Source: Caldicellulosiruptor naganoensis
GTDB lineage: Bacteria; Bacillota; Thermoanaerobacteria; Caldicellulosiruptorales; Caldicellulosiruptoraceae
Length of the DNA: 64,000 nt
Assembly (NCBI RefSeq): GCF_026914285.1
Contig: NZ_CP113864.1
Span: 2,139,001 to 2,203,000, forward strand
Direction of reading: 5' to 3'
Shown: piece after piece, positions 1 through 64,000 of the stretch
Numbering within the stretch: the first letter of the stretch is position 1
Layout of the letters: each line of letters starts with the position of its first letter
Translations under genes and position numbers: made by a program
Notes under the pieces: model-generated
Seen by the model: only the letters and a program-made list of their open reading frames with translations
The model's database searches: none
Told to the model about the DNA's origin: nothing

Positions 1-1
1 T

Positions 2-196
2 ATGATTGATCCAGATTTTAAAAAGAGTTTGCTCTTTTTAACTCCTGCAGGTAAAGAAATAGCAAAGCAAAATAACATAACAGAAGAGCAGATAGAAAAA
101 GAACGAGAAGAATACCAAAAGATATTAGAACAAAAGAAACAAGAAATAGCAGAACAACTTGATAAATGGGCAAGACAAAATGGAATTATTGAATAG
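2..196 (+). CDS. small or window-truncated hypothetical protein
   Basis: The frame is open from the first bases of the window and ends in TAG/TAA-rich sequence just before a terminator. It encodes at least 64 residues. The visible part is strongly charged and predicted helical, rich in Glu, Lys and Gln after residue 25, with no recognisable catalytic motif. The ATG at position 2 has no visible ribosome binding site because the window begins there. This may therefore be the C-terminal end of a longer protein rather than a complete gene. I do not recognise the family. The intrinsic terminator 33 bases downstream supports a real transcription unit ending here. Confidence 0.45.
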   Translation: MIDPDFKKSLLFLTPAGKEIAKQNNITEEQIEKEREEYQKILEQKKQEIAEQLDKWARQNGIIE

Positions 197-228
197 TCTT
201 TAATTTGAAATAAATCATAAATAACCTC

Positions 229-263
229 AAAGGCTATCCAAAAGTTTGATCGGATAGCCTTTT
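229..263 (+). terminator. intrinsic terminator
   Basis: An 11-bp perfect stem, AAAGGCTATCC (229-239) with GGATAGCCTTT (252-262), a 12-base loop, and a short T run ending in TTTTGCTTTAT. It closes the transcript of the preceding small gene. The stem sequence resembles that of the terminator at 1399-1434. Confidence 0.8.
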
Positions 264-849
264 GCTTTATCTTCCTTCATCACTATCCTTCTCCGATACT
301 TTTTTTTAACAATATTAACAATATCAGAGCCATAATTTTGTATGTATAATCCGACTATTGCTTTTTTCTTTATTTTACTAATATTAAAGTAAATAATTAA
401 CTTGAGAGGTGATTTCAATATCTAAAACTTTTGCCTTCTAATTCAACAACTTTGTTCTTCTTATACTATTTTCAAATATACCAAAGAGTCGAAGGGTGAT
501 TTACTAAGGATTTCTAATAGACTAAAAACTATAAAAGCACAAAGTACAACTTTATAGCATTCTATATTGCCATGGCATCTATAGGTTAAGTTATACAAAA
601 GTACAGAAGAAAGAAACATTAAAGGAAAAACTTTTTATGTAGCAGCAAAAAATTATGTGCAGAAAAAATAAAAATTGGTTTTTGTCTTTGCTAAAAGTTC
701 TTTGGCATCTTCTGCTTTCTGAAGTTTATTTAATTGTATGTGCCATGCAGCGCAGAACTAGAACAGTACTTATATCAGATTCTGAAAAAAATATAAAGTA
801 AAAAAGGTTTCTTTAAATTATGAATTGCAGATAAAAATACTCGAATAAT
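264..849. other. AT-rich non-coding stretch, no gene seen
   Basis: About 590 bases with frequent stops in all frames. The only open frame (minus strand, 227-418) overlaps the terminator stem and shows no recognisable protein. Short open segments on the plus strand look random. The stretch leads into the decayed acetyltransferase gene, so this is probably eroded DNA. Confidence 0.5.
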
Positions 850-862
850 GGGAGGGGAATAA

Positions 863-1363
863 TTGAGTTATATAAGGTTAGCTAAAATTGAAGATGTAGC
901 TATTATGAGTAGAATACACGCTTTAACGTGGAAAGAAGCTTATAAAGGTTTGATACCGCAAGATTATCTAAATGGGATTTCGGAAGATAAGTGGATCAAG
1001 CCATTTATCGATGCGTTATCTAATAAATTGCATTAAGCGGCGATAATAAATAATGGAGAAACTGATACTGGATGTGTTTGTTTTGGTAAATCGCGTGATG
1101 GAGAAGCTGGATATGGAGAGATCATATCTCTATATGTTTTACCAGCATATTGGTCAACCAGGCAAGGTTATGAATTAATGAATTTTGCTTTAAATAGATT
1201 GAAAAAGCAAAATTTTGATTACTGTCACCTTTAGGTTTTGGAAGGCAATACGAGAGCTTTGAATTTTTATGAAAGGTATGGGTTCAGAAGTGATAATAAA
1301 GTAAGAATAATTAATATTGCAGGGGTAAATTTGAGAGAATCAAGGTATTCTATTAAATTATAA
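863..1363 (+). pseudogene. GNAT N-acetyltransferase gene with two in-frame stop codons
   Basis: Read in one frame from a TTG start at 863, behind a good ribosome binding site (GGGAGGGG, 850-857), this 166-codon sequence encodes a typical GNAT fold. The N-terminus contains RLAKIEDV and TWKEAYKGLIP. The middle contains GEIISLYVLP followed by a Q/R-x-x-G-like acetyl-CoA loop (STRQGYELM). The C-terminus contains LEGNTRALNFYERYGF. Two in-frame stops interrupt it: TAA at 1034-1036 and TAG at 1232-1234. The TAG sits where relatives usually have Trp (WVLEGN), consistent with a TGG to TAG change. No frameshift is needed, so decay looks recent. The product would be an acetyltransferase of unknown substrate. 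As it stands only a 57-residue N-terminal peptide would be made. Confidence 0.85.
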
Positions 1364-1398
1364 TATTAGTCTGTCAAATAAAGAAGATAAAGAATTTA

Positions 1399-1434
1399 AA
1401 AAGGCTATAGGATAGGAACAGAAAATAGCCTTTT
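1399..1434 (+). terminator. intrinsic terminator after the GNAT pseudogene
   Basis: A 10-bp perfect stem, AAAAGGCTAT (1399-1408) with ATAGCCTTTT (1425-1434). It lies 35 bases after the pseudogene stop and shares the AAAGGCTAT/ATAGCCTTT arms with the terminator at 229-263. Confidence 0.75.
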
Positions 1435-1536
1435 GAATCATTTATATTTTTCGATATGATTTATGTTAAGTTTTTAATACAAGCTTTTGGGTATAAATAT
1501 TTTTGAGAAAAAAATCTTATTAAAAGGAGAGACATT

Positions 1537-2034
1537 ATGATGAGCAAAAAGATCGAGAACATATTGAGGTTTGGAATGAAGATGGAGAAAAATGCGCAAG
1601 ACTTTTATTCGTTCTATGCAAATAGCTTGCAAGATGAAGGGCTAAAAAAACTTTTTGAAGAGTTTGTAAAGATTGAGCAGGAACATTATAAGTATCTTGA
1701 GAATATTCTAAAAAGTCTGGGCAGCCAAGAACCACCAATTTCAATTTCATGGGTTGTAGATGACCAGAACAAAATGGTAGATCCGCATATATTAGTTGAT
1801 AACTCCAAAATTTTGGAAGCTGACTTTTCAGACCTTACAATTTTAAGGCTTGCATACCTGATTGAAAGCGATTTTGCAGCATTTTATAAACACGCTGCTG
1901 AAAAAGTTGAAGATGGCAATGTAAAAGGTTTGCTTCTACATCTTGCCAAGTGGGAAGAGGAACATGAAAAATATTTCAAAGAAAGGTACCATAGCCTTAT
2001 GAAAAAAGAGTGGGAAGAAATTGATTTGTTCTAA
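1537..2034 (+). CDS. ferritin-like/rubrerythrin-type diiron protein
   Basis: A 165-residue, mostly helical protein with the two-fold repeated diiron signature of the ferritin/rubrerythrin superfamily. The first half has Glu17 (KMEKNAQDFY) and E47-x-x-H50 (EQEH). The second half has a Glu in AYLIESDF and an ExxH-type EEEH near residue 145. There is no C-terminal rubredoxin domain (no paired Cys), so it is an erythrin-like four-helix bundle. Such proteins usually handle peroxide or oxygen stress or iron in anaerobes; that role is inferred from the family. AAAGGAGA (1523-1530) serves either of two adjacent ATGs, 1537 or 1540. It is monocistronic between terminators. Confidence 0.8.
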   Translation: MMSKKIENILRFGMKMEKNAQDFYSFYANSLQDEGLKKLFEEFVKIEQEHYKYLENILKSLGSQEPPISISWVVDDQNKMVDPHILVDNSKILEADFSDLTILRLAYLIESDFAAFYKHAAEKVEDGNVKGLLLHLAKWEEEHEKYFKERYHSLMKKEWEEIDLF

Positions 2035-2056
2035 AAAAGACCTACAAAACAGCAGT

Positions 2057-2096
2057 AAGGGAGCAGTCGCAATTTTATTCTTCAGACAGCTCCCTT
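2057..2096. terminator. bidirectional terminator between convergent genes
   Basis: AAGGGAGC (2057-2064) pairs with GCTCCCTT (2089-2096), extended inward by GTC/GAC after an A-A mismatch. It separates the ferritin-like gene from the convergent minus-strand gene ending at 2131. Confidence 0.7.
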
Positions 2097-2130
2097 TAAA
2101 TATTTGTTTGAATTATTTTTGAACATAGTT

Positions 2131-3117
2131 TCACTTTTGTCTATTTCTAACATGTTTGTAGAATAGATGCTGGTAAGAAAATTTCCACTTTGAGCATATA
2201 ACAACAATAGCAGTCAGAATTAGCAAGTATATAGCAATCATAACATTCTGAGCTCTCTCTTTTTTGGCAGCAATAAAGTATAATGTTTTTGATGGGTCTT
2301 CCCCACCTATCATTATCTTTTCAGGAGCTTCCCTCATCAATCTACTTCTTTCTTCTATAGCGTTTAAAATTTGAACTGGTATTTTATTTAATGCATCTTT
2401 TATTATGCCAAAATCCCATATATGATTTTCGTAACCTTTTGCACCAGCACACCACCAATTTCCATCACCTGATACTGCGTATAATGTCATTTCTTCAATA
2501 TTGACAATTTTTACATCACTCTTAATGCCTCGTTGTACCAAATATTTTTCCAAATTATTTACTGCATTACCCAATGAATCATTCCCAAACACTCCAGTAT
2601 TCACTATATAATTGTTCATTTTACTATCCCACACGATAAGAAGATATCCAACAGGTATATTATCGTAATATACAATTCTTGCCCATCCATTGTCTACAAA
2701 TTCAGTATTAAAAACATCTTTCCAAGAGTTAAATCTCAAATTTTTAACTTTTTCTTTTACCTCATCTCTTACAATATGATATGGACGCCCATCTTCAGCT
2801 ATCTTAACTTCAGTTGGAATATGAAATACCCTGTAATATTCATACTCTTTGCTCAACTTGAATTTTTCAATGTTATACGGTCCATTGATATTTGTTATTT
2901 CATTTAACGATTGCAGCGTAGATGAGTCTTTTATATAATTTTTAATAAGAGTACTGATATAAAGCTTGAGCCATGACTCGGCTAAATACTGCCTTCTGAG
3001 TATATTAATTTCATCATTGTGTTCGATTGAATAGCTTGCTCCAGTAGCAGAAAATGTCGTAAAGAAAAGCAACAAAAAGGTCATTACAAAACCAATATAT
3101 ACCTTATTCTTTTTCAT
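2131..3117 (-). CDS. hypothetical exported, membrane-anchored protein next to a papain-like protease
   Basis: A 328-residue protein with an N-terminal signal peptide (MKKNK, then a hydrophobic core ending near TGAS, residues 1-27). A roughly 250-residue soluble region follows, and then a single C-terminal membrane helix (about residues 290-310, IAIYLLILTAIVVICSKW) with a basic tail. It should sit outside the cell, anchored by the C-terminal helix. I do not recognise the family. It starts 22 bases after the end of the broken papain-like cysteine protease on the same strand, so the two were probably one operon and may have worked together, for example as protease and substrate, activator or inhibitor. 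The partner relationship is inference from position only. Confidence 0.7.
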   Translation of the reverse strand: MKKNKVYIGFVMTFLLLFFTTFSATGASYSIEHNDEINILRRQYLAESWLKLYISTLIKNYIKDSSTLQSLNEITNINGPYNIEKFKLSKEYEYYRVFHIPTEVKIAEDGRPYHIVRDEVKEKVKNLRFNSWKDVFNTEFVDNGWARIVYYDNIPVGYLLIVWDSKMNNYIVNTGVFGNDSLGNAVNNLEKYLVQRGIKSDVKIVNIEEMTLYAVSGDGNWWCAGAKGYENHIWDFGIIKDALNKIPVQILNAIEERSRLMREAPEKIMIGGEDPSKTLYFIAAKKERAQNVMIAIYLLILTAIVVICSKWKFSYQHLFYKHVRNRQK

Positions 3118-3139
3118 TCTATTTCACCCCCCTGTTATA

Positions 3140-3728
3140 TCAATATGGTCTAAAAACTCTTATCGCATCTAAGTAATCCTGGTAATTGTCATTATCCCTC
3201 AACTCAGAATCAGGAATACTAATTACTCCACCTATAGCTGGATCCATAATCATTATATAATTTTGTAGATATCCATTTGAGTCAAAATATTGCCATATAC
3301 CATTTAAAACAACAAAATGATTTTGACTTACTGTTGCTGTAATTACTAATCCTATTGGACTTCTGTAATTTACAATTTGCTCTGCAATTTGCCCATATGA
3401 AATTATCCAGCCACTTACTGGTATCATGCGTGAAGAGCCAACACCATAATGGCTCAGTGCTTTTTGTATATCATAAAGAGATGCAGGTTTATTTACATAG
3501 CTTCCATAAATATATTTCACTATATCCCACTGTGTTGCTTCTCTCCCAAAACCTAAATAGTTTTTGCAATAGTACAATATCGACTCACACCCTGCTGCCC
3601 AGCACCAATTTGAATATGCCTGACTTACCTTTTTTAACTGGAAGTTCAACATACGTAATTGTATTTTCTGCAAATGCATCACTAAGGTTCAGTAAGAGTA
3701 ATGTAAAAAACACAATAGCACTAATCAC
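3140..3728 (-). pseudogene. secreted papain-like (C39-type) cysteine protease, frameshifted in an A6 run
   Basis: The long open part encodes a papain-like cysteine protease. It has NWCWAAGCES with the catalytic Cys, QNHFVVLNG with the His and IMDPAIGG with the Asp, as in Peptidase_C39-like and AvrRpt2-like families. Read alone it lacks an export signal. In another frame just upstream, a GTG at 3728 behind GGGAAGG opens a clear signal peptide (VISAIVFFTLLLLNLSDAFA) that continues into ENTITYVELPVKK. That frame joins the protease frame exactly if one base is removed from the T6 run at 3630-3635 (A6 on the coding strand), giving ...PVKKVSQAYSNWCW. This is therefore a single-base indel in a homopolymer. 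It could be a genuine mutation, phase variation or a sequencing error. The catalytic residues look intact. Confidence 0.8.
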
Positions 3729-4140
3729 GATTCTTTTGTACCTTCCCTTTTTTAGTAATTTTTTGATTATATCTTCTTATCCTTTCGTTTTTTAATTCTA
3801 TTTCATTTAAGAACCTTTAATTATAATTTATAACTGCTGTTTTTAATTTCAATTCATAATATTGTTTTTTTTTTTGCAATATTTTGCACTCAATTTTACA
3901 TTATTTTGTCTTGTCAAAGATAAAAATTTACCTTGGACTGTTTTCTGTTTTTAAATTAAACCAATTACTATATTTTTTGCACTCTAATTACACACTAACA
4001 AAACAAACACAAATCCAAAAGGAAAAGTCACCTTAAATGACTATTGTAAACTGATTCAAAGTTACCTTTATTGGACATAAAAACCTATTGCAAAGCTTTA
4101 AAATTCCGCAATTAAAGAAAGTGCTTTTAAAATCGTGTCT
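3729..4140. other. AT-rich intergenic region with poly-T tract
   Basis: No gene seen. The stretch includes a run of 12 or more T around 3864-3877 and the short paired repeats listed at 4023-4069. The upstream part presumably carries the promoter of the minus-strand protease operon and the downstream part leads to the aspA-like gene. Confidence 0.5.
4023..4069. repeat. two short direct repeats, possible insertion-sequence end remnant
   Basis: AAAAGTCACCTT (4023-4034) is repeated as AAAGTTACCTTT (4058-4069), 35 bases apart. Clustered short repeats of the form AAGGTRACTTT resemble the terminal repeats seen in some IS21-type elements. No transposase is present, so at most this is a scar. Resemblance is from memory only. 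Confidence 0.3.
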
Positions 4141-4164
4141 TTTTCACCTGAATTTTCATCGATA

Positions 4165-4173
4165 TGATATAAT
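4165..4173 (+). promoter_or_regulatory. extended -10 promoter candidate for aspA-hydF
   Basis: TG-A-TATAAT (4165-4173) is an extended -10 element 63 bases before the start codon. No good -35 box lies at 16-18 bases upstream, as is typical for extended -10 promoters. Confidence 0.5.
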
Positions 4174-4235
4174 ATTTGATGTTGATTAATATAGGACAAT
4201 TTTAAAATACATTTAATCAGGAGAGATATACAGCA

Positions 4236-5621
4236 ATGTCAAGAATAGAAAAAGATTTCTTGGGCAGTATTGAGCTTTCTGACCTTGAGCTTTATGGAAT
4301 TCACACAAAACGCGCTTTTGCTAATTTCAATGTTTCTGGAAAGAGCGTTGACAAAGATTTAATAAAAGCGCTTGTCATGGTCAAAAAAGCGTGCGCAATT
4401 GCAAATTATGAAGTTGGTCTTTTGGATGAAAAAATTAAAGATGCTATTGTCTTTGCATGTGACGAAATTCTGGCAGGAAAATATGATGACCAGTTCATTG
4501 TAGACAGATTCCAGGGCGGTGCGGGAACATCTACAAATATGAATGTAAACGAAGTTATTGCCAATATAGCCTTAATTCACATTGGAAGAAAACCGGGTGA
4601 GTATGACATAATTCATCCAATCAACCATGTTAATATGTCACAGTCAACAAACGATGTGTACCCTACAGCCCTGCGAATTGCCACTATATGGAATGTAAGA
4701 GAGCTTTCAGAGGAAATAGCAGAACTTCAAAAAAGCCTTCAGAAAAAAGAGCATGAATTTGAAGATGTAATAAAGGCAGGAAGAACTCAGCTGCAGGATG
4801 CCCTGCCTGTAACACTTGGTCAGGAGTTTGGTGCATATGCCCAAGCCATTTCACGTGACAGATGGAGACTATACAAGGTTGAAGAGCGGCTAAGAGTTGT
4901 CAATCTTGGTGCAACTGCTGTTGGCACAGGAGTAAACGCACCTTTGAAATACATCTTTAAAGTGATAGAAATACTAAGAAACCTTACCAAAATTGGCTTG
5001 GCAAGATCCGACTATCTTATGGACGCAACACAGAACGCAGACGTTTTTGTTGAATGCTCTGGGCTTTTGAAAGCCTTGGCAGTAAATCTCTCAAAGATTG
5101 CAAATGATCTTCGTCTTCTTTCCTCTGGACCAAACACGGGCTTTAATGAGATAAACCTGCCAGCTGTTCAGGCAGGTTCAAGCATTATGCCAGGAAAGGT
5201 AAATCCCGTAATCCCTGAGCTTATAAACACAATAGCTTTTCAGGTGATGGCAAACGACTTTGCGATAACCTTAGCAGCGCAGGCTGGTCAGCTTGAGCTG
5301 AATGCTTTTTTACCTCTGATAGCAAACAATCTTCTTGAAAGTCTTAAAATTCTCAAAAACGGTATTAAAATTTTCAGGCAGCAGTGTATAGATGGTATAA
5401 CAGCAAACAAAGAAAAATGTTTAGAGTATGCAAAAAAGACTCCTGCTATTGCAGCAAGTTTAATAGACAAGATTGGATATGACAAAGCTGCAGAAATTGC
5501 AAAAAAGGCAATTATTGAGAACAAGCAAATAATAGATGTTGTCAAAGATCTAAATATTATGGATGAAAAAGAAGCACAAGAGCTTTTGAATCCTTTTGAG
5601 TTTATAAAGTTTAAAGAATAA
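4236..5621 (+). CDS. aspA: aspartate ammonia-lyase-like enzyme (aspartase/fumarase family)
   Basis: A 461-residue member of the aspartase/class II fumarase superfamily, normal length. It carries the substrate-loop signature GSSIMPGKVNPVIPE around residues 313-327, HVNMSQSTNDVYPTA (about 130-144) and RTQLQDALPVT. The VIPELIN context after the signature is aspartase-like, where fumarases usually have TQCEA. The expected reaction is aspartate to fumarate plus ammonia. GGAGAG lies 10 bases before the ATG. The hydF gene begins 27 bases downstream with no terminator, so the two are cotranscribed. Aspartase homologues are recurrent members of [FeFe]-hydrogenase maturation operons (with hydE, hydG, hydF) in thermophilic Clostridia. 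A fumarase or another ammonia-releasing role cannot be excluded. Confidence 0.8.
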   Translation: MSRIEKDFLGSIELSDLELYGIHTKRAFANFNVSGKSVDKDLIKALVMVKKACAIANYEVGLLDEKIKDAIVFACDEILAGKYDDQFIVDRFQGGAGTSTNMNVNEVIANIALIHIGRKPGEYDIIHPINHVNMSQSTNDVYPTALRIATIWNVRELSEEIAELQKSLQKKEHEFEDVIKAGRTQLQDALPVTLGQEFGAYAQAISRDRWRLYKVEERLRVVNLGATAVGTGVNAPLKYIFKVIEILRNLTKIGLARSDYLMDATQNADVFVECSGLLKALAVNLSKIANDLRLLSSGPNTGFNEINLPAVQAGSSIMPGKVNPVIPELINTIAFQVMANDFAITLAAQAGQLELNAFLPLIANNLLESLKILKNGIKIFRQQCIDGITANKEKCLEYAKKTPAIAASLIDKIGYDKAAEIAKKAIIENKQIIDVVKDLNIMDEKEAQELLNPFEFIKFKE

Positions 5622-5648
5622 ATTCATCTTGAAAGGACTGACTTTAAG

Positions 5649-6860
5649 ATGAACACAACACCGCGCAGTGAAAGGCTTCACATAGCTATATTTGGCAAGC
5701 GAAACGCTGGTAAGTCAAGCTTAATCAATGCCATTACAAACCAGCCAATTGCGATTGTATCTGACATGCCGGGCACGACAACAGACCCTGTCTATAAATC
5801 AATGGAGATTTTGCCGCTCGGGCCTGTTGTTTTGATTGACACAGCAGGAATTGATGATGTGGGTGAGCTTGGCAAGCTCAGGGTTGAAAAGACACTGGAG
5901 GTTTTGAACAAAACAGATATTGCAATCTTAGTGGTATCTGACATTGAGGATTTGACGTATGAAAAGCAGCTTGTAAAACTATTTGATGAGAAAAAAGTGC
6001 CAAGAATTGGTGTTTTGAATAAGATTGACAAAGACCCAAATTATAAAGAAAAACTTTCTTTTTTGCAGTCAACCTTGGGAATGCCATTTTTAGCTGTGTC
6101 ATGTGCTACTTTAAAAGGAATTGATGAGCTAAAAAGTTCACTTTCAAAGCTTGTGCCAGATGTTGGAGAGGATTTGCGAATAGTAGGAGATTTGATAAAC
6201 CCAGGCGACTTTGCAGTTTTAGTTGTGCCGATTGACAAAGCAGCCCCAAAAGGAAGATTGATTTTGCCTCAGCAGCAGACAATAAGAGATATTCTGGACT
6301 GTGATGCAATTGCAATTGTGACAAAGGAATACGAGCTTAAAGAAACTATCGAAAATCTTGGTAAAAAACCTGCAATTGTAATCACCGACTCGCAAGCTTT
6401 TTTAAAGGTTGACGCAGACACACCACCTGATGTTCCTCTTACATCTTTTTCAATTTTGTTTGCAAGATACAAAGGGGATTTGGTGGAGTTTGTTGAAGGA
6501 GTCAGGAAAATTAAAGATTTAAAACCTGGAGATACAGTCTTGATTGCAGAGGCATGTACACACCACAGGCAATCAGATGATATTGGAACTGTTAAAATTC
6601 CAAGATGGCTTCGCCAGATAGCTGGATTTGATATAAACTTTGAGTGGGTATCAGGCTACAATTATCCAAAAGACCTTACAAAGTACAAGCTTATAATCCA
6701 CTGTGGTGGGTGCATGATAACACGAAGAGAAATGCTTTATAGAGTAGAACTTGCTAAAAAACAGGGTGTGCCAATAACAAACTATGGTCTAATGATTGCA
6801 TATGTCCATGGAATCTTGCCAAGAGCATTAAAACCGTTTGGGATTGAGTTTGAATATTAA
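5649..6860 (+). CDS. hydF: [FeFe]-hydrogenase H-cluster maturation GTPase HydF
   Basis: A 403-residue protein with an N-terminal Era-like GTPase domain: P-loop GKRNAGKSS (16-24), G3 motif DTAG near residue 62, and G4 motif NKID near 125. A dimerisation domain follows, then a C-terminal [4Fe-4S] domain with the HydF signature C303-T-H305 and, about 45 residues on, H351-C352-G-G-C355. HydF is the scaffold that receives the diiron subcluster built by HydE and HydG and delivers it to apo-HydA in the cytoplasm. hydE, hydG and hydA are not in this window. It is the second gene of an operon with the aspA-like gene. AAAGGA lies upstream of the ATG. Confidence 0.95.
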   Translation: MNTTPRSERLHIAIFGKRNAGKSSLINAITNQPIAIVSDMPGTTTDPVYKSMEILPLGPVVLIDTAGIDDVGELGKLRVEKTLEVLNKTDIAILVVSDIEDLTYEKQLVKLFDEKKVPRIGVLNKIDKDPNYKEKLSFLQSTLGMPFLAVSCATLKGIDELKSSLSKLVPDVGEDLRIVGDLINPGDFAVLVVPIDKAAPKGRLILPQQQTIRDILDCDAIAIVTKEYELKETIENLGKKPAIVITDSQAFLKVDADTPPDVPLTSFSILFARYKGDLVEFVEGVRKIKDLKPGDTVLIAEACTHHRQSDDIGTVKIPRWLRQIAGFDINFEWVSGYNYPKDLTKYKLIIHCGGCMITRREMLYRVELAKKQGVPITNYGLMIAYVHGILPRALKPFGIEFEY

Positions 6861-6862
6861 AA

Positions 6863-6895
6863 CCCCTTCCAACTTTCTGAGGAAACTGGAAGGGG
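6863..6895. terminator. bidirectional terminator between hydF and the SIMPL gene
   Basis: CCCCTTCCA (6863-6871) pairs perfectly with TGGAAGGGG (6887-6895). On the minus strand the stem is followed by TTTTAATATT, on the plus strand by CATTTTG. It lies between convergent genes. Confidence 0.8.
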
Positions 6896-6906
6896 CATTT
6901 TGCCAC

Positions 6907-7641
6907 TTATTTTATTATAAACTCACAGTTCACAACTGCAGTTATTTCTTTATCTATTGATGTTGTATCATTTATTCCATAGTCACTAACTTCAGTTGAA
7001 TAAAGCGGAGTTATCTGGAAAACACCCATAGAAGCAGATTTTAATCTTTCAACACTACTTCCTGTGCTCTTTGCAATCTGTTTTGCTCTTCTTACAGCAT
7101 CTTCTGTCGCTAAAGAAAGCATCTGGATTTTCAAATCTGCAAGCTTTGTATAATAATACTGAGGTGGCATAGACTCAAACTGAACACCGGAGTTTATAAG
7201 CTCTGTTGACTTTCGAGAAAGATCTGTAATCTTGTCTACATCTTTTGATGTAATCTGAATGCTTTGCGAAAGCTTGTAGCTATCAACTTTTGTTGAATAT
7301 ATTCCATTTGGAAGCATCTCGTATATTGTTTGAGTTGAAATTGAAGAAAAAATCAAGTCCTTTTCAGAAAGTCCTTTAGAGAGGAAATAATCTTTCACCT
7401 TCTTCTGACTTTCTTCCAAAAGTTTGTAAGCTTCTTTTAAATCTTTTGCCTGCACAGAATACATCCCTGTCCACTTGACAAGGTCAGACCTGAGCTGTTT
7501 TTTTGCAGAACCTGTTACTGTAATGACTTTTCTCTCTGCCCTTAGATTTATAAGCCCGTTTGATAAAAAGTAAGATGAAACTGTCAAAGAAATTCCTAAA
7601 ATTAAAGCCACAATAACACAGGTAATATTTTTACTATTCAA
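6907..7641 (-). CDS. SIMPL-domain (DUF541) exported protein
   Basis: A 244-residue protein with an N-terminal hydrophobic segment (residues 7-29) that acts as a signal anchor or uncleaved signal. One SIMPL domain follows: ITVTGSAKKQLRSDLVKW at the start, a central KLSQSIQI strand, and ATEDAVRRAKQIAKSTG toward the end. The family is envelope-associated; some members are linked to oxidative stress or signalling but the biochemical role is unsettled. The start is TTG at 7641, preceded by GGGGG at good spacing and by a consensus-like promoter at 7673-7701. Monocistronic. Confidence 0.8.
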   Translation of the reverse strand: MNSKNITCVIVALILGISLTVSSYFLSNGLINLRAERKVITVTGSAKKQLRSDLVKWTGMYSVQAKDLKEAYKLLEESQKKVKDYFLSKGLSEKDLIFSSISTQTIYEMLPNGIYSTKVDSYKLSQSIQITSKDVDKITDLSRKSTELINSGVQFESMPPQYYYTKLADLKIQMLSLATEDAVRRAKQIAKSTGSSVERLKSASMGVFQITPLYSTEVSDYGINDTTSIDKEITAVVNCEFIIK

Positions 7642-7672
7642 AACTTCAAACCCCCATTTATAACTTTTCTAT

Positions 7673-7701
7673 ATTATATCACTAAATCCATACAACTACA
7701 A
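7673..7701 (-). promoter_or_regulatory. sigma-A promoter of the SIMPL gene
   Basis: On the minus strand TTGTAG (7701-7696), 17-base spacer, TATAAT (7678-7673), with TG one base before the -10 (extended -10). About 32 bases before the TTG start. Confidence 0.7.
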
Positions 7702-7723
7702 CCAAAAATTTAAAAAAATAATA

Positions 7724-7749
7724 AACCACCTGCAAAATCACAGGTGGTT
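7724..7749 (-). terminator. intrinsic terminator of the GNAT gene
   Basis: AACCACCTG (7724-7732) pairs with CAGGTGGTT (7741-7749). On the minus strand the stem is followed by TATTATTTTTTT. It lies 23 bases beyond the stop of the minus-strand gene ending at 7772. Confidence 0.85.
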
Positions 7750-7771
7750 AAGTCTGTTTGAAACAAATACT

Positions 7772-8590
7772 TTACAATCCCAATGTTACCCATGTACCAA
7801 TCTGCTGAAAGCCAATCTTTCTGTATATATTAGCAGCTTTTGGATTGTCACAAAACAAGCAAAGCGATTTGCCCTCTTTTATCAAATCACTGCAAAGTCT
7901 TTTCATGCACATAGTAGCGTATCCTCTTGAACGATACTCGTGCATTGTACAAACACTTAAAACCATTGCCATGTCTGCAATTTCTGCACTCGTTCGTGCA
8001 GATGATACAACCATCCCATCTTCTTCTATATAATATATCCTGCTTCTTCCCATCAAAACATCCTGTCTTAGCTGTTCAAACGTTGAGGGATTTAAAAATT
8101 CTTCTATAGACTGATATAAGTATACTATCAGTTCAAGCTTGTCAAGGTTTTCTTCTAAATTATCCTTATTTATTACCCTGACCTTTTCAAACTCTTCCTG
8201 AGAAAGTTCTAATTTATTCTTATCTACACTGCTGTCAAGCTTCATAAAAAGCTGCTCTCTTTTATTAAGCACATTCAGTGCTTTCAAAAACGGCATAACA
8301 GCATCCTTTTTGCCAGAAAAAACCTTGCACTTTGTTGTAAGTATTATGTTGCAAAATGAGTCAATGTCCCAGCTGTCAGAATTTGAATAGAAGATCAAAT
8401 CTCTGCGATAGCGAAGAAGAACAGCTTTTAAATTCCCAGAGATAACGTCAAATTCTCCCCAAACCTCAACAACTGGTGAGTCAAAACCAAAACTTAAAAT
8501 ATCGCCAATTATAAAAATATTCCACTCTTTTTCCTTTCGGACAAAATCCATAAGAGTTTTAAAATCAGCATTTGAAAGTTTCCTTATCAT
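7772..8590 (-). CDS. two-domain GNAT-family N-acetyltransferase
   Basis: A 272-residue protein whose C-terminal half is a GNAT domain. VLSVCTMHEYRSRGYAT carries the acetyl-CoA pyrophosphate-binding R/Q-x-x-G-x-A/G loop around residues 215-222. DNPKAANIYRKIGFQQIGTW gives the C-terminal strand-helix. The N-terminal half (residues 1-140) lacks that motif and probably forms a degenerate GNAT-like or substrate domain, as in FR47-type proteins. The substrate is unknown. The ATG at 8590 has only a weak upstream AGGAAAG, so the exact start is less sure. Transcribed alone and ended by the terminator at 7724-7749. Confidence 0.75.
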   Translation of the reverse strand: MIRKLSNADFKTLMDFVRKEKEWNIFIIGDILSFGFDSPVVEVWGEFDVISGNLKAVLLRYRRDLIFYSNSDSWDIDSFCNIILTTKCKVFSGKKDAVMPFLKALNVLNKREQLFMKLDSSVDKNKLELSQEEFEKVRVINKDNLEENLDKLELIVYLYQSIEEFLNPSTFEQLRQDVLMGRSRIYYIEEDGMVVSSARTSAEIADMAMVLSVCTMHEYRSRGYATMCMKRLCSDLIKEGKSLCLFCDNPKAANIYRKIGFQQIGTWVTLGL

Positions 8591-8638
8591 AGAACCACAC
8601 TTTCCTGCTTTTTTACAATTATACTACCAAATTTAAAT

Positions 8639-10828
8639 CTAATCAACTGCTTTTAAAATCCACATATGAGAATTAAAGTCTCCCCACATCTGAGGAATCA
8701 TAAGTCCTATGTTCATAAGCTCATCGCCAAACCTTGTTTTTTGCTCACCTTCAATTAAATAGCTCTTGCTGGGGTCAAGACCATCTAACTTTAACCTTTT
8801 GATTGGTGGGTTTGGCTGCCTTAAAATTTCCACATAGAATACAACCGCCTCTTTCTTATCCTCTGTCACATACATCCATGCAGCGCTATTTCCCTCAAAT
8901 GGAGAAATTAATCTGAACAAATCACCTTCAAACACTATATGCCATATTCTCTTGTAAAGCTCAATTTGTCTTTTAATCTCTTCTTTGTCCTCACAAAATA
9001 GCTTTGTCAAATCAAGTTCATACCCAAAACAACCTGAAAGCGCTACAATTCCTCTTGTCTTCATAGGTGTTATCCTACCAACCTGATGGTTTGGCACAAT
9101 TGATACATGAGCACCCATCGTAGACGCTGGATATACTATGCTTGTTCCAAACTGGATTTTAAGCCTCTCTATTGCGTCTGTATTATCACTTGTCCAAATT
9201 TGAGGCATGTAATACAAAATCCCAGGGTCAAACCTTCCTCCACCGCCAGAACAGCCTTCAAATAAGATGTGTGGAAACTCTGTTGTAAGCTCTTCCATCA
9301 TCTGATAAAGCCCCAGAACATATCTGTGGAAGACCTCTTTTTGTCTCTCTGGTGGGAGCTCAAGCGAACCTACTTCTGTTAAGGGTCTGTTCATGTCCCA
9401 CTTGATATATTCAATTGGAGCTGCTTTTATAATCTCCTTCATCATTCTCAAAATCTCTTTTCTAACATCTTCTCTTGTAATGTCCAGAACGTACTGGTTC
9501 CTGCACTGCGTTAAAGTCCTTCCCCGCACCTGTATGCACCAGTCAGGGTGTTTTCTATAAAGCTCACTGTCTGGCGAGACCATCTCAGGTTCAAACCAAA
9601 GCCCAAATTTGAGCCCCATTTCATTTAGCTTTTTGCCAAGCCCATCTAAGCCATTTGGAAGCTTCCTTCTGTCAACAAACCAGTCTCCAAGCGAGCTTGT
9701 GTCATCATCTCTTTTGCCAAACCATCCATCATCTAAAACAAATAGCTCAATCCCAAGATCTTTTGCCTCTTTTGCTAAAGAAAGAAGCTTTTCTTCATTG
9801 AAATTGAAATATGTAGCTTCCCAGCTGTTTATAAGAATCGGTCTTCTCTTATCTCTATATACCCCTCTGCAAAGTCTTTTTCTGTAGAGCTTGTGGTATG
9901 TGCGAGACATCCCTCCCAAGCCCTCTTGTGAGTAAACCATCACAACCTCGGGTGTCTGAAACTTCTCGCCTGGCTCTAACACCCAGGTGAACTCAAATGG
10001 ATTTATACCAATTGTCACCCTAACAAGGTTGTACTGGTCTTTTTCAACAATTGCAGCAAAGTTTCCACTATAGACAAGCGAAAAGCCATACACATCGCCA
10101 TGTTTTTCAGTTGCATCCTTTGACAAAAGTGCTATAAATGGATTGTGCTGATGTGAACTTTCGCCCCTTGCACTTTCAATTACCTGCATTCCGTGAATAA
10201 GTGGAGTTCTCTCTATGTATCTTTCTCTTGCCCATGAACCCCACAGGTGCAAAAGTTCAAAATCCCCTTCTGGAAAGTCAACACATGCACTCATTGCACG
10301 AAGAATTTTTAGTTTTTGTTTTCCTAAGTTCTCAAATCTTACACTTCTTGTTATTGCATCATAATCTCTGAAAGCTGTATATATCAATGTGACTTTCAAG
10401 TCAATCAAATCATCATAAAGTTCTATCTCCAGTGTTTGAGCCTCATCAGGTGACTCAACATATGTTGCCGGAAGACCTTCAAGTTTTGGCTTTCCATCAT
10501 AGATTCTGTGTGTTTTGTAAACAAGGTTTGTGATACGAGAACCGTCTTCCTGCTGAATTTGATACGCGGGATGCCTAAAATCAGAATTGCCATATGCAGG
10601 GTATTCTAAAAGCATTGTATCAAATGAATATGTCTTGTCATTTGGGTCAGGTGTTGGACCAAACGCTCTTCCGCCTGTCACATCAAAATCTGTCCACTCA
10701 AACTCTTTTATCTTTTTGCCCCAGTAAACATGGGACAAAAACTTCCCTTTGAAAAGCTTTATCACATAGCTGGTGTTCTTTGTTTCTATGAAAAACATGC
10801 CTGTTTTGTGGTTAAAGGTGATTGGCAT
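8639..10828 (-). CDS. alpha-galactosidase, glycoside hydrolase family 36
   Basis: A GH36 retaining alpha-galactosidase of about 729 residues, the usual size. It has an N-terminal beta-supersandwich, a central (beta/alpha)8 barrel, and a C-terminal beta domain. The nucleophile Asp lies in KWDMNR (residue 478 from this start) and the acid/base Asp in SDNTDAIERL (548). LDDGWFGKRDDD and CSGGGGRFDPGI are further family signatures. I chose the ATG at 10828 over the in-frame ATG at 10837. AGAGGA touches the upstream ATG with no spacing but sits 9 bases before this one. The resulting 478/548 numbering agrees, from memory, with Geobacillus AgaA. No signal peptide, so cytoplasmic. It would release galactose from raffinose-type oligosaccharides, fitting the neighbouring GH32 and importer genes. 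Confidence 0.92.
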   Translation of the reverse strand: MPITFNHKTGMFFIETKNTSYVIKLFKGKFLSHVYWGKKIKEFEWTDFDVTGGRAFGPTPDPNDKTYSFDTMLLEYPAYGNSDFRHPAYQIQQEDGSRITNLVYKTHRIYDGKPKLEGLPATYVESPDEAQTLEIELYDDLIDLKVTLIYTAFRDYDAITRSVRFENLGKQKLKILRAMSACVDFPEGDFELLHLWGSWARERYIERTPLIHGMQVIESARGESSHQHNPFIALLSKDATEKHGDVYGFSLVYSGNFAAIVEKDQYNLVRVTIGINPFEFTWVLEPGEKFQTPEVVMVYSQEGLGGMSRTYHKLYRKRLCRGVYRDKRRPILINSWEATYFNFNEEKLLSLAKEAKDLGIELFVLDDGWFGKRDDDTSSLGDWFVDRRKLPNGLDGLGKKLNEMGLKFGLWFEPEMVSPDSELYRKHPDWCIQVRGRTLTQCRNQYVLDITREDVRKEILRMMKEIIKAAPIEYIKWDMNRPLTEVGSLELPPERQKEVFHRYVLGLYQMMEELTTEFPHILFEGCSGGGGRFDPGILYYMPQIWTSDNTDAIERLKIQFGTSIVYPASTMGAHVSIVPNHQVGRITPMKTRGIVALSGCFGYELDLTKLFCEDKEEIKRQIELYKRIWHIVFEGDLFRLISPFEGNSAAWMYVTEDKKEAVVFYVEILRQPNPPIKRLKLDGLDPSKSYLIEGEQKTRFGDELMNIGLMIPQMWGDFNSHMWILKAVD

Positions 10829-10950
10829 TTTGCTCATTCCTCTTTCTATTTATTTATCACTAAGATCAATAATACCATTTAAAAAGCTAATAATCCATAT
10901 TTTCTGAAAAAAGACAAAACAGATTTTAAAATTCTGATATTTTCTAAGTC

Positions 10951-12411
10951 CTAAACATTTAGATTCCACTTTTTTAAGTTCACTTTGCAAGTACCTTTTG
11001 AACTTATACTTAAAGTATTATACTTCTCCAATGGATATATGCGATTCGTCAAGACCTTCTCTCCTTCATTAATAAAAAGTTCTATGGAAGATTTGTCTAG
11101 TAGAAATCTTATGTTTACTTTATTATCAATTGGATGTAAATCTATTTCTTGACTTTCGTTATTGAACACCAGATCATTTATAATAAATTTAAGTTTCTTG
11201 GAAAAACTATCATATAGGATTTTTACACTGTTATTCGTCAATACACCTGAAAAAATGTTTATCTCAACTTTTGCATCTGTTATAAAAAACAAGTCACTCT
11301 CAATTTCCATACATTCCGATTCACAATTTAAATACATACTTTCATCACTTAGAACTCTTTCAACATGAATTTCTTCTTTTCTATATTTTTTTATCTCATC
11401 CACTGGTTTCATAAATAATTTGTTGTTTCTTAAATATAGCTCTCTTGGCAATATAAGCGCTCCAGCCCAATTATGCCCTTCTTGTGTTGGAAATGGACAA
11501 TTCCAATTATCCATCCATGCAATCATTAACCTGCGACCTTTTTTATCCACTGTAGTATGAGGAGCATAGAAATATTTACCCCAGTCCAACTTTTCACAAT
11601 AATCAATATGAAATAAACCACTTTTAAAATTCATTTTCCCTACGCAATAAAATGTTTCACTTTTTATAACTTTTTTTCCTTCTTTTTGTTGTGCAGAAAA
11701 AAGTAAAATATCTTTTTCACCAAACTCAAACAGATCTGGGCATTCCCATATATTTTCTTCTACAATATTATTATTCCTGATAATTGTATTAACATACTCC
11801 CATTTCAGCAAATCCGATGACTTATACAAAAGAACTTGCCCTTTGCCTTCTTTACTTTGCGACGCAATAACAGCATAATAAAAATCTCCCTTTTTAAAGG
11901 CTTTAGGGTCACGAAAATCATTTTTACTTGCTTGTTCCGGGATATCACTTGTATTTATAACTGGGTTTTTAAAATACTTTTCAAAGCTTATCCCATCCTC
12001 TGAATATGCTATGCACTGTGTTTGATAATAACTACCTGCACAATCTTCAACATGGCCAGTATACATAAGGTATAACTTGCCGTCTTTTTCAATTGCACTT
12101 CCAGAAAAACATCCACTTTTATCATACTCTTTGTCTGGTGCCAAAGCTATTGGTAGATAGTCCCACTTAACCAAATCCTTGCTCACTGCATGTCCCCAAT
12201 AAGTAGGGCCCCAAAAAGGTTCAAAAGGATTATATTGAAAAAAGCAGTGATACCAATCATTATAAAAAATGAAACCATTTGGATCGTTTATCCAACCACA
12301 TTCGCCCATTAAATGGAATTTCAGCCTGTATTTATTGTCAACATTGAACTTATTTTGGGATATATAATGCATTGCCTGTTTCAGTCGTGCAGAGTTTTTC
12401 ACACTCTTCAC
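10951..12411 (-). CDS. beta-fructofuranosidase/sucrose(-6-phosphate) hydrolase, GH32
   Basis: A 486-residue GH32 enzyme with a five-bladed beta-propeller and a C-terminal beta-sandwich. It shows GWINDPNGF with the nucleophile Asp (about residue 41), FRDPKAF with the transition-state-stabilising Asp, and ECPDLF with the acid/base Glu. No signal peptide, so it acts in the cytoplasm on imported sucrose, raffinose products or fructo-oligosaccharides. It is the fourth gene of the unit SBP-permease-permease-GH32, 30 bases after the second permease. There is no PTS transporter here, so unphosphorylated sucrose is the more likely substrate than sucrose-6-phosphate. The N-terminus (KSVKNSARLKQAMHYI) is typical of the family. 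Confidence 0.9.
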   Translation of the reverse strand: MKSVKNSARLKQAMHYISQNKFNVDNKYRLKFHLMGECGWINDPNGFIFYNDWYHCFFQYNPFEPFWGPTYWGHAVSKDLVKWDYLPIALAPDKEYDKSGCFSGSAIEKDGKLYLMYTGHVEDCAGSYYQTQCIAYSEDGISFEKYFKNPVINTSDIPEQASKNDFRDPKAFKKGDFYYAVIASQSKEGKGQVLLYKSSDLLKWEYVNTIIRNNNIVEENIWECPDLFEFGEKDILLFSAQQKEGKKVIKSETFYCVGKMNFKSGLFHIDYCEKLDWGKYFYAPHTTVDKKGRRLMIAWMDNWNCPFPTQEGHNWAGALILPRELYLRNNKLFMKPVDEIKKYRKEEIHVERVLSDESMYLNCESECMEIESDLFFITDAKVEINIFSGVLTNNSVKILYDSFSKKLKFIINDLVFNNESQEIDLHPIDNKVNIRFLLDKSSIELFINEGEKVLTNRIYPLEKYNTLSISSKGTCKVNLKKWNLNV

Positions 12412-12441
12412 TCCATTTTCTAAATTTATTTCAATAAGTAT

Positions 12442-13281
12442 TTATTTAATTGCACCTTTTAGAATACCAACAATGATATATTTCTGCATAAACAAATACA
12501 CAATAATTATAGGTAGCACAGTTAACACTAACGCAGCCATTGCCAATCCATAATCAGATGTATATGTTCCATAAAAGTAGAAAGTTGATAACTGTAAAGT
12601 TCTTTTTTCAGCTGAAATTAAAATAAGACTTGGTAGCAAAAAATCATTCCATATCCAAAGACCATCTAATATTATAAGCGTTGTTGTTATAGGCTTTAAT
12701 AGTGGAAATACAACCTTCCAAAACGTTTGCAAACTTGTTGCCCCCTCTACAAATGCTGCTTCTTCTAACTCAAATGGTATACTTTTAATAAATCCATGAT
12801 ACATAAACACTGCAAAAGCAGTTCCAAAACCTAAATACATATATATTAACGTCCATTTGTTATTTAACATGTTCATAGAACTGTAAATTTTAACAAGAGG
12901 TATCATAATTGACTGAAAAGGAATTATCATAGATGCAATCATAATACTAAACAATATTCTGTTGATAGCCCACTTCTTTCTCACAAATACGTAAGCAGTC
13001 ATAGATGAAAAAACTACAATCGCCGCAATACTGAAAACTGTTATTATAAAGGTGTTTAAGAAACTCTTTAAATATGTCATCTTTTGAGCAGCCTCTAAAT
13101 AGTTAGCAATTTGAAACTCTTTCGGCAATTCTATAGGGTTTGAAATAATATCAACTGTTTTCTTGAACGAGTTGATTACTACAGTTACAAAGGGAAAAAC
13201 ATATAAAGAGGCAAAAATTAAGACTACCAAAAATTTAATTACATTAAAAACTCTATTTTTTACACTTACCTTCAAACCCAT
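12442..13281 (-). CDS. carbohydrate ABC transporter permease (MalG type)
   Basis: A 279-residue inner-membrane protein with six predicted helices and the binding-protein-dependent transport signature EEAAFVEGATSLQTFWKVVFPLLKP (residues about 178-202, the EAA loop that contacts the ATPase). It ends with an IIVGILKGAIK-type tail seen in MalG/MsmG/LacG proteins. It directly follows its partner permease, with the start one base after the partner's stop. No ATPase is encoded in the unit. A shared MsmK-type ATPase elsewhere in the genome is expected, as in many Firmicute sugar importers. Confidence 0.9.
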   Translation of the reverse strand: MGLKVSVKNRVFNVIKFLVVLIFASLYVFPFVTVVINSFKKTVDIISNPIELPKEFQIANYLEAAQKMTYLKSFLNTFIITVFSIAAIVVFSSMTAYVFVRKKWAINRILFSIMIASMIIPFQSIMIPLVKIYSSMNMLNNKWTLIYMYLGFGTAFAVFMYHGFIKSIPFELEEAAFVEGATSLQTFWKVVFPLLKPITTTLIILDGLWIWNDFLLPSLILISAEKRTLQLSTFYFYGTYTSDYGLAMAALVLTVLPIIIVYLFMQKYIIVGILKGAIK

Positions 13282-14157
13282 TTATGCTTCCACCTCTGCC
13301 TTTTTACTTAAATAAACTTGAATAAGAGTAATAATCGCTACGGTTATAAACAAAACAAAAGCTTTTGCTTGTCCTGTTCCATAATTTTGTGATAAAAACG
13401 CTTCATTATAAACATGCATAGACACAAGTTCTGTACTTTTAAAAGGTCCTCCTTTTGTTAATGCTAAGTTTAAATCATAAACCATAAAACTTCTTTGGAG
13501 TGATAAAAACAAACAAACTGTAAACGATGGAGCCATCAAAGGTAATATTATTCTTATCAACCTTGTAAACTGTCCTGCACCATCAATAGTCGCCGCTTCT
13601 ATCAAATCTTGAGGTATCCCTACAAAGCCAGCTATGTATATCATCATCATATATCCCGAGTATTGCCATACCGTTACAATTACCAACGCCCAAAATGCTT
13701 TTTCAGGCGAAGCTAACCACGAATCGGAAAATAAATCTATACCTAATTGTTGACCGAAATAAGGCAAGGCATTGTTGAATATAAATTGCCAAATAAATCC
13801 TAATACAATGCCACCTATTAAGTTAGGAGTAAAGAAAATAATTCTAAACAAATTTTGTCCTTTTATCCCACTGGTTAATAAATAAGCCAAAAAGAAAGCT
13901 ATTAAATTTGTAAACAGGACAGTATAAAATACATATTTCAATGTTAGCAAAAACGAATCTCTGAACACCTGATCTTTAATTAAGCTAAGATAGTTTGAAA
14001 ATCCTATAAACTCATATTTATTGTCAATTCCATTCCAATTAGTGAATGTAAGGTAAATACCGTAGATAAAAGGAACTATTACCACTGTTGCAAACGCAAT
14101 AGTTGAAACCCCAGCAAATGTCAAAAAAATTTTAAAATTTGCAAGTCGTTTATTCAC
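13282..14157 (-). CDS. carbohydrate ABC transporter permease (MalF type)
   Basis: A 291-residue membrane protein with about six helices and the EAA-type loop EAATIDGAGQFTRLIRIILP (residues about 195-214). The N-terminal segment FVYGIYLTFTNW is typical of MalF/UgpA/MsmF proteins. It forms the channel heterodimer with the adjacent MalG-type permease. Its start lies 140 bases after the end of the substrate-binding-protein gene, with a hairpin between them that may lower permease expression relative to the binding protein. Confidence 0.9.
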   Translation of the reverse strand: MNKRLANFKIFLTFAGVSTIAFATVVIVPFIYGIYLTFTNWNGIDNKYEFIGFSNYLSLIKDQVFRDSFLLTLKYVFYTVLFTNLIAFFLAYLLTSGIKGQNLFRIIFFTPNLIGGIVLGFIWQFIFNNALPYFGQQLGIDLFSDSWLASPEKAFWALVIVTVWQYSGYMMMIYIAGFVGIPQDLIEAATIDGAGQFTRLIRIILPLMAPSFTVCLFLSLQRSFMVYDLNLALTKGGPFKSTELVSMHVYNEAFLSQNYGTGQAKAFVLFITVAIITLIQVYLSKKAEVEA

Positions 14158-14197
14158 CGAACCTTTTTCCTCCTTCCCAGAAAATATTTAATAAAGA

Positions 14198-14235
14198 TAG
14201 GGGCCATCCTAAAGGAATTGATCAGACAGCCCCTA
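14198..14235 (-). terminator. intercistronic hairpin between binding protein and permease genes
   Basis: TAGGGGC (14198-14204) pairs with GCCCCTA (14229-14235), with a small TCCT/AGGA stem inside. Read on the minus strand it is followed by TCTTTATT. It probably works as a partial terminator or a 3'-end stabiliser so that the binding protein is made in excess. Confidence 0.55.
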
Positions 14236-14297
14236 AATCTCAACATTGTGAGGCTTTGAAAGTATCAGCATTTTGAAATACACTTTTTACTAAGTCA

Positions 14298-15611
14298 CTA
14301 TTTTACCTTTGCCCAATACTTCATAATTTCAGTCAACAATTGTTGACGATTCATTTTACCTGCTAGATACTTCTGCATATAGGCACCAACAATAGGCCAA
14401 TGATCAGAAGGCAAAAGTGCAAATGGTGGTCTGAATGTTTTTTCTGCTTTCATGTACTCTACAATCGACTTTGCTAGAGGATCATTTGGTGTAATCTTTA
14501 CGTTCCTAAATGGAGAAATTATGTTTAAATTATATACCCAATTCTTTTGTCCATTACTATTGTACACAAACCAATTTAAAAGCGTTTTAGCCGCCTCTTG
14601 TTGTTGTTTTGAATTGTTCTTTATGTCAATACAAAGTATTTTGCTAGGCGTTGCCACTATCGCATTATTAAAGAAATCATTGGGATTATTGGTTATTGGC
14701 ACAGGAATAAAACCATAAGATTTATTGTTAGGATTTATCTGGGTTATCAAAGGCCATGCCCAATTACCCATGAACCAAAACGCTACCTTTCCTTGCGCTA
14801 AAAGTTGTGCACCTTGTTCATAAGTCCCTGCCAATGGTGAATTTTTCAAATAATTATATTTTCTAAGCATATCAAATGTATCTAACAAATCATTGAAAAC
14901 TTTATTTTTTTTCAAATCAACTTTCTTCGCTTTTAAATCATCTATAAACCGCTTATTCATTTTGTAATCTCTTGACTGAGCACCATATGCAATTCCTAAA
15001 TAATGTGCCCCTAATGACCAATCTAAAGGTGAAATTACAATTGGAGTCACATTTTTTTGCTGTAATTTTTTGAATAAATTTTCTAAGTCATTTCTTGTTC
15101 TTATTGTTTTAGGCTCAAATTTACCTATCGCTTTTTCTATCACTTGCTTATTATAAATAAGACCATATCCTTCTATCGCAAACGGAAAACCAAATACTTT
15201 ACCATCAAAAGTCACATCATCTAATGTTCCTTTGATCGCGTCCTTTACCCATTTTTCATTTGACAAATTTAAAAAGTTATTTTTAAATTTGATCACATCG
15301 GACGGGTCAATCATTGCAAGTGTTGGAGCATTACCTGATGCATACATAGTCGAAAGCTTTTCAAATGGTGATTGTCCTGCACCAACTGGAATCAGTTCTA
15401 CTGTAATATTTGGGTAATCCTTTGAAAAATTTTTGAATACTTCTTGTAGTTGAGAATTTATCTCTCCTTTTGTGCTCAAAAATGTAATCTTTACTTTTTT
15501 AGAATTTTTAGAGGTAGCTAATACATTGACGTTCCAATTAATCAGGCCAACTATTAAAGAAATCACAACTACTACACTTAGAAAACCATAAATAAGCTTC
15601 TTGAATTTCAT
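14298..15611 (-). CDS. sugar ABC transporter substrate-binding protein
   Basis: A 437-residue family 1 extracellular solute-binding protein. It has a hydrophobic N-terminal segment (residues 8-30), then VKITFLSTKGEINSQLQEVFKNF, an NAPTLAMIDPSD hinge region, and GKVAFWFMGNWAW (about 275-287) typical of sugar binders. First gene of the sucrose/raffinose-type unit, read from the strong promoter at 15651-15679. Oddly there is no lipobox Cys. The signal ends near VNVLA followed by TSKN, so the protein is either held by an uncleaved N-terminal helix or released. The ligand is inferred from the neighbouring GH32 and GH36 enzymes. GGAGGG precedes the ATG. Confidence 0.88.
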   Translation of the reverse strand: MKFKKLIYGFLSVVVVISLIVGLINWNVNVLATSKNSKKVKITFLSTKGEINSQLQEVFKNFSKDYPNITVELIPVGAGQSPFEKLSTMYASGNAPTLAMIDPSDVIKFKNNFLNLSNEKWVKDAIKGTLDDVTFDGKVFGFPFAIEGYGLIYNKQVIEKAIGKFEPKTIRTRNDLENLFKKLQQKNVTPIVISPLDWSLGAHYLGIAYGAQSRDYKMNKRFIDDLKAKKVDLKKNKVFNDLLDTFDMLRKYNYLKNSPLAGTYEQGAQLLAQGKVAFWFMGNWAWPLITQINPNNKSYGFIPVPITNNPNDFFNNAIVATPSKILCIDIKNNSKQQQEAAKTLLNWFVYNSNGQKNWVYNLNIISPFRNVKITPNDPLAKSIVEYMKAEKTFRPPFALLPSDHWPIVGAYMQKYLAGKMNRQQLLTEIMKYWAKVK

Positions 15612-15650
15612 TTAACAACCCTCCACATTACTAATTTTCATACTGGCTTC

Positions 15651-15679
15651 ATTATATATCACTTTTGTTAATATGTCAA
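15651..15679 (-). promoter_or_regulatory. consensus sigma-A promoter of the sugar importer operon
   Basis: On the minus strand a perfect TTGACA (15679-15674), a 17-base spacer and a perfect TATAAT (15656-15651), about 40 bases before the ATG at 15611. A promoter this strong needs repression; the -35 box lies inside the palindrome at 15672-15691. Confidence 0.88.
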
Positions 15680-15691
15680 GCGGTTGACATA
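15672..15691. promoter_or_regulatory. LacI-type operator covering both divergent -35 boxes
   Basis: Perfect 8-bp inverted arms TATGTCAA (15672-15679) and TTGACATA (15684-15691) around a GCGG centre. The inner six bases of each arm are the TTGACA -35 boxes of the two divergent promoters. The size and central CG fit the LacI/PurR family, and the adjacent gene encodes such a regulator, so autoregulation plus repression of the importer operon is likely. Confidence 0.8.
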
Positions 15692-15712
15692 CAATTTTTT
15701 TAAGCATATTTA
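15684..15712 (+). promoter_or_regulatory. promoter of the divergent lacI-type gene
   Basis: TTGACA (15684-15689), 17-base spacer, TATTTA (15707-15712). The -35 is perfect and the -10 weaker than that of the opposing promoter. This predicts a 5' leader of about 140 bases before the ATG at 15863. Confidence 0.6.
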
Positions 15713-15862
15713 CTATAAGCTAATTCTATTTCAAAAATCAAATTACAAAAAAGAAGATTGCAATGGTAATAAAATTAGTGCTAAACTTGTACAGCAGAAA
15801 AGTATAAACGTTAAAAATCAATGTATAACTTTTTTATTTTTCTTCACGGAGGTCAGAACTCA

Positions 15863-16849
15863 ATGCCCAGCTTAAAAGACGTAGCAAAAAAAGCAGGAGT
15901 TAGTCTAACAACAGTATCGAGAGTTTTAAACAATAGAGGTTATATAAGCGAAGAAACAAGAAAAAAGGTTTACAAAGCTATGGAAGAGCTAAATTACCAA
16001 CCAAATGAAATTGCAAGAGCTTTGTTTAAAAAAAGATCTTATTTTTTAGGACTCATAATTCCAGATATATCTCATCCATTTTTTGCAGAAATTACAAAAT
16101 ATATAGAATATTATGCATCTCAAAAGGGTTATAAAATTTTTCTTTGCAACTCATATTTAGATGAAAAAAAAGAAAAAGAGTATATTGAAATGTTAAAAAG
16201 ACATCAAGTTGATGGAATTATTATGGGTAGTCATACCCTTGATGTAGAAGATTATAAGAGTGTAAACTTACCTATTGTTGCATTAGACCGATACATTTCT
16301 GACGATATACCCTACATTACGTCAGATAACTTTACAGGAGCTGTAATGGCAACTAATCTTTTAATAGAAAGAGGTTGCAAGTATTTGGCGCATATTAGCG
16401 GTCCTTTAGAGCTTAATACACCAGCCAATGATAGATATTATGGTTTTTTAAAGGTGGTTAAAGAAAAAAACATTGAATATGTAGTGGTCGAGACAAAACT
16501 TAATAAGTTTGAAATAGAAGAGTATGAAAGAATTATTACAGAGTTGTTTGAAAAACATACTAACATAGACGGAATATTTGCAAGTAGTGATATGATTGCA
16601 GCAACAGCAATAAAAGTGGCTGATTATTTTAAAAAACGCGTACCAGAAGACCTCAAAGTAGTAGGTTTTGATGATATAAATATTGCTTCCTTATTCAGCC
16701 CCTCTATTACTACTGTAAAACAGTACAAAGACAAGATTGCAGAAAAGGTAATTGAAGTATTGATAAACAAAATTGAAGGTAAAGAGGTAGATAAAAAATA
16801 CGTACTTCCAATTTCTCTAATTGAAAGAGAGTCAACAAAGATAAAATAA
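15863..16849 (+). CDS. LacI-family transcriptional regulator of the sugar locus
   Basis: A 328-residue LacI/GalR repressor. The helix-turn-helix at residues 3-25 (LKDVAKKAGVSLTTVSRVLN) is followed by the hinge helix LNYQPNEIARAL and a periplasmic-binding-protein-like effector domain (DGIIMG, VVGFDDINIASLFSPSITTVKQ). I placed the start at the ATG at 15863, behind GGAGGT at good spacing. The frame extends 14 codons further up but those precede the ribosome binding site and are not LacI-like. It is divergent from the importer/GH32 operon, and the shared operator lies between them. The effector is presumably a sugar related to sucrose, fructose or raffinose (inference). Confidence 0.92.
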   Translation: MPSLKDVAKKAGVSLTTVSRVLNNRGYISEETRKKVYKAMEELNYQPNEIARALFKKRSYFLGLIIPDISHPFFAEITKYIEYYASQKGYKIFLCNSYLDEKKEKEYIEMLKRHQVDGIIMGSHTLDVEDYKSVNLPIVALDRYISDDIPYITSDNFTGAVMATNLLIERGCKYLAHISGPLELNTPANDRYYGFLKVVKEKNIEYVVVETKLNKFEIEEYERIITELFEKHTNIDGIFASSDMIAATAIKVADYFKKRVPEDLKVVGFDDINIASLFSPSITTVKQYKDKIAEKVIEVLINKIEGKEVDKKYVLPISLIERESTKIK

Positions 16850-16985
16850 AAACTTTAAAGTTGATGAACCCGAAAGTAAACAGTTTTTGTTTATAATGCT
16901 AATGATGTTTAATGTTAAAATATTTTTTTAAGATAATTTCTTTAAGTCTATAAACCTTCTATATTTAAAAGAAAGGAGCCAAGCC

Positions 16986-17738
16986 ATGAGAGTAAAAGTA
17001 GAATTTGAATCAGAAAAAGAGGTCGTCCTTCCTATCCATTACAATTACTTTGTACAAGCGATGATATACAATGTTATCGAAGACAAAATCTATACAACAT
17101 TTTTACATGACAAAGGTTATGAGGTTGATTTGAAGAATTTCAAACTCTTTTCCTTTTCACGGTTAGAAGGACCTTTTAAAATTATAGGTGAGGGTTCTGA
17201 TAAAAAAATAGTGTTTGACAAAAGATTGAGTTTGGTTGTTTCATCGCCCATTGAAGACTTTATTACAAAGTTCTCAACTGGGCTTTTAAAAAAAGACAAA
17301 ATCTTTCTAAAAGACAATCAGCTCTATGTCCAATCAGCAAACATCTACAAAAAGCAGCAGCTAAAAGAAAGACACAAAATTAAGATGCTGTCACCAATGT
17401 GTGCTTATAGAACAATAAAAAACGATGGCAGCGATTATAGGCACTTTTTCACACCATTTGAAGATGAGTTCTATAGCCTGATTTCGCAAAACTTAATTAA
17501 AAAGTGCAAGCTTCTTATAAAGGACTTCGATGAAAAAGGTTTCAGATTTTCTTTAAAACCAATCAGCGTCCAAGAAAAAATCCATTTTAAACCAATGATG
17601 TTCAAAAATACAATGATAAAAGGATGGATGGGCTTTTATGAAATAGAAACTTCACCTCAAGTAATGGAAGTTGCTTACTACTGTGGTCTTGGATCTAAAA
17701 ACTCTCAAGGGTTTGGATTATTTGAAATTGTAGAATAG
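16986..17738 (+). CDS. cas6: CRISPR-associated endoribonuclease Cas6, orphan
   Basis: A 250-residue RAMP-fold protein. The C-terminus has the Cas6 glycine-rich loop GLGSKNSQGFG (234-244). The N-terminal LPIHYNYFVQAMIYNVI segment holds His18, a possible catalytic residue for crRNA-repeat cleavage. Length and domain order (two ferredoxin-like folds) match Cas6. No CRISPR repeats and no other cas genes are visible anywhere in the window. The neighbours are a LacI regulator upstream and an ABC transporter starting 28 bases downstream. It could process transcripts of arrays elsewhere in the genome or be a leftover. AAAGGAG precedes the ATG well. Confidence 0.88.
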   Translation: MRVKVEFESEKEVVLPIHYNYFVQAMIYNVIEDKIYTTFLHDKGYEVDLKNFKLFSFSRLEGPFKIIGEGSDKKIVFDKRLSLVVSSPIEDFITKFSTGLLKKDKIFLKDNQLYVQSANIYKKQQLKERHKIKMLSPMCAYRTIKNDGSDYRHFFTPFEDEFYSLISQNLIKKCKLLIKDFDEKGFRFSLKPISVQEKIHFKPMMFKNTMIKGWMGFYEIETSPQVMEVAYYCGLGSKNSQGFGLFEIVE

Positions 17739-17766
17739 ATGTGGATTTTTTGAGGGAGTGGTTTTA

Positions 17767-19527
17767 TTGAAGCATTTAATAAAACTTTTAAAGCTTGCTA
17801 AACCATATTGGAAATATCTCATTATCTCTGCTATTTCAATGCTTGCAATAACAGCTTTAAATCTTTTGGGTCCTTGGCTTATAAGGGATTTGACTGGAAT
17901 TATCACAAACATTCACAAATATCCGAACGCAAGGAAGATGATAATAAATATATCGTTGGTTTTAGTTTTTTCTTACATTGCAAGGATAGTTTTTCAGTTT
18001 CTAAACAGTTATCTTTCACACTATGCAGCATGGAATTTGGTTGCTCACATGAGGGTTTTGGTCTATGATAAGCTTCAGCAGCTTTCATTTAGGTTTTTCC
18101 AAGACAAACAGACAGGTCAGCTCATGTCAAGAGTTGTAAATGATACTGCAAACTTTGAAGTGTTGATTGCTCATGCAGTACCAGACCTTTTTACAAATGC
18201 CTTAATACTCTTAGGTGTTGCATTGATACTGTTTATAATCAATCCCGTTTTGGCAGCACTGTCACTTATCCCTATTCCTTTTTTGGTTTTGAGCGGAACC
18301 GTCTTTGCAAAGCGTATCTTGCCGAACTTTAGAGAAGCTCAAAAAGCCTTAGCTGACCTTAACGCCGACCTTCAAGACAACATTTCTGGTATCAGAGAAA
18401 TTCAGCTTTTCAACAAGCAGCAAAAAGAGCTTTTGAAGATAAAGGACAAGGTCTTCAAGCACATACAAGCTCTATTGAGTGCTCTTAAACTCAGTGCAAT
18501 CTTTCATCCAACTGTAAGTTTCTTGAGCTCTGTTGGAACAGTGATAGTAGTTTCTATTGGTGGCTTGATGGCACTCTCTGGTAAGGTTCCTGTTCAGGAC
18601 ATTGTCGGTTTTATACTTTATCTTAGCATGTTTTACCAGCCAGTGACCGCACTCTCACAAGTAATTGAAAATGTGCAGCAGGCCTTAGCAGGTGCCGAGC
18701 GTGTGTTTGAGATTCTCGAGACAGAGTCTGAGATAAAAGAAAAACCTAATGCTATAGAACTTAAAAATGTGAAAGGAAAAATTACCTTTGAAAATGTAAC
18801 TTTTTCATATAATAAAGGATTGCCTGTTTTGAAAAATATCATATTTGAAGTTGAGCCGGGTCAGATGGTTGCATTTGTTGGCCCAACAGGTGTTGGAAAG
18901 ACCACTATTATGTATCTTTTAAACCGCTTTTTTGACCTAGATTCAGGTTCAATAAAGATCGACGACATTGACATAAGAGATGTCACCCTAAAGTCCTTGC
19001 ATGACAATATCAGCATGGTCATGCAAGATGTGTTCTTGTTCAATGGAACAGTTGCGCAAAATATTGCATACGGAAAAGAAAACGCTACAATGGATGAGAT
19101 AATACAGGCTGCAAAGATTGCATGTGCACATGATTTTATTGTAAATCTTCCTCAAGGCTACGACACCTACATTGGCGAGCGTGGAATAAAACTTTCCGGT
19201 GGGCAAAAACAACGTTTGGCAATTGCAAGGGCTGTTCTGAAAAATGCACCAATACTCATCTTAGATGAGGCAACATCATCTGTTGACACAGAGACAGAAA
19301 ATGAAATTCAAAAAGCAATAAACAATTTGGCTGGTACAAGGACAATTTTGATTATTGCCCACAGGTTATCTACCGTAAAAAAGGCAGATAAGATTATAGT
19401 TTTGAAAGATGGTGAAATTGTGGAAATGGGCACACATGAAGAGCTTTTTGCTAAAAAAGGACTTTATTATCATTTGTGTTCTGTGCAGTTAATTGATGAA
19501 AACAGCAGTTTGGTAGGGGGTGAATAA
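17767..19527 (+). CDS. ABC transporter, fused permease and ATPase (exporter type)
   Basis: A 586-residue half-transporter. It has an N-terminal six-helix ABC_membrane domain (residues 1-310) and a C-terminal nucleotide-binding domain with Walker A GPTGVGKTT (about 373-381), Q-loop MQDVFLF, signature LSGGQKQR (475-482), Walker B ILILDEATSSVD and an H-loop AHRLS. It functions as a homo- or heterodimer exporting lipids, drugs or peptides; substrate unknown. No partner half-transporter is adjacent, so a homodimer is likely. The start is TTG at 17767, 8 bases after GAGGGAG. The GTG at 17758 overlaps that site and is rejected. It may be cotranscribed with cas6. Confidence 0.9.
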   Translation: MKHLIKLLKLAKPYWKYLIISAISMLAITALNLLGPWLIRDLTGIITNIHKYPNARKMIINISLVLVFSYIARIVFQFLNSYLSHYAAWNLVAHMRVLVYDKLQQLSFRFFQDKQTGQLMSRVVNDTANFEVLIAHAVPDLFTNALILLGVALILFIINPVLAALSLIPIPFLVLSGTVFAKRILPNFREAQKALADLNADLQDNISGIREIQLFNKQQKELLKIKDKVFKHIQALLSALKLSAIFHPTVSFLSSVGTVIVVSIGGLMALSGKVPVQDIVGFILYLSMFYQPVTALSQVIENVQQALAGAERVFEILETESEIKEKPNAIELKNVKGKITFENVTFSYNKGLPVLKNIIFEVEPGQMVAFVGPTGVGKTTIMYLLNRFFDLDSGSIKIDDIDIRDVTLKSLHDNISMVMQDVFLFNGTVAQNIAYGKENATMDEIIQAAKIACAHDFIVNLPQGYDTYIGERGIKLSGGQKQRLAIARAVLKNAPILILDEATSSVDTETENEIQKAINNLAGTRTILIIAHRLSTVKKADKIIVLKDGEIVEMGTHEELFAKKGLYYHLCSVQLIDENSSLVGGE

Positions 19528-19530
19528 ATT

Positions 19531-19704
19531 ATGAAGTACAGGAAACTTGGAAGAACAAATATTAAAGTTTTCCCAATAGCATTTGGTGGAATTCCTATTC
19601 AAAGAATTGATGAAGAGTCTCCTGTAAAGGTAATTCGACGAGCTGTTGAGCTTGGAATTAATCTGATTGATATTGCAAAAGCTTATACAGATAGCGATAA
19701 ATGA
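19531..19704 (+). pseudogene. 5' fragment of an aldo/keto reductase gene
   Basis: Starting with ATG two bases after the ABC transporter stop, 57 codons read as the N-terminus of an aldo/keto reductase. MKYRKLGRTNIKVFPIAFGG is the first strand, and RAVELGINLIDIAKAY holds the start of the catalytic region; the catalytic Tyr-containing helix normally follows. The frame then stops (TGA 19702-19704) where several hundred further residues would be expected. The next roughly 90 bases may hold scraps of the C-terminus ([13 protein letters not shown] in one frame), which suggests an internal deletion. Not functional as it stands. Confidence 0.8.
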
Positions 19705-19795
19705 TATCGAAATAAGCTTGAAAAACCTTTCTATTTCTGACCTAATTGAAAAAAGTTGAACTTGTAAAACAAGCGTTAGGTAAATAAAGAAAGTA

Positions 19796-19824
19796 TTGAT
19801 TTTTGTACAAAATCGTATTATAAT
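19796..19824 (+). promoter_or_regulatory. sigma-A promoter of smpB-ssrA
   Basis: TTGATT (19796-19801), 17-base spacer, TATAAT (19819-19824). The predicted transcription start near 19831 excludes the upstream in-frame start at 19831 and supports ATG 19873. Confidence 0.8.
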
Positions 19825-19872
19825 AAAGTATTGCCACAGAGAAGGGAAAAAGTTGTAGGAGCTGAAGGTGTT

Positions 19873-20355
19873 ATGTCACAGAAAAATCAAAGCAGTCATG
19901 ACAATATAAAAGTGATTGCCACAAACAGAAAAGCATATCATGACTACTTCATTGAAGAGACAATCGAAGCAGGAATTGAGCTCAAAGGCACTGAAGTAAA
20001 GTCTGTTCGGCTTGGTCATGTAAATCTGAAAGATAGTTTTGCAAGGGTGGAAAATGGCGAGGTTTTCCTCTACAATATGCACATAAGCCCTTACGAAAAA
20101 GGCAACATCTTCAACGTAGACCCTATGAGAGACAGAAAACTCCTCCTCCACAAGTCTGAAATAAACCGCTTAGCAGGTTATGTGCAGCAAAAAGGTTACA
20201 CTTTAATCCCATTGAAGATTTACATCAAAAGAGGTAAAATAAAAGTAGAGCTTGCAGTTGCAAAGGGTAAAAAACTTTTTGATAAGCGTGAAGCAATAGC
20301 AAAAAGGGATGCTGAGCTTGAGATAAGAAAAAAGATGAAGGAGTATTTAAGATAA
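19873..20355 (+). CDS. smpB: SsrA-binding protein SmpB
   Basis: A 160-residue SmpB, normal length. It has the OB-fold core ([30 protein letters not shown]), the [27 protein letters not shown] stretch and a basic C-terminal tail ([28 protein letters not shown]) that enters the ribosomal mRNA channel. It binds the tRNA-like domain of tmRNA and is essential for trans-translation. I start at the ATG at 19873; the longer frame to 19831 would begin at the transcription start. The stop codon (20353-20355) is immediately followed by the first base of mature tmRNA, so one transcript must be processed into both. Confidence 0.95.
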
Positions 20356-20721
20356 GGGGGCGTGTTTTGGAATTCGACGGGGGCAGTCGGATTCCAAACA
20401 GCGGGTAGTGGTTTTCTCGGTGCCACTATAAAAAACCGAGAAGAAAAATAACTGCAGACAAAGCTGAACTCGCTTTAGCTGCATAAATAAGCAGCTAACG
20501 TCCGCCGGAGGTGCCCACGGCCTCCGAGTCGGGCGCCAACCCACGTGGGGCACCGAAAGTAAGGTCGCCTGAGCCTTACTTTTGGGTTAAATCTCAGGCT
20601 GGGGAAGAAAAAGCCTGTCAGTGGGCGTTTTCTTCCCGAGAGGCCAGTACACTGACTGCACCCGGAGAAGTTTGGGGTTCGATGCCTTCGGACGGGGGTT
20701 CGACTCCCCCCGCCTCCACCA
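20356..20721 (+). ncRNA. ssrA: transfer-messenger RNA (tmRNA, SsrA)
   Basis: The 5' end GGGGGCG (20356-20362) pairs with CGCCTCC (20711-20717) to form the acceptor stem, followed by an encoded ACCA (20718-20721). The T-arm GGTTCGACTCC lies just before. The tag frame resumes at GCA 20454 and ends at TAA 20484-20486, coding ADKAELALAA, with the typical ALAA degradation end. The TAACT before the resume codon matches the usual upstream context. Length of 366 bases is normal for one-piece tmRNA. It rescues stalled ribosomes together with SmpB, which is encoded directly upstream with no intervening base. Confidence 0.97.
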
Positions 20722-20807
20722 AAATAAACAATTCTACAATGTTTAAGGATTATGAGATTCCACTTCTAAGAAGAACTCTCATTAGAAAAATAATAAGGTA
20801 TAGACAA

Positions 20808-21032
20808 GTGAATATCAATTTAGAGGTGAAATTAGTAAAAGCAAACAAGAATTTTTTATTAAAGCTAATTGAAGAAATCCCGGAAAGTCAAATTGAAGAA
20901 GTTATAGATTTTATTTTGTTTTTAAAACACGAGCAAGATAAAAAGTTATTAAGTGATTTGGTGTTCCCCAGTGAGAGTAGTATAGATTTTTGGAATAATG
21001 ATATTGAGGATGAGGTATGGAACAATGTATAG
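20808..21032 (+). CDS. DUF2281/VapB-like antitoxin-type small protein, no toxin beside it
   Basis: A 74-residue protein. The core FLLKLIEEIPESQIEEVIDFILFLKH resembles the N-terminal motif of DUF2281-type antitoxins (LxxLIxxLPE...EVxDFxxFLK). The acidic C-terminus (FWNNDIEDEVWNNV) resembles the toxin-binding tails of such proteins. The start is uncertain: GTG 20808 has AAGG nine bases upstream, GTG 20826 and ATG 20739 are alternatives, and a longer frame running back into tmRNA is spurious. No PIN or RelE toxin follows; only a 15-codon scrap precedes the terminator. It may be a solitary antitoxin, a decayed toxin-antitoxin pair, or unrelated. Confidence 0.6.
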   Translation: MNINLEVKLVKANKNFLLKLIEEIPESQIEEVIDFILFLKHEQDKKLLSDLVFPSESSIDFWNNDIEDEVWNNV

Positions 21033-21051
21033 CCAAGCTAAACAAAAATAC

Positions 21052-21075
21052 AGGGCTGCAATAAAAAGCAGCCCT
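21052..21075. terminator. bidirectional terminator
   Basis: AGGGCTGC (21052-21059) pairs perfectly with GCAGCCCT (21068-21075) across an 8-base loop, followed by TATTCTTTCTG on the plus strand. It separates the antitoxin-like gene from the convergent exopolysaccharide genes, and its last base is also the end of the minus-strand stop codon. Confidence 0.75.
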
Positions 21076-22421
21076 TATTCTTTCTGTGCTTTTACTCCCT
21101 CAGCTGCCTCTTTTGTAAAGATTGTTTTTAAGGTCAACAGCAAAATCTTGATGTCCAAAAAAACAGAATAATTCTTTATATATATCAAATCAAGCCTGAG
21201 TTTGTCTTCTGGGCTTGTTGCATACTTGCCATAAACCTGGGCAAGACCAGTAAGTCCTGCTTTTACATTATGACGCAGAGAATATTCAGGATAGAGCTTT
21301 TTAAACTGCTCAACAAAATAAGGACGCTCTGGCCTTGGACCTATAAAGCTCATCTCACCTTTTAGAATATTTATGAGCTGCGGAAGCTCATCAAGCCGAG
21401 TTGCGCGCAAAAACCTTCCAACCCTTGTTATCCTTGGGTCGTTCTCGATTGCCAGAACAGGCCCTGTCATCTTTTCTGCGTCTTTTACCATTGTCCTGAA
21501 CTTTAAAACATAAAACTCTCTTTCACCTTCTGTAACCCTTTTTTGTCTGTAAATTACTGGTCCTTCTGAGTCAAGTTTTATGGCAATTGCAATTAAAATC
21601 ATTATAGGAAAAGAAATAACCAGCGCAACTGAAGCAAGAAGAATGTCGCACACCCTCTTAATTAACTTTTGCTCAGATGTCAACTCTGGCTGCTCGATTG
21701 AAAGTGTTGCAACATCGTCAAACTGAATTACCCTTGCCCGTGAGACCAAGATATCCCTAAAATCAGGTGTAATAAAAATGTGTTTTTTAAATTCTATGGC
21801 TTTTCTTACAATCTCGCTTTTCAGGTTCTCATCCATCTTTGAATATACATAGATTGTATCAACAGCCTTTATATAAGGAATTAGTTCTTCAATAGAATTT
21901 GGCTCAACCACATACTTTACTTCAATCCAGCCTTTTGAGATATTTTGAAGCTTCTGGGCAAACTCCTGTGCTTTCTCCTTTTCACCAATTACCATCACAT
22001 GCTTGACACCCTGCACTCTTTTGAAAACATATAAAACAAGTCCTCTCCAGCCAAGGAGTAGCAAAAATTGGATAAAAAATGCAATTATAAATATACTTCT
22101 TGGAAATGCAAAGTGCCTGTAAAAGAAGGTAGAAACAACTGTTAAAAATTGTAAGAGCATAAGTGCTAAAGCCATCGAAAATGCTATCTCGCTTATCGTT
22201 TTCATTGTAATTGTGTAAAGCCCATAAATGTTCAAAAGTACAAGAGCAAATAGAGTTATTTGCGGAATCAATGTATAGTATGGCATAAAATTTCGCTCTG
22301 GAAATGTAAAATTGAACTTTATAATATATGCCAAAATATACCCTGCATGAATTAGCAGAAGGTCCATAACCACAACAAAAAACTTACTGAGTTTATGATA
22401 GCTTTTTATATACGACCTCAT
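21075..22421 (-). CDS. exopolysaccharide priming glycosylphosphotransferase (WcaJ/WbaP-like)
   Basis: A 448-residue polytopic membrane enzyme. It has four N-terminal membrane helices (about residues 15-125), a Rossmann-like CoA_binding_3 region, a helix near 255-275, and the C-terminal bacterial sugar transferase domain (RQKRVTEGEREFYVLKFRTM, RLDELPQLINILKGEMSFIGPRPER, GLTGLAQV). It should transfer hexose-1-phosphate from a UDP-sugar to undecaprenyl phosphate at the inner membrane, starting assembly of a surface polysaccharide. The sugar is unknown. Its start overlaps the stop of the upstream glycosyltransferase by four bases (ATGA), so translation is coupled. Confidence 0.9.
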   Translation of the reverse strand: MRSYIKSYHKLSKFFVVVMDLLLIHAGYILAYIIKFNFTFPERNFMPYYTLIPQITLFALVLLNIYGLYTITMKTISEIAFSMALALMLLQFLTVVSTFFYRHFAFPRSIFIIAFFIQFLLLLGWRGLVLYVFKRVQGVKHVMVIGEKEKAQEFAQKLQNISKGWIEVKYVVEPNSIEELIPYIKAVDTIYVYSKMDENLKSEIVRKAIEFKKHIFITPDFRDILVSRARVIQFDDVATLSIEQPELTSEQKLIKRVCDILLASVALVISFPIMILIAIAIKLDSEGPVIYRQKRVTEGEREFYVLKFRTMVKDAEKMTGPVLAIENDPRITRVGRFLRATRLDELPQLINILKGEMSFIGPRPERPYFVEQFKKLYPEYSLRHNVKAGLTGLAQVYGKYATSPEDKLRLDLIYIKNYSVFLDIKILLLTLKTIFTKEAAEGVKAQKE

Positions 22422-23662
22422 CGATTACCATCTCCATTTATAATTTGTTCTAATCTATCTGCAAGTTTTCTGATGTCATGATATTTTTCAACATACTCTC
22501 TTCCCTTTTGCCCAATCCTTTTTCTCTCATCTTCATCCATCTCATAGAGTTTTATAATCCCTTCAGCAAAGCTCTTTGAATCATAGGCATCACAAGAGAA
22601 CCCCGCACCTGAGTCTTTAACAATGTCATTTGCAACATTACCCGCAAACACTATTGGCTTTGCAGCACACAAATAGTCAAAAAGCTTATTAAGTGATATT
22701 CCAAACCTGTAAACTTTTAGATTGTGCATAGAAACAAGTGTTATGTCAACGCGCTCAAGTAAGCTTGGTACAGAAAGTTTTGATATTGGTTCATAAAAAA
22801 ATACATTTGAAAGTTTAAATCTTTTGACCATCTTCTGAAGTTTTTCTTTCTCAGGACCATCTCCTATTATCAGAAAATGGACCTTGTCACCTACTTTGTC
22901 TTGCACGTACTTTGCAGCCTCAATTATTGTCTCCATTGCATTAGCTTGACCAAGCGCACCTAAATAGCAAGCTTTAAAATACCCCTCATGTTCACCTAAA
23001 ATCTTCTTTACCTCATCGGGCATTGTATTTTTCAGAAGGTCAAACCTCTCATTATCACAGCCATTTGGAATATGTACAATTTTTTCTTTATTTATTCCGA
23101 GGCTCTGAATGTATTCATCTGCTTTTGGCAAAACTGTTATTACATACTTTGCTTTTGTGTATATGAACTTCTCAAGCCTTCGCAAAAGTCTAACTATCAG
23201 GCTTCCTTCCTTGAAAGCACCAAGGTCAATTCCGCTTTGAGGCCAAAGGTCACGCACTTCTGCTACAAATTCAGCCTTTTTTCCCTTTGCCAACATATAT
23301 CCCACAAACCATGTAAGTGGATGAAAAGAGGATGCTATAATTGTATCTGGTTTTTCAAATTTTCTTGCTATAAAATAGAGGTTTTTAGCAAACGAAAATA
23401 TATTTATAACCCTTTTGAAATCGTTTTTCTTGTATGGGGTTGTTTTTATCCAAACGAACTTTACACCATTGTAGTCTTCTATTTTAAATTTTTCTCCTTT
23501 CCCAAGCAGCTCAACTCTTTGCTTGTGGTCAAAACTGGAGGCAAAAATACTTACATCATATCCTCTTTTTACAAGCTCCTTTGCATAGTCAAAATGTCTT
23601 GTAATTCCGCCCATTGTAGGTGGAATTGCGTAGTGGTTTAAAATCCATATTTTCTTTTTCAA
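22418..23662 (-). CDS. glycosyltransferase family 4 (WbuB-like)
   Basis: A 414-residue GT-B fold enzyme. The N-terminal IWILNHYAIPPTMGGITRHFDYAKELVKRGYDV is typical of WbuB/fucosamine-transferase-like GT4 proteins. The C-terminal domain contains CYLGALGQANAMETIIEAA, FLIIGDGPEKEKLQ and FGISLNKLFDYLCAAKPIV, where the donor-binding E-x7-E usually lies; the first Glu appears to be replaced here. The donor sugar is unknown. It acts in the cytoplasm on lipid-linked sugar made by the following priming enzyme. The start is TTG at 23662 behind GGGAG. The two genes alone form the unit, too few for a whole polysaccharide pathway. Confidence 0.87.
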   Translation of the reverse strand: MKKKIWILNHYAIPPTMGGITRHFDYAKELVKRGYDVSIFASSFDHKQRVELLGKGEKFKIEDYNGVKFVWIKTTPYKKNDFKRVINIFSFAKNLYFIARKFEKPDTIIASSFHPLTWFVGYMLAKGKKAEFVAEVRDLWPQSGIDLGAFKEGSLIVRLLRRLEKFIYTKAKYVITVLPKADEYIQSLGINKEKIVHIPNGCDNERFDLLKNTMPDEVKKILGEHEGYFKACYLGALGQANAMETIIEAAKYVQDKVGDKVHFLIIGDGPEKEKLQKMVKRFKLSNVFFYEPISKLSVPSLLERVDITLVSMHNLKVYRFGISLNKLFDYLCAAKPIVFAGNVANDIVKDSGAGFSCDAYDSKSFAEGIIKLYEMDEDERKRIGQKGREYVEKYHDIRKLADRLEQIINGDGNR

Positions 23663-23717
23663 AGTTGTTCTCCCTTTCTACCTACTGCATAAATTTTTAA
23701 TTAGGTATTCATAATTG

Positions 23718-23726
23718 AGTATATCA
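23718..23726 (-). promoter_or_regulatory. extended -10 promoter of the exopolysaccharide gene pair
   Basis: On the minus strand TGA-TATACT (23726-23718), an extended -10 element about 56 bases before the TTG start. A TTGTCA lies upstream at a too-short distance of 13 bases. Confidence 0.45.
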
Positions 23727-23901
23727 TAATTCTTCCTGACAATTAATATCTACATTCTATATACTTTCGAAAAATTCTTAGAGCAAAATAGTACAAAATT
23801 AAGGCAAAATAATTAAAAGATTGATTATGGTCAAAAGGTATAATTAAGATGATAGGCAAAAGTGAAAATCATAATTTGCAAAAGAAGGGAGACTGATAAC
23901 T

Positions 23902-26337
23902 TTGAAATTTGGTTATTTTGATGACAATAAAAGAGAGTATGTCATAACAACTCCACTTACTCCTTTTCCGTGGATCAACTATCTCGGCATGAAAGACTTT
24001 CTTTCTTTAATCTCAAACCATGCAGGTGGTTATTGTTTTTACAAAGATGCAAGACTCAGAAGAATAACAAGGTTCCGTTATAATAACGTTCCGCTTGATA
24101 TGGGCGGAAGATACTTTTACATAAAAGACAATGAGGATGTCTGGTCACCCTCATGGATGCCAACAAGAAAAGATCTTGAGTTTTATGAATGTCGCCATGG
24201 TCTTGGATATACAATCATAACAGGAAGAAGAAATGGCGTTGAGGTGGAGCAAACATTTTTTGTACCAGTTGATGAAAACTGTGAGATACACTATCTTAAG
24301 ATAACAAACAAATCTACCCAAGCAAAGGATTTGACACTCTTTTCATTGATTGAGTTTTGTCTTTGGAACGCGCTTGACGATATGACAAACTTCCAAAGAA
24401 ATCTAAGTACAGGTGAGGTTGAAATAGAAGGTTCTGTAATTTACCATAAAACAGAGTACAGAGAGCGTAGAAATCATTATTCTTTTTATTCTGTAAACGT
24501 TCCAATCGATGGATTTGATACAGACAGGGACACATTTCTTGGTCTTTACAGGGGATTTGATGCACCTTTAGCAGTTGAAAATGGAAAGAGTTTTAATTCA
24601 GAAGCTCACGGCTGGGCACCTATTGCATCGCATATGATAAAAATCTCTTTGCAGCCAGGGGAGACAAAAGAGCTTGTATTTGTGCTGGGTTATGTAGAAA
24701 ATGATGAAGACAAAAAATGGATTAAAAAAGGTGTTATAAACAAAGAAAAGGCTTACAAAATGATAGAAAAATTCAAAAATCCAGAAGACGTCCAAAGATC
24801 ATTCGAAAATTTGAAGCTATTTTGGAGCGATCTGTTGAACAAGTTTAACGTTCTTACTGGCATAGATAAGGTAGATAGAATGGTAAATATCTGGAATCAA
24901 TATCAGTGTATGGTAACATTTAACCTATCAAGAAGTGCTTCATACTTTGAGTCTGGAATTGGAAGAGGAATAGGATTCAGAGATTCAAACCAAGATATCC
25001 TTGGTTTTGTTCACCAGATACCAGAACGGGCAAGAGAAAGAATATTGGATTTAGCCGCAACCCAGCTTGAAGATGGCGGTGCTTACCATCAATATCAGCC
25101 TCTTACAAAAAGAGGCAACAATGAAATAGGTAGCAATTTCAACGACGACCCGTTGTGGCTCATACTCTCAACTGCACATTACATCAAGGAAACAGGTGAC
25201 TGGTCCATTCTTGATGAAATTGTTCCTTTTGAAAACGACCCACAAAAGGCTGCTTCAATGTTTGAACACCTGAGAAGGGCATTTTACCATGTTGTGAACA
25301 ACTTAGGGCCGCATGGACTTCCTCTTATAGGCAGAGCTGACTGGAATGACTGTTTGAACCTCAATGCTTTTTCAACAAACCCTGATGAGTCGTTCCAGAC
25401 ATGTGATAACAAAGACGGCAAAACTGCTGAATCTGTTATGATAGCAGGGATGTTTGTTTATGTTGGAAAGGAATTTGTAAAGATTTGTGAAAGGTTGGGC
25501 AAAGAAGATATTGCAAAAGATGCACAATACCACATTGAAAAGATGAAAGAGGCAATTTTAAATTATGGTTACGATGGCGAGTGGTTTTTAAGAGCATATG
25601 ACTATTTTGGAAACAAAGTGGGAAGCAAAGAAAATGATGAGGGTAAGATATTTATTGAAACACAAGGTTTTTGTGTAATGGCAGGAATAGGACTTGATGA
25701 TGGAAAAGCTATTTCTGCGCTCGATTCTGTAAAAAAATATCTTGACACAGAACATGGAATAGTTCTTGTTCAGCCAGCTTTTACAGAGTACAAAATTCAT
25801 TTAGGTGAGATTACAAGCTATCCGCCGGGCTACAAAGAAAATGCAGCGGTGTTTTGTCACAATAACCCGTGGATTATGATAGCAGAGTGCATTGTTGGAA
25901 GAGGTGATAGAGCATTTGAGTACTGGTCAAAGATTGCTCCATCATATAGAGAAGAGATAAGCGATGTGCACAAGCTTGAACCATATGTATACTGTCAGAT
26001 GATTGCTGGAAAAGATGCGTACAAGCCAGGTGAAGCAAAAAATTCATGGCTCACAGGCTCTGCCGCATGGAACTTTGTTGCAATGACACAATGGATTTTG
26101 GGAATAAGACCTGATTATGACGGTCTTTTGATAGACCCTTGCATACCAAGAGAGTGGAAAGGATTTACTGTAAAAAGAGTGTTCAGAAATGCAATTTACA
26201 ATATACAAGTAAAGAACCCTGATGGCGTTTCAAAAGGTGTTAAAAAAGTTGTTGTTGATGGCAAAGAAATGTCTTCCAATTTAATACCAGCTTTTTCAGA
26301 TGGCAAAGAACATTTTGTCGAAGTGATAATGGGATAG
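23902..26337 (+). CDS. cbp: cellobiose phosphorylase, glycoside hydrolase family 94
   Basis: An 811-residue GH94 enzyme of the size of cellobiose phosphorylases. It has an N-terminal beta-sandwich (to about 280), a linker helix region, an (alpha/alpha)6 barrel with [10 protein letters not shown] (Asp480 and Asp483 region, general acid) and a C-terminal jelly roll. [19 protein letters not shown] and [16 protein letters not shown] are phosphate/active-site loops of the family. It phosphorolyses cellobiose to glucose-1-phosphate plus glucose in the cytoplasm, saving one ATP. The start is TTG at 23902, 10 bases after GGGAG. A TATAAT at 23839-23844 is a candidate -10 with a poor -35. It is followed after 26 bases by a second GH94 gene. 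Confidence 0.88.
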
Positions 26338-26363
26338 AAAAATTTTAAGGAGGGTATTTTTTA

Positions 26364-28736
26364 ATGAATTATGGATACTTTGATTCTCAAAACAGAGAGT
26401 ATGTTATAATAAACCCCAAAACACCAACTTCATGGGTAAATTATTTGGGGACAAGTGACTATTGTCTTATAATCTCAAACAATGCCTCAGGTTATTCTTT
26501 TTACAAATCCCCTAAGCTTGGAAGGGTCACTCGTTTCAGGTTCAATAGCATCCCAATGGACAGACCTGGAAGATATGTATATATCAAAGATGAAAAGACA
26601 AAAGACTTCTGGTCAATAAGCTGGCAACCTGTTGGAAAGCCTCTTGAAAGTTTTAACAGCATCTGTCGACACGGTCTTGGATATTCAATATTTGAAAGTA
26701 AATATAGCAACATAACCTCATCTTTAAAAATCTTTGTACCAGTAGACAAGCCAATTGAAATCTGGGAAGTTAAAATCAAGAATGAGTCAGGTGAAAAAAA
26801 GGAATTATCAGTATTTACTTATACAGAGTTCTGTCTTTGGAATTCCATGCTTGACATGATGGATTTTCAGTATATTCTTTACACCTGCAGAATGGGTTAT
26901 AACAAAGAAGATGAAATTGTAGATTATTCTATCAAGCTCTGGAGTCCTTATGAACCAAAAGCTTTTTTCACATGCACAAATAAAAAGATTGAAAGTTTTG
27001 ATACAGATAGAGATGTATTTATTGGTCCATATAACAGTGAAGCTAATCCAGAAGCAATTCAAAATGGCAGGTGTTTTGGGTCAATTGCAATAGGTGGAAA
27101 CCCATGCGCTGCAACACAGGTAAAAATTGAACTTCAGCCTGGCCAAGAAGAATACTTAGTGTTTGTACTGGGAATAGGAGATGCATATAAGGAAGGAAAA
27201 GAATATAAAAAACTATTTGCATCAAAAGAAAATATCCAAAGAGAATTTGAAAAGGTGCAAAAGTACTGGGATGACCGGCTTAGCAAGTTCAAATGCACAA
27301 CACCAAGCGAGACGATGAATTTGATGTTGAACATATGGAATCAGTATCAGTGCCATACAACATTTAACTGGTCAAGGTCTGCATCATTTATAGAGGCTGG
27401 AGGAAGAGACGGACTTGGCTTTAGAGATTCTTCACAGGACATTCTGGGTGTTGCACATTCAATCCCACAAGAGGTAAGAAAAAGACTCATTGAGCTTTTG
27501 AAGGCTCAGCTGTCTGAAGGATATGCGATGCATCATTTCCAGCCTCTTACATGGGCTCAAGGAGAACATAATATACCTCCACGAGATAGAATTTATTCAG
27601 ATGACCATTTATGGCTTTTGATTGCTGTGCCACACTATATAAAAGAAACAGGTGACTTTTCTATCTTAGATGAAGTTGTTGAATATGCGGACAAAGGAAG
27701 TGCTTCTGTTTATGAGCATTTAAAACAAGCTTTGGAGTTTTCATGGAATCACAGAGGAAAACATGGACTTTTGCTTGGTCTTGCTGCTGACTGGAATGAT
27801 TGTATCAACCTCAAAGACGGTGGCGAAAGTACATGGTCGACCCAGCTTTATTACAAAGCTTTATCTGAGTTTATAGAACTTGCTGAGTATATTGGAAAGA
27901 CTGATGATGCTGAAAAGTATAAAGCTTATAGAAATGAAATCAAAAAGGCAATGGAAGAGTATACATGGGATGGCGAGTGGTTTGTAAGAGGGTATTTGGC
28001 AAGCGGTAAAAAACTTGGGTCAAAAGAAAGTGAACAGAGCAAGATTTTCCTAAATTCTCAGTCATGGTCAGTATTCTCAGGCGCTTTTGTTGATGAAAAA
28101 GGCAAAATGGCAATGGACAGTGTTAAAAAATACCTTGCAACAGAACATGGATGTGTCAAAAATTGGCCAGCTTATGTTGATTATATTATAGAGGTTGGGG
28201 CTGTAACCTCTTTCCCGCCGGGATTAAAAGAAAATGCTGCAATTTTCTGTCATGCTAATACATGGGTAATTATTGCAGAGGCTGTACTTGGAAGAGGCGA
28301 TTATGCTTTTGAATACTATATGTCGTTTCTTCCTGCAAACAAAAATAATATTGCTGAAATCTATACAGCAGAACCTTATGTTTATTCCCAGTTTATCACC
28401 GGAAAAGAACATCCATATTATTTTGGCCGTGCGCGAAATCCATGGTTGACAGGTACTGCAACATGGGCATTTGTTGCAGCAACACAGTATATCCTTGGAA
28501 TAAGACCTCACTATAAAGGGCTTATTATTGACCCATGTATACCACAGCAGTGGGACGGTTTTGAAGTTGAGAGAGTTTTCAGAGGAAGAAAACTTTCCAT
28601 TAAGGTTTCAAATCCAGACCATATTTCAAAAGGTGTTAAAAAGATATTAGTAAATGGAAAAGAGACTGTGGGTAATTTGATTCCATTAGAGTTGCTTGAT
28701 GAAGAAAATGTAGTTGAAGTTTTGATGGGAAAATAA
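26364..28736 (+). CDS. second GH94 phosphorylase (disaccharide phosphorylase, specificity unsure)
   Basis: A 790-residue paralogue of the preceding gene with the same architecture and the catalytic stretch AADWNDCINLKDGGEST. Aligned by eye, it keeps the GH94 loops (SFPPGLKENAAIFCHANTW, GIRPHYKGLIIDPCIP) but differs in the acceptor-site region (HHFQPLTWAQGEHNIPPRD against [16 protein letters not shown]), so it may act on another beta-glucoside such as a different cellodextrin-type or laminaribiose-type disaccharide. It is too short for a classical cellodextrin phosphorylase (near 980 residues). AAGGAGGG precedes the ATG. Cotranscribed with the first enzyme and closed by the terminator at 28769. 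Confidence 0.85.
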   Translation: MNYGYFDSQNREYVIINPKTPTSWVNYLGTSDYCLIISNNASGYSFYKSPKLGRVTRFRFNSIPMDRPGRYVYIKDEKTKDFWSISWQPVGKPLESFNSICRHGLGYSIFESKYSNITSSLKIFVPVDKPIEIWEVKIKNESGEKKELSVFTYTEFCLWNSMLDMMDFQYILYTCRMGYNKEDEIVDYSIKLWSPYEPKAFFTCTNKKIESFDTDRDVFIGPYNSEANPEAIQNGRCFGSIAIGGNPCAATQVKIELQPGQEEYLVFVLGIGDAYKEGKEYKKLFASKENIQREFEKVQKYWDDRLSKFKCTTPSETMNLMLNIWNQYQCHTTFNWSRSASFIEAGGRDGLGFRDSSQDILGVAHSIPQEVRKRLIELLKAQLSEGYAMHHFQPLTWAQGEHNIPPRDRIYSDDHLWLLIAVPHYIKETGDFSILDEVVEYADKGSASVYEHLKQALEFSWNHRGKHGLLLGLAADWNDCINLKDGGESTWSTQLYYKALSEFIELAEYIGKTDDAEKYKAYRNEIKKAMEEYTWDGEWFVRGYLASGKKLGSKESEQSKIFLNSQSWSVFSGAFVDEKGKMAMDSVKKYLATEHGCVKNWPAYVDYIIEVGAVTSFPPGLKENAAIFCHANTWVIIAEAVLGRGDYAFEYYMSFLPANKNNIAEIYTAEPYVYSQFITGKEHPYYFGRARNPWLTGTATWAFVAATQYILGIRPHYKGLIIDPCIPQQWDGFEVERVFRGRKLSIKVSNPDHISKGVKKILVNGKETVGNLIPLELLDEENVVEVLMGK

Positions 28737-28768
28737 CCTTTTAAAGTATGAAAAATAAAACTGCACAA

Positions 28769-28818
28769 AAAGAGGCACACCTTTTGTATTTTAAAAGTGG
28801 TGTGTCTCTTTTTTTTGT
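28769..28818 (+). terminator. strong intrinsic terminator after the GH94 pair
   Basis: AAAGAGGCACACC (28769-28781) pairs with GGTGTGTCTCTTT (28799-28811), one G-T position, followed by an uninterrupted T run. Confidence 0.9.
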
Positions 28819-28830
28819 TTCTTTTCTTAA

Positions 28831-30342
<1,512 letters not shown>

Positions 30343-30356
30343 ATATAAATTAAAAG

Positions 30357-30399
30357 CGGGCTTTTGGAGAAATTTACTTTCTCAAAAGCCCGTTTTCTA
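30357..30399 (+). terminator. terminator of bglA overlapping the 3' end of the convergent ogt gene
   Basis: CGGGCTTTTG plus GAGAAA (30357-30372) pairs with TTTCTC plus AAAAGCCCG (30378-30392), with one bulged G, followed by TTTTCTATTTT. The right arm and loop are the last codons and stop of the minus-strand gene (stop 30374-30376). Confidence 0.85.
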
Positions 30400-30856
30400 T
30401 TTTCCATCCCTCATGTGAAAGTAGCCAAATCTTCTTTTCAAGCCCACCATTAAAACCGCCCAAGGACAAATCTGACTTGACCACCCTGTGGCACGGAACA
30501 ATTATCACAGCTGAATTTTTCTTGGCAGCATTTCCAACAGCTCTTGCACCCTGGGGCTTTCCAACTTTTTTGGCAAGTTCACTGTAAGAAATTACACTTC
30601 CAAAGGAAATGTGAATAAGTTCATTCCATACTCGCTTTTGAAACTCTGTCCCTTGCAGTTGAAGTTTTAGATCAAAAGTGGTTCTTTTGCTTTCAAAATA
30701 CTCTTCAAGCTGCAAAATAGCTTCTTTTACAACAGGGCAAATTAGCTCTTCTTCATCTTTGCGTGAGACAAACTCCACTGATACTATGCTATCGTCTTGT
30801 CCAACAATCTTTATCAGCCCAATTGGAGACAGTAAATAGCCAACAGATTTTTTCAA
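30374..30856 (-). CDS. ogt: methylated-DNA--protein-cysteine methyltransferase
   Basis: A 160-residue O6-alkylguanine-DNA alkyltransferase. The C-terminal DNA-binding domain has the acceptor Cys in VPCHRVV, the helix ISYSELAKKVGKPQGARAVGNA with the Arg finger and Tyr, and GGFNGGLEKKIWLLSHEG after it. The N-terminal domain is short, as in Ogt. It directly and irreversibly removes O6-methyl or larger alkyl groups from guanine. The last codons lie within the bglA terminator stem. It appears cotranscribed with the DUF1232 gene 7 bases upstream and rlmD beyond it. Confidence 0.93.
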   Translation of the reverse strand: MKKSVGYLLSPIGLIKIVGQDDSIVSVEFVSRKDEEELICPVVKEAILQLEEYFESKRTTFDLKLQLQGTEFQKRVWNELIHISFGSVISYSELAKKVGKPQGARAVGNAAKKNSAVIIVPCHRVVKSDLSLGGFNGGLEKKIWLLSHEGWKIENGLLRK

Positions 30857-30863
30857 TTTAAAT

Positions 30864-31268
30864 TCACCTGCTCTTTAAACTAATATTTTTAACAACCTTG
30901 TAAATAATCGCTTCAATAATTAAGCTCCAAAAAATAATAATGGGAATACCATAATACCATTTCTTTGGTTTTCCTTCTTGCCAAAGATTTTCTGCCTCTT
31001 TCTGGCATTCATTTAAAATGGAATCTGGTATAAGCTTTATTGTTATTGTAACCAAAAGTGGAAGAATTATTATATCATCAAGATAACCTAAAATGGGTAC
31101 AAAATCTGGTACAAAGTCAATTGGCGACAAAGCATATGCAATAGTAATCAAAGCAAATATCTTAGCTAAAAGAGGTGTATCTCTTCTTTTCATTGCTAAA
31201 AAAATAGCCGGAATTTGTTTTTTTAATAATTTTGCTTTTTCTCTCACATTTTTATTCAATGAATCCAC
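30864..31268 (-). CDS. YkvA-like DUF1232 membrane protein
   Basis: A 134-residue protein with the DUF1232 motif IAYALSPIDFVPDFVPILGYLDDIIILPLLV (residues 43-73), which forms a hydrophobic hairpin, and a second hydrophobic segment near the C-terminus (YYGIPIIIFWSLIIEAIIY). Membrane location is clear; biochemical function of the family is unknown. It lies between rlmD (5 bases upstream) and ogt (7 bases downstream), so the three are a tight transcription unit. Confidence 0.82.
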   Translation of the reverse strand: MDSLNKNVREKAKLLKKQIPAIFLAMKRRDTPLLAKIFALITIAYALSPIDFVPDFVPILGYLDDIIILPLLVTITIKLIPDSILNECQKEAENLWQEGKPKKWYYGIPIIIFWSLIIEAIIYKVVKNISLKSR

Positions 31269-31273
31269 CTCTT

Positions 31274-32659
31274 TTAACTATAGCCCTTTTTAAACAAAAC
31301 CACGCACTCTACATGAAATGTCTGTGGAAACATATCCACAGGCTGAACTTCTAAAATTTCATAGCCATTTGAACAAAGAATACTGCTATCTCTTGCAAGT
31401 GTTGAAGGATTGCAGGATACATAAATTATGTTTGAAATCTTGTGCTCTATCAAGCTTTCTAAGAGCTCTTTTTCACATCCACTTCGCGGCGGGTCAAGAA
31501 TCACTGCCTGGGGTATAATTCCGCTTTTCAATAGCTTTGGAATCTCAATTTCTGCACAGCCACATATAAATTCAACATTCGAAATGCCATTATTCTTGCT
31601 GCTTCTTTTAGCATCTTCCACTGCATCTCTAACTATCTCTATGCTATAGACCTTTTTGCAAAACGGTGCAACAAACATTGAAATGGTGCCTATGCCAGAG
31701 TATATGTCAAATACAACTTCTGCTTCAATATTCATCAGATATTTTACCACCTGACTGTAGAGCACCTCTGTTTGCGCAGAATTTACCTGAAAAAATGACT
31801 TTGGTGATATTTCAAACAATAGCTTGCCAATCTTGTCGGAAATAGTAGGACTGCCCCAAATCAGTATATCTTTTTCTCCTAAAATTACATTTGTTTTTTT
31901 GTTGTTGACATTTACATACAACGACTTTAAATTTGAAAAGCTTGTTACTAATTCTTCTTTTACCTCCTCAATCTTATCTGGCATTTTTGTGCAAATGAGT
32001 ACAATCATCATCTGGTCAAATGCAAACGACCTTCTTATCATTATATGTCTCAATATTCCTGTGTGAAGTTTTTCATTGTAAATCTCAATTTTGTACTTTT
32101 TTATTATTTCCTTCATCACTTTTATTACTCTATCAGTGTCTCTGTGCTGAATAAGACAAAACTCTGTTGGAACAATCTCATGTGTCATCTTTTTATAAAA
32201 ACCTATCTTTACACCACTTCTATCCTTTCCAACAGGAAACTGCACCTTGTTGCGGTACCTAAAAGGATTTTCCATACCAAAAACAGGGTTTATTTTAGGA
32301 CTCAGCTTCCCTATTCTTTTGAATGCATCCTTAACAAGCATTCTTTTTATCTCAAGCTGATGTTCATAGCTTGTATGCATCAAATGACATCCGCCACATT
32401 CATAATAAACCGGACATTCTGGCTCTTTGCGGTAAGGACTTTTCTCAATTATCTCAACAATCTCAGCCCTTCCGTATTCTTTCTTTGCTTCGACTATCTT
32501 TACTTTCAAAACCTCACCTAAAAGTGCATGGTCGACAAATACAACATATCCATCAATTCTTGCTATACCCTGAGCTTGGTGATTCAGAGCGTCTATCTTA
32601 ACAACAAACTCATCCCCAACCTTTACCAATCTCTTTGCCCCTTTCCTCCTAAATTTCAA
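31274..32659 (-). CDS. rlmD: 23S rRNA (uracil-5-)-methyltransferase RumA/RlmD-type
   Basis: A 461-residue SAM-dependent RNA methyltransferase. It has an N-terminal TRAM/OB domain (residues 10-65), a [4Fe-4S] cluster site CPVYYECGGC (C-x5-C-x2-C) with a fourth Cys in TEFCLIQ, and a Rossmann domain with VFDIYSGIGTISMF (SAM), ILDPPRSGCEKELL and the nucleophilic Cys in YVSCNPSTLARD. It forms 5-methyluridine in 23S rRNA (U747/U1939-type positions; which one is not decidable here). First gene of the rlmD-DUF1232-ogt unit. Confidence 0.92.
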   Translation of the reverse strand: MKFRRKGAKRLVKVGDEFVVKIDALNHQAQGIARIDGYVVFVDHALLGEVLKVKIVEAKKEYGRAEIVEIIEKSPYRKEPECPVYYECGGCHLMHTSYEHQLEIKRMLVKDAFKRIGKLSPKINPVFGMENPFRYRNKVQFPVGKDRSGVKIGFYKKMTHEIVPTEFCLIQHRDTDRVIKVMKEIIKKYKIEIYNEKLHTGILRHIMIRRSFAFDQMMIVLICTKMPDKIEEVKEELVTSFSNLKSLYVNVNNKKTNVILGEKDILIWGSPTISDKIGKLLFEISPKSFFQVNSAQTEVLYSQVVKYLMNIEAEVVFDIYSGIGTISMFVAPFCKKVYSIEIVRDAVEDAKRSSKNNGISNVEFICGCAEIEIPKLLKSGIIPQAVILDPPRSGCEKELLESLIEHKISNIIYVSCNPSTLARDSSILCSNGYEILEVQPVDMFPQTFHVECVVLFKKGYS

Positions 32660-32695
32660 GACGCTTTATATTCTACACCATTTGAGAGAAAAAAT

Positions 32696-32723
32696 AAAAG
32701 CACCTATTTCAAAGGTGCCTTTT
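32696..32723 (-). terminator. intrinsic terminator of the bacteriohemerythrin gene
   Basis: AAAAGCACCT (32696-32705) pairs with AGGTGC-C-TTTT (32713-32723); read on the minus strand the stem is followed by TTTATTTTTTCT. It lies about 40 bases beyond the stop at 32766. Confidence 0.8.
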
Positions 32724-32765
32724 GCCATTTTAGAATCTTTCAAAAACACTATTTCATCTTCTCCT

Positions 32766-33158
32766 TCAGAAAACTACAAGCTTTCTATCTGTTCCAAGTA
32801 TATGATTTTTGAACCAGTCAACAACAAGTCTGTTTGTCTTTATAACAGCTGCAACACCTGCTCCTTCTTTTTCTATCTCACTTCTGAACTTTTTGTAAGT
32901 CTCAACAAAGTTGTCGTGTTCTTTTTTGTGAGCAGAATAATCAGGATACAGGTACTCTTTCATGTACTTCTCTTCTGTTGAAAAATGAAACACAACATAA
33001 TCACCCAAAAAATCCAAAACCTCTGGCAATACTTTCTTGCCCTCACCCTGGCTACATGCATCAAGTAGCTTATTTATCCTCTCAAATAACTCTTTGTGCT
33101 GATTGTCTATTGACTCAACACCCACAGAGTACTGGTCAAGCCATTCAATTTGTGGCAT
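32766..33158 (-). CDS. bacteriohemerythrin
   Basis: A 130-residue single-domain hemerythrin with all diiron ligands visible: IDNQHKELF (His20 region), HFSTEEKYM (His and Glu), HKKEH (two His) and WFKNHILGTDRK (His and Asp). It reversibly binds O2 and in anaerobes is thought to scavenge or sense oxygen in the cytoplasm. Not fused to a signalling domain. AGGAGG is well placed before the ATG. Monocistronic with its own terminator. It is the second oxygen-related gene in the window with the ferritin-like protein at 1537. Confidence 0.93.
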   Translation of the reverse strand: MPQIEWLDQYSVGVESIDNQHKELFERINKLLDACSQGEGKKVLPEVLDFLGDYVVFHFSTEEKYMKEYLYPDYSAHKKEHDNFVETYKKFRSEIEKEGAGVAAVIKTNRLVVDWFKNHILGTDRKLVVF

Positions 33159-33249
33159 ACAAAAACCTCCTCTTTTTCTACCGCGCTGAATTATTTATAC
33201 TCATTTTCAAAAAGAAATAACGCAACCCTAATTTCACAATATTACACTT

Positions 33250-34668
33250 TTACTTCCCCTGTTTAAAATATTGAATAGCCCTTTGAAGCTGCCTATCAAC
33301 ATACTTTGACTTCAAAAACTCCGTAAACTTTTCATTGATTTTTTTCTGTGTTGTTATATCAAGCACACCGTATGGATAGAGCTTATTGTCTTTTTGGAAC
33401 TTCTTTATAGCATTTACTGTTTCATCATCCATTTTTCCTGTCCAATTTTTCAAATATCCAAGGTAGTAAAGTCTTTGCTGAGCAGCAAGTACCTCTAAAT
33501 CCATATCGCCTTTTTTGTATTTCTTAGTTGTCGTCAAAGTCAAAATCTTGTCAGGTCCAAACTGAGCAAGTGAGTCATCCTGCACTTCAATATCTGGTAT
33601 GACACCTTTGCCATCTATATAGTAGCCAGACGGTGATTTGTATTTAGCAACCGTGACCTTTGCCATGTAGCCTTTTTTGGTATCTGTTTCAGGAAGAGAA
33701 ATCAGCGTTTGCACTGTACCTTTTCCGTAGGTTCTTGTGCCAATCACAACGCCTACTTTAGTGTCTTTAATAGCCTGTGCAAATATTTCTGAGGCAGACG
33801 CACTTGATTCGTTTGTTAAAACAGCAAGTTTGTATTTTGGATTTTTGTTATCAGATTTGTATTCATCCTTGAATGTATTATACTCGATTGTCACAATAGG
33901 ACCTGCTGGCACAAAGAATTTGCAAATCTTCACAACCTCATCCAAAAGTCCACCTGGGTTGTTGCGAATGTCAAATATGATATTTTTAATACCCTTTTTG
34001 TCAAACTCATCAAGAGCCTTTTTCACATCATTTGATGCACCCTGTGTAAACTGGGTAAGTTTAATATACCCAATTTTATTCTCCAATACCTTGTACTCAA
34101 CAACTGGAATTTTAATCTTTCTTCTCACAATTGAAAATCTATAAGTTTTGCCGTCTCTTAATATATCTATCACAACAGTTGTCCCTTCAGGACCGCGGAT
34201 TAGCTTTACAGCATCGTCTGTTGTCTTGCCAATGAGGCTTTTCCCATCAGCCGCAATTATCTTATCTCCAACCTTCAAACCTGCCTCTTTTGCAGGTGTC
34301 CCATCAAATACTCCTGTTATTACAATATAGTCATCCTGTTTTTCTATCTGAACACCTATTCCAGAGAACTCGCCGTTTACGCTCTCTGTAAAGTCCTTTA
34401 CCTGTTGGGGTTTCATGTATTCTGAGTACTTGTCAAGGCTCTTAAAAAGCCCTGCAAACATCATGTCAATCAAATCATCGTAGCTGTATTTTCCTATATG
34501 ATAGACCCTCGCAACCTGCAAAACCTTTTTTATATAATCCATCTGCTGCTCTGTTGGATAGTCATTTGAAATTATGAAAAACTGCGAATAAACAGGCACT
34601 GCAATTAATAAAGAAAGTACACCCATGATAGCAACAATTCTTAATAAAAGCTTTTTGTTTCTGTTCAT
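33250..34668 (-). CDS. ctpA: C-terminal processing peptidase (S41 family) with PDZ and peptidoglycan-binding domain
   Basis: A 472-residue secreted or membrane-anchored serine protease. It has a hydrophobic N-terminal signal/anchor (LLLRIVAIMGVLSLLIAVPVY), a PDZ domain (about residues 85-165, GIGVQIEKQDDYIVI... KVGDKIIAADGKS), the S41 core with NESSASASEIFAQA (catalytic Ser) and RTYGKGTVQ (Lys), and a C-terminal PG_binding_1 repeat (AQQRLYYLGYLKNWTGKMDDETVNAIKKFQ). I start at ATG 34668 because GGAGGT sits 7 bases before it, inside the longer frame from 34701. It should trim the C-terminal tails of exported proteins at the cell wall. It follows two SLH proteins, its possible substrates or partners. 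Confidence 0.92.
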   Translation of the reverse strand: MNRNKKLLLRIVAIMGVLSLLIAVPVYSQFFIISNDYPTEQQMDYIKKVLQVARVYHIGKYSYDDLIDMMFAGLFKSLDKYSEYMKPQQVKDFTESVNGEFSGIGVQIEKQDDYIVITGVFDGTPAKEAGLKVGDKIIAADGKSLIGKTTDDAVKLIRGPEGTTVVIDILRDGKTYRFSIVRRKIKIPVVEYKVLENKIGYIKLTQFTQGASNDVKKALDEFDKKGIKNIIFDIRNNPGGLLDEVVKICKFFVPAGPIVTIEYNTFKDEYKSDNKNPKYKLAVLTNESSASASEIFAQAIKDTKVGVVIGTRTYGKGTVQTLISLPETDTKKGYMAKVTVAKYKSPSGYYIDGKGVIPDIEVQDDSLAQFGPDKILTLTTTKKYKKGDMDLEVLAAQQRLYYLGYLKNWTGKMDDETVNAIKKFQKDNKLYPYGVLDITTQKKINEKFTEFLKSKYVDRQLQRAIQYFKQGK

Positions 34669-34710
34669 TTTTCTTACCTCCATCATACTTTTTTTTATCA
34701 CAGTTAGACG

Positions 34711-36159
34711 TTACTCGTGAAAAATACTCATATTAAGATACTGGTGTGGCAGATTATTTCTCAAATAGTTTATAAGATTAAATACTATATTAGCAGCAGT
34801 ACCCTTTGTGAGTTTCTGGTTTGGCATGAACATATTCTCTTCGCTTCCCACCATAATTTTGGTATCCTTTAAAATTTGTACAGCATCCTTTGCCCATGTG
34901 GGAATACTATTATCATCCAAGTAATCAGTCTGAGTGATAGGCGATGTTACCTTTTTGTCAAACCCTAACGCTTTTGCAATTATCACCGCTGCCTCAGAAC
35001 GCGTTATATAATCTTCAGGCTTAAAGTAATCTAAAGACTTTCCTCTCATAAGCCCAGCTTTTGTTGCGGCATATATATATCCATAATACTTGTGGTTTAG
35101 CGGAACATCCTTGTAAATAGACTTTTTCTGGGTTGTACGTGTATTGTAATATTTGTTATAGATGTTCAGTGTATCAAGTAAAAGTTTGGCAAACTGGGCT
35201 CTTGTAATGTACTCTGTGGGAACAAAGTCGTCTTTGCTGTCAAAACCGTTGAAGGCAAAACATGTATTTATCGCTTCTTCATATTCATACCCTTTTACTT
35301 TTGGAAGGCTTGGAATAACAGCCATTTTGATGATAGGCGACTTTTCAATATTCTTTTGGATCTTGCCTTTGTTTCTCTTTGTCAAAACCTCCCCGTTTTT
35401 GGTAAATAGAGGCATGTCATAGGTGATATCAAGGTTTCCTTCAACCTTTGACTTTAAAACATATGTACCTGTGATACTTGATGGTGTGTCATTTTTCTTA
35501 AACTCCAGAAGAGTTTTTTGCACAAGTGCAATATTTTGATTTATAACCCCAAACCATGAAGGTGTTTCAATTGTCTGTTTTACTTTCTGAAACTCTCCAC
35601 TTCCCCAGTACCCGTCATATCCATAGTTCTCGCCTTCAATTGTAATCTTTAAGCCTCCATCATATGTTTTTACTAAATTCCATTCACCCTGATAAAAATT
35701 TACAGCCGGATTGGTATCTACCGCTGTAGCCTTCGAAAATGAATAGTTCTGAAGGTTATAAACCGAACCATTGACTGTTAATGTCTCTTTGTAGCTACTT
35801 AGAGTATACTCCTTTGTTATACTACCATTTGGAAGTTTTGTCAAGCTTCCTTTTAGGCTGACTGTCCTTTTTATTGTTATCTTACCGCTTGAGTCTTTGA
35901 GGTCATATGAATAGGAAATTGTCTCAGAATTCGCAGCAGTTTTTATCTTAGCATCCAGCGTTCCAGAAAGTAAAATAGGCTGACCTGTCACAAATGTATA
36001 TTCATAGTAATCTATCTTTGTCTTTTTGGGGTCAGATTCTTTATATGAAGATATTCCACCTTCATATCCCAGATACCCTTCTTCAGAGAATGCATAGTTT
36101 TGAAAAATAACAAGAAAAAGTACAATTACAGCAATCAAAACCAAGCTCTTTTTTTTCAA
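34711..36159 (-). CDS. secreted S-layer-homology (SLH) domain protein
   Basis: A 482-residue exported protein. It has a signal peptide (residues 1-25), a roughly 260-residue beta-rich N-terminal region of unknown function, and three C-terminal SLH repeats: FDSKDDFVPTEYITRAQFAKLL, KDVPLNHKYYGYIYAATKAGLMRG and PTWAKDAVQILKDTKIMVGSEENMF (each with the usual acidic/ITRxE-type turn). SLH domains bind pyruvylated secondary wall polymer, so the protein is held on the cell surface. The N-terminal region is not recognised. It lies 33 bases after the larger SLH protein and 42 bases before ctpA on the same strand, indicating one operon. Confidence 0.85.
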   Translation of the reverse strand: MKKKSLVLIAVIVLFLVIFQNYAFSEEGYLGYEGGISSYKESDPKKTKIDYYEYTFVTGQPILLSGTLDAKIKTAANSETISYSYDLKDSSGKITIKRTVSLKGSLTKLPNGSITKEYTLSSYKETLTVNGSVYNLQNYSFSKATAVDTNPAVNFYQGEWNLVKTYDGGLKITIEGENYGYDGYWGSGEFQKVKQTIETPSWFGVINQNIALVQKTLLEFKKNDTPSSITGTYVLKSKVEGNLDITYDMPLFTKNGEVLTKRNKGKIQKNIEKSPIIKMAVIPSLPKVKGYEYEEAINTCFAFNGFDSKDDFVPTEYITRAQFAKLLLDTLNIYNKYYNTRTTQKKSIYKDVPLNHKYYGYIYAATKAGLMRGKSLDYFKPEDYITRSEAAVIIAKALGFDKKVTSPITQTDYLDDNSIPTWAKDAVQILKDTKIMVGSEENMFMPNQKLTKGTAANIVFNLINYLRNNLPHQYLNMSIFHE

Positions 36160-36192
36160 AAGTTATACCCCCTTTATGAAGCTAACAATATC

Positions 36193-39100
36193 TTAATAAT
36201 TGATTATCACAACAGACGGCTTTACAGTAGTTTTAGAAAGGTCAAAAACACTTTGAGGAACAAGCAATATCACATCATCGCCGTACTGCGGAGGACTTTG
36301 CAAAATAGTCCCAGAGCTATTTATTAAAACTGCACTTGACAGGTCCAAAACAAGGCTTGCATTTATCTTGTTCCACGTCTTTGTAATCATATCATAATAC
36401 TGAGGATTTAAAACCTGTCTATTTTTACCCATAGTACCAACAACTATATACCCGCCAAAACTTGCATCAATTACAGACATTGCATACTTTCCATCATGTA
36501 TAATATACACGCTTTTGTTAAGAAGCCCTAAGATGTCCTCAGGATTATTTATCCCATAGACATCACAATAGGTTGTCTGTGTGTCATACAAAAGTACAAG
36601 TGGAGTTGAGACAAACTGCCAACCGTTTTGTTTATCAAGGTATACGTAGTTCTTGAGTTTTATATATTCAAGCTCTGAAATCTCTGAAACTTCTCCTCTT
36701 ACAATAATTGGTTTTGAGACTGCTTCTTTGTACTTAGCAACAACCAAGTTTTTCCCATCAGTCACAGCTATTATCTCATCTCCAACCTTCAAAGAAGCAT
36801 TTGAGACAAGCCCATTTGCAATAATGTATGAATTTTGGCTGAAGTTAAATTGCTCTCCAGATAGCAGAATAGTCCCTGAACTTGTTCCTGTAACTTCACC
36901 ATCTACTACAGAATATGAACCTTTTGAGAGTGCAAAAACTGTACCCAACACTTCTTGCGAAAACCTATCTTTTGTAATTACCACTACTGAAAAGTTTTGT
37001 AAAGTAGGAATGCTGTCCTGTCTTTTACCATCCACAATAAACACCGCATCAGCTGGAATTTTAAATGTCTTATAGTCATATAGCTTTTCAAACTTGTTGT
37101 TTCTCAAGATTGAGATGTTTGATAAATACAAATTTCCGCCAATTATTGATGCCTTGGCAAGATAGATGTTTTTAACATACTCATTTGTTGAAATTTCAAT
37201 CTTTTTAATATTTGCAGACATTCCAAAGAATGACCCTGTAACTTTTACAAATTGCCCCGAAGCCAAATCTTTCAAACTTGTTTTTTTGCCATCTTTTACA
37301 ACCTCAACTTCACTATTTAAATCATAAGGACCATATACCTTGCCATCAATATTGAGATATATTTTTTGAGGCATCTTAGTTATGGGGTTCCTTTGGATAT
37401 CCTCAATCTTAGCAATCTTTGGCTGAAGGTTTGAGCTTGCAGTGATAGCTCTTACAAAATCACCGTTAAAATAAAGATATACTATATCGCCTTTTGAAAG
37501 GCTATCAGGCGATACAAGCTTTCCATCCTTCATAACTTTGAGCCCAAGCTTTTTTGAAAACCTGTAACTTTTTTTGACACCGTCTTGGTTGTAGATTTCT
37601 ACATAATTCAGGTTTGTGTCAATTTCATAAAGTATGCCGGAAACTACGTCCTCTGACCTTTCATCATAGGTAGTGCTGATATACTGAGCATAGCCACCAT
37701 ATTCCCCGACCAAAACCTTCATGCCTTGATAAAAATTATTTTTTGTAAGCATACGTGTAAAATCACCTTTGTCAATATAAGCTGTATCAGGCGACAGCAA
37801 AAATGACAAGAGTTTTCCGTTTGAGTTTATAATAATTTTATCATTTGCAATCAGAGAAATAACACCTTCTATTTTGTTTATATCTTGGTCTTGATAAGAC
37901 AAAATGGTGATGCTATCAGCTCTTTCCTTTTTGAAAGTAGTCTGGACTATATTCCCCACTGACAAATCCGAAAGATTTATAGCTCTTTGAGCTCTTGTAT
38001 CGTAAATTGTAGCTTTTGGAGCCACTAAAAGATTATATACTTTGCCATCTGAAAGTTTTATTTGAATTGTATTCTTTTTTATATCAATCTTTGTTACAAC
38101 ACCCTTCACTGTAACTGTACCAGCCTTGGATAAAACCTCACCTAATACAACCTGATTTTTGTTATTTACGTAAAGGTCAATATAATCTCCTTGTTGCAAA
38201 GAAGAGGATAAAACCGCCCCATTATCTGTTATTACAACAAAGTCTTGTTTTGGCGGCGATAGCGTTATGTTTATATTATTTCCAGCATCATTTTCACAGG
38301 TTATTACTATTTTATCAGAGTATCTCTGAACACCATTTATCTCAACAGGCTCTTTTTTAAGGTTGTTCGCCTTTACAATATAGTCTTTAAGTTTATACAA
38401 GATGAAACTTAGCTCCTCATATGTTATGTAGTCATCCGGGTGAAGATATCCATCAGACCTTCCAACTAAGCTTCCATTTTTAAGAAGGGTATTTATTGAA
38501 GACAAAAATTTGCTGTCAATTTTGTCATAATCAGGGTAAAGCCGCGCTAAATTCTCATAGCTTTGAGGAATTTTGAGTGTCAAAACAATCCAGCGGCAAA
38601 CCTCCTGCCTTGTTGCAGGTGCTGACCTAACAAACACAAGGTCGTCATATGAGTAGGGTCTTCCTTCATACACAGCCCTTGAGACAATTTCATTGTTCTT
38701 TTTTATAAGGTCAGCTGTCATTTTTTCATGATCTTTTTGGCTTGGCTGGACTTGAGCTATTGCATCCTGATACTCTTTTTTTGAAATTACTTTCATGTCA
38801 TACGCAAGCTGGATGTACCCTAAATAAAGGTAGTTATAGGGTTTAACAAGCTTTGAACCAGACGGCCTTTTTGCTTCTAATTTTTCTGCCCTCAAAAAAG
38901 CATCTTGTTGTTTACCTGCAGAATTTAGGATTATTGAAAGCGCCTCTTCTTTTGTGAGAATATCAGCAGGTTTTATCCTTGTCTTGCTTGTTGAGCTAAA
39001 AAAACCTAAGGCAGACAAAAACAGAAGAGACCTTTTTGACACAGGATTTTGAGGAAGCTGAATAGTAGTGGTATTTTTAAGCATCTTGTTATAATCAGAA

Positions 39101-39204
39101 TTTGCTGTATATTCGAAAGTAGCTTGCGCCCTCACTGGTATTAAAAGGTTTAAAACAAATATTAAAGTTATCAATAAAACAAAAATACACTTTATTCCTC
39201 TCAA
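36193..39204 (-). CDS. large secreted SLH-type protein with tandem beta-domains
   Basis: About 1003 residues. After a signal peptide (MRGIKCIFVLLITLIFVLN...VRAQA) come divergent SLH-like repeats in the first 300 residues (LTKEEALSIILN, ATRQEVCRWIVLTL, GYLHPDDYITYEELSFILYKL). A long series of small beta domains follows, with recurrent phrasing such as VKGVVTKIDIKKNTIQIKL, IEGVISLIANDKIIIN and VSGILYEIDTNLNYVEIY, like repeated OB-like units. The start is uncertain: TTG 39204 has AAGGTG six bases before it and gives a clean signal peptide, while GTG 39237 is the longest option. Likely a surface-layer-associated structural protein; function inferred from architecture only. Second gene of the dusB-SLH-SLH-ctpA run. 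Confidence 0.8.
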   Translation of the reverse strand: MRGIKCIFVLLITLIFVLNLLIPVRAQATFEYTANSDYNKMLKNTTTIQLPQNPVSKRSLLFLSALGFFSSTSKTRIKPADILTKEEALSIILNSAGKQQDAFLRAEKLEAKRPSGSKLVKPYNYLYLGYIQLAYDMKVISKKEYQDAIAQVQPSQKDHEKMTADLIKKNNEIVSRAVYEGRPYSYDDLVFVRSAPATRQEVCRWIVLTLKIPQSYENLARLYPDYDKIDSKFLSSINTLLKNGSLVGRSDGYLHPDDYITYEELSFILYKLKDYIVKANNLKKEPVEINGVQRYSDKIVITCENDAGNNINITLSPPKQDFVVITDNGAVLSSSLQQGDYIDLYVNNKNQVVLGEVLSKAGTVTVKGVVTKIDIKKNTIQIKLSDGKVYNLLVAPKATIYDTRAQRAINLSDLSVGNIVQTTFKKERADSITILSYQDQDINKIEGVISLIANDKIIINSNGKLLSFLLSPDTAYIDKGDFTRMLTKNNFYQGMKVLVGEYGGYAQYISTTYDERSEDVVSGILYEIDTNLNYVEIYNQDGVKKSYRFSKKLGLKVMKDGKLVSPDSLSKGDIVYLYFNGDFVRAITASSNLQPKIAKIEDIQRNPITKMPQKIYLNIDGKVYGPYDLNSEVEVVKDGKKTSLKDLASGQFVKVTGSFFGMSANIKKIEISTNEYVKNIYLAKASIIGGNLYLSNISILRNNKFEKLYDYKTFKIPADAVFIVDGKRQDSIPTLQNFSVVVITKDRFSQEVLGTVFALSKGSYSVVDGEVTGTSSGTILLSGEQFNFSQNSYIIANGLVSNASLKVGDEIIAVTDGKNLVVAKYKEAVSKPIIVRGEVSEISELEYIKLKNYVYLDKQNGWQFVSTPLVLLYDTQTTYCDVYGINNPEDILGLLNKSVYIIHDGKYAMSVIDASFGGYIVVGTMGKNRQVLNPQYYDMITKTWNKINASLVLDLSSAVLINSSGTILQSPPQYGDDVILLVPQSVFDLSKTTVKPSVVIINY

Positions 39205-39259
39205 ATCTGTCACCTTCTTATCTCTTGATTGTGTCACAAAGTCCTAAATAAGTTTTTCC

Positions 39260-40246
39260 TCATATGATATTATCGACCATTTTTGACTTTTGTTCAAGCT
39301 CTGCTCTCAACTCTTCAAGGTAGGAAATTAAAGTTCCTGCCTCACCTATTCTGTTAATTCTATCTCTAATTTTTGCTGCATTCTCAATACCTTTTACAAA
39401 AAAACTAAGATGCTTCCTTGCCTCAAGCACTGCCATCTTCTCGCCTTTTTCAATGCAAAGTTGCTTGAAAAATTCAATTGCAACTTTGATTTTCTCATGA
39501 GGTAAGACTCTTGTTGTAACCTGCCCGTTTTCAAATCCCTCTTTTATCTGAAGAAACACCCAAGGGTTTCCAAGCGCTGCTCTTCCTATCATGATGCTGT
39601 CTGCTCTTGTTATTTCATACGCTTTTTTTGCTGACTCAAAATCCACTATATCGCCGTTCGCAACAACTGGAATTTTAACCTTCTCTTTTACTTTTCTTAT
39701 TATCTCCCAGTCAGCTTTTCCTGAATACATTTGTGTGCGTGTTCTGCCATGGACTGTTATAAAAGAGGCTCCGCTTTCTTGCATGATATAGGCAAACTCT
39801 GGCGCATTTAAATTTTCTTCATCAAATCCCTTTCGTATCTTTACAGACACAGGTTTCCTGCTCACCCTTGCAACCTCTTCAACTATCTTTGCTGCCAAAG
39901 AAGGATTTTTCATCAGCGCACTTCCTTCACCGCTTTTTACAACTTTTGGAACAGGGCAGCCCATGTTTATGTCAATAAAATCGTACTCAAATTCATCCTG
40001 AATAATTTTGACCGCTTCAGCCATTACATGTGGGTCGCTTCCAAAAATTTGAACACCTTTTATCTTTTCATCTTCAGAAAACGAAATTAGCTCTTTTGTC
40101 TTTTGGCTTCCCATTGTGATTGCCTTTGCACTCACCATCTCAGTTACGGTAACATCTGCACCAAACCTGCTACAAAGGCTTCTAAATACCTTGTCTGTAA
40201 ACCCTGCCATTGGTGCTAAGAAGAGTTTTCCTTTGATGTTTAGCAT
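39260..40246 (-). CDS. dusB: tRNA-dihydrouridine synthase (DusB type)
   Basis: A 328-residue flavoenzyme with an N-terminal FMN-binding TIM barrel: LAPMAGFTDKVFR, INMGCPVPKVVKSGEGSALM with the catalytic Cys, VKIRKGFDEENLNAPEF, FITVHGRTRTQMYSG and MIGRAALGNPWVF. A helical tRNA-recognition domain follows (EARKHLSFFVKG). It reduces uridine to dihydrouridine in the tRNA D-loop with NADPH. The start at ATG 40246 is chosen because AAAGGAGC lies upstream of it and inside the longer frame from 40267. It heads a run with two SLH genes and ctpA, an unusual combination. Confidence 0.93.
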   Translation of the reverse strand: MLNIKGKLFLAPMAGFTDKVFRSLCSRFGADVTVTEMVSAKAITMGSQKTKELISFSEDEKIKGVQIFGSDPHVMAEAVKIIQDEFEYDFIDINMGCPVPKVVKSGEGSALMKNPSLAAKIVEEVARVSRKPVSVKIRKGFDEENLNAPEFAYIMQESGASFITVHGRTRTQMYSGKADWEIIRKVKEKVKIPVVANGDIVDFESAKKAYEITRADSIMIGRAALGNPWVFLQIKEGFENGQVTTRVLPHEKIKVAIEFFKQLCIEKGEKMAVLEARKHLSFFVKGIENAAKIRDRINRIGEAGTLISYLEELRAELEQKSKMVDNII

Positions 40247-40376
40247 TCTGTTTTTTGCTCCTTTCAAAAAGGCTTTTTAATACAATCTCTCTCTTGTTTT
40301 AATTTGTCTTTAACTTATCATAATCTTATCACATTTTTTAAACATTCAAAATTACAAATCTTTGAAAATTTCCATT

Positions 40377-41075
40377 TTAAAACATCTTTCCTATCACAAC
40401 AAGAAGCAGCACGTGAACAGGGTAGAACCAGTAAAAAAAGTATTTGTTTAGCCTTAGTTCAAATTCAACTGGTAGCATTCTAATTAGTAAAATCAGGACT
40501 ACAGATATTATTGAATAAAACTGAACAGGCCAGTCTATAAGGTGTACTTCAAACCATGTAAGGATACAAAATCCTATCAGTTGCAAAAATGGTATGTCAA
40601 AAAATAAGTAAAAAATAAGAATTGACAAAACACCATATATTCCATAGTCCATAGGAACAAAATAAGAGATTGCAAGTGGAATTATAACAAGAAAATACCA
40701 TCTCTTCTGAATAAAAAATAAAGCTACAGCTGCAAAGAAGAATGTAGCAATTACATTTAGCTCGTATGGGTCCCCTGTCATAAGACTAAACGGAATCTGT
40801 GAAACCAGCGCAAATATGAAAAGCCTTTTTAAATACCTATTAGGATTTGATGTAAACTTAAAACCAGCTGCTACCTGAAAAGCAAAAATAGGAAATGCAA
40901 TTCGCCCAACTATTCTAAAAAGTACTCTATTGGGAAAATACAAATAACCTATGTGGTCAATTAGCATAGAAGCAGCAGCAATGAGCTTTAAAAGATTGGA
41001 CTTAGATTTTGTAAGCTTTTTTGACATAAGCACAAATAAAGGTAGTGTATTTAAATTTGAAATTATTTTTTCCAC
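40377..41075 (-). CDS. TraX-family membrane protein
   Basis: A 232-residue polytopic protein with about seven helices. The conserved TraX-like start KLIAAASMLIDHIGYLYFP is followed by FRIVGRIAFPIFAFQVAAGF and YLKRLFIFALVSQIPFSL. TraX of the F plasmid acetylates pilin; chromosomal homologues in Firmicutes are common, are related to membrane acyltransferases and have no established role. The start is GTG 41075, six bases after GGGAGAG, in preference to the TTG at 41093 that lies upstream of that site. Stands alone between dusB and the GH3 terminator. Confidence 0.83.
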   Translation of the reverse strand: MEKIISNLNTLPLFVLMSKKLTKSKSNLLKLIAAASMLIDHIGYLYFPNRVLFRIVGRIAFPIFAFQVAAGFKFTSNPNRYLKRLFIFALVSQIPFSLMTGDPYELNVIATFFFAAVALFFIQKRWYFLVIIPLAISYFVPMDYGIYGVLSILIFYLFFDIPFLQLIGFCILTWFEVHLIDWPVQFYSIISVVLILLIRMLPVEFELRLNKYFFYWFYPVHVLLLVVIGKMF

Positions 41076-41194
41076 AAATAACTCTCCCTTCAAACTAAAT
41101 AAGGTAATTTGATTGTATATTTCTACTTTACGAGTCTAAAATCCTTTTTAAATATGTTTACTACCTTTAAAAAATTGTTGCTATAAAAAAATAA

Positions 41195-41235
41195 GGCTGC
41201 CACACTCCCTTTTAATTCGGAAAAGTGCAGCAACC
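41195..41235 (-). terminator. intrinsic terminator of the GH3 gene
   Basis: Twelve-base arms at 41195-41206 and 41224-41235 pair throughout on the minus-strand RNA when three G-U pairs are allowed, followed by TTATTTTTTT. It lies 24 bases beyond the stop at 41259. Confidence 0.85.
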
Positions 41236-41258
41236 TCGTTTTCTTTGAACTTCAAATA

Positions 41259-43571
41259 TTATTCGCACCAAACTTTGCTAAAGTAGTGCTTAAGCTGTCT
41301 TGCATCCTTCTTGCTTCCCACTATTTCAAAAGTTCCTGTAAACTCAATGTCCTCTGATGATGCACCTATCATAACCTCAACAACTCCAGGTGTCACTACC
41401 CTGTTCATACCATAGTCATAGAACGCAAACAAGTCTGGATAGAGTTCAAATACAACATTCTTCTTCTCACCAGGTTTTAGATGAACTCTCTTGTAGCCTT
41501 TTAGCTCTTTGACAGGTCTGGTTACCAAATACTCTTCCTTTCTTGTGTAAAGCTGTACAATCTCGTCTCCTTCGTATTTTCCTGTATTCTCAATTTCAAT
41601 GGATATTTTTATGCTCTCGTCCATGCCAATTTTTTCTTTTTCAATAGCAAAGTTTTTGTACTCAAAAGTGGTATATGAAAGCCCATAGCCAAATGGCAAA
41701 AGCGGTTTTGTTGACATCTCAACATAATCCCTATGCCAGCAAGACTTTCCCCCAGATGGTTTGTGTCCATAGTAAACTGGAACCTGACCAACATCTCGTG
41801 GGAATGAAATTGCAAGTTTACCACCTGGGTTGTAATCCCCAAACAGAACATCTGCAACAGCATTTGCACCTTCCTCACCTGGGAACCATGCCTCAAGCAC
41901 AGCTTTGACATTTTCCATAATCCCGTCAAGTGCAACCGGCCTACCATTTACTAAAACCACAACTGTGTTTGGATTTACACTTACAATCTCTTTTACTAAA
42001 TCCTCTTGAACGCCAGGCAGTCTTAAAGATGCTCTGTCTCTTGACTCGCCAGATGTACAGTCAAGTCTTAAACCTGCCTTGTCGCCAACAACCAAAATTA
42101 CCGCATCTGCGTCCGCTGCTGCTTTTTTTGCTTCCTCAAATCCTGACCTATCTTGTGAATTCACATCGCAACCTTTTGCATACACAACTTCAGTATTGCT
42201 CGAAACCTTGTCCTTTATCGCTTCAAAAATAGACTTCATGTTGATTACGTTTCTAACAAACTCTTCTTCGTTGCCAACTCCTTTGTCTTCTTTGATGAAG
42301 AACATCTCAAGAGTTGCTATGTGAGCAGGGTACGAATAGTCACCCAAAAGATTTCTCACAGAATTTGCATTTGGACCAATTACTGCAATCTTCTTTAAAT
42401 CCTTTGAAAGTGGCAGGAAATTGTCATTCTTCAAAAGTACCATAGACTCTTGTGCAACTTTTCTTGAAAGCTGTCTCTGTTCTTTGTTATCAAATAGCTC
42501 TACAATACCATCAGTTTTGATATATGGATTGTCAAAAAGCCCAAGTCTGAACTTCATCTCTAAAACTCTTTTTACTGCTGCATCAACCAAAGTCATGTCA
42601 AATTTGCCTTCTTTTAAAGCTTTTATAAACTCTTCGGTGAAACATTCAATTTTAGGCAGCTCAATGTCAAGCCCTGCCCAAAGTGAAAGTGCCGCTGCTT
42701 CTTCATAAGTCTTTACAGACTTGTGATAATCTAAGAGGTTCCTCACACCACTGTAGTCTGAAACGTAAATTCCATCAAATCCCCATTCATTTCTTGCTAT
42801 ATCGGTAAGTAATTTTCTGTTAGCATGGCATGGAATCCCGTCAATCTCGTGATATGCTGGCATGATGGACTTCAAGCCTGCAACTTTTACTGCAACTTCA
42901 AATGGATAAAGATATACCTCTCTCAGCTCCCTTTCAGGAATGTGGACAGGTGCCCAGTTCATTCCACCTTCTGACATTGCATACCCAACAAAGTGTTTTC
43001 CTGTTGCAACAATTCCTTCTTTAATATCATCACCTTGCAACCCTTTTACATAGCTTACTGCCATATTTGCAACAAGGTATGGGTCCTCTCCAAATGTCTC
43101 CTCAACCCTTCCCCAGCGTGCATCCCTTGCAACATCAATCAGCGGTGCTAAAGCTTGATGTGCACCTACTGCCTTCATCTGCGTTCTTATCACTTTCGCA
43201 AGTTCTTCAACAATTTCATTGTCAAATGTGCAGGCAACGCCTATGCTCTGTGGAAAAACAGTTGCACCTTTCGCCATAAAGCCCGAGCAAGATTCTTCAT
43301 GTATCATTGCAGGAATCCCAAGTCGTGTGTTTTCAATCAAGAACTTTTGAATCTCATTTGCAGTCTTTGCTGCCTCTTGTGGTGACAGATTGCTCGCACC
43401 TGCCAGCCTTGTAATCTGCCCAATTCCATGTGGTAGCTTTTCTTTTGCTTTTTGTGGTGAGAATTTGTCATTCTCCAAAATATCTTGTATAAGAATGCTT
43501 GTGAGTTGATACACCTTTTCTTCAATTGTCATCTTCTGCAAAAGATCATTCACTTTCTTTTCAATTGACAC
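41259..43571 (-). CDS. glycoside hydrolase family 3 beta-glucosidase/beta-xylosidase
   Basis: A 770-residue GH3 enzyme. It has an N-terminal barrel with ARDARWGRVEETFGEDPYL and GKHFVGYAMSEGG, and the nucleophile Asp272 in YVSDYSGV. An alpha/beta-sandwich follows (LLKNDNFLPL...VIGPNA), then a C-terminal fibronectin type III-like domain (ENTGKYEGDEIVQLYTRKEE). No signal peptide, so it acts on imported oligosaccharides. Substrate choice between beta-glucosides and beta-xylosides is not safe from sequence alone; the overall form resembles the intracellular beta-glucosidase/xylosidases of thermophilic Clostridia. GGAGG is well placed before the ATG. A catabolite-type operator lies about 90 bases upstream. 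Monocistronic. Confidence 0.92.
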   Translation of the reverse strand: MSIEKKVNDLLQKMTIEEKVYQLTSILIQDILENDKFSPQKAKEKLPHGIGQITRLAGASNLSPQEAAKTANEIQKFLIENTRLGIPAMIHEESCSGFMAKGATVFPQSIGVACTFDNEIVEELAKVIRTQMKAVGAHQALAPLIDVARDARWGRVEETFGEDPYLVANMAVSYVKGLQGDDIKEGIVATGKHFVGYAMSEGGMNWAPVHIPERELREVYLYPFEVAVKVAGLKSIMPAYHEIDGIPCHANRKLLTDIARNEWGFDGIYVSDYSGVRNLLDYHKSVKTYEEAAALSLWAGLDIELPKIECFTEEFIKALKEGKFDMTLVDAAVKRVLEMKFRLGLFDNPYIKTDGIVELFDNKEQRQLSRKVAQESMVLLKNDNFLPLSKDLKKIAVIGPNANSVRNLLGDYSYPAHIATLEMFFIKEDKGVGNEEEFVRNVINMKSIFEAIKDKVSSNTEVVYAKGCDVNSQDRSGFEEAKKAAADADAVILVVGDKAGLRLDCTSGESRDRASLRLPGVQEDLVKEIVSVNPNTVVVLVNGRPVALDGIMENVKAVLEAWFPGEEGANAVADVLFGDYNPGGKLAISFPRDVGQVPVYYGHKPSGGKSCWHRDYVEMSTKPLLPFGYGLSYTTFEYKNFAIEKEKIGMDESIKISIEIENTGKYEGDEIVQLYTRKEEYLVTRPVKELKGYKRVHLKPGEKKNVVFELYPDLFAFYDYGMNRVVTPGVVEVMIGASSEDIEFTGTFEIVGSKKDARQLKHYFSKVWCE

Positions 43572-43661
43572 TTTTTAAAACACCTCCGATTTTTAGACTT
43601 TAAAAAATTTAAAATGTGCTAGGGGTAGGAAATACAGCAAAATCAAAGTGAAATCAAAATT

Positions 43662-43675
43662 AGAAAACGGTTTCA
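43662..43675. promoter_or_regulatory. cre/LacI-family operator upstream of the GH3 gene
   Basis: AGAAAACGGTTTCA matches the Gram-positive cre consensus TGWAANCGNTNWCA at every position except the first. It sits about 90 bases before the GH3 start. Control by CcpA or by a sugar-specific LacI regulator is likely; the two are not separable from sequence alone. Confidence 0.6.
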
Positions 43676-43798
43676 ATAATGAGTAAAAATAATACCCACT
43701 TTTATTTTCTCTTTGAGAGTTATTATATCACTCTTCATAAACAACTTCAACAACAAAAATTTATAAATGTAAATGTCTACACTTCCTATTTTAACCAG

Positions 43799-43927
43799 TT
43801 AAAACTCGTTAATAACTCTTGCTGTTGCAATCCACCCGACAAGCCCTGCAAAGTCTGCAGTCTTTTTCATAAAGATAAGAAGCACTAAAACCAGCAAGAT
43901 TGGCAAAATACTAAGAAAAAAGTCCAT
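43799..43927 (-). pseudogene. N-terminal remnant resembling L-lactate permease
   Basis: Behind a strong ribosome binding site (GGAGGGG, 9 bases before ATG 43927) lies a 42-codon frame with a hydrophobic helix (FLSILPILLVLVLLIFM) followed by KTADFAGLVGWIATA and then a stop. That order resembles the first helix and loop of lactate permease/LctP-type carriers, which are over 500 residues long. Everything after residue 42 is missing. It could alternatively be a genuine one-helix membrane peptide, because the start signals are intact. Confidence 0.5.
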
Positions 43928-44031
43928 ACAAATTTTCCCCTCCTACCATCCTACATTTTTTATTTTTTCAACCTCAACACGCACTTTTGCTGTTGACCGT
44001 GCTACCAAACTACTGCTGTAAAGCTTTCCAC

Positions 44032-44520
44032 TCACACCTCAAACATAGTTTTAAGAAGTGCTGTGCCTGTTTTTGTCTTAAAGTATTTTTCCTTGACCAG
44101 CTTTATAGCCTCTTTTGACATTCCATCCTCGTAGATATTTACAATGAAATCAGCTTCAACTAAAATCTGAAAGTCTATGTCATCTATCTTGTGATAGGAA
44201 TGATGATTGCTAATTAAAAAAAGAATTCTTTCTAATGTTTTTTGGTCTATATCAAAGCCATCTAAAATACTTTTTGCAACCTCCGGTCCTTCTATTTCTT
44301 GAAGATGCCCAGCAGTAGAACCATACTTTTGTTCACAAACCTTTATACCAATGTCATGAAGTATAGCTGCTATCTCTAAAATCTGCTGTTTACTATCATC
44401 TAACCCTTCCATTTTCCCAATCAGCCTTGCAAATGAAAATACCTTTATTGCATGGTTTATCCTTTGCACATCAGTTTTGAAATATTTTATCATTTCAAGC
44501 AAAATCTTCTCAATATCCAT
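44032..44520 (-). CDS. HD-domain phosphohydrolase
   Basis: A 162-residue single HD domain. It shows INHAIKVFSFARLIG (first His), AAILHDIGIKVCEQKYG (HD pair), SNHHSYHK and LVEADFIVNI (last Asp), giving the metal-binding H...HD...D set. Likely a phosphohydrolase of a small nucleotide or phosphorylated metabolite; the substrate is unknown. It lies just downstream of the glutamate synthase operon but after that operon's terminator, so probably separately expressed. Confidence 0.82.
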   Translation of the reverse strand: MDIEKILLEMIKYFKTDVQRINHAIKVFSFARLIGKMEGLDDSKQQILEIAAILHDIGIKVCEQKYGSTAGHLQEIEGPEVAKSILDGFDIDQKTLERILFLISNHHSYHKIDDIDFQILVEADFIVNIYEDGMSKEAIKLVKEKYFKTKTGTALLKTMFEV

Positions 44521-44557
44521 AAAACTGCACCTCCACTGTTTATGAAAAATATAAAGC

Positions 44558-44589
44558 GGCCAATGGCAAAAACAAAATTACCACTGGCC
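44558..44589 (-). terminator. terminator of the glutamate synthase operon
   Basis: GGCCAATGG (44558-44566) pairs with CCACTGGCC (44581-44589), with one G-U pair on the minus-strand RNA, followed by CTTTATATTTTT. It starts 16 bases beyond the gltB3 stop. Confidence 0.75.
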
Positions 44590-44605
44590 ACTAAAAAATT
44601 TTTTA

Positions 44606-45361
44606 TTAATAAGCATAGAGCTTTCCGTAAGGACGCTTGTTGTATGGAATTAGCTTATAAAATGGCTTTGACATTATAAACTCTTTGCTGTAGCCAAAGT
44701 ATTTTACAAACTCTGTTACGTATTTGTCTATAAACTTGTAATCTTCTTCCTCCATATCAACTATCTTCACTTCTTTCCCCAGCTGATACGGCTGAAGCTG
44801 GCCTCTTAAATACATGACTCCGCCGTGCATACCGGTTCCACAATAAAGCCCTGTTATCTCCTCATCTTCCTTTAAAGTAAGGCCAAGTACAATAATCCTT
44901 CCACCTGCCATGTACTCACCCAAAAAATCTCCCGCCTTGCCACCAACAACAAGTACAGGTACTTTGTCCATATACTCTTTCATGTGAATTCCAACTCTGT
45001 ATCCAACATTGCCTTTAATAAATATCTCGCCGCCACGCATACCGTAGCCTATAATATCCCCTGCTGAACCATGAACTATGATTTTGCCCGCGTTCATGGT
45101 ATTGCCAATACCGTCTTGACCGTTTGCAAAAACCTCTATTGTAAGCCCGTTCATAAAGGCTGCCATATCATTGCCAGGGGTGCCATAGATGTTAAGTTTT
45201 CTGTCTGGGAAAGTCAGCCCGTCACCTATATAGCGCTGACCATTTACGTTTATTAAATCTATCTCTTTATACCCCTCATTTAGCGCATTTTCAATCATCT
45301 CATTGAGTTCTTTGTAGTGTATACCCTTCGCATCTATTGTAAGTTTACCTTTATCTGCCAT
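44606..45361 (-). CDS. gltB3: glutamate synthase GXGXG-domain subunit (GltB3)
   Basis: A 251-residue right-handed beta-helix protein equivalent to the C-terminal GXGXG domain of the large glutamate synthase subunit. Its repeats include GNDMAAFMNGLTIEVFANGQDGIGNTMNAG, GDIIGYGMRGGEIFIKGNVGYRVG and GDFLGEYMAGGRIIVLG. In fused GltB this domain braces the ammonia tunnel between the amidotransferase and FMN domains. I start at ATG 45361, one base after the upstream gene's stop; the GTG at 45376 abuts a G-run with no spacing. Last gene of the split glutamate synthase operon. Confidence 0.88.
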   Translation of the reverse strand: MADKGKLTIDAKGIHYKELNEMIENALNEGYKEIDLINVNGQRYIGDGLTFPDRKLNIYGTPGNDMAAFMNGLTIEVFANGQDGIGNTMNAGKIIVHGSAGDIIGYGMRGGEIFIKGNVGYRVGIHMKEYMDKVPVLVVGGKAGDFLGEYMAGGRIIVLGLTLKEDEEITGLYCGTGMHGGVMYLRGQLQPYQLGKEVKIVDMEEEDYKFIDKYVTEFVKYFGYSKEFIMSKPFYKLIPYNKRPYGKLYAY

Positions 45362-45362
45362 T

Positions 45363-46631
45363 TTAAGCTTTTGCACCCCCTAAAATCTTCTCTTGCCTCA
45401 GCTCTTTTGGCAAATCTAAGTATCCAAAATCATCGTCAAGGAGTCTGTGCTTTATGCTCTCAACATTTAAGCCCTCTTTTATCATATTTGTTATCATACC
45501 TGCTCTGTCAATTGAGTTTATAAACATAAACCCTAAAACACGGCCGTTTTTGATGTAAATCTTTCTATAGCTATTTTTTTCCTTATCATGCTTTACAAGA
45601 ACCTCTATATCATCTGAGTTTGGCATGACAATTCCTGCTGTTATCATATGCACATCAAAAAATCCTATAGAGTTCATTGGAAAGCCTCTGTCAAAGGTCT
45701 TTTCAACTCCTGCCATATTATAACCTGCCGTCTCGCCCTGATTGTACGCATTCGGCCAGATAGGAATTACTCTTTGCTGCTGATAGACGCAGTCATACCC
45801 CTCTGCGCAGTCACCTGCTGCATATACATCTTCAAGGTTTGTCCTCATATGGTCATCTACAACAATTCCGCGATTGATTTTGAGCTCTGTCCCTTTTAAA
45901 AAGTCAATGTTTGGAACAACACCTATGGCAAACACAACTATGTCGGTATCTAAAACCTCACCATTTTTCAGCTTTACTTTTTCAACCTTGCCATCCCCAA
46001 TTATCTCATCAACAGATGTTTCAAGTTTAAAAACAATCCCGTGTTTTTCCAGTTCATCCTGAACTATCTTTGATGCCTCTAAATCCAAGATAGAGCCCAA
46101 AATCCTGTTTGCAAGCTCAACAACAGTAACCTCCAAGCCTCTTTTGATAAGCGCCTCTGCTGCTTTAAGACCAGAAAGTCCCGCACCAATAACCATTGCC
46201 TTTTTTGCACCATTCTTGATAGCTTCATCTATGGCTTTTACATCATCAAACTTGATAAATGTAAAGACATTTTTTAGCTCAAATCCTTTTGTAGGTGGCA
46301 CGAAAGGCTTCCCACCTGTTGCAATAAGGAGCTTATCGTATTTTACTTTACTTCCATCATCAAGCACAACCTCTTTGTTTTTGAAGTCAACTGAGACAGC
46401 TCTTTTGCCAAGGATTGCTTCTACCTTGTTCTTTTCGTAATAATCCTCATCCCTTATATACATCTTGTTCTCGTCAACTTTTCCACCAAGATAGTATGAA
46501 ATAAGCGGTCTTGAATACACCCTGTACTTTTCATCTGAGATTACAACAATAGGGTTTTGGAGATCTACTTTTCTTATCGCCTCAATACAGCCACAGGCTG
46601 CAACAGAGTTTCCTATTATAACATATCTCAT
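45363..46631 (-). CDS. FAD/NAD(P)-dependent oxidoreductase of the glutamate synthase complex
   Basis: A 422-residue pyridine-nucleotide-disulfide-type flavoprotein. FAD-binding VIIGNSVAACGCIEAIRK lies at the N-terminus, the KLLIATGGKPFVPP motif follows, NAD(P)-binding MVIGAGLSGLKAAEALIKRGLEVTVVE is in the middle, and the second FAD motif VYAAGDCAE comes later. It lacks the redox CxxxxC of disulfide reductases and resembles NADH oxidase/nitrite-reductase-type electron carriers. Its position inside the glt operon suggests it passes electrons between NAD(P)H and the ferredoxin subunit, replacing GltD. A direct role with ferredoxin is inference. Confidence 0.87.
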   Translation of the reverse strand: MRYVIIGNSVAACGCIEAIRKVDLQNPIVVISDEKYRVYSRPLISYYLGGKVDENKMYIRDEDYYEKNKVEAILGKRAVSVDFKNKEVVLDDGSKVKYDKLLIATGGKPFVPPTKGFELKNVFTFIKFDDVKAIDEAIKNGAKKAMVIGAGLSGLKAAEALIKRGLEVTVVELANRILGSILDLEASKIVQDELEKHGIVFKLETSVDEIIGDGKVEKVKLKNGEVLDTDIVVFAIGVVPNIDFLKGTELKINRGIVVDDHMRTNLEDVYAAGDCAEGYDCVYQQQRVIPIWPNAYNQGETAGYNMAGVEKTFDRGFPMNSIGFFDVHMITAGIVMPNSDDIEVLVKHDKEKNSYRKIYIKNGRVLGFMFINSIDRAGMITNMIKEGLNVESIKHRLLDDDFGYLDLPKELRQEKILGGAKA

Positions 46632-46652
46632 CTTGTTTCATTTCCCCCTTTT

Positions 46653-47120
46653 TTACACCTCTTTGATTACAAGTGCCTCGTTCGGGCAGTTCTTGACGCA
46701 CGCAGGCTCGCCAAGCTCTAAGCACAAATCACATTTAGATGCTGCTTTTTTGTTCTCTCCGCGCCTTACTGCCCCGTGCGGACATGCCATTATACACGAC
46801 CAGCAGCCGACACACTTTTCCTCATCGCAGATGACTCTTCCGTCTTCAAGCTTTTTCATAGCACCTGTGATACAAGCTTTAGTGCAGGGGGCATCGTCGC
46901 AATGTCTACATTGCAGTGCAAAGGTTGTCCACTCACCACTTTTTTCCTCAACTAAAATCCTTGGAGTTGGTTTTGAATCCTTATGTTTGTTGTAAAGTTT
47001 TACAAGCTCATGGGCCTTCACAGTTGGCTTTTTGTATTTAGAGTGGGCATACACACAGTAGACCTCGCACAAATGGCAGCCCACACACACCTCTTCTTTT
47101 GGAAATATCTTCTTTGCCAC
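46653..47120 (-). CDS. polyferredoxin electron-transfer subunit (4 x 4Fe-4S)
   Basis: A 155-residue HycB/DmsB-like iron-sulfur protein with four Cys clusters: CVGCHLCEVYC, CRHCDDAPCTKAC, CVGCWSCIMACP and CDLCLELGEPACVKNCP, together able to hold four [4Fe-4S] centres. It should shuttle electrons to the FMN/[3Fe-4S] subunit GltB2. I start at GTG 47120, nine bases after GAGGGGG. The longer frame from 47144 overlaps the end of gltB2 by 20 bases and begins before that site. Confidence 0.88.
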   Translation of the reverse strand: MAKKIFPKEEVCVGCHLCEVYCVYAHSKYKKPTVKAHELVKLYNKHKDSKPTPRILVEEKSGEWTTFALQCRHCDDAPCTKACITGAMKKLEDGRVICDEEKCVGCWSCIMACPHGAVRRGENKKAASKCDLCLELGEPACVKNCPNEALVIKEV

Positions 47121-47124
47121 CTTT

Positions 47125-48633
47125 TTAGACCCCCTCTCCTGCATGCTTCACACCTAAGATCTCCATCTCTTTTTCTGTAAGCCCAACTGCCCTGAGCATA
47201 AGCCTGTTTCCTCTCAAGCTCTCCAAAGCATTTATCCCCATCAGGCCCAGCATCTCTTTTATCTCATGAGCCCATGCTTTTAGCAAGTTTGCCGCTCTTC
47301 TTGCACCAATCTCTGGATTTAGTCTTTTTACCAAAACTGGGTCCTGTGTTGCAATACCCCAGTTGCACTTTCCAGTGTGGCACTTTTGGCAAACGTGGCA
47401 CCCCAAGGAAATCAGCGCTGCTGTTCCAATGAAAACAGCATCAGCACCAAGTGCAATGGCTTTTACAACATCTGCGCTATTTCTGATTGACCCTGCAACA
47501 ATGATTGATACCTGATTTCTAATTCCTTCTTCTCTAAGTCTTGAGTCCACCGCTGCCAAAGCCAGCTCAATAGGTATACCAACATTATCTCTTATTCTAA
47601 GCGGCGCTGCACCTGTTCCGCCTCTGACACCATCTATTGTGATAAAATCAGCCCCAGCTCTTGCAATACCAGAGGCAATTGCCGCAACGTTGTGAACTGC
47701 TGCAATCTTGACACCAACTGGTTTTGTGTAGTTTGTTGCCTCTTTTAGCGCAAAAATGAGCTGTCTTAAATCTTCAATTGAATAAATATCATGGTGTGGT
47801 GCTGGTGAGATTGCATCAGAACCAATTGGAATCATCCTTGTTCTTGATACCTCTTCACCAACCTTCTCACCAGGAAGGTGCCCGCCAATCCCCGGCTTTG
47901 CACCCTGACCTATCTTTATCTCAATTGCCGCACCTGCATTTAAATAGTCAACATCAACTCCAAATCTTCCTGATGCGCACTGAACTATTGCTCTTTCTTT
48001 GTACTTGTAAAGCTTTTGATGAAGGCCACCTTCACCTGTATTCCAGTATGTTCCTACCTCAACTGCTGCTGCCGCCAAAGACTCGCAAGCATTGAGTGAA
48101 ATAGAGCCAAATGACATCGCAGAAAACATAATAGGTACTTCTAATTCAAGCTGTGGCGGAAGTTTGGTTTTAAGATTACCATTTTCATCAAACTCAAGTT
48201 TGTCAGGTTTTCTACCAATAAAGGTTTTAAGCTCCATTGGCTCTCTCAGCGGGTCAATTGACGGATTTGTAACCTGGGACGCGTTTATTAAGAGTCTATC
48301 CCAATAAATGGGAATAAGCTTGTCGCAACCCATACCAGTCAGAAGTATTCCGCCTGTTTCTGCTTGTTTGTATATTTCATTTATATATGAAGGTGTCCAG
48401 TTTGCGTTCTCTTTGAATGCATTTTCTGTCTTTTTGATTGTAATTGCTTTTGTTGGGCACATTACAACACATCTGTGACATGCAACACACTTTGAAGAAT
48501 CTGCAAACACTCTGTCTTCTTCTTCATCATATTCATGAACTTCGTTTGCACACTGTTTGACACACACTTTACAGCGAATGCACTTTAGCTCGTCCCTTAC
48601 AACCTCAAATTCGTTTTCATATAGCGAAATCAT
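47125..48633 (-). CDS. gltB2: glutamate synthase FMN-domain subunit (GltB2) with N-terminal ferredoxin
   Basis: A 502-residue archaeal-type glutamate synthase catalytic subunit. Two N-terminal [4Fe-4S] motifs (CIRCKVCVKQC and CVACHRCVVMCP) precede the FMN-binding TIM barrel: PIMFSAMSFGSISLNA, NTGEGG, AKPGIGGHLPGEKV, ITIDGVRGGTGAAP and GADAVFIGTAAL. CHVCQKCHTGKCNWGIA provides the [3Fe-4S] ligands. It makes glutamate from 2-oxoglutarate and channelled ammonia. The start is ATG 48633, overlapping the gltB1 stop by four bases (ATGA); a longer frame to 48711 runs into gltB1 and is rejected. Confidence 0.93.
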   Translation of the reverse strand: MISLYENEFEVVRDELKCIRCKVCVKQCANEVHEYDEEEDRVFADSSKCVACHRCVVMCPTKAITIKKTENAFKENANWTPSYINEIYKQAETGGILLTGMGCDKLIPIYWDRLLINASQVTNPSIDPLREPMELKTFIGRKPDKLEFDENGNLKTKLPPQLELEVPIMFSAMSFGSISLNACESLAAAAVEVGTYWNTGEGGLHQKLYKYKERAIVQCASGRFGVDVDYLNAGAAIEIKIGQGAKPGIGGHLPGEKVGEEVSRTRMIPIGSDAISPAPHHDIYSIEDLRQLIFALKEATNYTKPVGVKIAAVHNVAAIASGIARAGADFITIDGVRGGTGAAPLRIRDNVGIPIELALAAVDSRLREEGIRNQVSIIVAGSIRNSADVVKAIALGADAVFIGTAALISLGCHVCQKCHTGKCNWGIATQDPVLVKRLNPEIGARRAANLLKAWAHEIKEMLGLMGINALESLRGNRLMLRAVGLTEKEMEILGVKHAGEGV

Positions 48634-49724
48634 ACTATCACCCCTTCGTCCAAAGTAACATAAACAGCTTCGCCACCCTTTGGCATCCAGACCTTTTCTG
48701 GGTCTTTGCAAATTTCTCTAATAGCCGACTCTTCTGATGCAACATAAACAAAATCGCCTTTTTGCGCTGCAACCAGCGGCCTTAGCTTTATCCTATCATT
48801 TAATGCTAATATTCCATTTGCGAAACCTAAAATGATAGAAAACGGCCCATTTACAAGGCACGATTGGTAAACTATCCTGATAGCTCTCAGTTTCTCTCTT
48901 TCTTGTTCGCTTTGCCTGTCGATCACACTCCAAAACGGCGCTGCTAACGCTTTTGTTGCAATCTCAACAGGAAGTCCGTGTCTTCTTAGAAGAAGGTCAA
49001 AAAGGTATGCCATGACCTCGGTGTCTGTTCTGAGTGTACATTTGTATCCAAACATCTCTAAATACCTATAATTTGTGCCATATGACGAAATCTCGCCATT
49101 GTGGACAATTGACCAGTCAAGCAGCGTAAACGGATGCGCACCGCCCCACCAACCAGGTGTGTTTGTCGGAAATCTTGAGTGCGCTGTCCAGATATATGCT
49201 TTATATTCATCAATTCTGAAAAACTCGCCTATGTCCTCAGGATACCCAACTCCTTTGAATGCGCCCATGTTCTTACCGCTTGAAAAGACATATGCACCAT
49301 CAATCTGGCTGTTTATGAACATAACACTGTCCACCACAAAGTCCTCTTCTGTTTTTTCTGTGTCTCTCAACCTTTTTTCAAGAGGTTTTACAAAGTATCG
49401 CCAAACAATTGGAGCGTTTTGAATGCTTGAAACTTTTCTTGTTGGAATAACCTCACTCTCTAATATTTCAAAGTTTTGGTTTAGAAAGTGTTCTGTGTCC
49501 TCCTTTGCTTTTATATCATCAAAGAATAGATGAAAAGCATACCAGTCTTTCCTGTCAGGATAGATTCCATAAGCTGCAAACCCACCACCAAGTCCATTTC
49601 CTCTCTCTTTCATAATTGCAATGGAATTTATAATGTCTGTACCAGAAACCCTCACACCCTTCTTGTTTATAAACCCAGAAATAGCACAACCTGATGGAAT
49701 CCTAACTTGCCCTTCCCTTAGCAA
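48630..49724 (-). CDS. gltB1: glutamate synthase glutamine amidotransferase subunit (GltB1)
   Basis: A 364-residue class II (Ntn) glutamine amidotransferase corresponding to the N-terminal domain of GltB. The nucleophile is most likely Cys13 (PSGCAISGF), exposed by removal of a 12-residue propeptide. Further marks are AHSRFPTNTPGWWGGAHPF, VHNGEISSYGTN and LRTDTEVMAYLFDLL. It releases ammonia from glutamine. The start is TTG 49724, 7 bases after AGGAGGT. First gene of the operon gltB1-gltB2-ferredoxin-flavoprotein-gltB3, transcribed from the promoter at 49849-49877. Confidence 0.92.
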   Translation of the reverse strand: MLREGQVRIPSGCAISGFINKKGVRVSGTDIINSIAIMKERGNGLGGGFAAYGIYPDRKDWYAFHLFFDDIKAKEDTEHFLNQNFEILESEVIPTRKVSSIQNAPIVWRYFVKPLEKRLRDTEKTEEDFVVDSVMFINSQIDGAYVFSSGKNMGAFKGVGYPEDIGEFFRIDEYKAYIWTAHSRFPTNTPGWWGGAHPFTLLDWSIVHNGEISSYGTNYRYLEMFGYKCTLRTDTEVMAYLFDLLLRRHGLPVEIATKALAAPFWSVIDRQSEQEREKLRAIRIVYQSCLVNGPFSIILGFANGILALNDRIKLRPLVAAQKGDFVYVASEESAIREICKDPEKVWMPKGGEAVYVTLDEGVIV

Positions 49725-49848
49725 TTTTTATACCTCCTGTATATAAATTGAAATTTTTGCTTACAATTCTTTCTTTATGAGTAAAATTCTTATATACTTT
49801 TGCATGCAAAGAACAACATTCATACATGTATACAATGGGTTAAGTTTA

Positions 49849-49877
49849 ATTATAGCAACAAATTTTAAAATCTTCAA
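49849..49877 (-). promoter_or_regulatory. sigma-A promoter of the glutamate synthase operon
   Basis: On the minus strand TTGAAG (49877-49872), a 17-base spacer and TATAAT (49854-49849). The predicted leader is about 118 bases and contains the palindrome ATACATGTAT (49822-49831). Confidence 0.75.
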
Positions 49878-49904
49878 TAATAAATTGAGGTAAATTTCTT
49901 GCTT

Positions 49905-49953
49905 CTTGCAAGTTGAAAATAAAAAACTTGCAATTTTGGTACAGAACTTGCAA
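49905..49953. repeat. three phased CTTGCAA motifs upstream of the glt promoter
   Basis: CTTGCAA occurs at 49905-49911 (there within the palindrome CTTGCAAG), 49927-49933 and 49947-49953, spaced 22 and 20 bases, close to two helical turns. They lie about 65 to 110 bases upstream of the predicted glt start. A related ATTGCAAT palindrome is at 50003-50010, before the divergent cupin gene. They look like tandem regulator sites. Confidence 0.55.
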
Positions 49954-50075
49954 AACATTGGGTGTTAAAATAAAAAGCAAAAAATTTTGAATATATCTTC
50001 TAATTGCAATGATTATGGGTTAGAATTTAAGTATAACATACTGAAGAGAAAAAACGAATTTTTTGAGGTGAGAAA

Positions 50076-50399
50076 ATGCCAAAACGAAATATAAATGAGC
50101 AGCCATCGCTGTTTGGTGACCCAGGATTTTCCTCGTGGGGAATTGCTTATTACAAAAAAGGACAAAAAAACATTGTAGAGAGACATACTCACGACTGTGA
50201 TGAGTACTATTTTGTGCTTGAGGGTAAAATAAAAGTAATTTCAGAAGAGAGGGAATACATACTTGAAAAAGGTGATATGCTTTGGACAAGGATGGGAGAT
50301 TTTCATGAAATTGTAGAAGCTTTAGAGGACACAACAATGTTTTGGCTGGAAGGTCCTCTTATGGGCAAAAGGCGAAAAGGCCATCAGTATGAGCTATGA
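50076..50399 (+). CDS. single-domain cupin protein
   Basis: A 107-residue cupin. The first motif is ERHTHDCDEYYFVLEGKIKV (His-x-His with Glu further on) and the second is MLWTRMGDFHEIVEAL (Gly-Asp-x-His). The metal ligands H37, H39, E43-type and a later His are present. The function of such small cupins (enzyme or sensor) cannot be read from sequence. It is divergent from gltB1 with a 350-base AT-rich region between. GAGGTGAGAAA precedes the ATG. Followed by a strong terminator. Confidence 0.8.
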   Translation: MPKRNINEQPSLFGDPGFSSWGIAYYKKGQKNIVERHTHDCDEYYFVLEGKIKVISEEREYILEKGDMLWTRMGDFHEIVEALEDTTMFWLEGPLMGKRRKGHQYEL

Positions 50400-50408
50400 A
50401 AGAAATGT

Positions 50409-50446
50409 AGGCTGTCACAACCCTTTTGATGTGACAGCCTTTTTTT
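50409..50446 (+). terminator. strong intrinsic terminator after the cupin gene
   Basis: AGGCTGTCACA (50409-50419) pairs perfectly with TGTGACAGCCT (50430-50440), followed by seven T. Confidence 0.92.
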
Positions 50447-50490
50447 CAGTATGTTTCTTCTATTATTTCTTCTTAATTGTATTTATTACT

Positions 50491-52854
50491 TCACTGACCG
50501 TAAATCTCATCACTTACAGTTTGGCTATTGGATTGAAAAGTCGAATCTGACCCAGAATTGGTTTGCGTTCCTACTGCTGAATTTTTCTCTATTGGCTGTA
50601 GTTCAGTAGTTTTATTTGAAGTTTCACTATTTTGCTTGGTTTGTTGAGAAGGTGCAATGTTGGACTGTTTTATAGCTTCATTGTTTTTAAATTGCTGGGT
50701 GACTGTTTGAGTGTCATTCTGCCCCGGTGAATTTTGAACTCTTACTTGAGAAAGTTCTTGCTGTGTTATATTATTGTTAAAATCCTCTTTTGAATTTGAA
50801 TTTACACTGGCAGTGGAGGGTGTAGAAACATTTAAAACTTGTGTACCAGGAGTTGCGGAAGAAATGTTAATATTTTGATTATATGTTCTGGAATTACTTT
50901 TATACACATAACCTTTATACACCCTATATGGTTTTGTAAAGTTGTGCCTTATTCCCTTTTCACTCACAATCTTATCCATAATTCCTTTAAAAATCTTTAC
51001 TGCGGGATTTGTTCCATCAAGATAGTCCAAAGGCCTTGGCTCATCTTCACCTACCCACACACCTAAAACATAATCGGGGGTATATCCTACAAACCACCTG
51101 TCTTTGTTATCGTCAGTTGTACCTGTTTTGCCTGCAACAGGATAATCAAAGCTCGTACCAATGGTTATCCCTGTTTTTACAACACTCTGAAGCATATAAG
51201 TCAAAAGCTGCGCATTCTTTTCTTCCATCACTCTTTTGCTATCATCTGTATTCTCATAAATGGTATTACCATATCTATCCTCTATTTTTGTGATAAAATG
51301 TGGTTTTTTATACACTCCTCCATTTGCAACTGCTGCAAACGCAGCTGTCAGCTCAATTGGTTTTACTCCATAGGTAAAACCACCAATTGCAATGGACAAG
51401 TTATTTTTGTCTTCCTCGGTCAAAGTAGTAAATCCAAATTTTCGGAGATTTTCGTAAACATTTTGAACACCCAACTTGTATGCAAGCTTTACTGCTGGTA
51501 CATTGGCCGACCATACAAGAGCCTGTCTTAGGGTCATATAACCTTTGTAGCTACTATAGCCAGTTTTATTTGCATACCAGTTTTTAGGTGCATATCCTCC
51601 AATAGAAAAAGGTGCATCTAATATAACACTCCATGGGCTATAGCCCCTTTCTAAAGCTAAGGCATAAACAGCAATGGGCTTTATTGCAGAACCTGGTTGG
51701 CGTACAGACATGGTAGCTCTGTTAAAAACTCGCACTGCACTCATATTGCCTCTTCCACCAATTATACCTTTCACAGCTCCTGTTCTAAAATCAATCAACA
51801 CAGCTGCTGCTTGTGGCTGTGGAATTCCATTTTTGTCGTAATACCTAACTGTAGGCATATACCTTGAATTTGAAAAAACTTCCTCCATCGCGCTTTGAAT
51901 GCTTCTGTCCAATGTTGTGTAAATCCTAAGTCCTCCACCATAGACTAAGTCCTCTGCCTCTTCTTCTGTAATTCCTTTTTGTCTTTGGAGTACTTCAATT
52001 GCCTCATCTATAACAGAATCTACAAAATAAGGATATTTGTATGGAAGTAAATTCCTGCTACTATTTTTTGCATATACAAGCTTTTGATTAATTGCTTGGT
52101 AATACTCTTCTTCGGTGATATACCCCAGCTCTAACATTTTCTTTAGTACGAGTTCTTGTCTTTTCTTTGCATGATCAGGGAACTTAAATGGATTGTAATA
52201 GGAAGGATTTTTTGTTATACCAGCAATCAGCGCACATTCAGCCAAAGACAGTTTTGAGACATCTTTGCCAAAGTAAGTATATGCGGCAGCCTGTACACCA
52301 TAAGCACCATTTCCAAGGTTTATTGTATTTAAGTATTCCTCTAAAATCTGCTGTTTTGTAAGTCTTTTTTCCAGTTGTATCGCCAGATATTGCTCTTGTA
52401 TTTTTCTTTTAAACGACTTTTCAAACATCAAAAGCTTATTTCTCACAAGTTGCTGGGTAATTGTACTTGCTCCTTCAGCTAAAGTTCCCTTTTGAAGATT
52501 ATGCACAAATGCCCCAATAATCCTTTTTATATCAATTCCATTGTGCTGCCAAAATCTTTCATCCTCAATGGCAACAAACGCATTTATGAGGTCTTTGGGT
52601 ATTTGATTATACGAAACTCTAACACCACTTTGCCCCCTGTTTAAAGTAGCTACCTCTTTTCCTATTTCATCAAATACTATTGTAGCATCATTTACTGTAT
52701 CTTCTACAATTTCATCCAAAGTTCCAGGGGGAATGGCTTTAATATAAGCTGCAATTGTTCCACCCAAAGCTCCTATAGAGAATACTATTAGCGCTGCTAA
52801 GGTAAGTGCCAAAGATTTGAAAAAAGTTTGTAGAGGTCTTTTTTGCCCTTTCAC
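50491..52854 (-). CDS. ponA: class A penicillin-binding protein 1A
   Basis: A 787-residue bifunctional peptidoglycan synthase. It has an N-terminal membrane anchor (residues 14-38), a GT51 glycosyltransferase domain (EDERFWQHNGID, ASTITQQLVRN, KIQEQYLAIQLEKRLTKQQILEEYLN) and a transpeptidase domain with RQPGSAIKPI (SxxK Ser), SAN and KTGTTDD. The C-terminal 120 residues are a Ser/Asn/Gln/Thr-rich low-complexity tail (about 670-787). It polymerises and cross-links glycan strands outside the membrane. GTG start at 52854, 8 bases after a GGGGG site. Confidence 0.94.
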   Translation of the reverse strand: MKGQKRPLQTFFKSLALTLAALIVFSIGALGGTIAAYIKAIPPGTLDEIVEDTVNDATIVFDEIGKEVATLNRGQSGVRVSYNQIPKDLINAFVAIEDERFWQHNGIDIKRIIGAFVHNLQKGTLAEGASTITQQLVRNKLLMFEKSFKRKIQEQYLAIQLEKRLTKQQILEEYLNTINLGNGAYGVQAAAYTYFGKDVSKLSLAECALIAGITKNPSYYNPFKFPDHAKKRQELVLKKMLELGYITEEEYYQAINQKLVYAKNSSRNLLPYKYPYFVDSVIDEAIEVLQRQKGITEEEAEDLVYGGGLRIYTTLDRSIQSAMEEVFSNSRYMPTVRYYDKNGIPQPQAAAVLIDFRTGAVKGIIGGRGNMSAVRVFNRATMSVRQPGSAIKPIAVYALALERGYSPWSVILDAPFSIGGYAPKNWYANKTGYSSYKGYMTLRQALVWSANVPAVKLAYKLGVQNVYENLRKFGFTTLTEEDKNNLSIAIGGFTYGVKPIELTAAFAAVANGGVYKKPHFITKIEDRYGNTIYENTDDSKRVMEEKNAQLLTYMLQSVVKTGITIGTSFDYPVAGKTGTTDDNKDRWFVGYTPDYVLGVWVGEDEPRPLDYLDGTNPAVKIFKGIMDKIVSEKGIRHNFTKPYRVYKGYVYKSNSRTYNQNINISSATPGTQVLNVSTPSTASVNSNSKEDFNNNITQQELSQVRVQNSPGQNDTQTVTQQFKNNEAIKQSNIAPSQQTKQNSETSNKTTELQPIEKNSAVGTQTNSGSDSTFQSNSQTVSDEIYGQ

Positions 52855-53082
52855 CCTGCCTTCCCCCTTTCAGTGCAAAGCCACAAGCTGTTATCAATTT
52901 TTCTATTGAAAAATTTTAAGATGTATATCCCAAAATTTCAATCCATAGTTTGAAACAATATAGATTTTATAACTAATTCTGGCATCTAAGTCTTTTACAT
53001 AAATTTTAAAAATGGCTTGAAATTTTCATTTTCTTAAGGTAGAATATAATACACAATTAAATACTGCTACCTCCTTTTGTTT
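52855..53082. other. intergenic region between PBP1A and the riboswitch
   Basis: No gene. It holds the PBP1A leader (minus strand) and, on the plus strand, a candidate promoter for the riboswitch transcript: TTTTCA (53023-53028), 16-base spacer, TATAAT (53045-53050). Confidence 0.5.
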
Positions 53083-53191
53083 ATGTTAAAAGGGAGTAGC
53101 ACCGAAAGCCTTATCCTCAACATCCGCGAGGAGGTCTTTTGCCTTCTCTGGGGATAAGGGCCCAAAAAAGGGCGTGCGAGACTTTTAACAT
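53083..53191 (+). ncRNA. yybP-ykoY (Mn2+) riboswitch aptamer
   Basis: Closing stem P1 pairs ATGTTAAAAG (53083-53092) with CTTTTAACAT (53182-53191). Inside are the conserved GGGAGTAGC after P1 5', a CCGAAAG element, paired CTTATCC/GGATAAG arms, and GGGC...GCGAGAC just before P1 3'. This is the layout of the yybP-ykoY family, which binds Mn2+. The gene that follows is a P-type cation ATPase, a classic target of this class. The 3' strand of P1 is also the 5' arm of the terminator at 53181-53229, so ligand binding should favour read-through and switch the gene on. Recognition is by eye. Confidence 0.78.
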
Positions 53192-53229
53192 GTGATAATT
53201 TACATCACATGTTAAAAGTTTTTTTTTAT
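53181..53229 (+). terminator. riboswitch expression platform terminator
   Basis: ACTTTTAACATGTGA (53181-53195) pairs perfectly with TCACATGTTAAAAGT (53205-53219), followed by nine or more T. It competes with P1 of the aptamer for 53182-53191. Confidence 0.9.
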
Positions 53230-53324
53230 TTGTCTTTTAAAAAGATGTTTTTAAAACCATAATAGTTTTTGATGGGAACTTCTAAAAACTCTACAAAATA
53301 CTCATGAGGAGGGGGAATTTAAAG

Positions 53325-55982
53325 TTGAACCAAAATATTTCTAATTTTCACTCAAAGGACATAGAAACAATTTTGGAAAACCTCAAAACCACTCTAAATG
53401 GACTTTCATCCGAAGAAGCCGAACAAAGGCTTAAAGTGTATGGAAAAAATATAATTGAAGAAGGAAAAAAGAAATCAATATTTCTTCTTTTCTTGGAACA
53501 ATTCAAAAACGTGATGGTATTCGTACTGCTTGCTGCTGCAGTTATATCAATCCTTCTCGGCGAGGCGGCAGACGCTGCAATCATCGTAGCAGTCCTGCTC
53601 ATCAACGCAGTCTTTGGAGTCGCGCAAGAGCTGAAAGCTGAAAAAGCAATAGATGCCCTAAAAAAACTTAATATGCCATATGCAAAAGTCTACAGAGACG
53701 GACATTTGATGCAAATCAGAACCGATGAAATAGTAGTTGGAGATATAATTGAGATTGAAGCTGGAGATATCGTCCCTGCAGATTTGAGACTCATTGAAAG
53801 CGTTAATCTTAAAATTGATGAGTCAGCTTTAACTGGCGAATCTGTTCCTGTTGAAAAAGAGGCAAACAATGTTCTTGACGAGTCAACTCCTCTTGCAGAA
53901 AGGACTAATATGGCTTTCATGGGAACAATTGTAACGTATGGTCGAGGAAAAGGCGTGGTTGTTGCAACAGGAATGAAAACAGAGATAGGCAAAATTGCAA
54001 ATTTTGTAAATATCCAGTCCACAATTGACACCAAAACTCCTCTTCATGAGAAGTTAGAAGAAATTGGTAAATATCTCACATTTGGAATACTGGCAATTGC
54101 CTTTATTGTTTTTGTGACAGGACTTCTTTACGGTCGAGAGACGTTTGAAATGTTTTTAACAGCTGTGTCATTGGCTGTTGCTGCAATTCCTGAAGGTCTT
54201 CCTGCTGTGGTGACAATTGTCCTTGCAATTGGTGTTCAAAAAATGGCAAAACGAAATGCTATCATAAGAAGACTGTCTTCGATTGAAACCTTAGGAAGAG
54301 TTGAAGTTATTTGTTCTGATAAAACAGGTACACTTACTCAAAATAAGATGAATGTTGTAAAAATTTATTGCAATGATAACCTGGTTGAGAACTTTGAACA
54401 TGAAGATAATACAACAAAGACTTTGCTTCACATAATGGCACTTTGCAATGATGTAAAGGTAGACTTGATTAATAAACATCCTCATTTTATTGGCGACCCG
54501 ACTGAAATTGCTTTGGTAAAATTCGCCTATGAAAAGGGCTTTAACAAGAATGCAATTGAGAAGGTATTAAAGCGAGTTTACGAAATACCTTTTGATTCTG
54601 TTAGAAAGATGATGACAACTGTGCATGAAATTAGAAATGACGAAAAACTTTTTGTGTTTTCCAAAGGTGCTGTAGATGTAATAATTAACATATGCAAATT
54701 TATAATGGTAAATGATGAAATACTACCTCTTGACGAAAATATGCACCACAAAATCTTGCAGGCAAACAAAGAAATGTCCTCCAATGCGCTTAGAGTTTTA
54801 GCTTTTGCATACAAAGAAATTGATAGAACTCAATTAGATGACAAAAATGCTATTGAAGACAATCTCATCTTCATAGGACTTGTTGGAATGATAGACCCAC
54901 CACGCCCAGAAGCCTACAATGCAGTTGAGGTATGCTATCAAGCAGGTATCACACCTGTGATGATAACAGGAGACCACAAAGACACAGCTGTAGCAATTGC
55001 AAAAGAATTGAAGATAATTGATAAAAACAAAGACGAACTTTCGCAGGTTCTGACAGGCAGTGAAATTGAAAAATTAGATGATCAACAATTAAAAGAAAAA
55101 GTAAAAGAGGTAAAAGTTTACGCAAGAGTGTCTCCAGAGCACAAATTAAGAATTGTTAAAGCGTGGAAAAGTCATGGTAAAATAGTCGCTATGACGGGCG
55201 ATGGAGTGAACGATGCACCCGCTTTGAAAGCAGCTGATATTGGAATTGGCATGGGAATAACAGGAACGGATGTAACAAAGAATGTATCTGATGTTATCTT
55301 AGCAGATGATAACTTTGCAACAATTGTTGCAGCTGTTGAAGAAGGAAGAAAGACTTATGACAACATACGAAAGACCATTCAATTTTTGCTTTCATCAAAT
55401 GTTGGAGAAGTTGTAACACTGTTCTTTGCAACACTTTTAAACTGGGTAGTATTATACCCGATTCATATTCTCTGGGTAAACCTTGTTACTGACACTTTCC
55501 CAGCTTTAGCACTCAGTATGGAAAAAGCAGAAAGTGATGTAATGAAAAGAAAGCCAAAGAAAACTCAAGAAAATATATTTGCTGGTGGGGTTGGCTTTTC
55601 AATTCTGTATCAAGGTTTTCTTAAAGGCTTGATAACATTGCTGGTATTCTTTATTGGAAATAAATTATATGGCCACAAAACTGCCATCACCATGACCTTC
55701 ATGCTACTGAGCCTCATACAACTTACTCATGCATACAATGTGCGTTCAAACATCAATTCGCTATTTAAAATGGGAGTGTTTTCTAACAAATACCTAAACC
55801 TTGCTTTTATAGCTTCATTTTTGCTTCAGGTTGTAGTGCTAACAGTTGCACCGCTTAGAGAATTATTCAAACTGACCTTTTTAAACTTTGAGCAGTGGAC
55901 AATCATAATTTTAGCGTCACTTTCTATAGTTCCTATTGTGGAAGTAGTAAAATACTTTACACGTCACTTTCATAAAGAATAA
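53325..55982 (+). CDS. P-type cation-transporting ATPase (Ca2+/Mn2+ type)
   Basis: An 885-residue P2-type ATPase of the SERCA/PMR1 group. It has the actuator TGES, M4 AAIPEGLPAVV with the ion-binding Glu, phosphorylated Asp332 in DKTGTLTQNKM, nucleotide-domain MITGDHKDTA and GDGVNDAPALKAADIGIGMG, and M6 NLVTDTFPALALS with the Asn/Asp ligands. It pumps a divalent cation out of the cytoplasm. Sequence type says Ca2+, but control by a Mn2+ riboswitch suggests Mn2+ export as a real role. The start is TTG 53325 after GAGGAGGGGG; the ATG at 53304 overlaps that site. Transcription depends on read-through of the riboswitch terminator. Confidence 0.92.
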   Translation: MNQNISNFHSKDIETILENLKTTLNGLSSEEAEQRLKVYGKNIIEEGKKKSIFLLFLEQFKNVMVFVLLAAAVISILLGEAADAAIIVAVLLINAVFGVAQELKAEKAIDALKKLNMPYAKVYRDGHLMQIRTDEIVVGDIIEIEAGDIVPADLRLIESVNLKIDESALTGESVPVEKEANNVLDESTPLAERTNMAFMGTIVTYGRGKGVVVATGMKTEIGKIANFVNIQSTIDTKTPLHEKLEEIGKYLTFGILAIAFIVFVTGLLYGRETFEMFLTAVSLAVAAIPEGLPAVVTIVLAIGVQKMAKRNAIIRRLSSIETLGRVEVICSDKTGTLTQNKMNVVKIYCNDNLVENFEHEDNTTKTLLHIMALCNDVKVDLINKHPHFIGDPTEIALVKFAYEKGFNKNAIEKVLKRVYEIPFDSVRKMMTTVHEIRNDEKLFVFSKGAVDVIINICKFIMVNDEILPLDENMHHKILQANKEMSSNALRVLAFAYKEIDRTQLDDKNAIEDNLIFIGLVGMIDPPRPEAYNAVEVCYQAGITPVMITGDHKDTAVAIAKELKIIDKNKDELSQVLTGSEIEKLDDQQLKEKVKEVKVYARVSPEHKLRIVKAWKSHGKIVAMTGDGVNDAPALKAADIGIGMGITGTDVTKNVSDVILADDNFATIVAAVEEGRKTYDNIRKTIQFLLSSNVGEVVTLFFATLLNWVVLYPIHILWVNLVTDTFPALALSMEKAESDVMKRKPKKTQENIFAGGVGFSILYQGFLKGLITLLVFFIGNKLYGHKTAITMTFMLLSLIQLTHAYNVRSNINSLFKMGVFSNKYLNLAFIASFLLQVVVLTVAPLRELFKLTFLNFEQWTIIILASLSIVPIVEVVKYFTRHFHKE

Positions 55983-56023
55983 GATCAAAATATACTTCTG
56001 AAAAATTTAGCATTTGCTTTCAC

Positions 56024-56053
56024 TTGACACTTTTTGTATCAAAGTAGTATTCT
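56024..56053 (+). promoter_or_regulatory. promoter of the cation exchanger gene
   Basis: A perfect TTGACA (56024-56029), an 18-base spacer and TATTCT (56048-56053), about 48 bases before the GTG start. Confidence 0.65.
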
Positions 56054-56101
56054 TATTAAAGTATTAGCTTGAAGCATTAACAATAGAAAGGGATAACTAA
56101 G

Positions 56102-57106
56102 GTGGTAATATCATATGTTATAAAGCTGATTTTCTCTTTGTTTATAATACTTTTTGGTTGCACTTTTTTCACAAATGCAGTTGAGTGGTTTGGCAAAAGA
56201 ATAAACTTAGGACAAGGGGCAGTTGGAAGTATCCTGGCAGCAGTTGGAACTGCCCTTCCTGAGACCATAATACCTATTATTGCAATTCTGTTTGCCAAAG
56301 GAGAAAGTTCACATGATGTTGGTATTGGAGCAATTGCCGGCGCCCCTTTTATGCTCGGTACTTTGGCCTTTTTCATAACTGGACTTGCAGTGATAGTTTA
56401 CACTCTTTTTAAGAAAAGAACCTTGAAGATGAACGTTGATTTGAGCGTATTCGAACGCGACCTTACTTACTTTCTCATTGTTTATGGAGTTGCAGTTGTG
56501 ACAACATTTATTCACAATCATAAAACTATAAAGACAATAATAGCAATTGGACTGTTCGTTGCTTATCTTGTCTATGTCAAAAAGACACTTGCAGATGAGA
56601 GTGAAGATACCGAAGGAGAAGAATTGGAAGAACTTTACTTTACAAAGTTTTTAAAACTCCCAAACAACCTTCTGTGGATACTTTCTCAGCTTCTTTTTTC
56701 ATTGCTGCTTATAATCTATGGTGCACACTTGTTTGTTGATTATGTTCAAAAAGTTGCAATTATGATTAGCGTTCCTGCACTAATACTTTCAATAATCATT
56801 ACACCTATTGCAACAGAGCTACCTGAAAAACTAAACTCTATTATCTGGATTGGAAAGAAAAAAGACACTCTTGCACTGGGAAATATCACAGGTGCAATGG
56901 TATTTCAATCTTCTGTTCCAGTTGTATTTGGAATAATATTTACACCATGGAATTTAAGAGGTATAACAATGGTTTCAGCTATCTTAGCATTTATGTCCGC
57001 ACTTCTAAATCTTATATGGGTTAAGATTAAAAAATCTGTAAACCCATTTGCACTTTTGTTTGGTGGGGTTTTATACCTAATTTTCTTGGGCTATGTTTTC
57101 TTATAA
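56102..57106 (+). CDS. CaCA-type sodium/calcium exchanger family protein
   Basis: A 334-residue membrane protein with about ten helices and the two inverted alpha-repeats of the Na/Ca exchanger family. The first is GSILAAVGTALPETIIPIIAI and the second is IITPIATELPEKLNSIIWIG, each with the acidic P-E/LPE ion-binding residue. A short acidic cytoplasmic loop (ADESEDTEGEELEELY) lies between the halves. It exchanges Na+ or H+ for a divalent cation. It sits 119 bases after the P-type ATPase with its own promoter, so the pair handles the same or related ions under separate control. GTG start at 56102. Confidence 0.88.
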   Translation: MVISYVIKLIFSLFIILFGCTFFTNAVEWFGKRINLGQGAVGSILAAVGTALPETIIPIIAILFAKGESSHDVGIGAIAGAPFMLGTLAFFITGLAVIVYTLFKKRTLKMNVDLSVFERDLTYFLIVYGVAVVTTFIHNHKTIKTIIAIGLFVAYLVYVKKTLADESEDTEGEELEELYFTKFLKLPNNLLWILSQLLFSLLLIIYGAHLFVDYVQKVAIMISVPALILSIIITPIATELPEKLNSIIWIGKKKDTLALGNITGAMVFQSSVPVVFGIIFTPWNLRGITMVSAILAFMSALLNLIWVKIKKSVNPFALLFGGVLYLIFLGYVFL

Positions 57107-57185
57107 TCTTCTGAATAGATTTTTCCAAATTAGATGAGTTATAATTATAGTCAAGTCGTATTTTAACTTTTGTGAGGAGATAAAG

Positions 57186-57644
57186 ATGAGTGATAGAGAA
57201 ATCTTAGAGCTTATCTTACAAAAGGTTGAAACCTTGGACCAAAAGATTGACAGGCTTGAGGCAAGACTTGACAGACTTGAAGCGAAAGTCGAAAGCCTTG
57301 AAAAGAGAGTTGAAAACCTTGAAAAGAGAGTTGATAGTCTCGAAAAGAGAGTTGAAAAATTAGAACTTCAAGTTGCAGAAAATACTCAAATCTTAAAAGC
57401 ATTAGAACATTTAGCACAGGTAAACAAAGCTGAACACGACAACTTTACTCACCAGCTTGCAAGGATGGAAGGTTTGTTAAACTCTGTAATTTCAAATAAC
57501 AGCAAAGAACACCAAGCTCTATTTAAACAAACTGAAGAGAATACTCAAAAAATTGTAAAACTTGAAAAGGATATGACAATTATTGAATCAGTATGTGGGA
57601 AAAATATGCAAGATATCGCATTTTTAAAGGGTGTGAAGATTTAA
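57186..57644 (+). CDS. coiled-coil protein with perfect heptad repeats
   Basis: A 152-residue protein that is almost wholly coiled coil. Residues 10-65 run in uninterrupted heptads (LDQKIDR LEARLDR LEAKVES, then three near-identical units LEKRVEN, LEKRVDS, LEKRVEK from residue 38), followed by a second helical half ending ...VCGKNMQDIAFLKGVKI. No membrane segment, signal or catalytic motif. Such short repeats occur in bacterial scaffold or tropomyosin-like proteins; the role is unknown. A TGAGGAGA ribosome site precedes the ATG and a strong terminator follows, so it is a real single-gene unit. Confidence 0.8.
   Translation: MSDREILELILQKVETLDQKIDRLEARLDRLEAKVESLEKRVENLEKRVDSLEKRVEKLELQVAENTQILKALEHLAQVNKAEHDNFTHQLARMEGLLNSVISNNSKEHQALFKQTEENTQKIVKLEKDMTIIESVCGKNMQDIAFLKGVKI
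57297..57359 (+). repeat. 21-bp tandem repeat, three copies, coding for heptads
   Basis: Three consecutive 21-base units (57297, 57318, 57339) share CTTGAAAAGAGAGTTGA with only 1-4 changes between copies. The near identity at DNA level suggests recent duplication, so copy number may vary among strains. Confidence 0.85.
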
Positions 57645-57668
57645 AAAATACATAAAGCTTAAGGCAAA

Positions 57669-57704
57669 AAGGACTCTCTGCAAAAAAGCGGAGAGTCCTT
57701 TTTT
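57669..57704 (+). terminator. intrinsic terminator after the coiled-coil gene
   Basis: AAGGACTCTC (57669-57678) pairs perfectly with GAGAGTCCTT (57691-57700), followed by TTTT. Confidence 0.9.
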
Positions 57705-57754
57705 GTTGAAAAATTTATGTTATCTGTAGTTTGTTTTGTTTCTATTATTTTCTA

Positions 57755-57783
57755 TTTACCAAACAAGTGTTCAGTTATATAAT
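57755..57783 (+). promoter_or_regulatory. SOS-regulated promoter of dinB with LexA box
   Basis: TTTACC (57755-57760), 17-base spacer, TATAAT (57778-57783). The spacer contains AAACAAGTGTTC (57761-57772), which fits the Gram-positive LexA/DinR box GAACNNNNGTTC with one change. LexA bound here would block RNA polymerase, so DNA damage should induce the operon. Confidence 0.7.
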
Positions 57784-57816
57784 ATATACAAACATTTATT
57801 CACTTGGGTGTTTTGA

Positions 57817-59052
57817 ATGAGTCGGGTGATTCTCCACTGTGATTTGAACAACTTTTACGCATCTGTTGAATGTCTCTACAGGCCTGAGCTAAAGAATAAA
57901 CCTGTTGCTGTTTGTGGTGACCCAGAGCCAAGGCACGGTATTGTCCTTGCCAAAAATCAGATAGCAAAAATCTTTGGAGTGCAAACAGGAGAGGCTATTT
58001 GGCAAGCACTCAAAAAGTGCCCAGACCTTGTTATACTAAAACCTAATTACCCTCTTTATTTGCGATTTTCTAAACTTGCTCAGCAGATTTATTCCCAATA
58101 CACAGATCTTGTAGAACCGTTTGGAATTGACGAGTGCTGGCTTGATGTAACACAGAGCACAAAACTTCTGGGAGATGGTAGGAAAATTGCCTACGAGATT
58201 AAGGAAAGAATCAAGTATGAACTTGGAATAACAGTATCAGTTGGAGTTTCTTACAACAAGGTTTTTGCAAAGCTTGGAAGTGACTATAAAAAACCTGATG
58301 CTGTCACAGTTATCAGTAAGCAAAACTACCAAGAAATAGTGTGGAGTCTTTCTGTATCTTCTCTTTTGTATGTGGGACCAAGTACAGAAAAAAAGCTTAT
58401 TTTTCATGGGATTAAAACAGTAGGTCAGCTTGCTCAAACTCCAGTAGAATATCTTAAAAAGATTTTGGGGAAATGGGGTGAAATTTTGTGGATATTCGCA
58501 AATGGACTTGATACAACACCTGTTTTACCACCGCTTTTTGACGAAAACATCAAAGGAATTGGAAACAGCATAACAACTCCTCGTGCCCTTGTGAATTTTG
58601 AAGATGCCGAATATGTTCTCTATATTTTAGCAGATAGTGTTGCCCAAAGGCTCAGAAGGCAACATCTAAAATGTACTACCATTCAAGTGTGGATTAGAGA
58701 CAATTTTCTATTTTCTATCACCAGGCAAGAAAAGCTATCTCAGCTCACCTATCTTGCAAGAGAAATATTCAAAAAGTCAGTTGAAATATTTAGAAAAAAT
58801 TGGACATTTAAAACCAACGTGCGTTCACTTGGAATTCGTGCAACAGACCTTGTAGGAGAATTTGAGATGCAACAGCTTAACTTTGACTACTTTAAAAAGT
58901 GCAAATTAGAATCCTTAGAAAAGACTTTAGATACCTTGAGAAGACGATTTGGTCAATTTTGTGTACAGCCAGCACTTTTTCTGACACAGCCTTCTTTGAA
59001 GTCTAATCCCATTGATGAACACATAATTCACCCCATTTCCTATTTCAAATAA
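57817..59052 (+). CDS. dinB: Y-family DNA polymerase IV
   Basis: A 411-residue translesion polymerase. The palm residues are HCDLNNFYASVE (Asp8) and GIDECWLDVT (Asp/Glu near 103-104). The fingers and thumb follow (GVSYNKVFAKLGSDYKKPD, LLYVGPSTEKKL with the helix-hairpin-helix), then a little-finger domain to about 350. No obvious classical beta-clamp motif at the very end; the C-terminus is HPISYFK. Translesion synthesis without proofreading during the SOS response. It lies behind a LexA-type promoter and 31 bases before a small companion gene. The ATG at 57817 has only a weak ribosome site (TGGGTGTTTTGA). Confidence 0.92.
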   Translation: MSRVILHCDLNNFYASVECLYRPELKNKPVAVCGDPEPRHGIVLAKNQIAKIFGVQTGEAIWQALKKCPDLVILKPNYPLYLRFSKLAQQIYSQYTDLVEPFGIDECWLDVTQSTKLLGDGRKIAYEIKERIKYELGITVSVGVSYNKVFAKLGSDYKKPDAVTVISKQNYQEIVWSLSVSSLLYVGPSTEKKLIFHGIKTVGQLAQTPVEYLKKILGKWGEILWIFANGLDTTPVLPPLFDENIKGIGNSITTPRALVNFEDAEYVLYILADSVAQRLRRQHLKCTTIQVWIRDNFLFSITRQEKLSQLTYLAREIFKKSVEIFRKNWTFKTNVRSLGIRATDLVGEFEMQQLNFDYFKKCKLESLEKTLDTLRRRFGQFCVQPALFLTQPSLKSNPIDEHIIHPISYFK

Positions 59053-59083
59053 TTTCTGGTTAAGAAAGCAGGAGGGGTGGACA

Positions 59084-59314
59084 ATGAGAAAGGTATTTGT
59101 AGATGTGTATGCTCATTTTTCAAAAGATGGTGTGCTCACACCTATTTCATTTGTTTGGATAGATGGAAAGACATATGAAATTGATAAAATAATTGAAAAG
59201 AAAAATGCAGCTGCTTTTAAAGCAGGTGGACAAGGAATAAGATTTAAATGCATGGTATATGGAAAAATGGTTAATCTTTTTTATGATGACGGCAAGTGGT
59301 TTTTAGAAATTTGA
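59084..59314 (+). CDS. small beta-rich protein cotranscribed with dinB
   Basis: A 76-residue protein with no Cys cluster, signal or membrane helix except one Cys. Alternating hydrophobic strands (VFVDVYAHFSKDG, PISFVWIDGKTYEIDKIIE, GIRFKCMVYGKMVNLFYDDGKWFLEI) suggest a compact SH3-like barrel. Small proteins of this form, including those called DUF6504, accompany Y-family polymerases in other bacteria; the resemblance is from pattern alone. It follows dinB by 31 bases behind GGAGGGG, so it should be SOS-induced with it. Function unknown; a polymerase accessory role is a hypothesis. Confidence 0.7.
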   Translation: MRKVFVDVYAHFSKDGVLTPISFVWIDGKTYEIDKIIEKKNAAAFKAGGQGIRFKCMVYGKMVNLFYDDGKWFLEI

Positions 59315-59360
59315 ATGAAACTAAGTAAAAGATGATTTAACAAATTGTTCACACATTATG

Positions 59361-59378
59361 TTATAGTTTATACTATAA
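59361..59378. promoter_or_regulatory. inverted repeat in the promoter region of the ABC operon
   Basis: TTATAG (59361-59366) and CTATAA (59373-59378) are perfect inverted arms around TTTATA, overlapping candidate -10 sequences (TACTAT, TATAAT) about 50 bases before the first gene. Possible operator. Confidence 0.4.
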
Positions 59379-59424
59379 TTAAGATTGTACACGTATATAT
59401 ATGCTACTTTGAGGAGGGATATTT

Positions 59425-60378
59425 TTGATAAGGGTTGAACACTTAACCAAAAAGTATGGTCAGCACTATGCAATTCACGACATCTCATTTGAGGTACAAA
59501 AGGGGGAAATTGTTGGTTTTCTGGGTCCAAACGGTGCTGGAAAGTCTACCACCATGAACATCATAACGGGCTATCTATCACCTACAGAAGGAACAGCCTA
59601 TGTTGACGGATTTGACATCTTAGAAGAACCTGAAGAAGTCAAGAGAAGAATTGGGTATCTGCCAGAAAACCCACCGCTTTATCTTGATATGACTGTTCAA
59701 GAATACCTTGATTTTGTGAGCGATATCAAAAAGGTGGACAAAAAAGAGAAAAAGAGAAGCATGGAAAAGATAATGGAAACTGTTGGCATTGCCCATGTGA
59801 GAAACAGGCTCATAAAAAATCTTTCAAAAGGATATAAACAGAGAGTTGGGCTTGCACAAGCTTTAATTGGAAATCCACCTGTTTTGATTTTGGATGAGCC
59901 CACAATTGGACTTGACCCAAAGCAGATAATCGAAATAAGGTCTGTTATAAAGAATCTTCGAAACGAACACACAATAATCTTAAGTTCACATATCCTGCCA
60001 GAGGTCAGTGCTGTTTGCGAAAGAGTTTTAATAATCAACAAGGGAAAGATAGTTGCAAGTGACACGCCCGAAAATCTATCTAAAAGGCTTACCCATGGAA
60101 GCAAACTTCAACTAAGGGTTTTAGGTCAAAGACAAAAGGTTTATGGAATACTTGAAAAGGTGCCGGGTGTAAAATACATTGAATTTATCGGTCCAAAAGA
60201 ACCGAACACTGTTGAGGTCATTGTTGAATCGGAAAACGATATAGATATAAGGGCAGATATATTCTATGCGCTGAGCGAGGCAAAACTTCCTATTCTGATG
60301 ATGAGAGCGGTTGACCTGACGCTTGAGGAGATATTCCTGCAGCTCACAACCGAGGAGAAGGAGGCTGAAGCTGTATGA
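59425..60378 (+). CDS. ABC-2 type transporter ATPase (GldA-like)
   Basis: A 317-residue cytoplasmic ATPase. Walker A GPNGAGKST lies near residue 38, followed by Q-loop YLPENPPLYLDM, signature LSKGYKQRVGLAQAL (about 135) and Walker B PVLILDEPTIGLDPKQ. The C-terminal extension (about 220-317) is typical of GldA/NosF-type ATPases. It powers the membrane proteins that follow. The start is TTG 59425 behind GAGGAGGG. First gene of a four-gene operon; its stop overlaps the next ATG by four bases. Confidence 0.9.
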   Translation: MIRVEHLTKKYGQHYAIHDISFEVQKGEIVGFLGPNGAGKSTTMNIITGYLSPTEGTAYVDGFDILEEPEEVKRRIGYLPENPPLYLDMTVQEYLDFVSDIKKVDKKEKKRSMEKIMETVGIAHVRNRLIKNLSKGYKQRVGLAQALIGNPPVLILDEPTIGLDPKQIIEIRSVIKNLRNEHTIILSSHILPEVSAVCERVLIINKGKIVASDTPENLSKRLTHGSKLQLRVLGQRQKVYGILEKVPGVKYIEFIGPKEPNTVEVIVESENDIDIRADIFYALSEAKLPILMMRAVDLTLEEIFLQLTTEEKEAEAV

Positions 60379-61238
60379 GTGCAGTTTTGAAAAAAGAGCT
60401 AAAAATATATTTCTCAACACCAACAGGATATATATTCATGGGATTTTTCCTTTTGATTTCAGGATTTTTCTTTGCAGTGTCAAACCTGTTTCCAGCAAGC
60501 CCGAACTATACATTAGTGCTTGGTAACATAACATTCATATTCTTAGTTGTTGTGCCGGTGCTTACAATGAGACTTTTGAGTGAAGAGGCAAGAACAAAGA
60601 CAGACCAGCTCCTTTTAACATCGCCATTGAAGCTTACTGAAATTGTGCTTGGCAAGTATTTAGCTGCCGTTACTGTTTTTGTTATTACCATTGCTGTTAC
60701 CGTATTGTATCCCACAATACTTTCTTTTTACGGCGACATTCCTGTTGCAGAAACCTTGGGTGCATATATAGGATTTTTCCTTCTTGGCTGTTCATTTATC
60801 TCAATAGGTCTTTTTATATCATCACTGACAGACAACCAGTTCATTGCAGCTGTTGTGACATTTTCTGCCCTGCTTTTGACATGGGTTATAGACTGGCTGG
60901 AAAGCGCTCTTCCAACAGACAGAGTTGCAGGATTTATATTTGTGCTAATCCTTGTAGGTCTGGTTTGCGCGTGGATTTACCTCACCATAAGAAATATAAT
61001 CATTAGTGTATCAGCAGCAGCTATAGGAGCGGGAGCATTTGTTGCAGTATACATTTTAAAACCAGAGTTTTATGATAATGCTATAGTTAGATTTTTCAAA
61101 TGGTTCTCACTTCTGAGCAGATATCAAAAATTTACAAATGGTCTTTTGGACTTGTCGTCCATAGCTTATTATCTATCTTTTATATTTGTGTTCATATTCC
61201 TCACAATAAGAGTGCTTGAAAAAAGAAGATGGAGCTAA
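60375..61238 (+). CDS. ABC-2 type permease (GldF-like)
   Basis: A 287-residue membrane protein with six helices. It opens AVLKKELKIYFSTPTGYIFMGFFLLISG, the typical start of GldF/NosY-type permeases, and contains MRLLSEEARTKTDQLLLTSPLKLTEIVLGKYLAA, the ABC-2 cytoplasmic coupling segment. It forms the channel with the preceding ATPase (ATGA overlap). The transported substrate is unknown; the gliding-motility name of the family does not imply gliding here. Confidence 0.88.
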   Translation: MSAVLKKELKIYFSTPTGYIFMGFFLLISGFFFAVSNLFPASPNYTLVLGNITFIFLVVVPVLTMRLLSEEARTKTDQLLLTSPLKLTEIVLGKYLAAVTVFVITIAVTVLYPTILSFYGDIPVAETLGAYIGFFLLGCSFISIGLFISSLTDNQFIAAVVTFSALLLTWVIDWLESALPTDRVAGFIFVLILVGLVCAWIYLTIRNIIISVSAAAIGAGAFVAVYILKPEFYDNAIVRFFKWFSLLSRYQKFTNGLLDLSSIAYYLSFIFVFIFLTIRVLEKRRWS

Positions 61239-61254
61239 AAAAGGGGGGAAGAAA

Positions 61255-62712
61255 ATGGTGAAGCTTGATTTAAAGAGTATAAAAAGCTCATTTAAAACAA
61301 GAAAGTTCAAATATGGCGGATACGCTGCTATGCTAACTGCATCTGTAATTGCTATTCTTATAGTTCTAAACCTTCTGGTTGGTCAAATTCCAGCAAAGCT
61401 TGACCTTACACACAACAGGCTGTACTCACTTTCAAAGCCCACGATTGACCTTTTGAAAAATCTAAAAAAGGATGTCACTATCTATGCCCTTTTTCCGACC
61501 GGAAATGAAAACCCTGTGATTTCTGAGTTTATCCAAAAATATGCTGAAAAATCCTCGCATGTAAAAATCAAATACATAGACCCATATAAAAACCCAGGGT
61601 TTGTTAAAAAATATCAAACTAGTGAGACACAAATAGATGAAGGGTCGCTCATTGTTGAAAGTGGCAACAAGTTCAGAGTAATAAACAGATACGACATGGT
61701 TGACTATTCATACAATGAGCAGACAGGCGAATCAAATGTAACCGGTCTTACAATAGAACAAAAACTGACACCTGCCATCTTGTATGTTACATCTGACAAA
61801 AGCCCCGTTTTGTACGAGCTAAAAGGTCATGGAGAGGACACGCTTGTTAGGCTTGGCATCTCAAGTGAGATTGAAGCTGCAAACTATGAGATAAGAGATT
61901 TGAATCTCCTTACAGAAAAAAGTGTGCCACAAGATGCAACAGCTGTGATAGTAATCTCTCCAAAGACAGATATCTCAGACATTGAGCTCAAAAAATTAAA
62001 AGACTATATAAATAGCGGCGGGCGTGTAATGTTTTTGATGGACATACTAAAAGACGAGCTCAAAAACTTCAACAGCTTGTTTGAAAGCTTGGGAGTCAGA
62101 CTCGAACATGGAATTGTCATGGAAGGTGACAACAACTACAATGCAGGAAATCCTGTATGGATACTACCAAAGCTCGAATCACACGATATTGTAAACCCAA
62201 TTGACCTTAACAACATGTACATGCTCATACCAAATGCCCAGCCAATTGTTGAGACAAAGTTCAAAAAAAGAACAATTACAGTTGAAAAACTTCTTACAAC
62301 AACATCTAACTCATGGCTGAGAAAGGATTTGACCTCAACATCGCTCAGCAAAGAAAAAGGCGATAAAAGCGGCCCATTTACTTTAGCTGTTGCAATCACC
62401 GACAAAGCAGATGCTTTCAATACAAAGCTCCGACCAAGAGATGCAAAGGTTGTAATAGTTGGCAATGCAACATTTTTGAACAGTCAATTTTCAAAGAGCG
62501 TTCCTGGAAATCTGAACTTTGTAATAAATGCTCTTAATTGGCTACAAGATAAAAAAGATACTCTGCAAATTCAACCAAAAGACCTTACAACCTTCAGGCT
62601 TAACATTAGCACAACACAGGCTATGGTCTGGGCAGCAATCACTGTTGTCGGAATACCAATTGTTATTCTGGTATTAGGATTAACTGTATGGCTGAGGAGG
62701 AGACATCTATGA
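61255..62712 (+). CDS. GldG-family ABC transporter auxiliary protein
   Basis: A 485-residue protein. It has an N-terminal membrane helix (about residues 20-42), a large extracytoplasmic IFT52/GldG-like domain (LDLTHNRLYSLSKPTIDLLKNLKKDVTIYALFP, AVIVISPKTDISDIELKKLKDYINSGGRVMFLMD) and a C-terminal membrane helix (about 458-480) with an RRRHL tail. The start is ATG 61255 directly behind GGGGGGAAGAAA; the frame open to 61216 begins upstream of that site. Works with the GldA/GldF-like pair, probably binding an extracellular ligand or wall component. Confidence 0.87.
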   Translation: MVKLDLKSIKSSFKTRKFKYGGYAAMLTASVIAILIVLNLLVGQIPAKLDLTHNRLYSLSKPTIDLLKNLKKDVTIYALFPTGNENPVISEFIQKYAEKSSHVKIKYIDPYKNPGFVKKYQTSETQIDEGSLIVESGNKFRVINRYDMVDYSYNEQTGESNVTGLTIEQKLTPAILYVTSDKSPVLYELKGHGEDTLVRLGISSEIEAANYEIRDLNLLTEKSVPQDATAVIVISPKTDISDIELKKLKDYINSGGRVMFLMDILKDELKNFNSLFESLGVRLEHGIVMEGDNNYNAGNPVWILPKLESHDIVNPIDLNNMYMLIPNAQPIVETKFKKRTITVEKLLTTTSNSWLRKDLTSTSLSKEKGDKSGPFTLAVAITDKADAFNTKLRPRDAKVVIVGNATFLNSQFSKSVPGNLNFVINALNWLQDKKDTLQIQPKDLTTFRLNISTTQAMVWAAITVVGIPIVILVLGLTVWLRRRHL

Positions 62713-64000
62713 GAAAGAGGAAAAACAGGCTTTTTACAATTGTGTCAGTACTCTTGGTTTTGGTTCTTGTAATTGGCGCGTACTTTTATGTAAGCTATGT
62801 GAACAAGAAAAAACAAGAGGCTGAAGAAAAAAAGTCCTCTTCAGCCTCTGTTACTGTAACTAATTTCGACAGAAATAAAATCACAAAAATCGATATAAAG
62901 CATGACGACGTCCACCTTGTTCTTGAAAAGGTAAAGGGCAAATGGATTGTTAATGGAATAAATAACCCTTCGTACTTTGACCAAGACAAGATTGACGACA
63001 TCGCCTTTTCATGTGCTCAGATGACTGCAGAAAAAATTGCTGATAGCAACCCAAAAGACCTTAAAAAATACGGTCTTGACAATCCAAAATCAATTGTGGA
63101 AGCAACACTCAGCAATGGAAAGAAAGTTACATTTTATCTTGGGTCTGAAACACCAATAACTTCCACTTATTACCTTATGAAAAAAGGTGACCCAAAGATA
63201 TATGTTGTTTGGATTAATCATGCAGAAAACTTTACAATATCACCCAAAAAACTTTTGAGTGTAAGAATTCCAGAGATTGATACACAGAACATCGAGTATG
63301 TAAAACTTGTGAGAAAAGGTCAGCCAACCATTGAAATTAAGAAGATAGATGAAAAGAATAAACAAGACAACGAATTGAAGTATTATGTAAGACTTTGGAA
63401 TTTACTTCAACCTTATAGTCAGCCTGTCGGAGTTTCAAGTGATAAGCTTTCAGAGCTTGTAGAAAATGTTCCAAACTTTAGTGTAGAAGAAATTGTTGAT
63501 GAAAATCCAAACAAGCCTGAATATGGACTCAAAGACCCAAGAGCAGAGCTTATTGTAAAGGACAACAAAAACACCTTGCACCTGTATATTGGCAATAACA
63601 TGAACGACTCCTTAATTTACTGCAGGCTTGCAGGTTCTAACATGGTATTCACAATGGCAAGTTACAAGTTAGATTTTCTCAATACCTTAAAACCATTTGA
63701 TTTGATTGAGAAGTTCGCTTATATAGTGAACATTGACTATGTTGACAAAATTGAAGTTATAACAAAAGACAAGAAGCACACAATGATACTTAACAAAAAG
63801 CTTATCAAAAAAGCAAGAAGTGAAGAAGAAGCAGACGAGTATCAGTACAACTTCACAGTGGACGGCAGAAAAATTCCAGAAGACACTTTCAGAAAGTTCT
63901 ATCAAGAGATTATTGGTCTTTTAGTAGACGGAGAAAATGACAAAAAACCAACAGGCACACCTGAGGTCACCATGAAGTTCTATCTTGTCAATAAAAAAGT
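62709..64000 (+). CDS. DUF4340-domain membrane protein, cut by the window end
   Basis: The ATG at 62709 overlaps the stop of the preceding gene (ATGA), and the frame stays open to the last base, at least 430 residues. It has a single N-terminal membrane helix (LFTIVSVLLVLVLVIGAYFYVSYV) followed by a long beta-rich region. Repeated DUF4340-like phrases include ITKIDIKHDDVHLVLEKVKGKWIVN, YGLDNPKSIVEATLSNGKKVTFYLG and YGLKDPRAELIVKDNKNTLHLYIGN. DUF4340 proteins regularly accompany GldG-type ABC operons. Extracytoplasmic location is predicted; the function is unknown. The C-terminus is outside the window. Confidence 0.85.
   Translation, partial: MRKRKNRLFTIVSVLLVLVLVIGAYFYVSYVNKKKQEAEEKKSSSASVTVTNFDRNKITKIDIKHDDVHLVLEKVKGKWIVNGINNPSYFDQDKIDDIAFSCAQMTAEKIADSNPKDLKKYGLDNPKSIVEATLSNGKKVTFYLGSETPITSTYYLMKKGDPKIYVVWINHAENFTISPKKLLSVRIPEIDTQNIEYVKLVRKGQPTIEIKKIDEKNKQDNELKYYVRLWNLLQPYSQPVGVSSDKLSELVENVPNFSVEEIVDENPNKPEYGLKDPRAELIVKDNKNTLHLYIGNNMNDSLIYCRLAGSNMVFTMASYKLDFLNTLKPFDLIEKFAYIVNIDYVDKIEVITKDKKHTMILNKKLIKKARSEEEADEYQYNFTVDGRKIPEDTFRKFYQEIIGLLVDGENDKKPTGTPEVTMKFYLVNKK

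Follow-up and report, generated by a model that had tools for sequence, protein, structure and literature searches.

The locus described here raises the question of why an RNA leader of a manganese-responsive type should stand ahead of transporter genes that resemble calcium pumps, and of which cation those transporters carry. It lies in the window, a 64,000-nucleotide stretch of the Caldicellulosiruptor naganoensis genome (contig NZ_CP113864.1), and its features are collected in Table 1. An earlier note had read here an Mn2+-type riboswitch, a Ca2+-type ATPase and a CaCA exchanger in that order, and the fold, the match to the covariance model R3 and the Pfam assignments agree with it. Our preferred reading, which we hold with a probability of roughly 0.78, is that the leader is a divergent P2-less Mn2+ riboswitch acting as a transcriptional ON switch, and that Mn2+, possibly along with Ca2+, is the most likely export substrate of both the ATPase and the CaCA exchanger. 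The locus is a new, divergent member of an already known kind of riboswitch–transporter arrangement.

Table 1. Features of the riboswitch–ATPase–exchanger locus, in window coordinates.
Feature	Position	Strand	Basis
Possible sigma-70-type promoter of leader, TTGAAA-17-TAGAAT	53017..53045	+	consensus scan only
yybP-ykoY-type aptamer	53083..53191	+	fold z −5.08; R3 match 74.1 bits; genus alignment A1
Aptamer P1.1	53083-53092/53182-53191	+	
Aptamer L1	53093-53098/53178-53181	+	
Aptamer P1.2	53099-53102/53174-53177	+	
Linker in place of aptamer P2	53103-53108	+	
Aptamer P3.1	53109-53118/53150-53159	+	
Aptamer L3, putative Mn2+-contacting A53122	53119-53127	+	
Aptamer P3.2	53128-53135/53141-53148	+	
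Aptamer P4	53160-53163/53170-53173	+	
Intrinsic terminator with 19-pair stem 53178-53222 and following T run, expression platform	53178..53228	+	12-genome alignment shows hairpin and T run
Shine-Dalgarno of ATPase gene	53306..53315	+	read from sequence; alignable purine-rich block in the 12 genus copies
P2A-type (SERCA-like) cation ATPase, 885 aa, TTG start	53325..55982	+	Pfam, TIGR01116, PDB relative, motifs
Exchanger promoter-like site, TTGACA-18-TATTCT	56024..56053	+	consensus scan
CaCA-superfamily exchanger, 334 aa, divergent cation site	56102..57106	+	PF01699; NCX_Mj alignment; subfamily columns

The aptamer folds at −45.9 kcal/mol (z −5.08), a value equalled by none of 200 shuffles. Both L1 (GGAGUAGC..GAGAC) and an L3 loop with the adenosine reported to contact the metal (PMC6754395) are present. 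L1 and the AACA of L3 are invariant in all 12 copies of the genus, and U follows AACA in 11 of them; among 50 aligned relatives, L1 starts with GGAGTA and L3 reads CAACA, CATCA, CGTCA or CGACA. Crystal structures of the yybP-ykoY riboswitch (RF00080) have been reported from L. lactis and X. oryzae, and the window L3 fits the ACA-U loop of the latter (PMC6754395). The element resembles the RF00080 class in the positions of L1 and L3, the P1.1 switch helix, P4, the overlap with a terminator and the metal-transporter genes downstream. Unlike that class, it has a three-way rather than a four-way junction, which joins the P1 and P3 legs through a linker that allows no P2 hairpin beyond one pair, and it is not matched by RF00080. 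We infer a P2-less three-way-junction yybP-ykoY riboswitch, for which Mn2+ is the predicted ligand.

The covariance-model search that the earlier note had proposed as a check and, if negative, as a refutation came back empty: RF00080 gave no match in the window at its gathering score, none locally at E ≤ 1, none genome-wide at E ≤ 10 and none across 13 genomes of the order. This miss looks like a false negative when set beside models built from relatives, and the RF00080 cut-off (45 bits) is a database threshold that we treat as no biological trait; across 299 phylum genomes, 58 match at E ≤ 0.01 and 7 pass it. The model R3 was built from 50 matches at 49 distinct places (one place, L093 = L100, was entered twice), none from the 13 order genomes and 7 of the 49 above the RF00080 cut-off. 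It scores 74.1 bits on the window element (E 8.0e-16 in a genome-wide search, a rough value after a short calibration) and also matches in 13/13 order genomes. The model R1, built from the 12 genus copies only, recovered 13 loci outside the genus when the 299 phylum genomes were searched; the downstream frames at 12 of these, named by eye, are ATPase (5), UPF0016 (3) and TerC-like (4) genes, and one locus, L096, stops at a contig edge. Together, R1 and R3 indicate homology to yybP-ykoY despite the RF00080 miss, and they fill a blind spot, as RF00080 gives no Mn2+ riboswitch in 13 order genomes that all appear to carry one.

The earlier note had also placed an overlap of aptamer and terminator at 53182-53191, and the predicted pairings put it exactly there: this strand is common to P1.1 (with 53083-53092) and to the terminator stem (with 53209-53218). 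The terminator form is computed at −59.2 and the P1.1-forced form at −50.5 kcal/mol; because the former is better by 8.7 kcal/mol, switching must be kinetic and ligand-aided, and P1.1 has a probability of at least 0.84 in transcripts with 3' ends up to 53212. In the proposed transcriptional ON switch, high cytoplasmic Mn2+, the presumed ligand, would dock L1 on L3, with A53122 as the expected inner-sphere adenosine. This docking would stabilise P1.1 and deny the terminator 53182-53191, upon which RNA polymerase would transcribe the ATPase gene and might continue into the exchanger gene, no terminator being predicted between the two. The candidate leader promoter comes from a consensus scan that found 21 such sites where 14.8 are expected in shuffles; an alternative TATAAT ends at 53050.

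The TTG start of the ATPase stands behind a good Shine-Dalgarno sequence and is retained in 12/12 genus copies; an alternative start of the frame lies at 53304. The protein exceeds the cut-offs of the SERCA-type TIGR01116 (720.5 bits against 703.4) and the PMCA-type TIGR01517 (526.4 against 507.05), and stays below that of the PMR1-type TIGR01522 (755.3 against 798.3). PEGLP, SSNVGEV and NLVTD in M4, M5 and M6 are all present; we take these to be ion-site motifs, the role known from SERCA work, and on their own they would say Ca2+.

The exchanger matches the twofold repeat PF01699 in two stretches (82.5 bits) and falls below the cut-off of the Na+/Ca2+ antiporter model TIGR00367 (72.7 against 179.65). 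Aligned with NCX_Mj, the Na+/Ca2+ exchanger of Methanocaldococcus jannaschii (PDB 5jdf), at only 40.9 bits, it keeps E54 and E213 as E54 and E242, whereas D240 and N237 are replaced by Q269 and M266; these four NCX_Mj residues are presumably cation-site residues. Its subfamily carries the signature GTALPE..GAPFML / ATELPE..GNxTGAMVFQ, which was rejected as a marker of riboswitch control, Met and Gln being invariant in riboswitch-led (22/22) and other (107/107) proteins alike.

The genome of a sister genus separates the two transporters, each with a riboswitch copy of its own. There the ATPase (114 bits, leader of about 450 nt) and the exchanger (83 bits), the latter an ortholog 76% identical to that of the window, are unlinked, and a third copy (80.9 bits) precedes a UPF0016 gene, a gene found in this one sister genome and in 0/12 genomes of the genus. 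Within the genus, the element always lies ahead of the ATPase gene (12/12), and the ATPase–exchanger adjacency is kept in all 12 genomes, including one with an ATPase truncated by an internal deletion. With a linked locus in one genus and an individual riboswitch on each of three genes in the other, the system offers a natural experiment on which transporter does what.

Of the 127 exchanger homologues examined in the phylum outside the genus, 22 directly follow a same-strand riboswitch, which lies 49-112 nt before the projected gene start; these 22 come from nine families. In the other 105, none was found in the upstream DNA examined (under 700 nt for L200, L238 and L263); they include six class-level f3-family homologues (L160, L162-L166), tree neighbours of the window protein. 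One of the 22, L174, reached only E 0.1 with the model R2 and was counted by motif scan; L226, a motif-scan match lacking the core motifs, and L286 (G079), a different CaCA subfamily behind a UPF0016 gene, were left uncounted. Contig-edge or fragment matches were dropped (G115:C66, G158:C258, G158:C8, G145:C48, G299:C128, G299:C160), and two-piece exchanger matches in G203 and G067 were each joined into one. Of the 22 loci, 16 were searched with RF00080, which matches 7 of these. Three genus representatives entered the tree and residue sets only, in which 129 of 130 proteins were left after a length filter. In a quick tree of these 129 exchangers, with many weak branches, the riboswitch-led proteins are scattered over several distinct groups; the group test set only riboswitch-led against operon rows.

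The S. pneumoniae mgtA riboswitch with its MgtA ATPase, reportedly described by Martin in 2019, is one parallel to the locus. That RNA is reported as a three-way form that binds Ca2+ more tightly than Mn2+ (PMC9495176), and, as in the window, a three-way yybP-ykoY RNA controls an ATPase tied to Mn2+ and Ca2+ (PMC9495176, PMC11434433); it differs in lineage, and the excerpts of these sources mention no exchanger. L. lactis YoaB and C. difficile CD2503 are reported as P-type ATPases under an Mn2+ riboswitch, YoaB giving protection from Mn2+ (PMC11477304), and the cation P-type ATPase of the window is likened to them by protein class and mode of control. For B. pertussis BP3410, a CaCA antiporter controlled by yybP-ykoY, Mn export is reported, with about 5-fold less Mn in BP3410-functional cells (PMC8546581). 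The window exchanger shares with it the superfamily and the Mn2+ riboswitch, and has in addition an ATPase partner, of which the excerpts of PMC8546581 make no mention. Each half of the locus has a reported precedent, YoaB and MgtA for the ATPase and BP3410 for the exchanger.

Three other explanations have to be weighed. That the hairpins are a chance fold or an unrelated attenuator would accord with the RF00080 miss and with three weak matches to other Rfam families (PyrR, SurA, sau-19; E 0.02-0.9), but these lie far under their gathering scores and are put down to chance, and the conservation, the R1 and R3 cross-matches and the downstream genes all fit yybP-ykoY, which leaves this explanation a negligible likelihood. 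The RNA might instead derive from yybP-ykoY but have shifted its specificity to a different divalent ion, such as Ca2+, the ATPase being a plain Ca2+ pump controlled by Ca2+ load. The SERCA-like motifs, the names of the best solved relatives (6zhf, the best, and 9euq, lmo0841, both calcium-transporting ATPases), the Ca2+ binding of the S. pneumoniae mgtA RNA (PMC9495176) and the expectation in a review that yybP variants with altered ion specificity exist (PMC7266159) speak for it. However, L1 and L3 agree with the class, the sister genus has a riboswitch copy ahead of UPF0016, UPF0016 is reported under this riboswitch in 328/333 screened UPF0016 strains (PMC7380456), and BP3410 is stated, as data not shown, not to be induced by Ca2+ (PMC8546581); we consider this reading quite improbable.

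The riboswitch could also serve the ATPase alone in the genus, the adjacent exchanger then being transcribed separately from a promoter of its own and serving some unrelated function, in Ca2+ or other transport. This is unlikely, even with a promoter-like TTGACA-18-TA(T/C)TCT ahead of the exchanger in 12/12 genus genomes and 105/127 homologues without a detected upstream riboswitch, given the riboswitch directly on the orthologous exchanger of the sister genus, the recurrence of that arrangement in nine families, the unbroken adjacency in the genus even beside a deleted ATPase, and the want of a predicted terminator between the genes. Manganese export is preferred, with Mn2+ the most likely substrate of each transporter; the arrangements in related genomes suggest a part for the two proteins in ridding the cell of excess manganese. 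The hedged proposal of the earlier note, a manganese and calcium efflux module in spite of Ca2+-like sequences, gains support from the sister-genus copies and the published precedents.

At the level of the regulon, the riboswitch-led copies are evidence for a role in Mn2+ export of a CaCA subfamily whose members carry the annotation of calcium antiporters. Perhaps the ATPase and the exchanger stand in for the UPF0016 exporter absent from the genus. The wider idea that this subfamily consists largely of Mn2+ exporters in the phylum, that Met and Gln may set a preference for Mn2+, and that the exchanger forms with the Mn2+-controlled ATPase a two-pump module replacing UPF0016 is tentative, at slightly less than even odds. 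It is made less probable by an MntP-family match above cut-off in 12/13 order genomes, with which the locus need not be the sole Mn2+ exporter; in this genome the match is weak, at 27.1 bits over a cut-off of 24.4.

The loss of P2 was considered as the sole cause of the Rfam miss and set aside, since RF00080 does score the P2-less loci L100 and L104 above its cut-off. Nor does it mark ATPase-linked copies, as UPF0016 and TerC-like genes too follow P2-less copies; linkers of 6 nt or fewer occur in 19 of the 50 hand-picked rows of alignment A3, or 18 of 49 distinct places.

The element that the earlier note had described as an Mn2+-type riboswitch is real and correctly located. It is a new, divergent representative of a known riboswitch class, with target genes of kinds already known, and literature searches found no paper on a yybP-ykoY element in this genus. 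Its interpretation as a predicted Mn2+ riboswitch ahead of putative efflux genes is supported by comparison. The element is found upstream of the ATPase gene in all 12 genomes of the genus, and its sequence is so conserved there that covariation is limited, with a two-sided change in three of 36 pairs. The search with RF00080, the Rfam yybP-ykoY covariance model, which had been proposed as a check, gave no match in the window, its genome (G000) or the 13 order genomes, which comprise the 12 of the genus and one of a sister genus (G012). RF00080 is generally weak across the phylum sample, matching 58 of 299 genomes at E ≤ 0.01 and exceeding its cut-off in seven of the 299; homology was therefore tested in both directions with models built in this analysis. 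R1, for which the 12 genus copies were the sole input, recovered 13 loci outside the genus in the 299 phylum genomes. Judged by eye from its motifs, the frame that follows is an ATPase at five, a UPF0016 protein at three and a TerC-like protein at four (12 of 13); the remaining locus lies at a contig end. In the opposite direction, R3 was built from 50 matches drawn from 49 source loci, which represent 49 distinct places and all lie outside the 13 order genomes; for two of these sources (L060 and L061), MAGs titled only 'Clostridia bacterium', the order is not established. R2 served to align the R3 sequences and had itself been built on an alignment with three genus copies (the window, L002 and L009); the member sequences of R3 include none. 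In whole-genome search, R3 matches the window element at 74.1 bits (E 8.0e-16, rough, as are all R1, R2 and R3 E-values because calibration was short). At least one strong R3 copy is present in each of the 13 order genomes, and the window element is the only one in its genome.

The predicted fold (-45.9 kcal/mol, z -5.08; none of 200 shuffles as good) is a compact RNA consisting of P1.1, internal loop L1, P1.2, a short linker, P3.1, loop L3, P3.2, and P4. By comparison with the X. oryzae ACA48U loop, the reference for the metal-contacting adenosine (PMC6754395), A53122 should be the equivalent residue. Unlike the crystallised four-way-junction aptamers, which carry a hairpin P2 (PMC6754395), the window element has 6-8 nt in its place; the S. 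pneumoniae mgtA aptamer is likewise described as a three-way junction (PMC9495176). Absence of P2 is not unique to the window element, as the linker is at most 6 nt in 19 of 50 aligned rows (18 of 49 distinct places). A terminator with a 19-pair stem and a T run lies directly 3' of the aptamer, and the claimed sharing of a strand between the two is borne out, at the position proposed, by the predicted folds. When successive lengths of the growing transcript are folded, P1.1 has a probability of at least 0.84 up to 53212 and is replaced by the terminator by 53215-53218. Because the predicted ligand-free optimum at full length is the terminator form (-59.2 vs -50.5 kcal/mol), the element looks like a default-off switch by design.

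Coordinates of the features discussed (window positions unless prefixed by genome and contig)
Feature	Position	Remark
tmRNA gene	20356-20721	sole Rfam gathering-level match in window
Split archaeal-type glutamate synthase gene set	44606-49724 (-)	named from reading ORFs
Predicted riboswitch	53083-53191
P1.1 3' strand, also within terminator 5' arm	53182-53191
ATPase gene	53325-55982
Exchanger gene	56102-57106
Small coiled-coil protein gene	57186-57644	directly 3' of exchanger
Hairpin	near 57670	after coiled-coil gene; seen by eye
MntP-family protein	G000:C1:379192-379812	weak, 27.1 bits
Second P2A-like ATPase (L159)	G000:C1:1113820-1116319	split into two frames
Third sister-genus riboswitch (L287)	G012:C1:115680-115780	80.9 bits

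The ATPase is a P2A pump (TIGR01116, 720.5 bits, above cut-off) whose best solved relatives are 6zhf and 9euq (lmo0841, presumably the pump named LMCA1). Its ion-site motifs are PEGLP, SSNVGEV, and NLVTD, and sequence alone would class it as a Ca2+ pump. Cation ATPases under Mn2+ riboswitches are reported, including C. difficile CD2503 and L. lactis YoaB (PMC11477304) and S. pneumoniae MgtA (PMC11434433). Other ATPases of the phylum that are led by the riboswitch (L143, L144, and L146) have quite different M5 and M6 motifs; the riboswitch is therefore associated with several ATPase subtypes rather than a single one. In one genus genome (G009, locus L005), the ATPase is internally deleted, with residues 46-598 gone and the riboswitch and exchanger still present. 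The second P2A-like ATPase of the window's genome has one frame of 696 aa and a second read with one stop; the core riboswitch motif GGAGTAG[CT] was not found in the 4,956 bases around it.

The exchanger, downstream of the ATPase in all 12 genus genomes, is a CaCA protein that falls below the Na+/Ca2+ antiporter model (72.7 vs 179.65 bits). Aligned with NCX_Mj, it keeps both glutamates but has Q269 for D240 and M266 for N237; the Met and Gln recur without exception in the 129 homologues of the subfamily column comparison, which numbers the frame five residues higher. Since a promoter-like site, TTGACA-18-TA(T/C)TCT, precedes the exchanger in 12 of 12 genus intergenic stretches and the window shows no predicted terminator between the ATPase and exchanger genes, transcription from its own promoter and by read-through are both possible. 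The coiled-coil gene is a possible third gene of the unit.

The comparison bearing most on whether these genes form an Mn2+ (and Ca2+) efflux module, as the earlier note suggested, is that with G012, the one genome representing the sister genus. The two genes are apart there, and each is led by a separate riboswitch. The copy at the ATPase orthologue (83% identical) scores 114 bits and belongs to a leader of about 450 nt; that at the exchanger orthologue (76% identical) scores 83 bits and has a readable terminator overlap. The third copy precedes a UPF0016/GDT1 gene, and 328 of 333 screened strains are reported with a bacterial UPF0016 gene under a yybP-ykoY riboswitch (PMC7380456). UPF0016 has no match at E ≤ 0.001 in the 12 genus genomes. 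A simple replacement story, in which the ATPase and exchanger stand in for UPF0016, is opposed by MntP-family matches above cut-off, to putative Mn2+ exporters, in 12 of the 13 order genomes. The match is weak in the window's genome (27.1 and 26.7 bits vs a cut-off of 24.4), and no strong R3 copy lies at its MntP-family gene.

Exchanger homologues occur at E ≤ 1e-15 in 118 of 398 phylum genomes. Of the 127 homologues outside the genus with upstream DNA examined, 22 are immediately preceded by a yybP-ykoY element in the same orientation, 49-112 nt from the projected gene start; these 22 fall in nine families, and one of them rests on E 0.1 plus a motif match. Seven of these loci are also recovered by the RF00080 search of 299 phylum genomes, and the same seven match in a direct RF00080 scan of 16 of the 22. 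No riboswitch was found in the upstream stretch examined of the remaining 105, among them the six f3-family homologues that belong to the same class as the window's genome (L160, L162-L166). In B. pertussis, the CaCA antiporter BP3410 is reported to be under a yybP-ykoY riboswitch and induced by Mn but, according to data that the paper does not show, not by Ca2+; Mn content is reported to be about 5-fold lower in strains whose BP3410 is functional (PMC8546581). At one locus (L286 in G079), the riboswitch is followed by UPF0016 and then by a gene of a different CaCA subfamily (GTSAPE type). Four genomes carry exchanger paralogues, one with and the other without a detected Mn2+ riboswitch (G070, L217/L219; G074, L199/L175; G158, L228/L263; G083, L241/L252), and these pairs are useful for comparing specificity.
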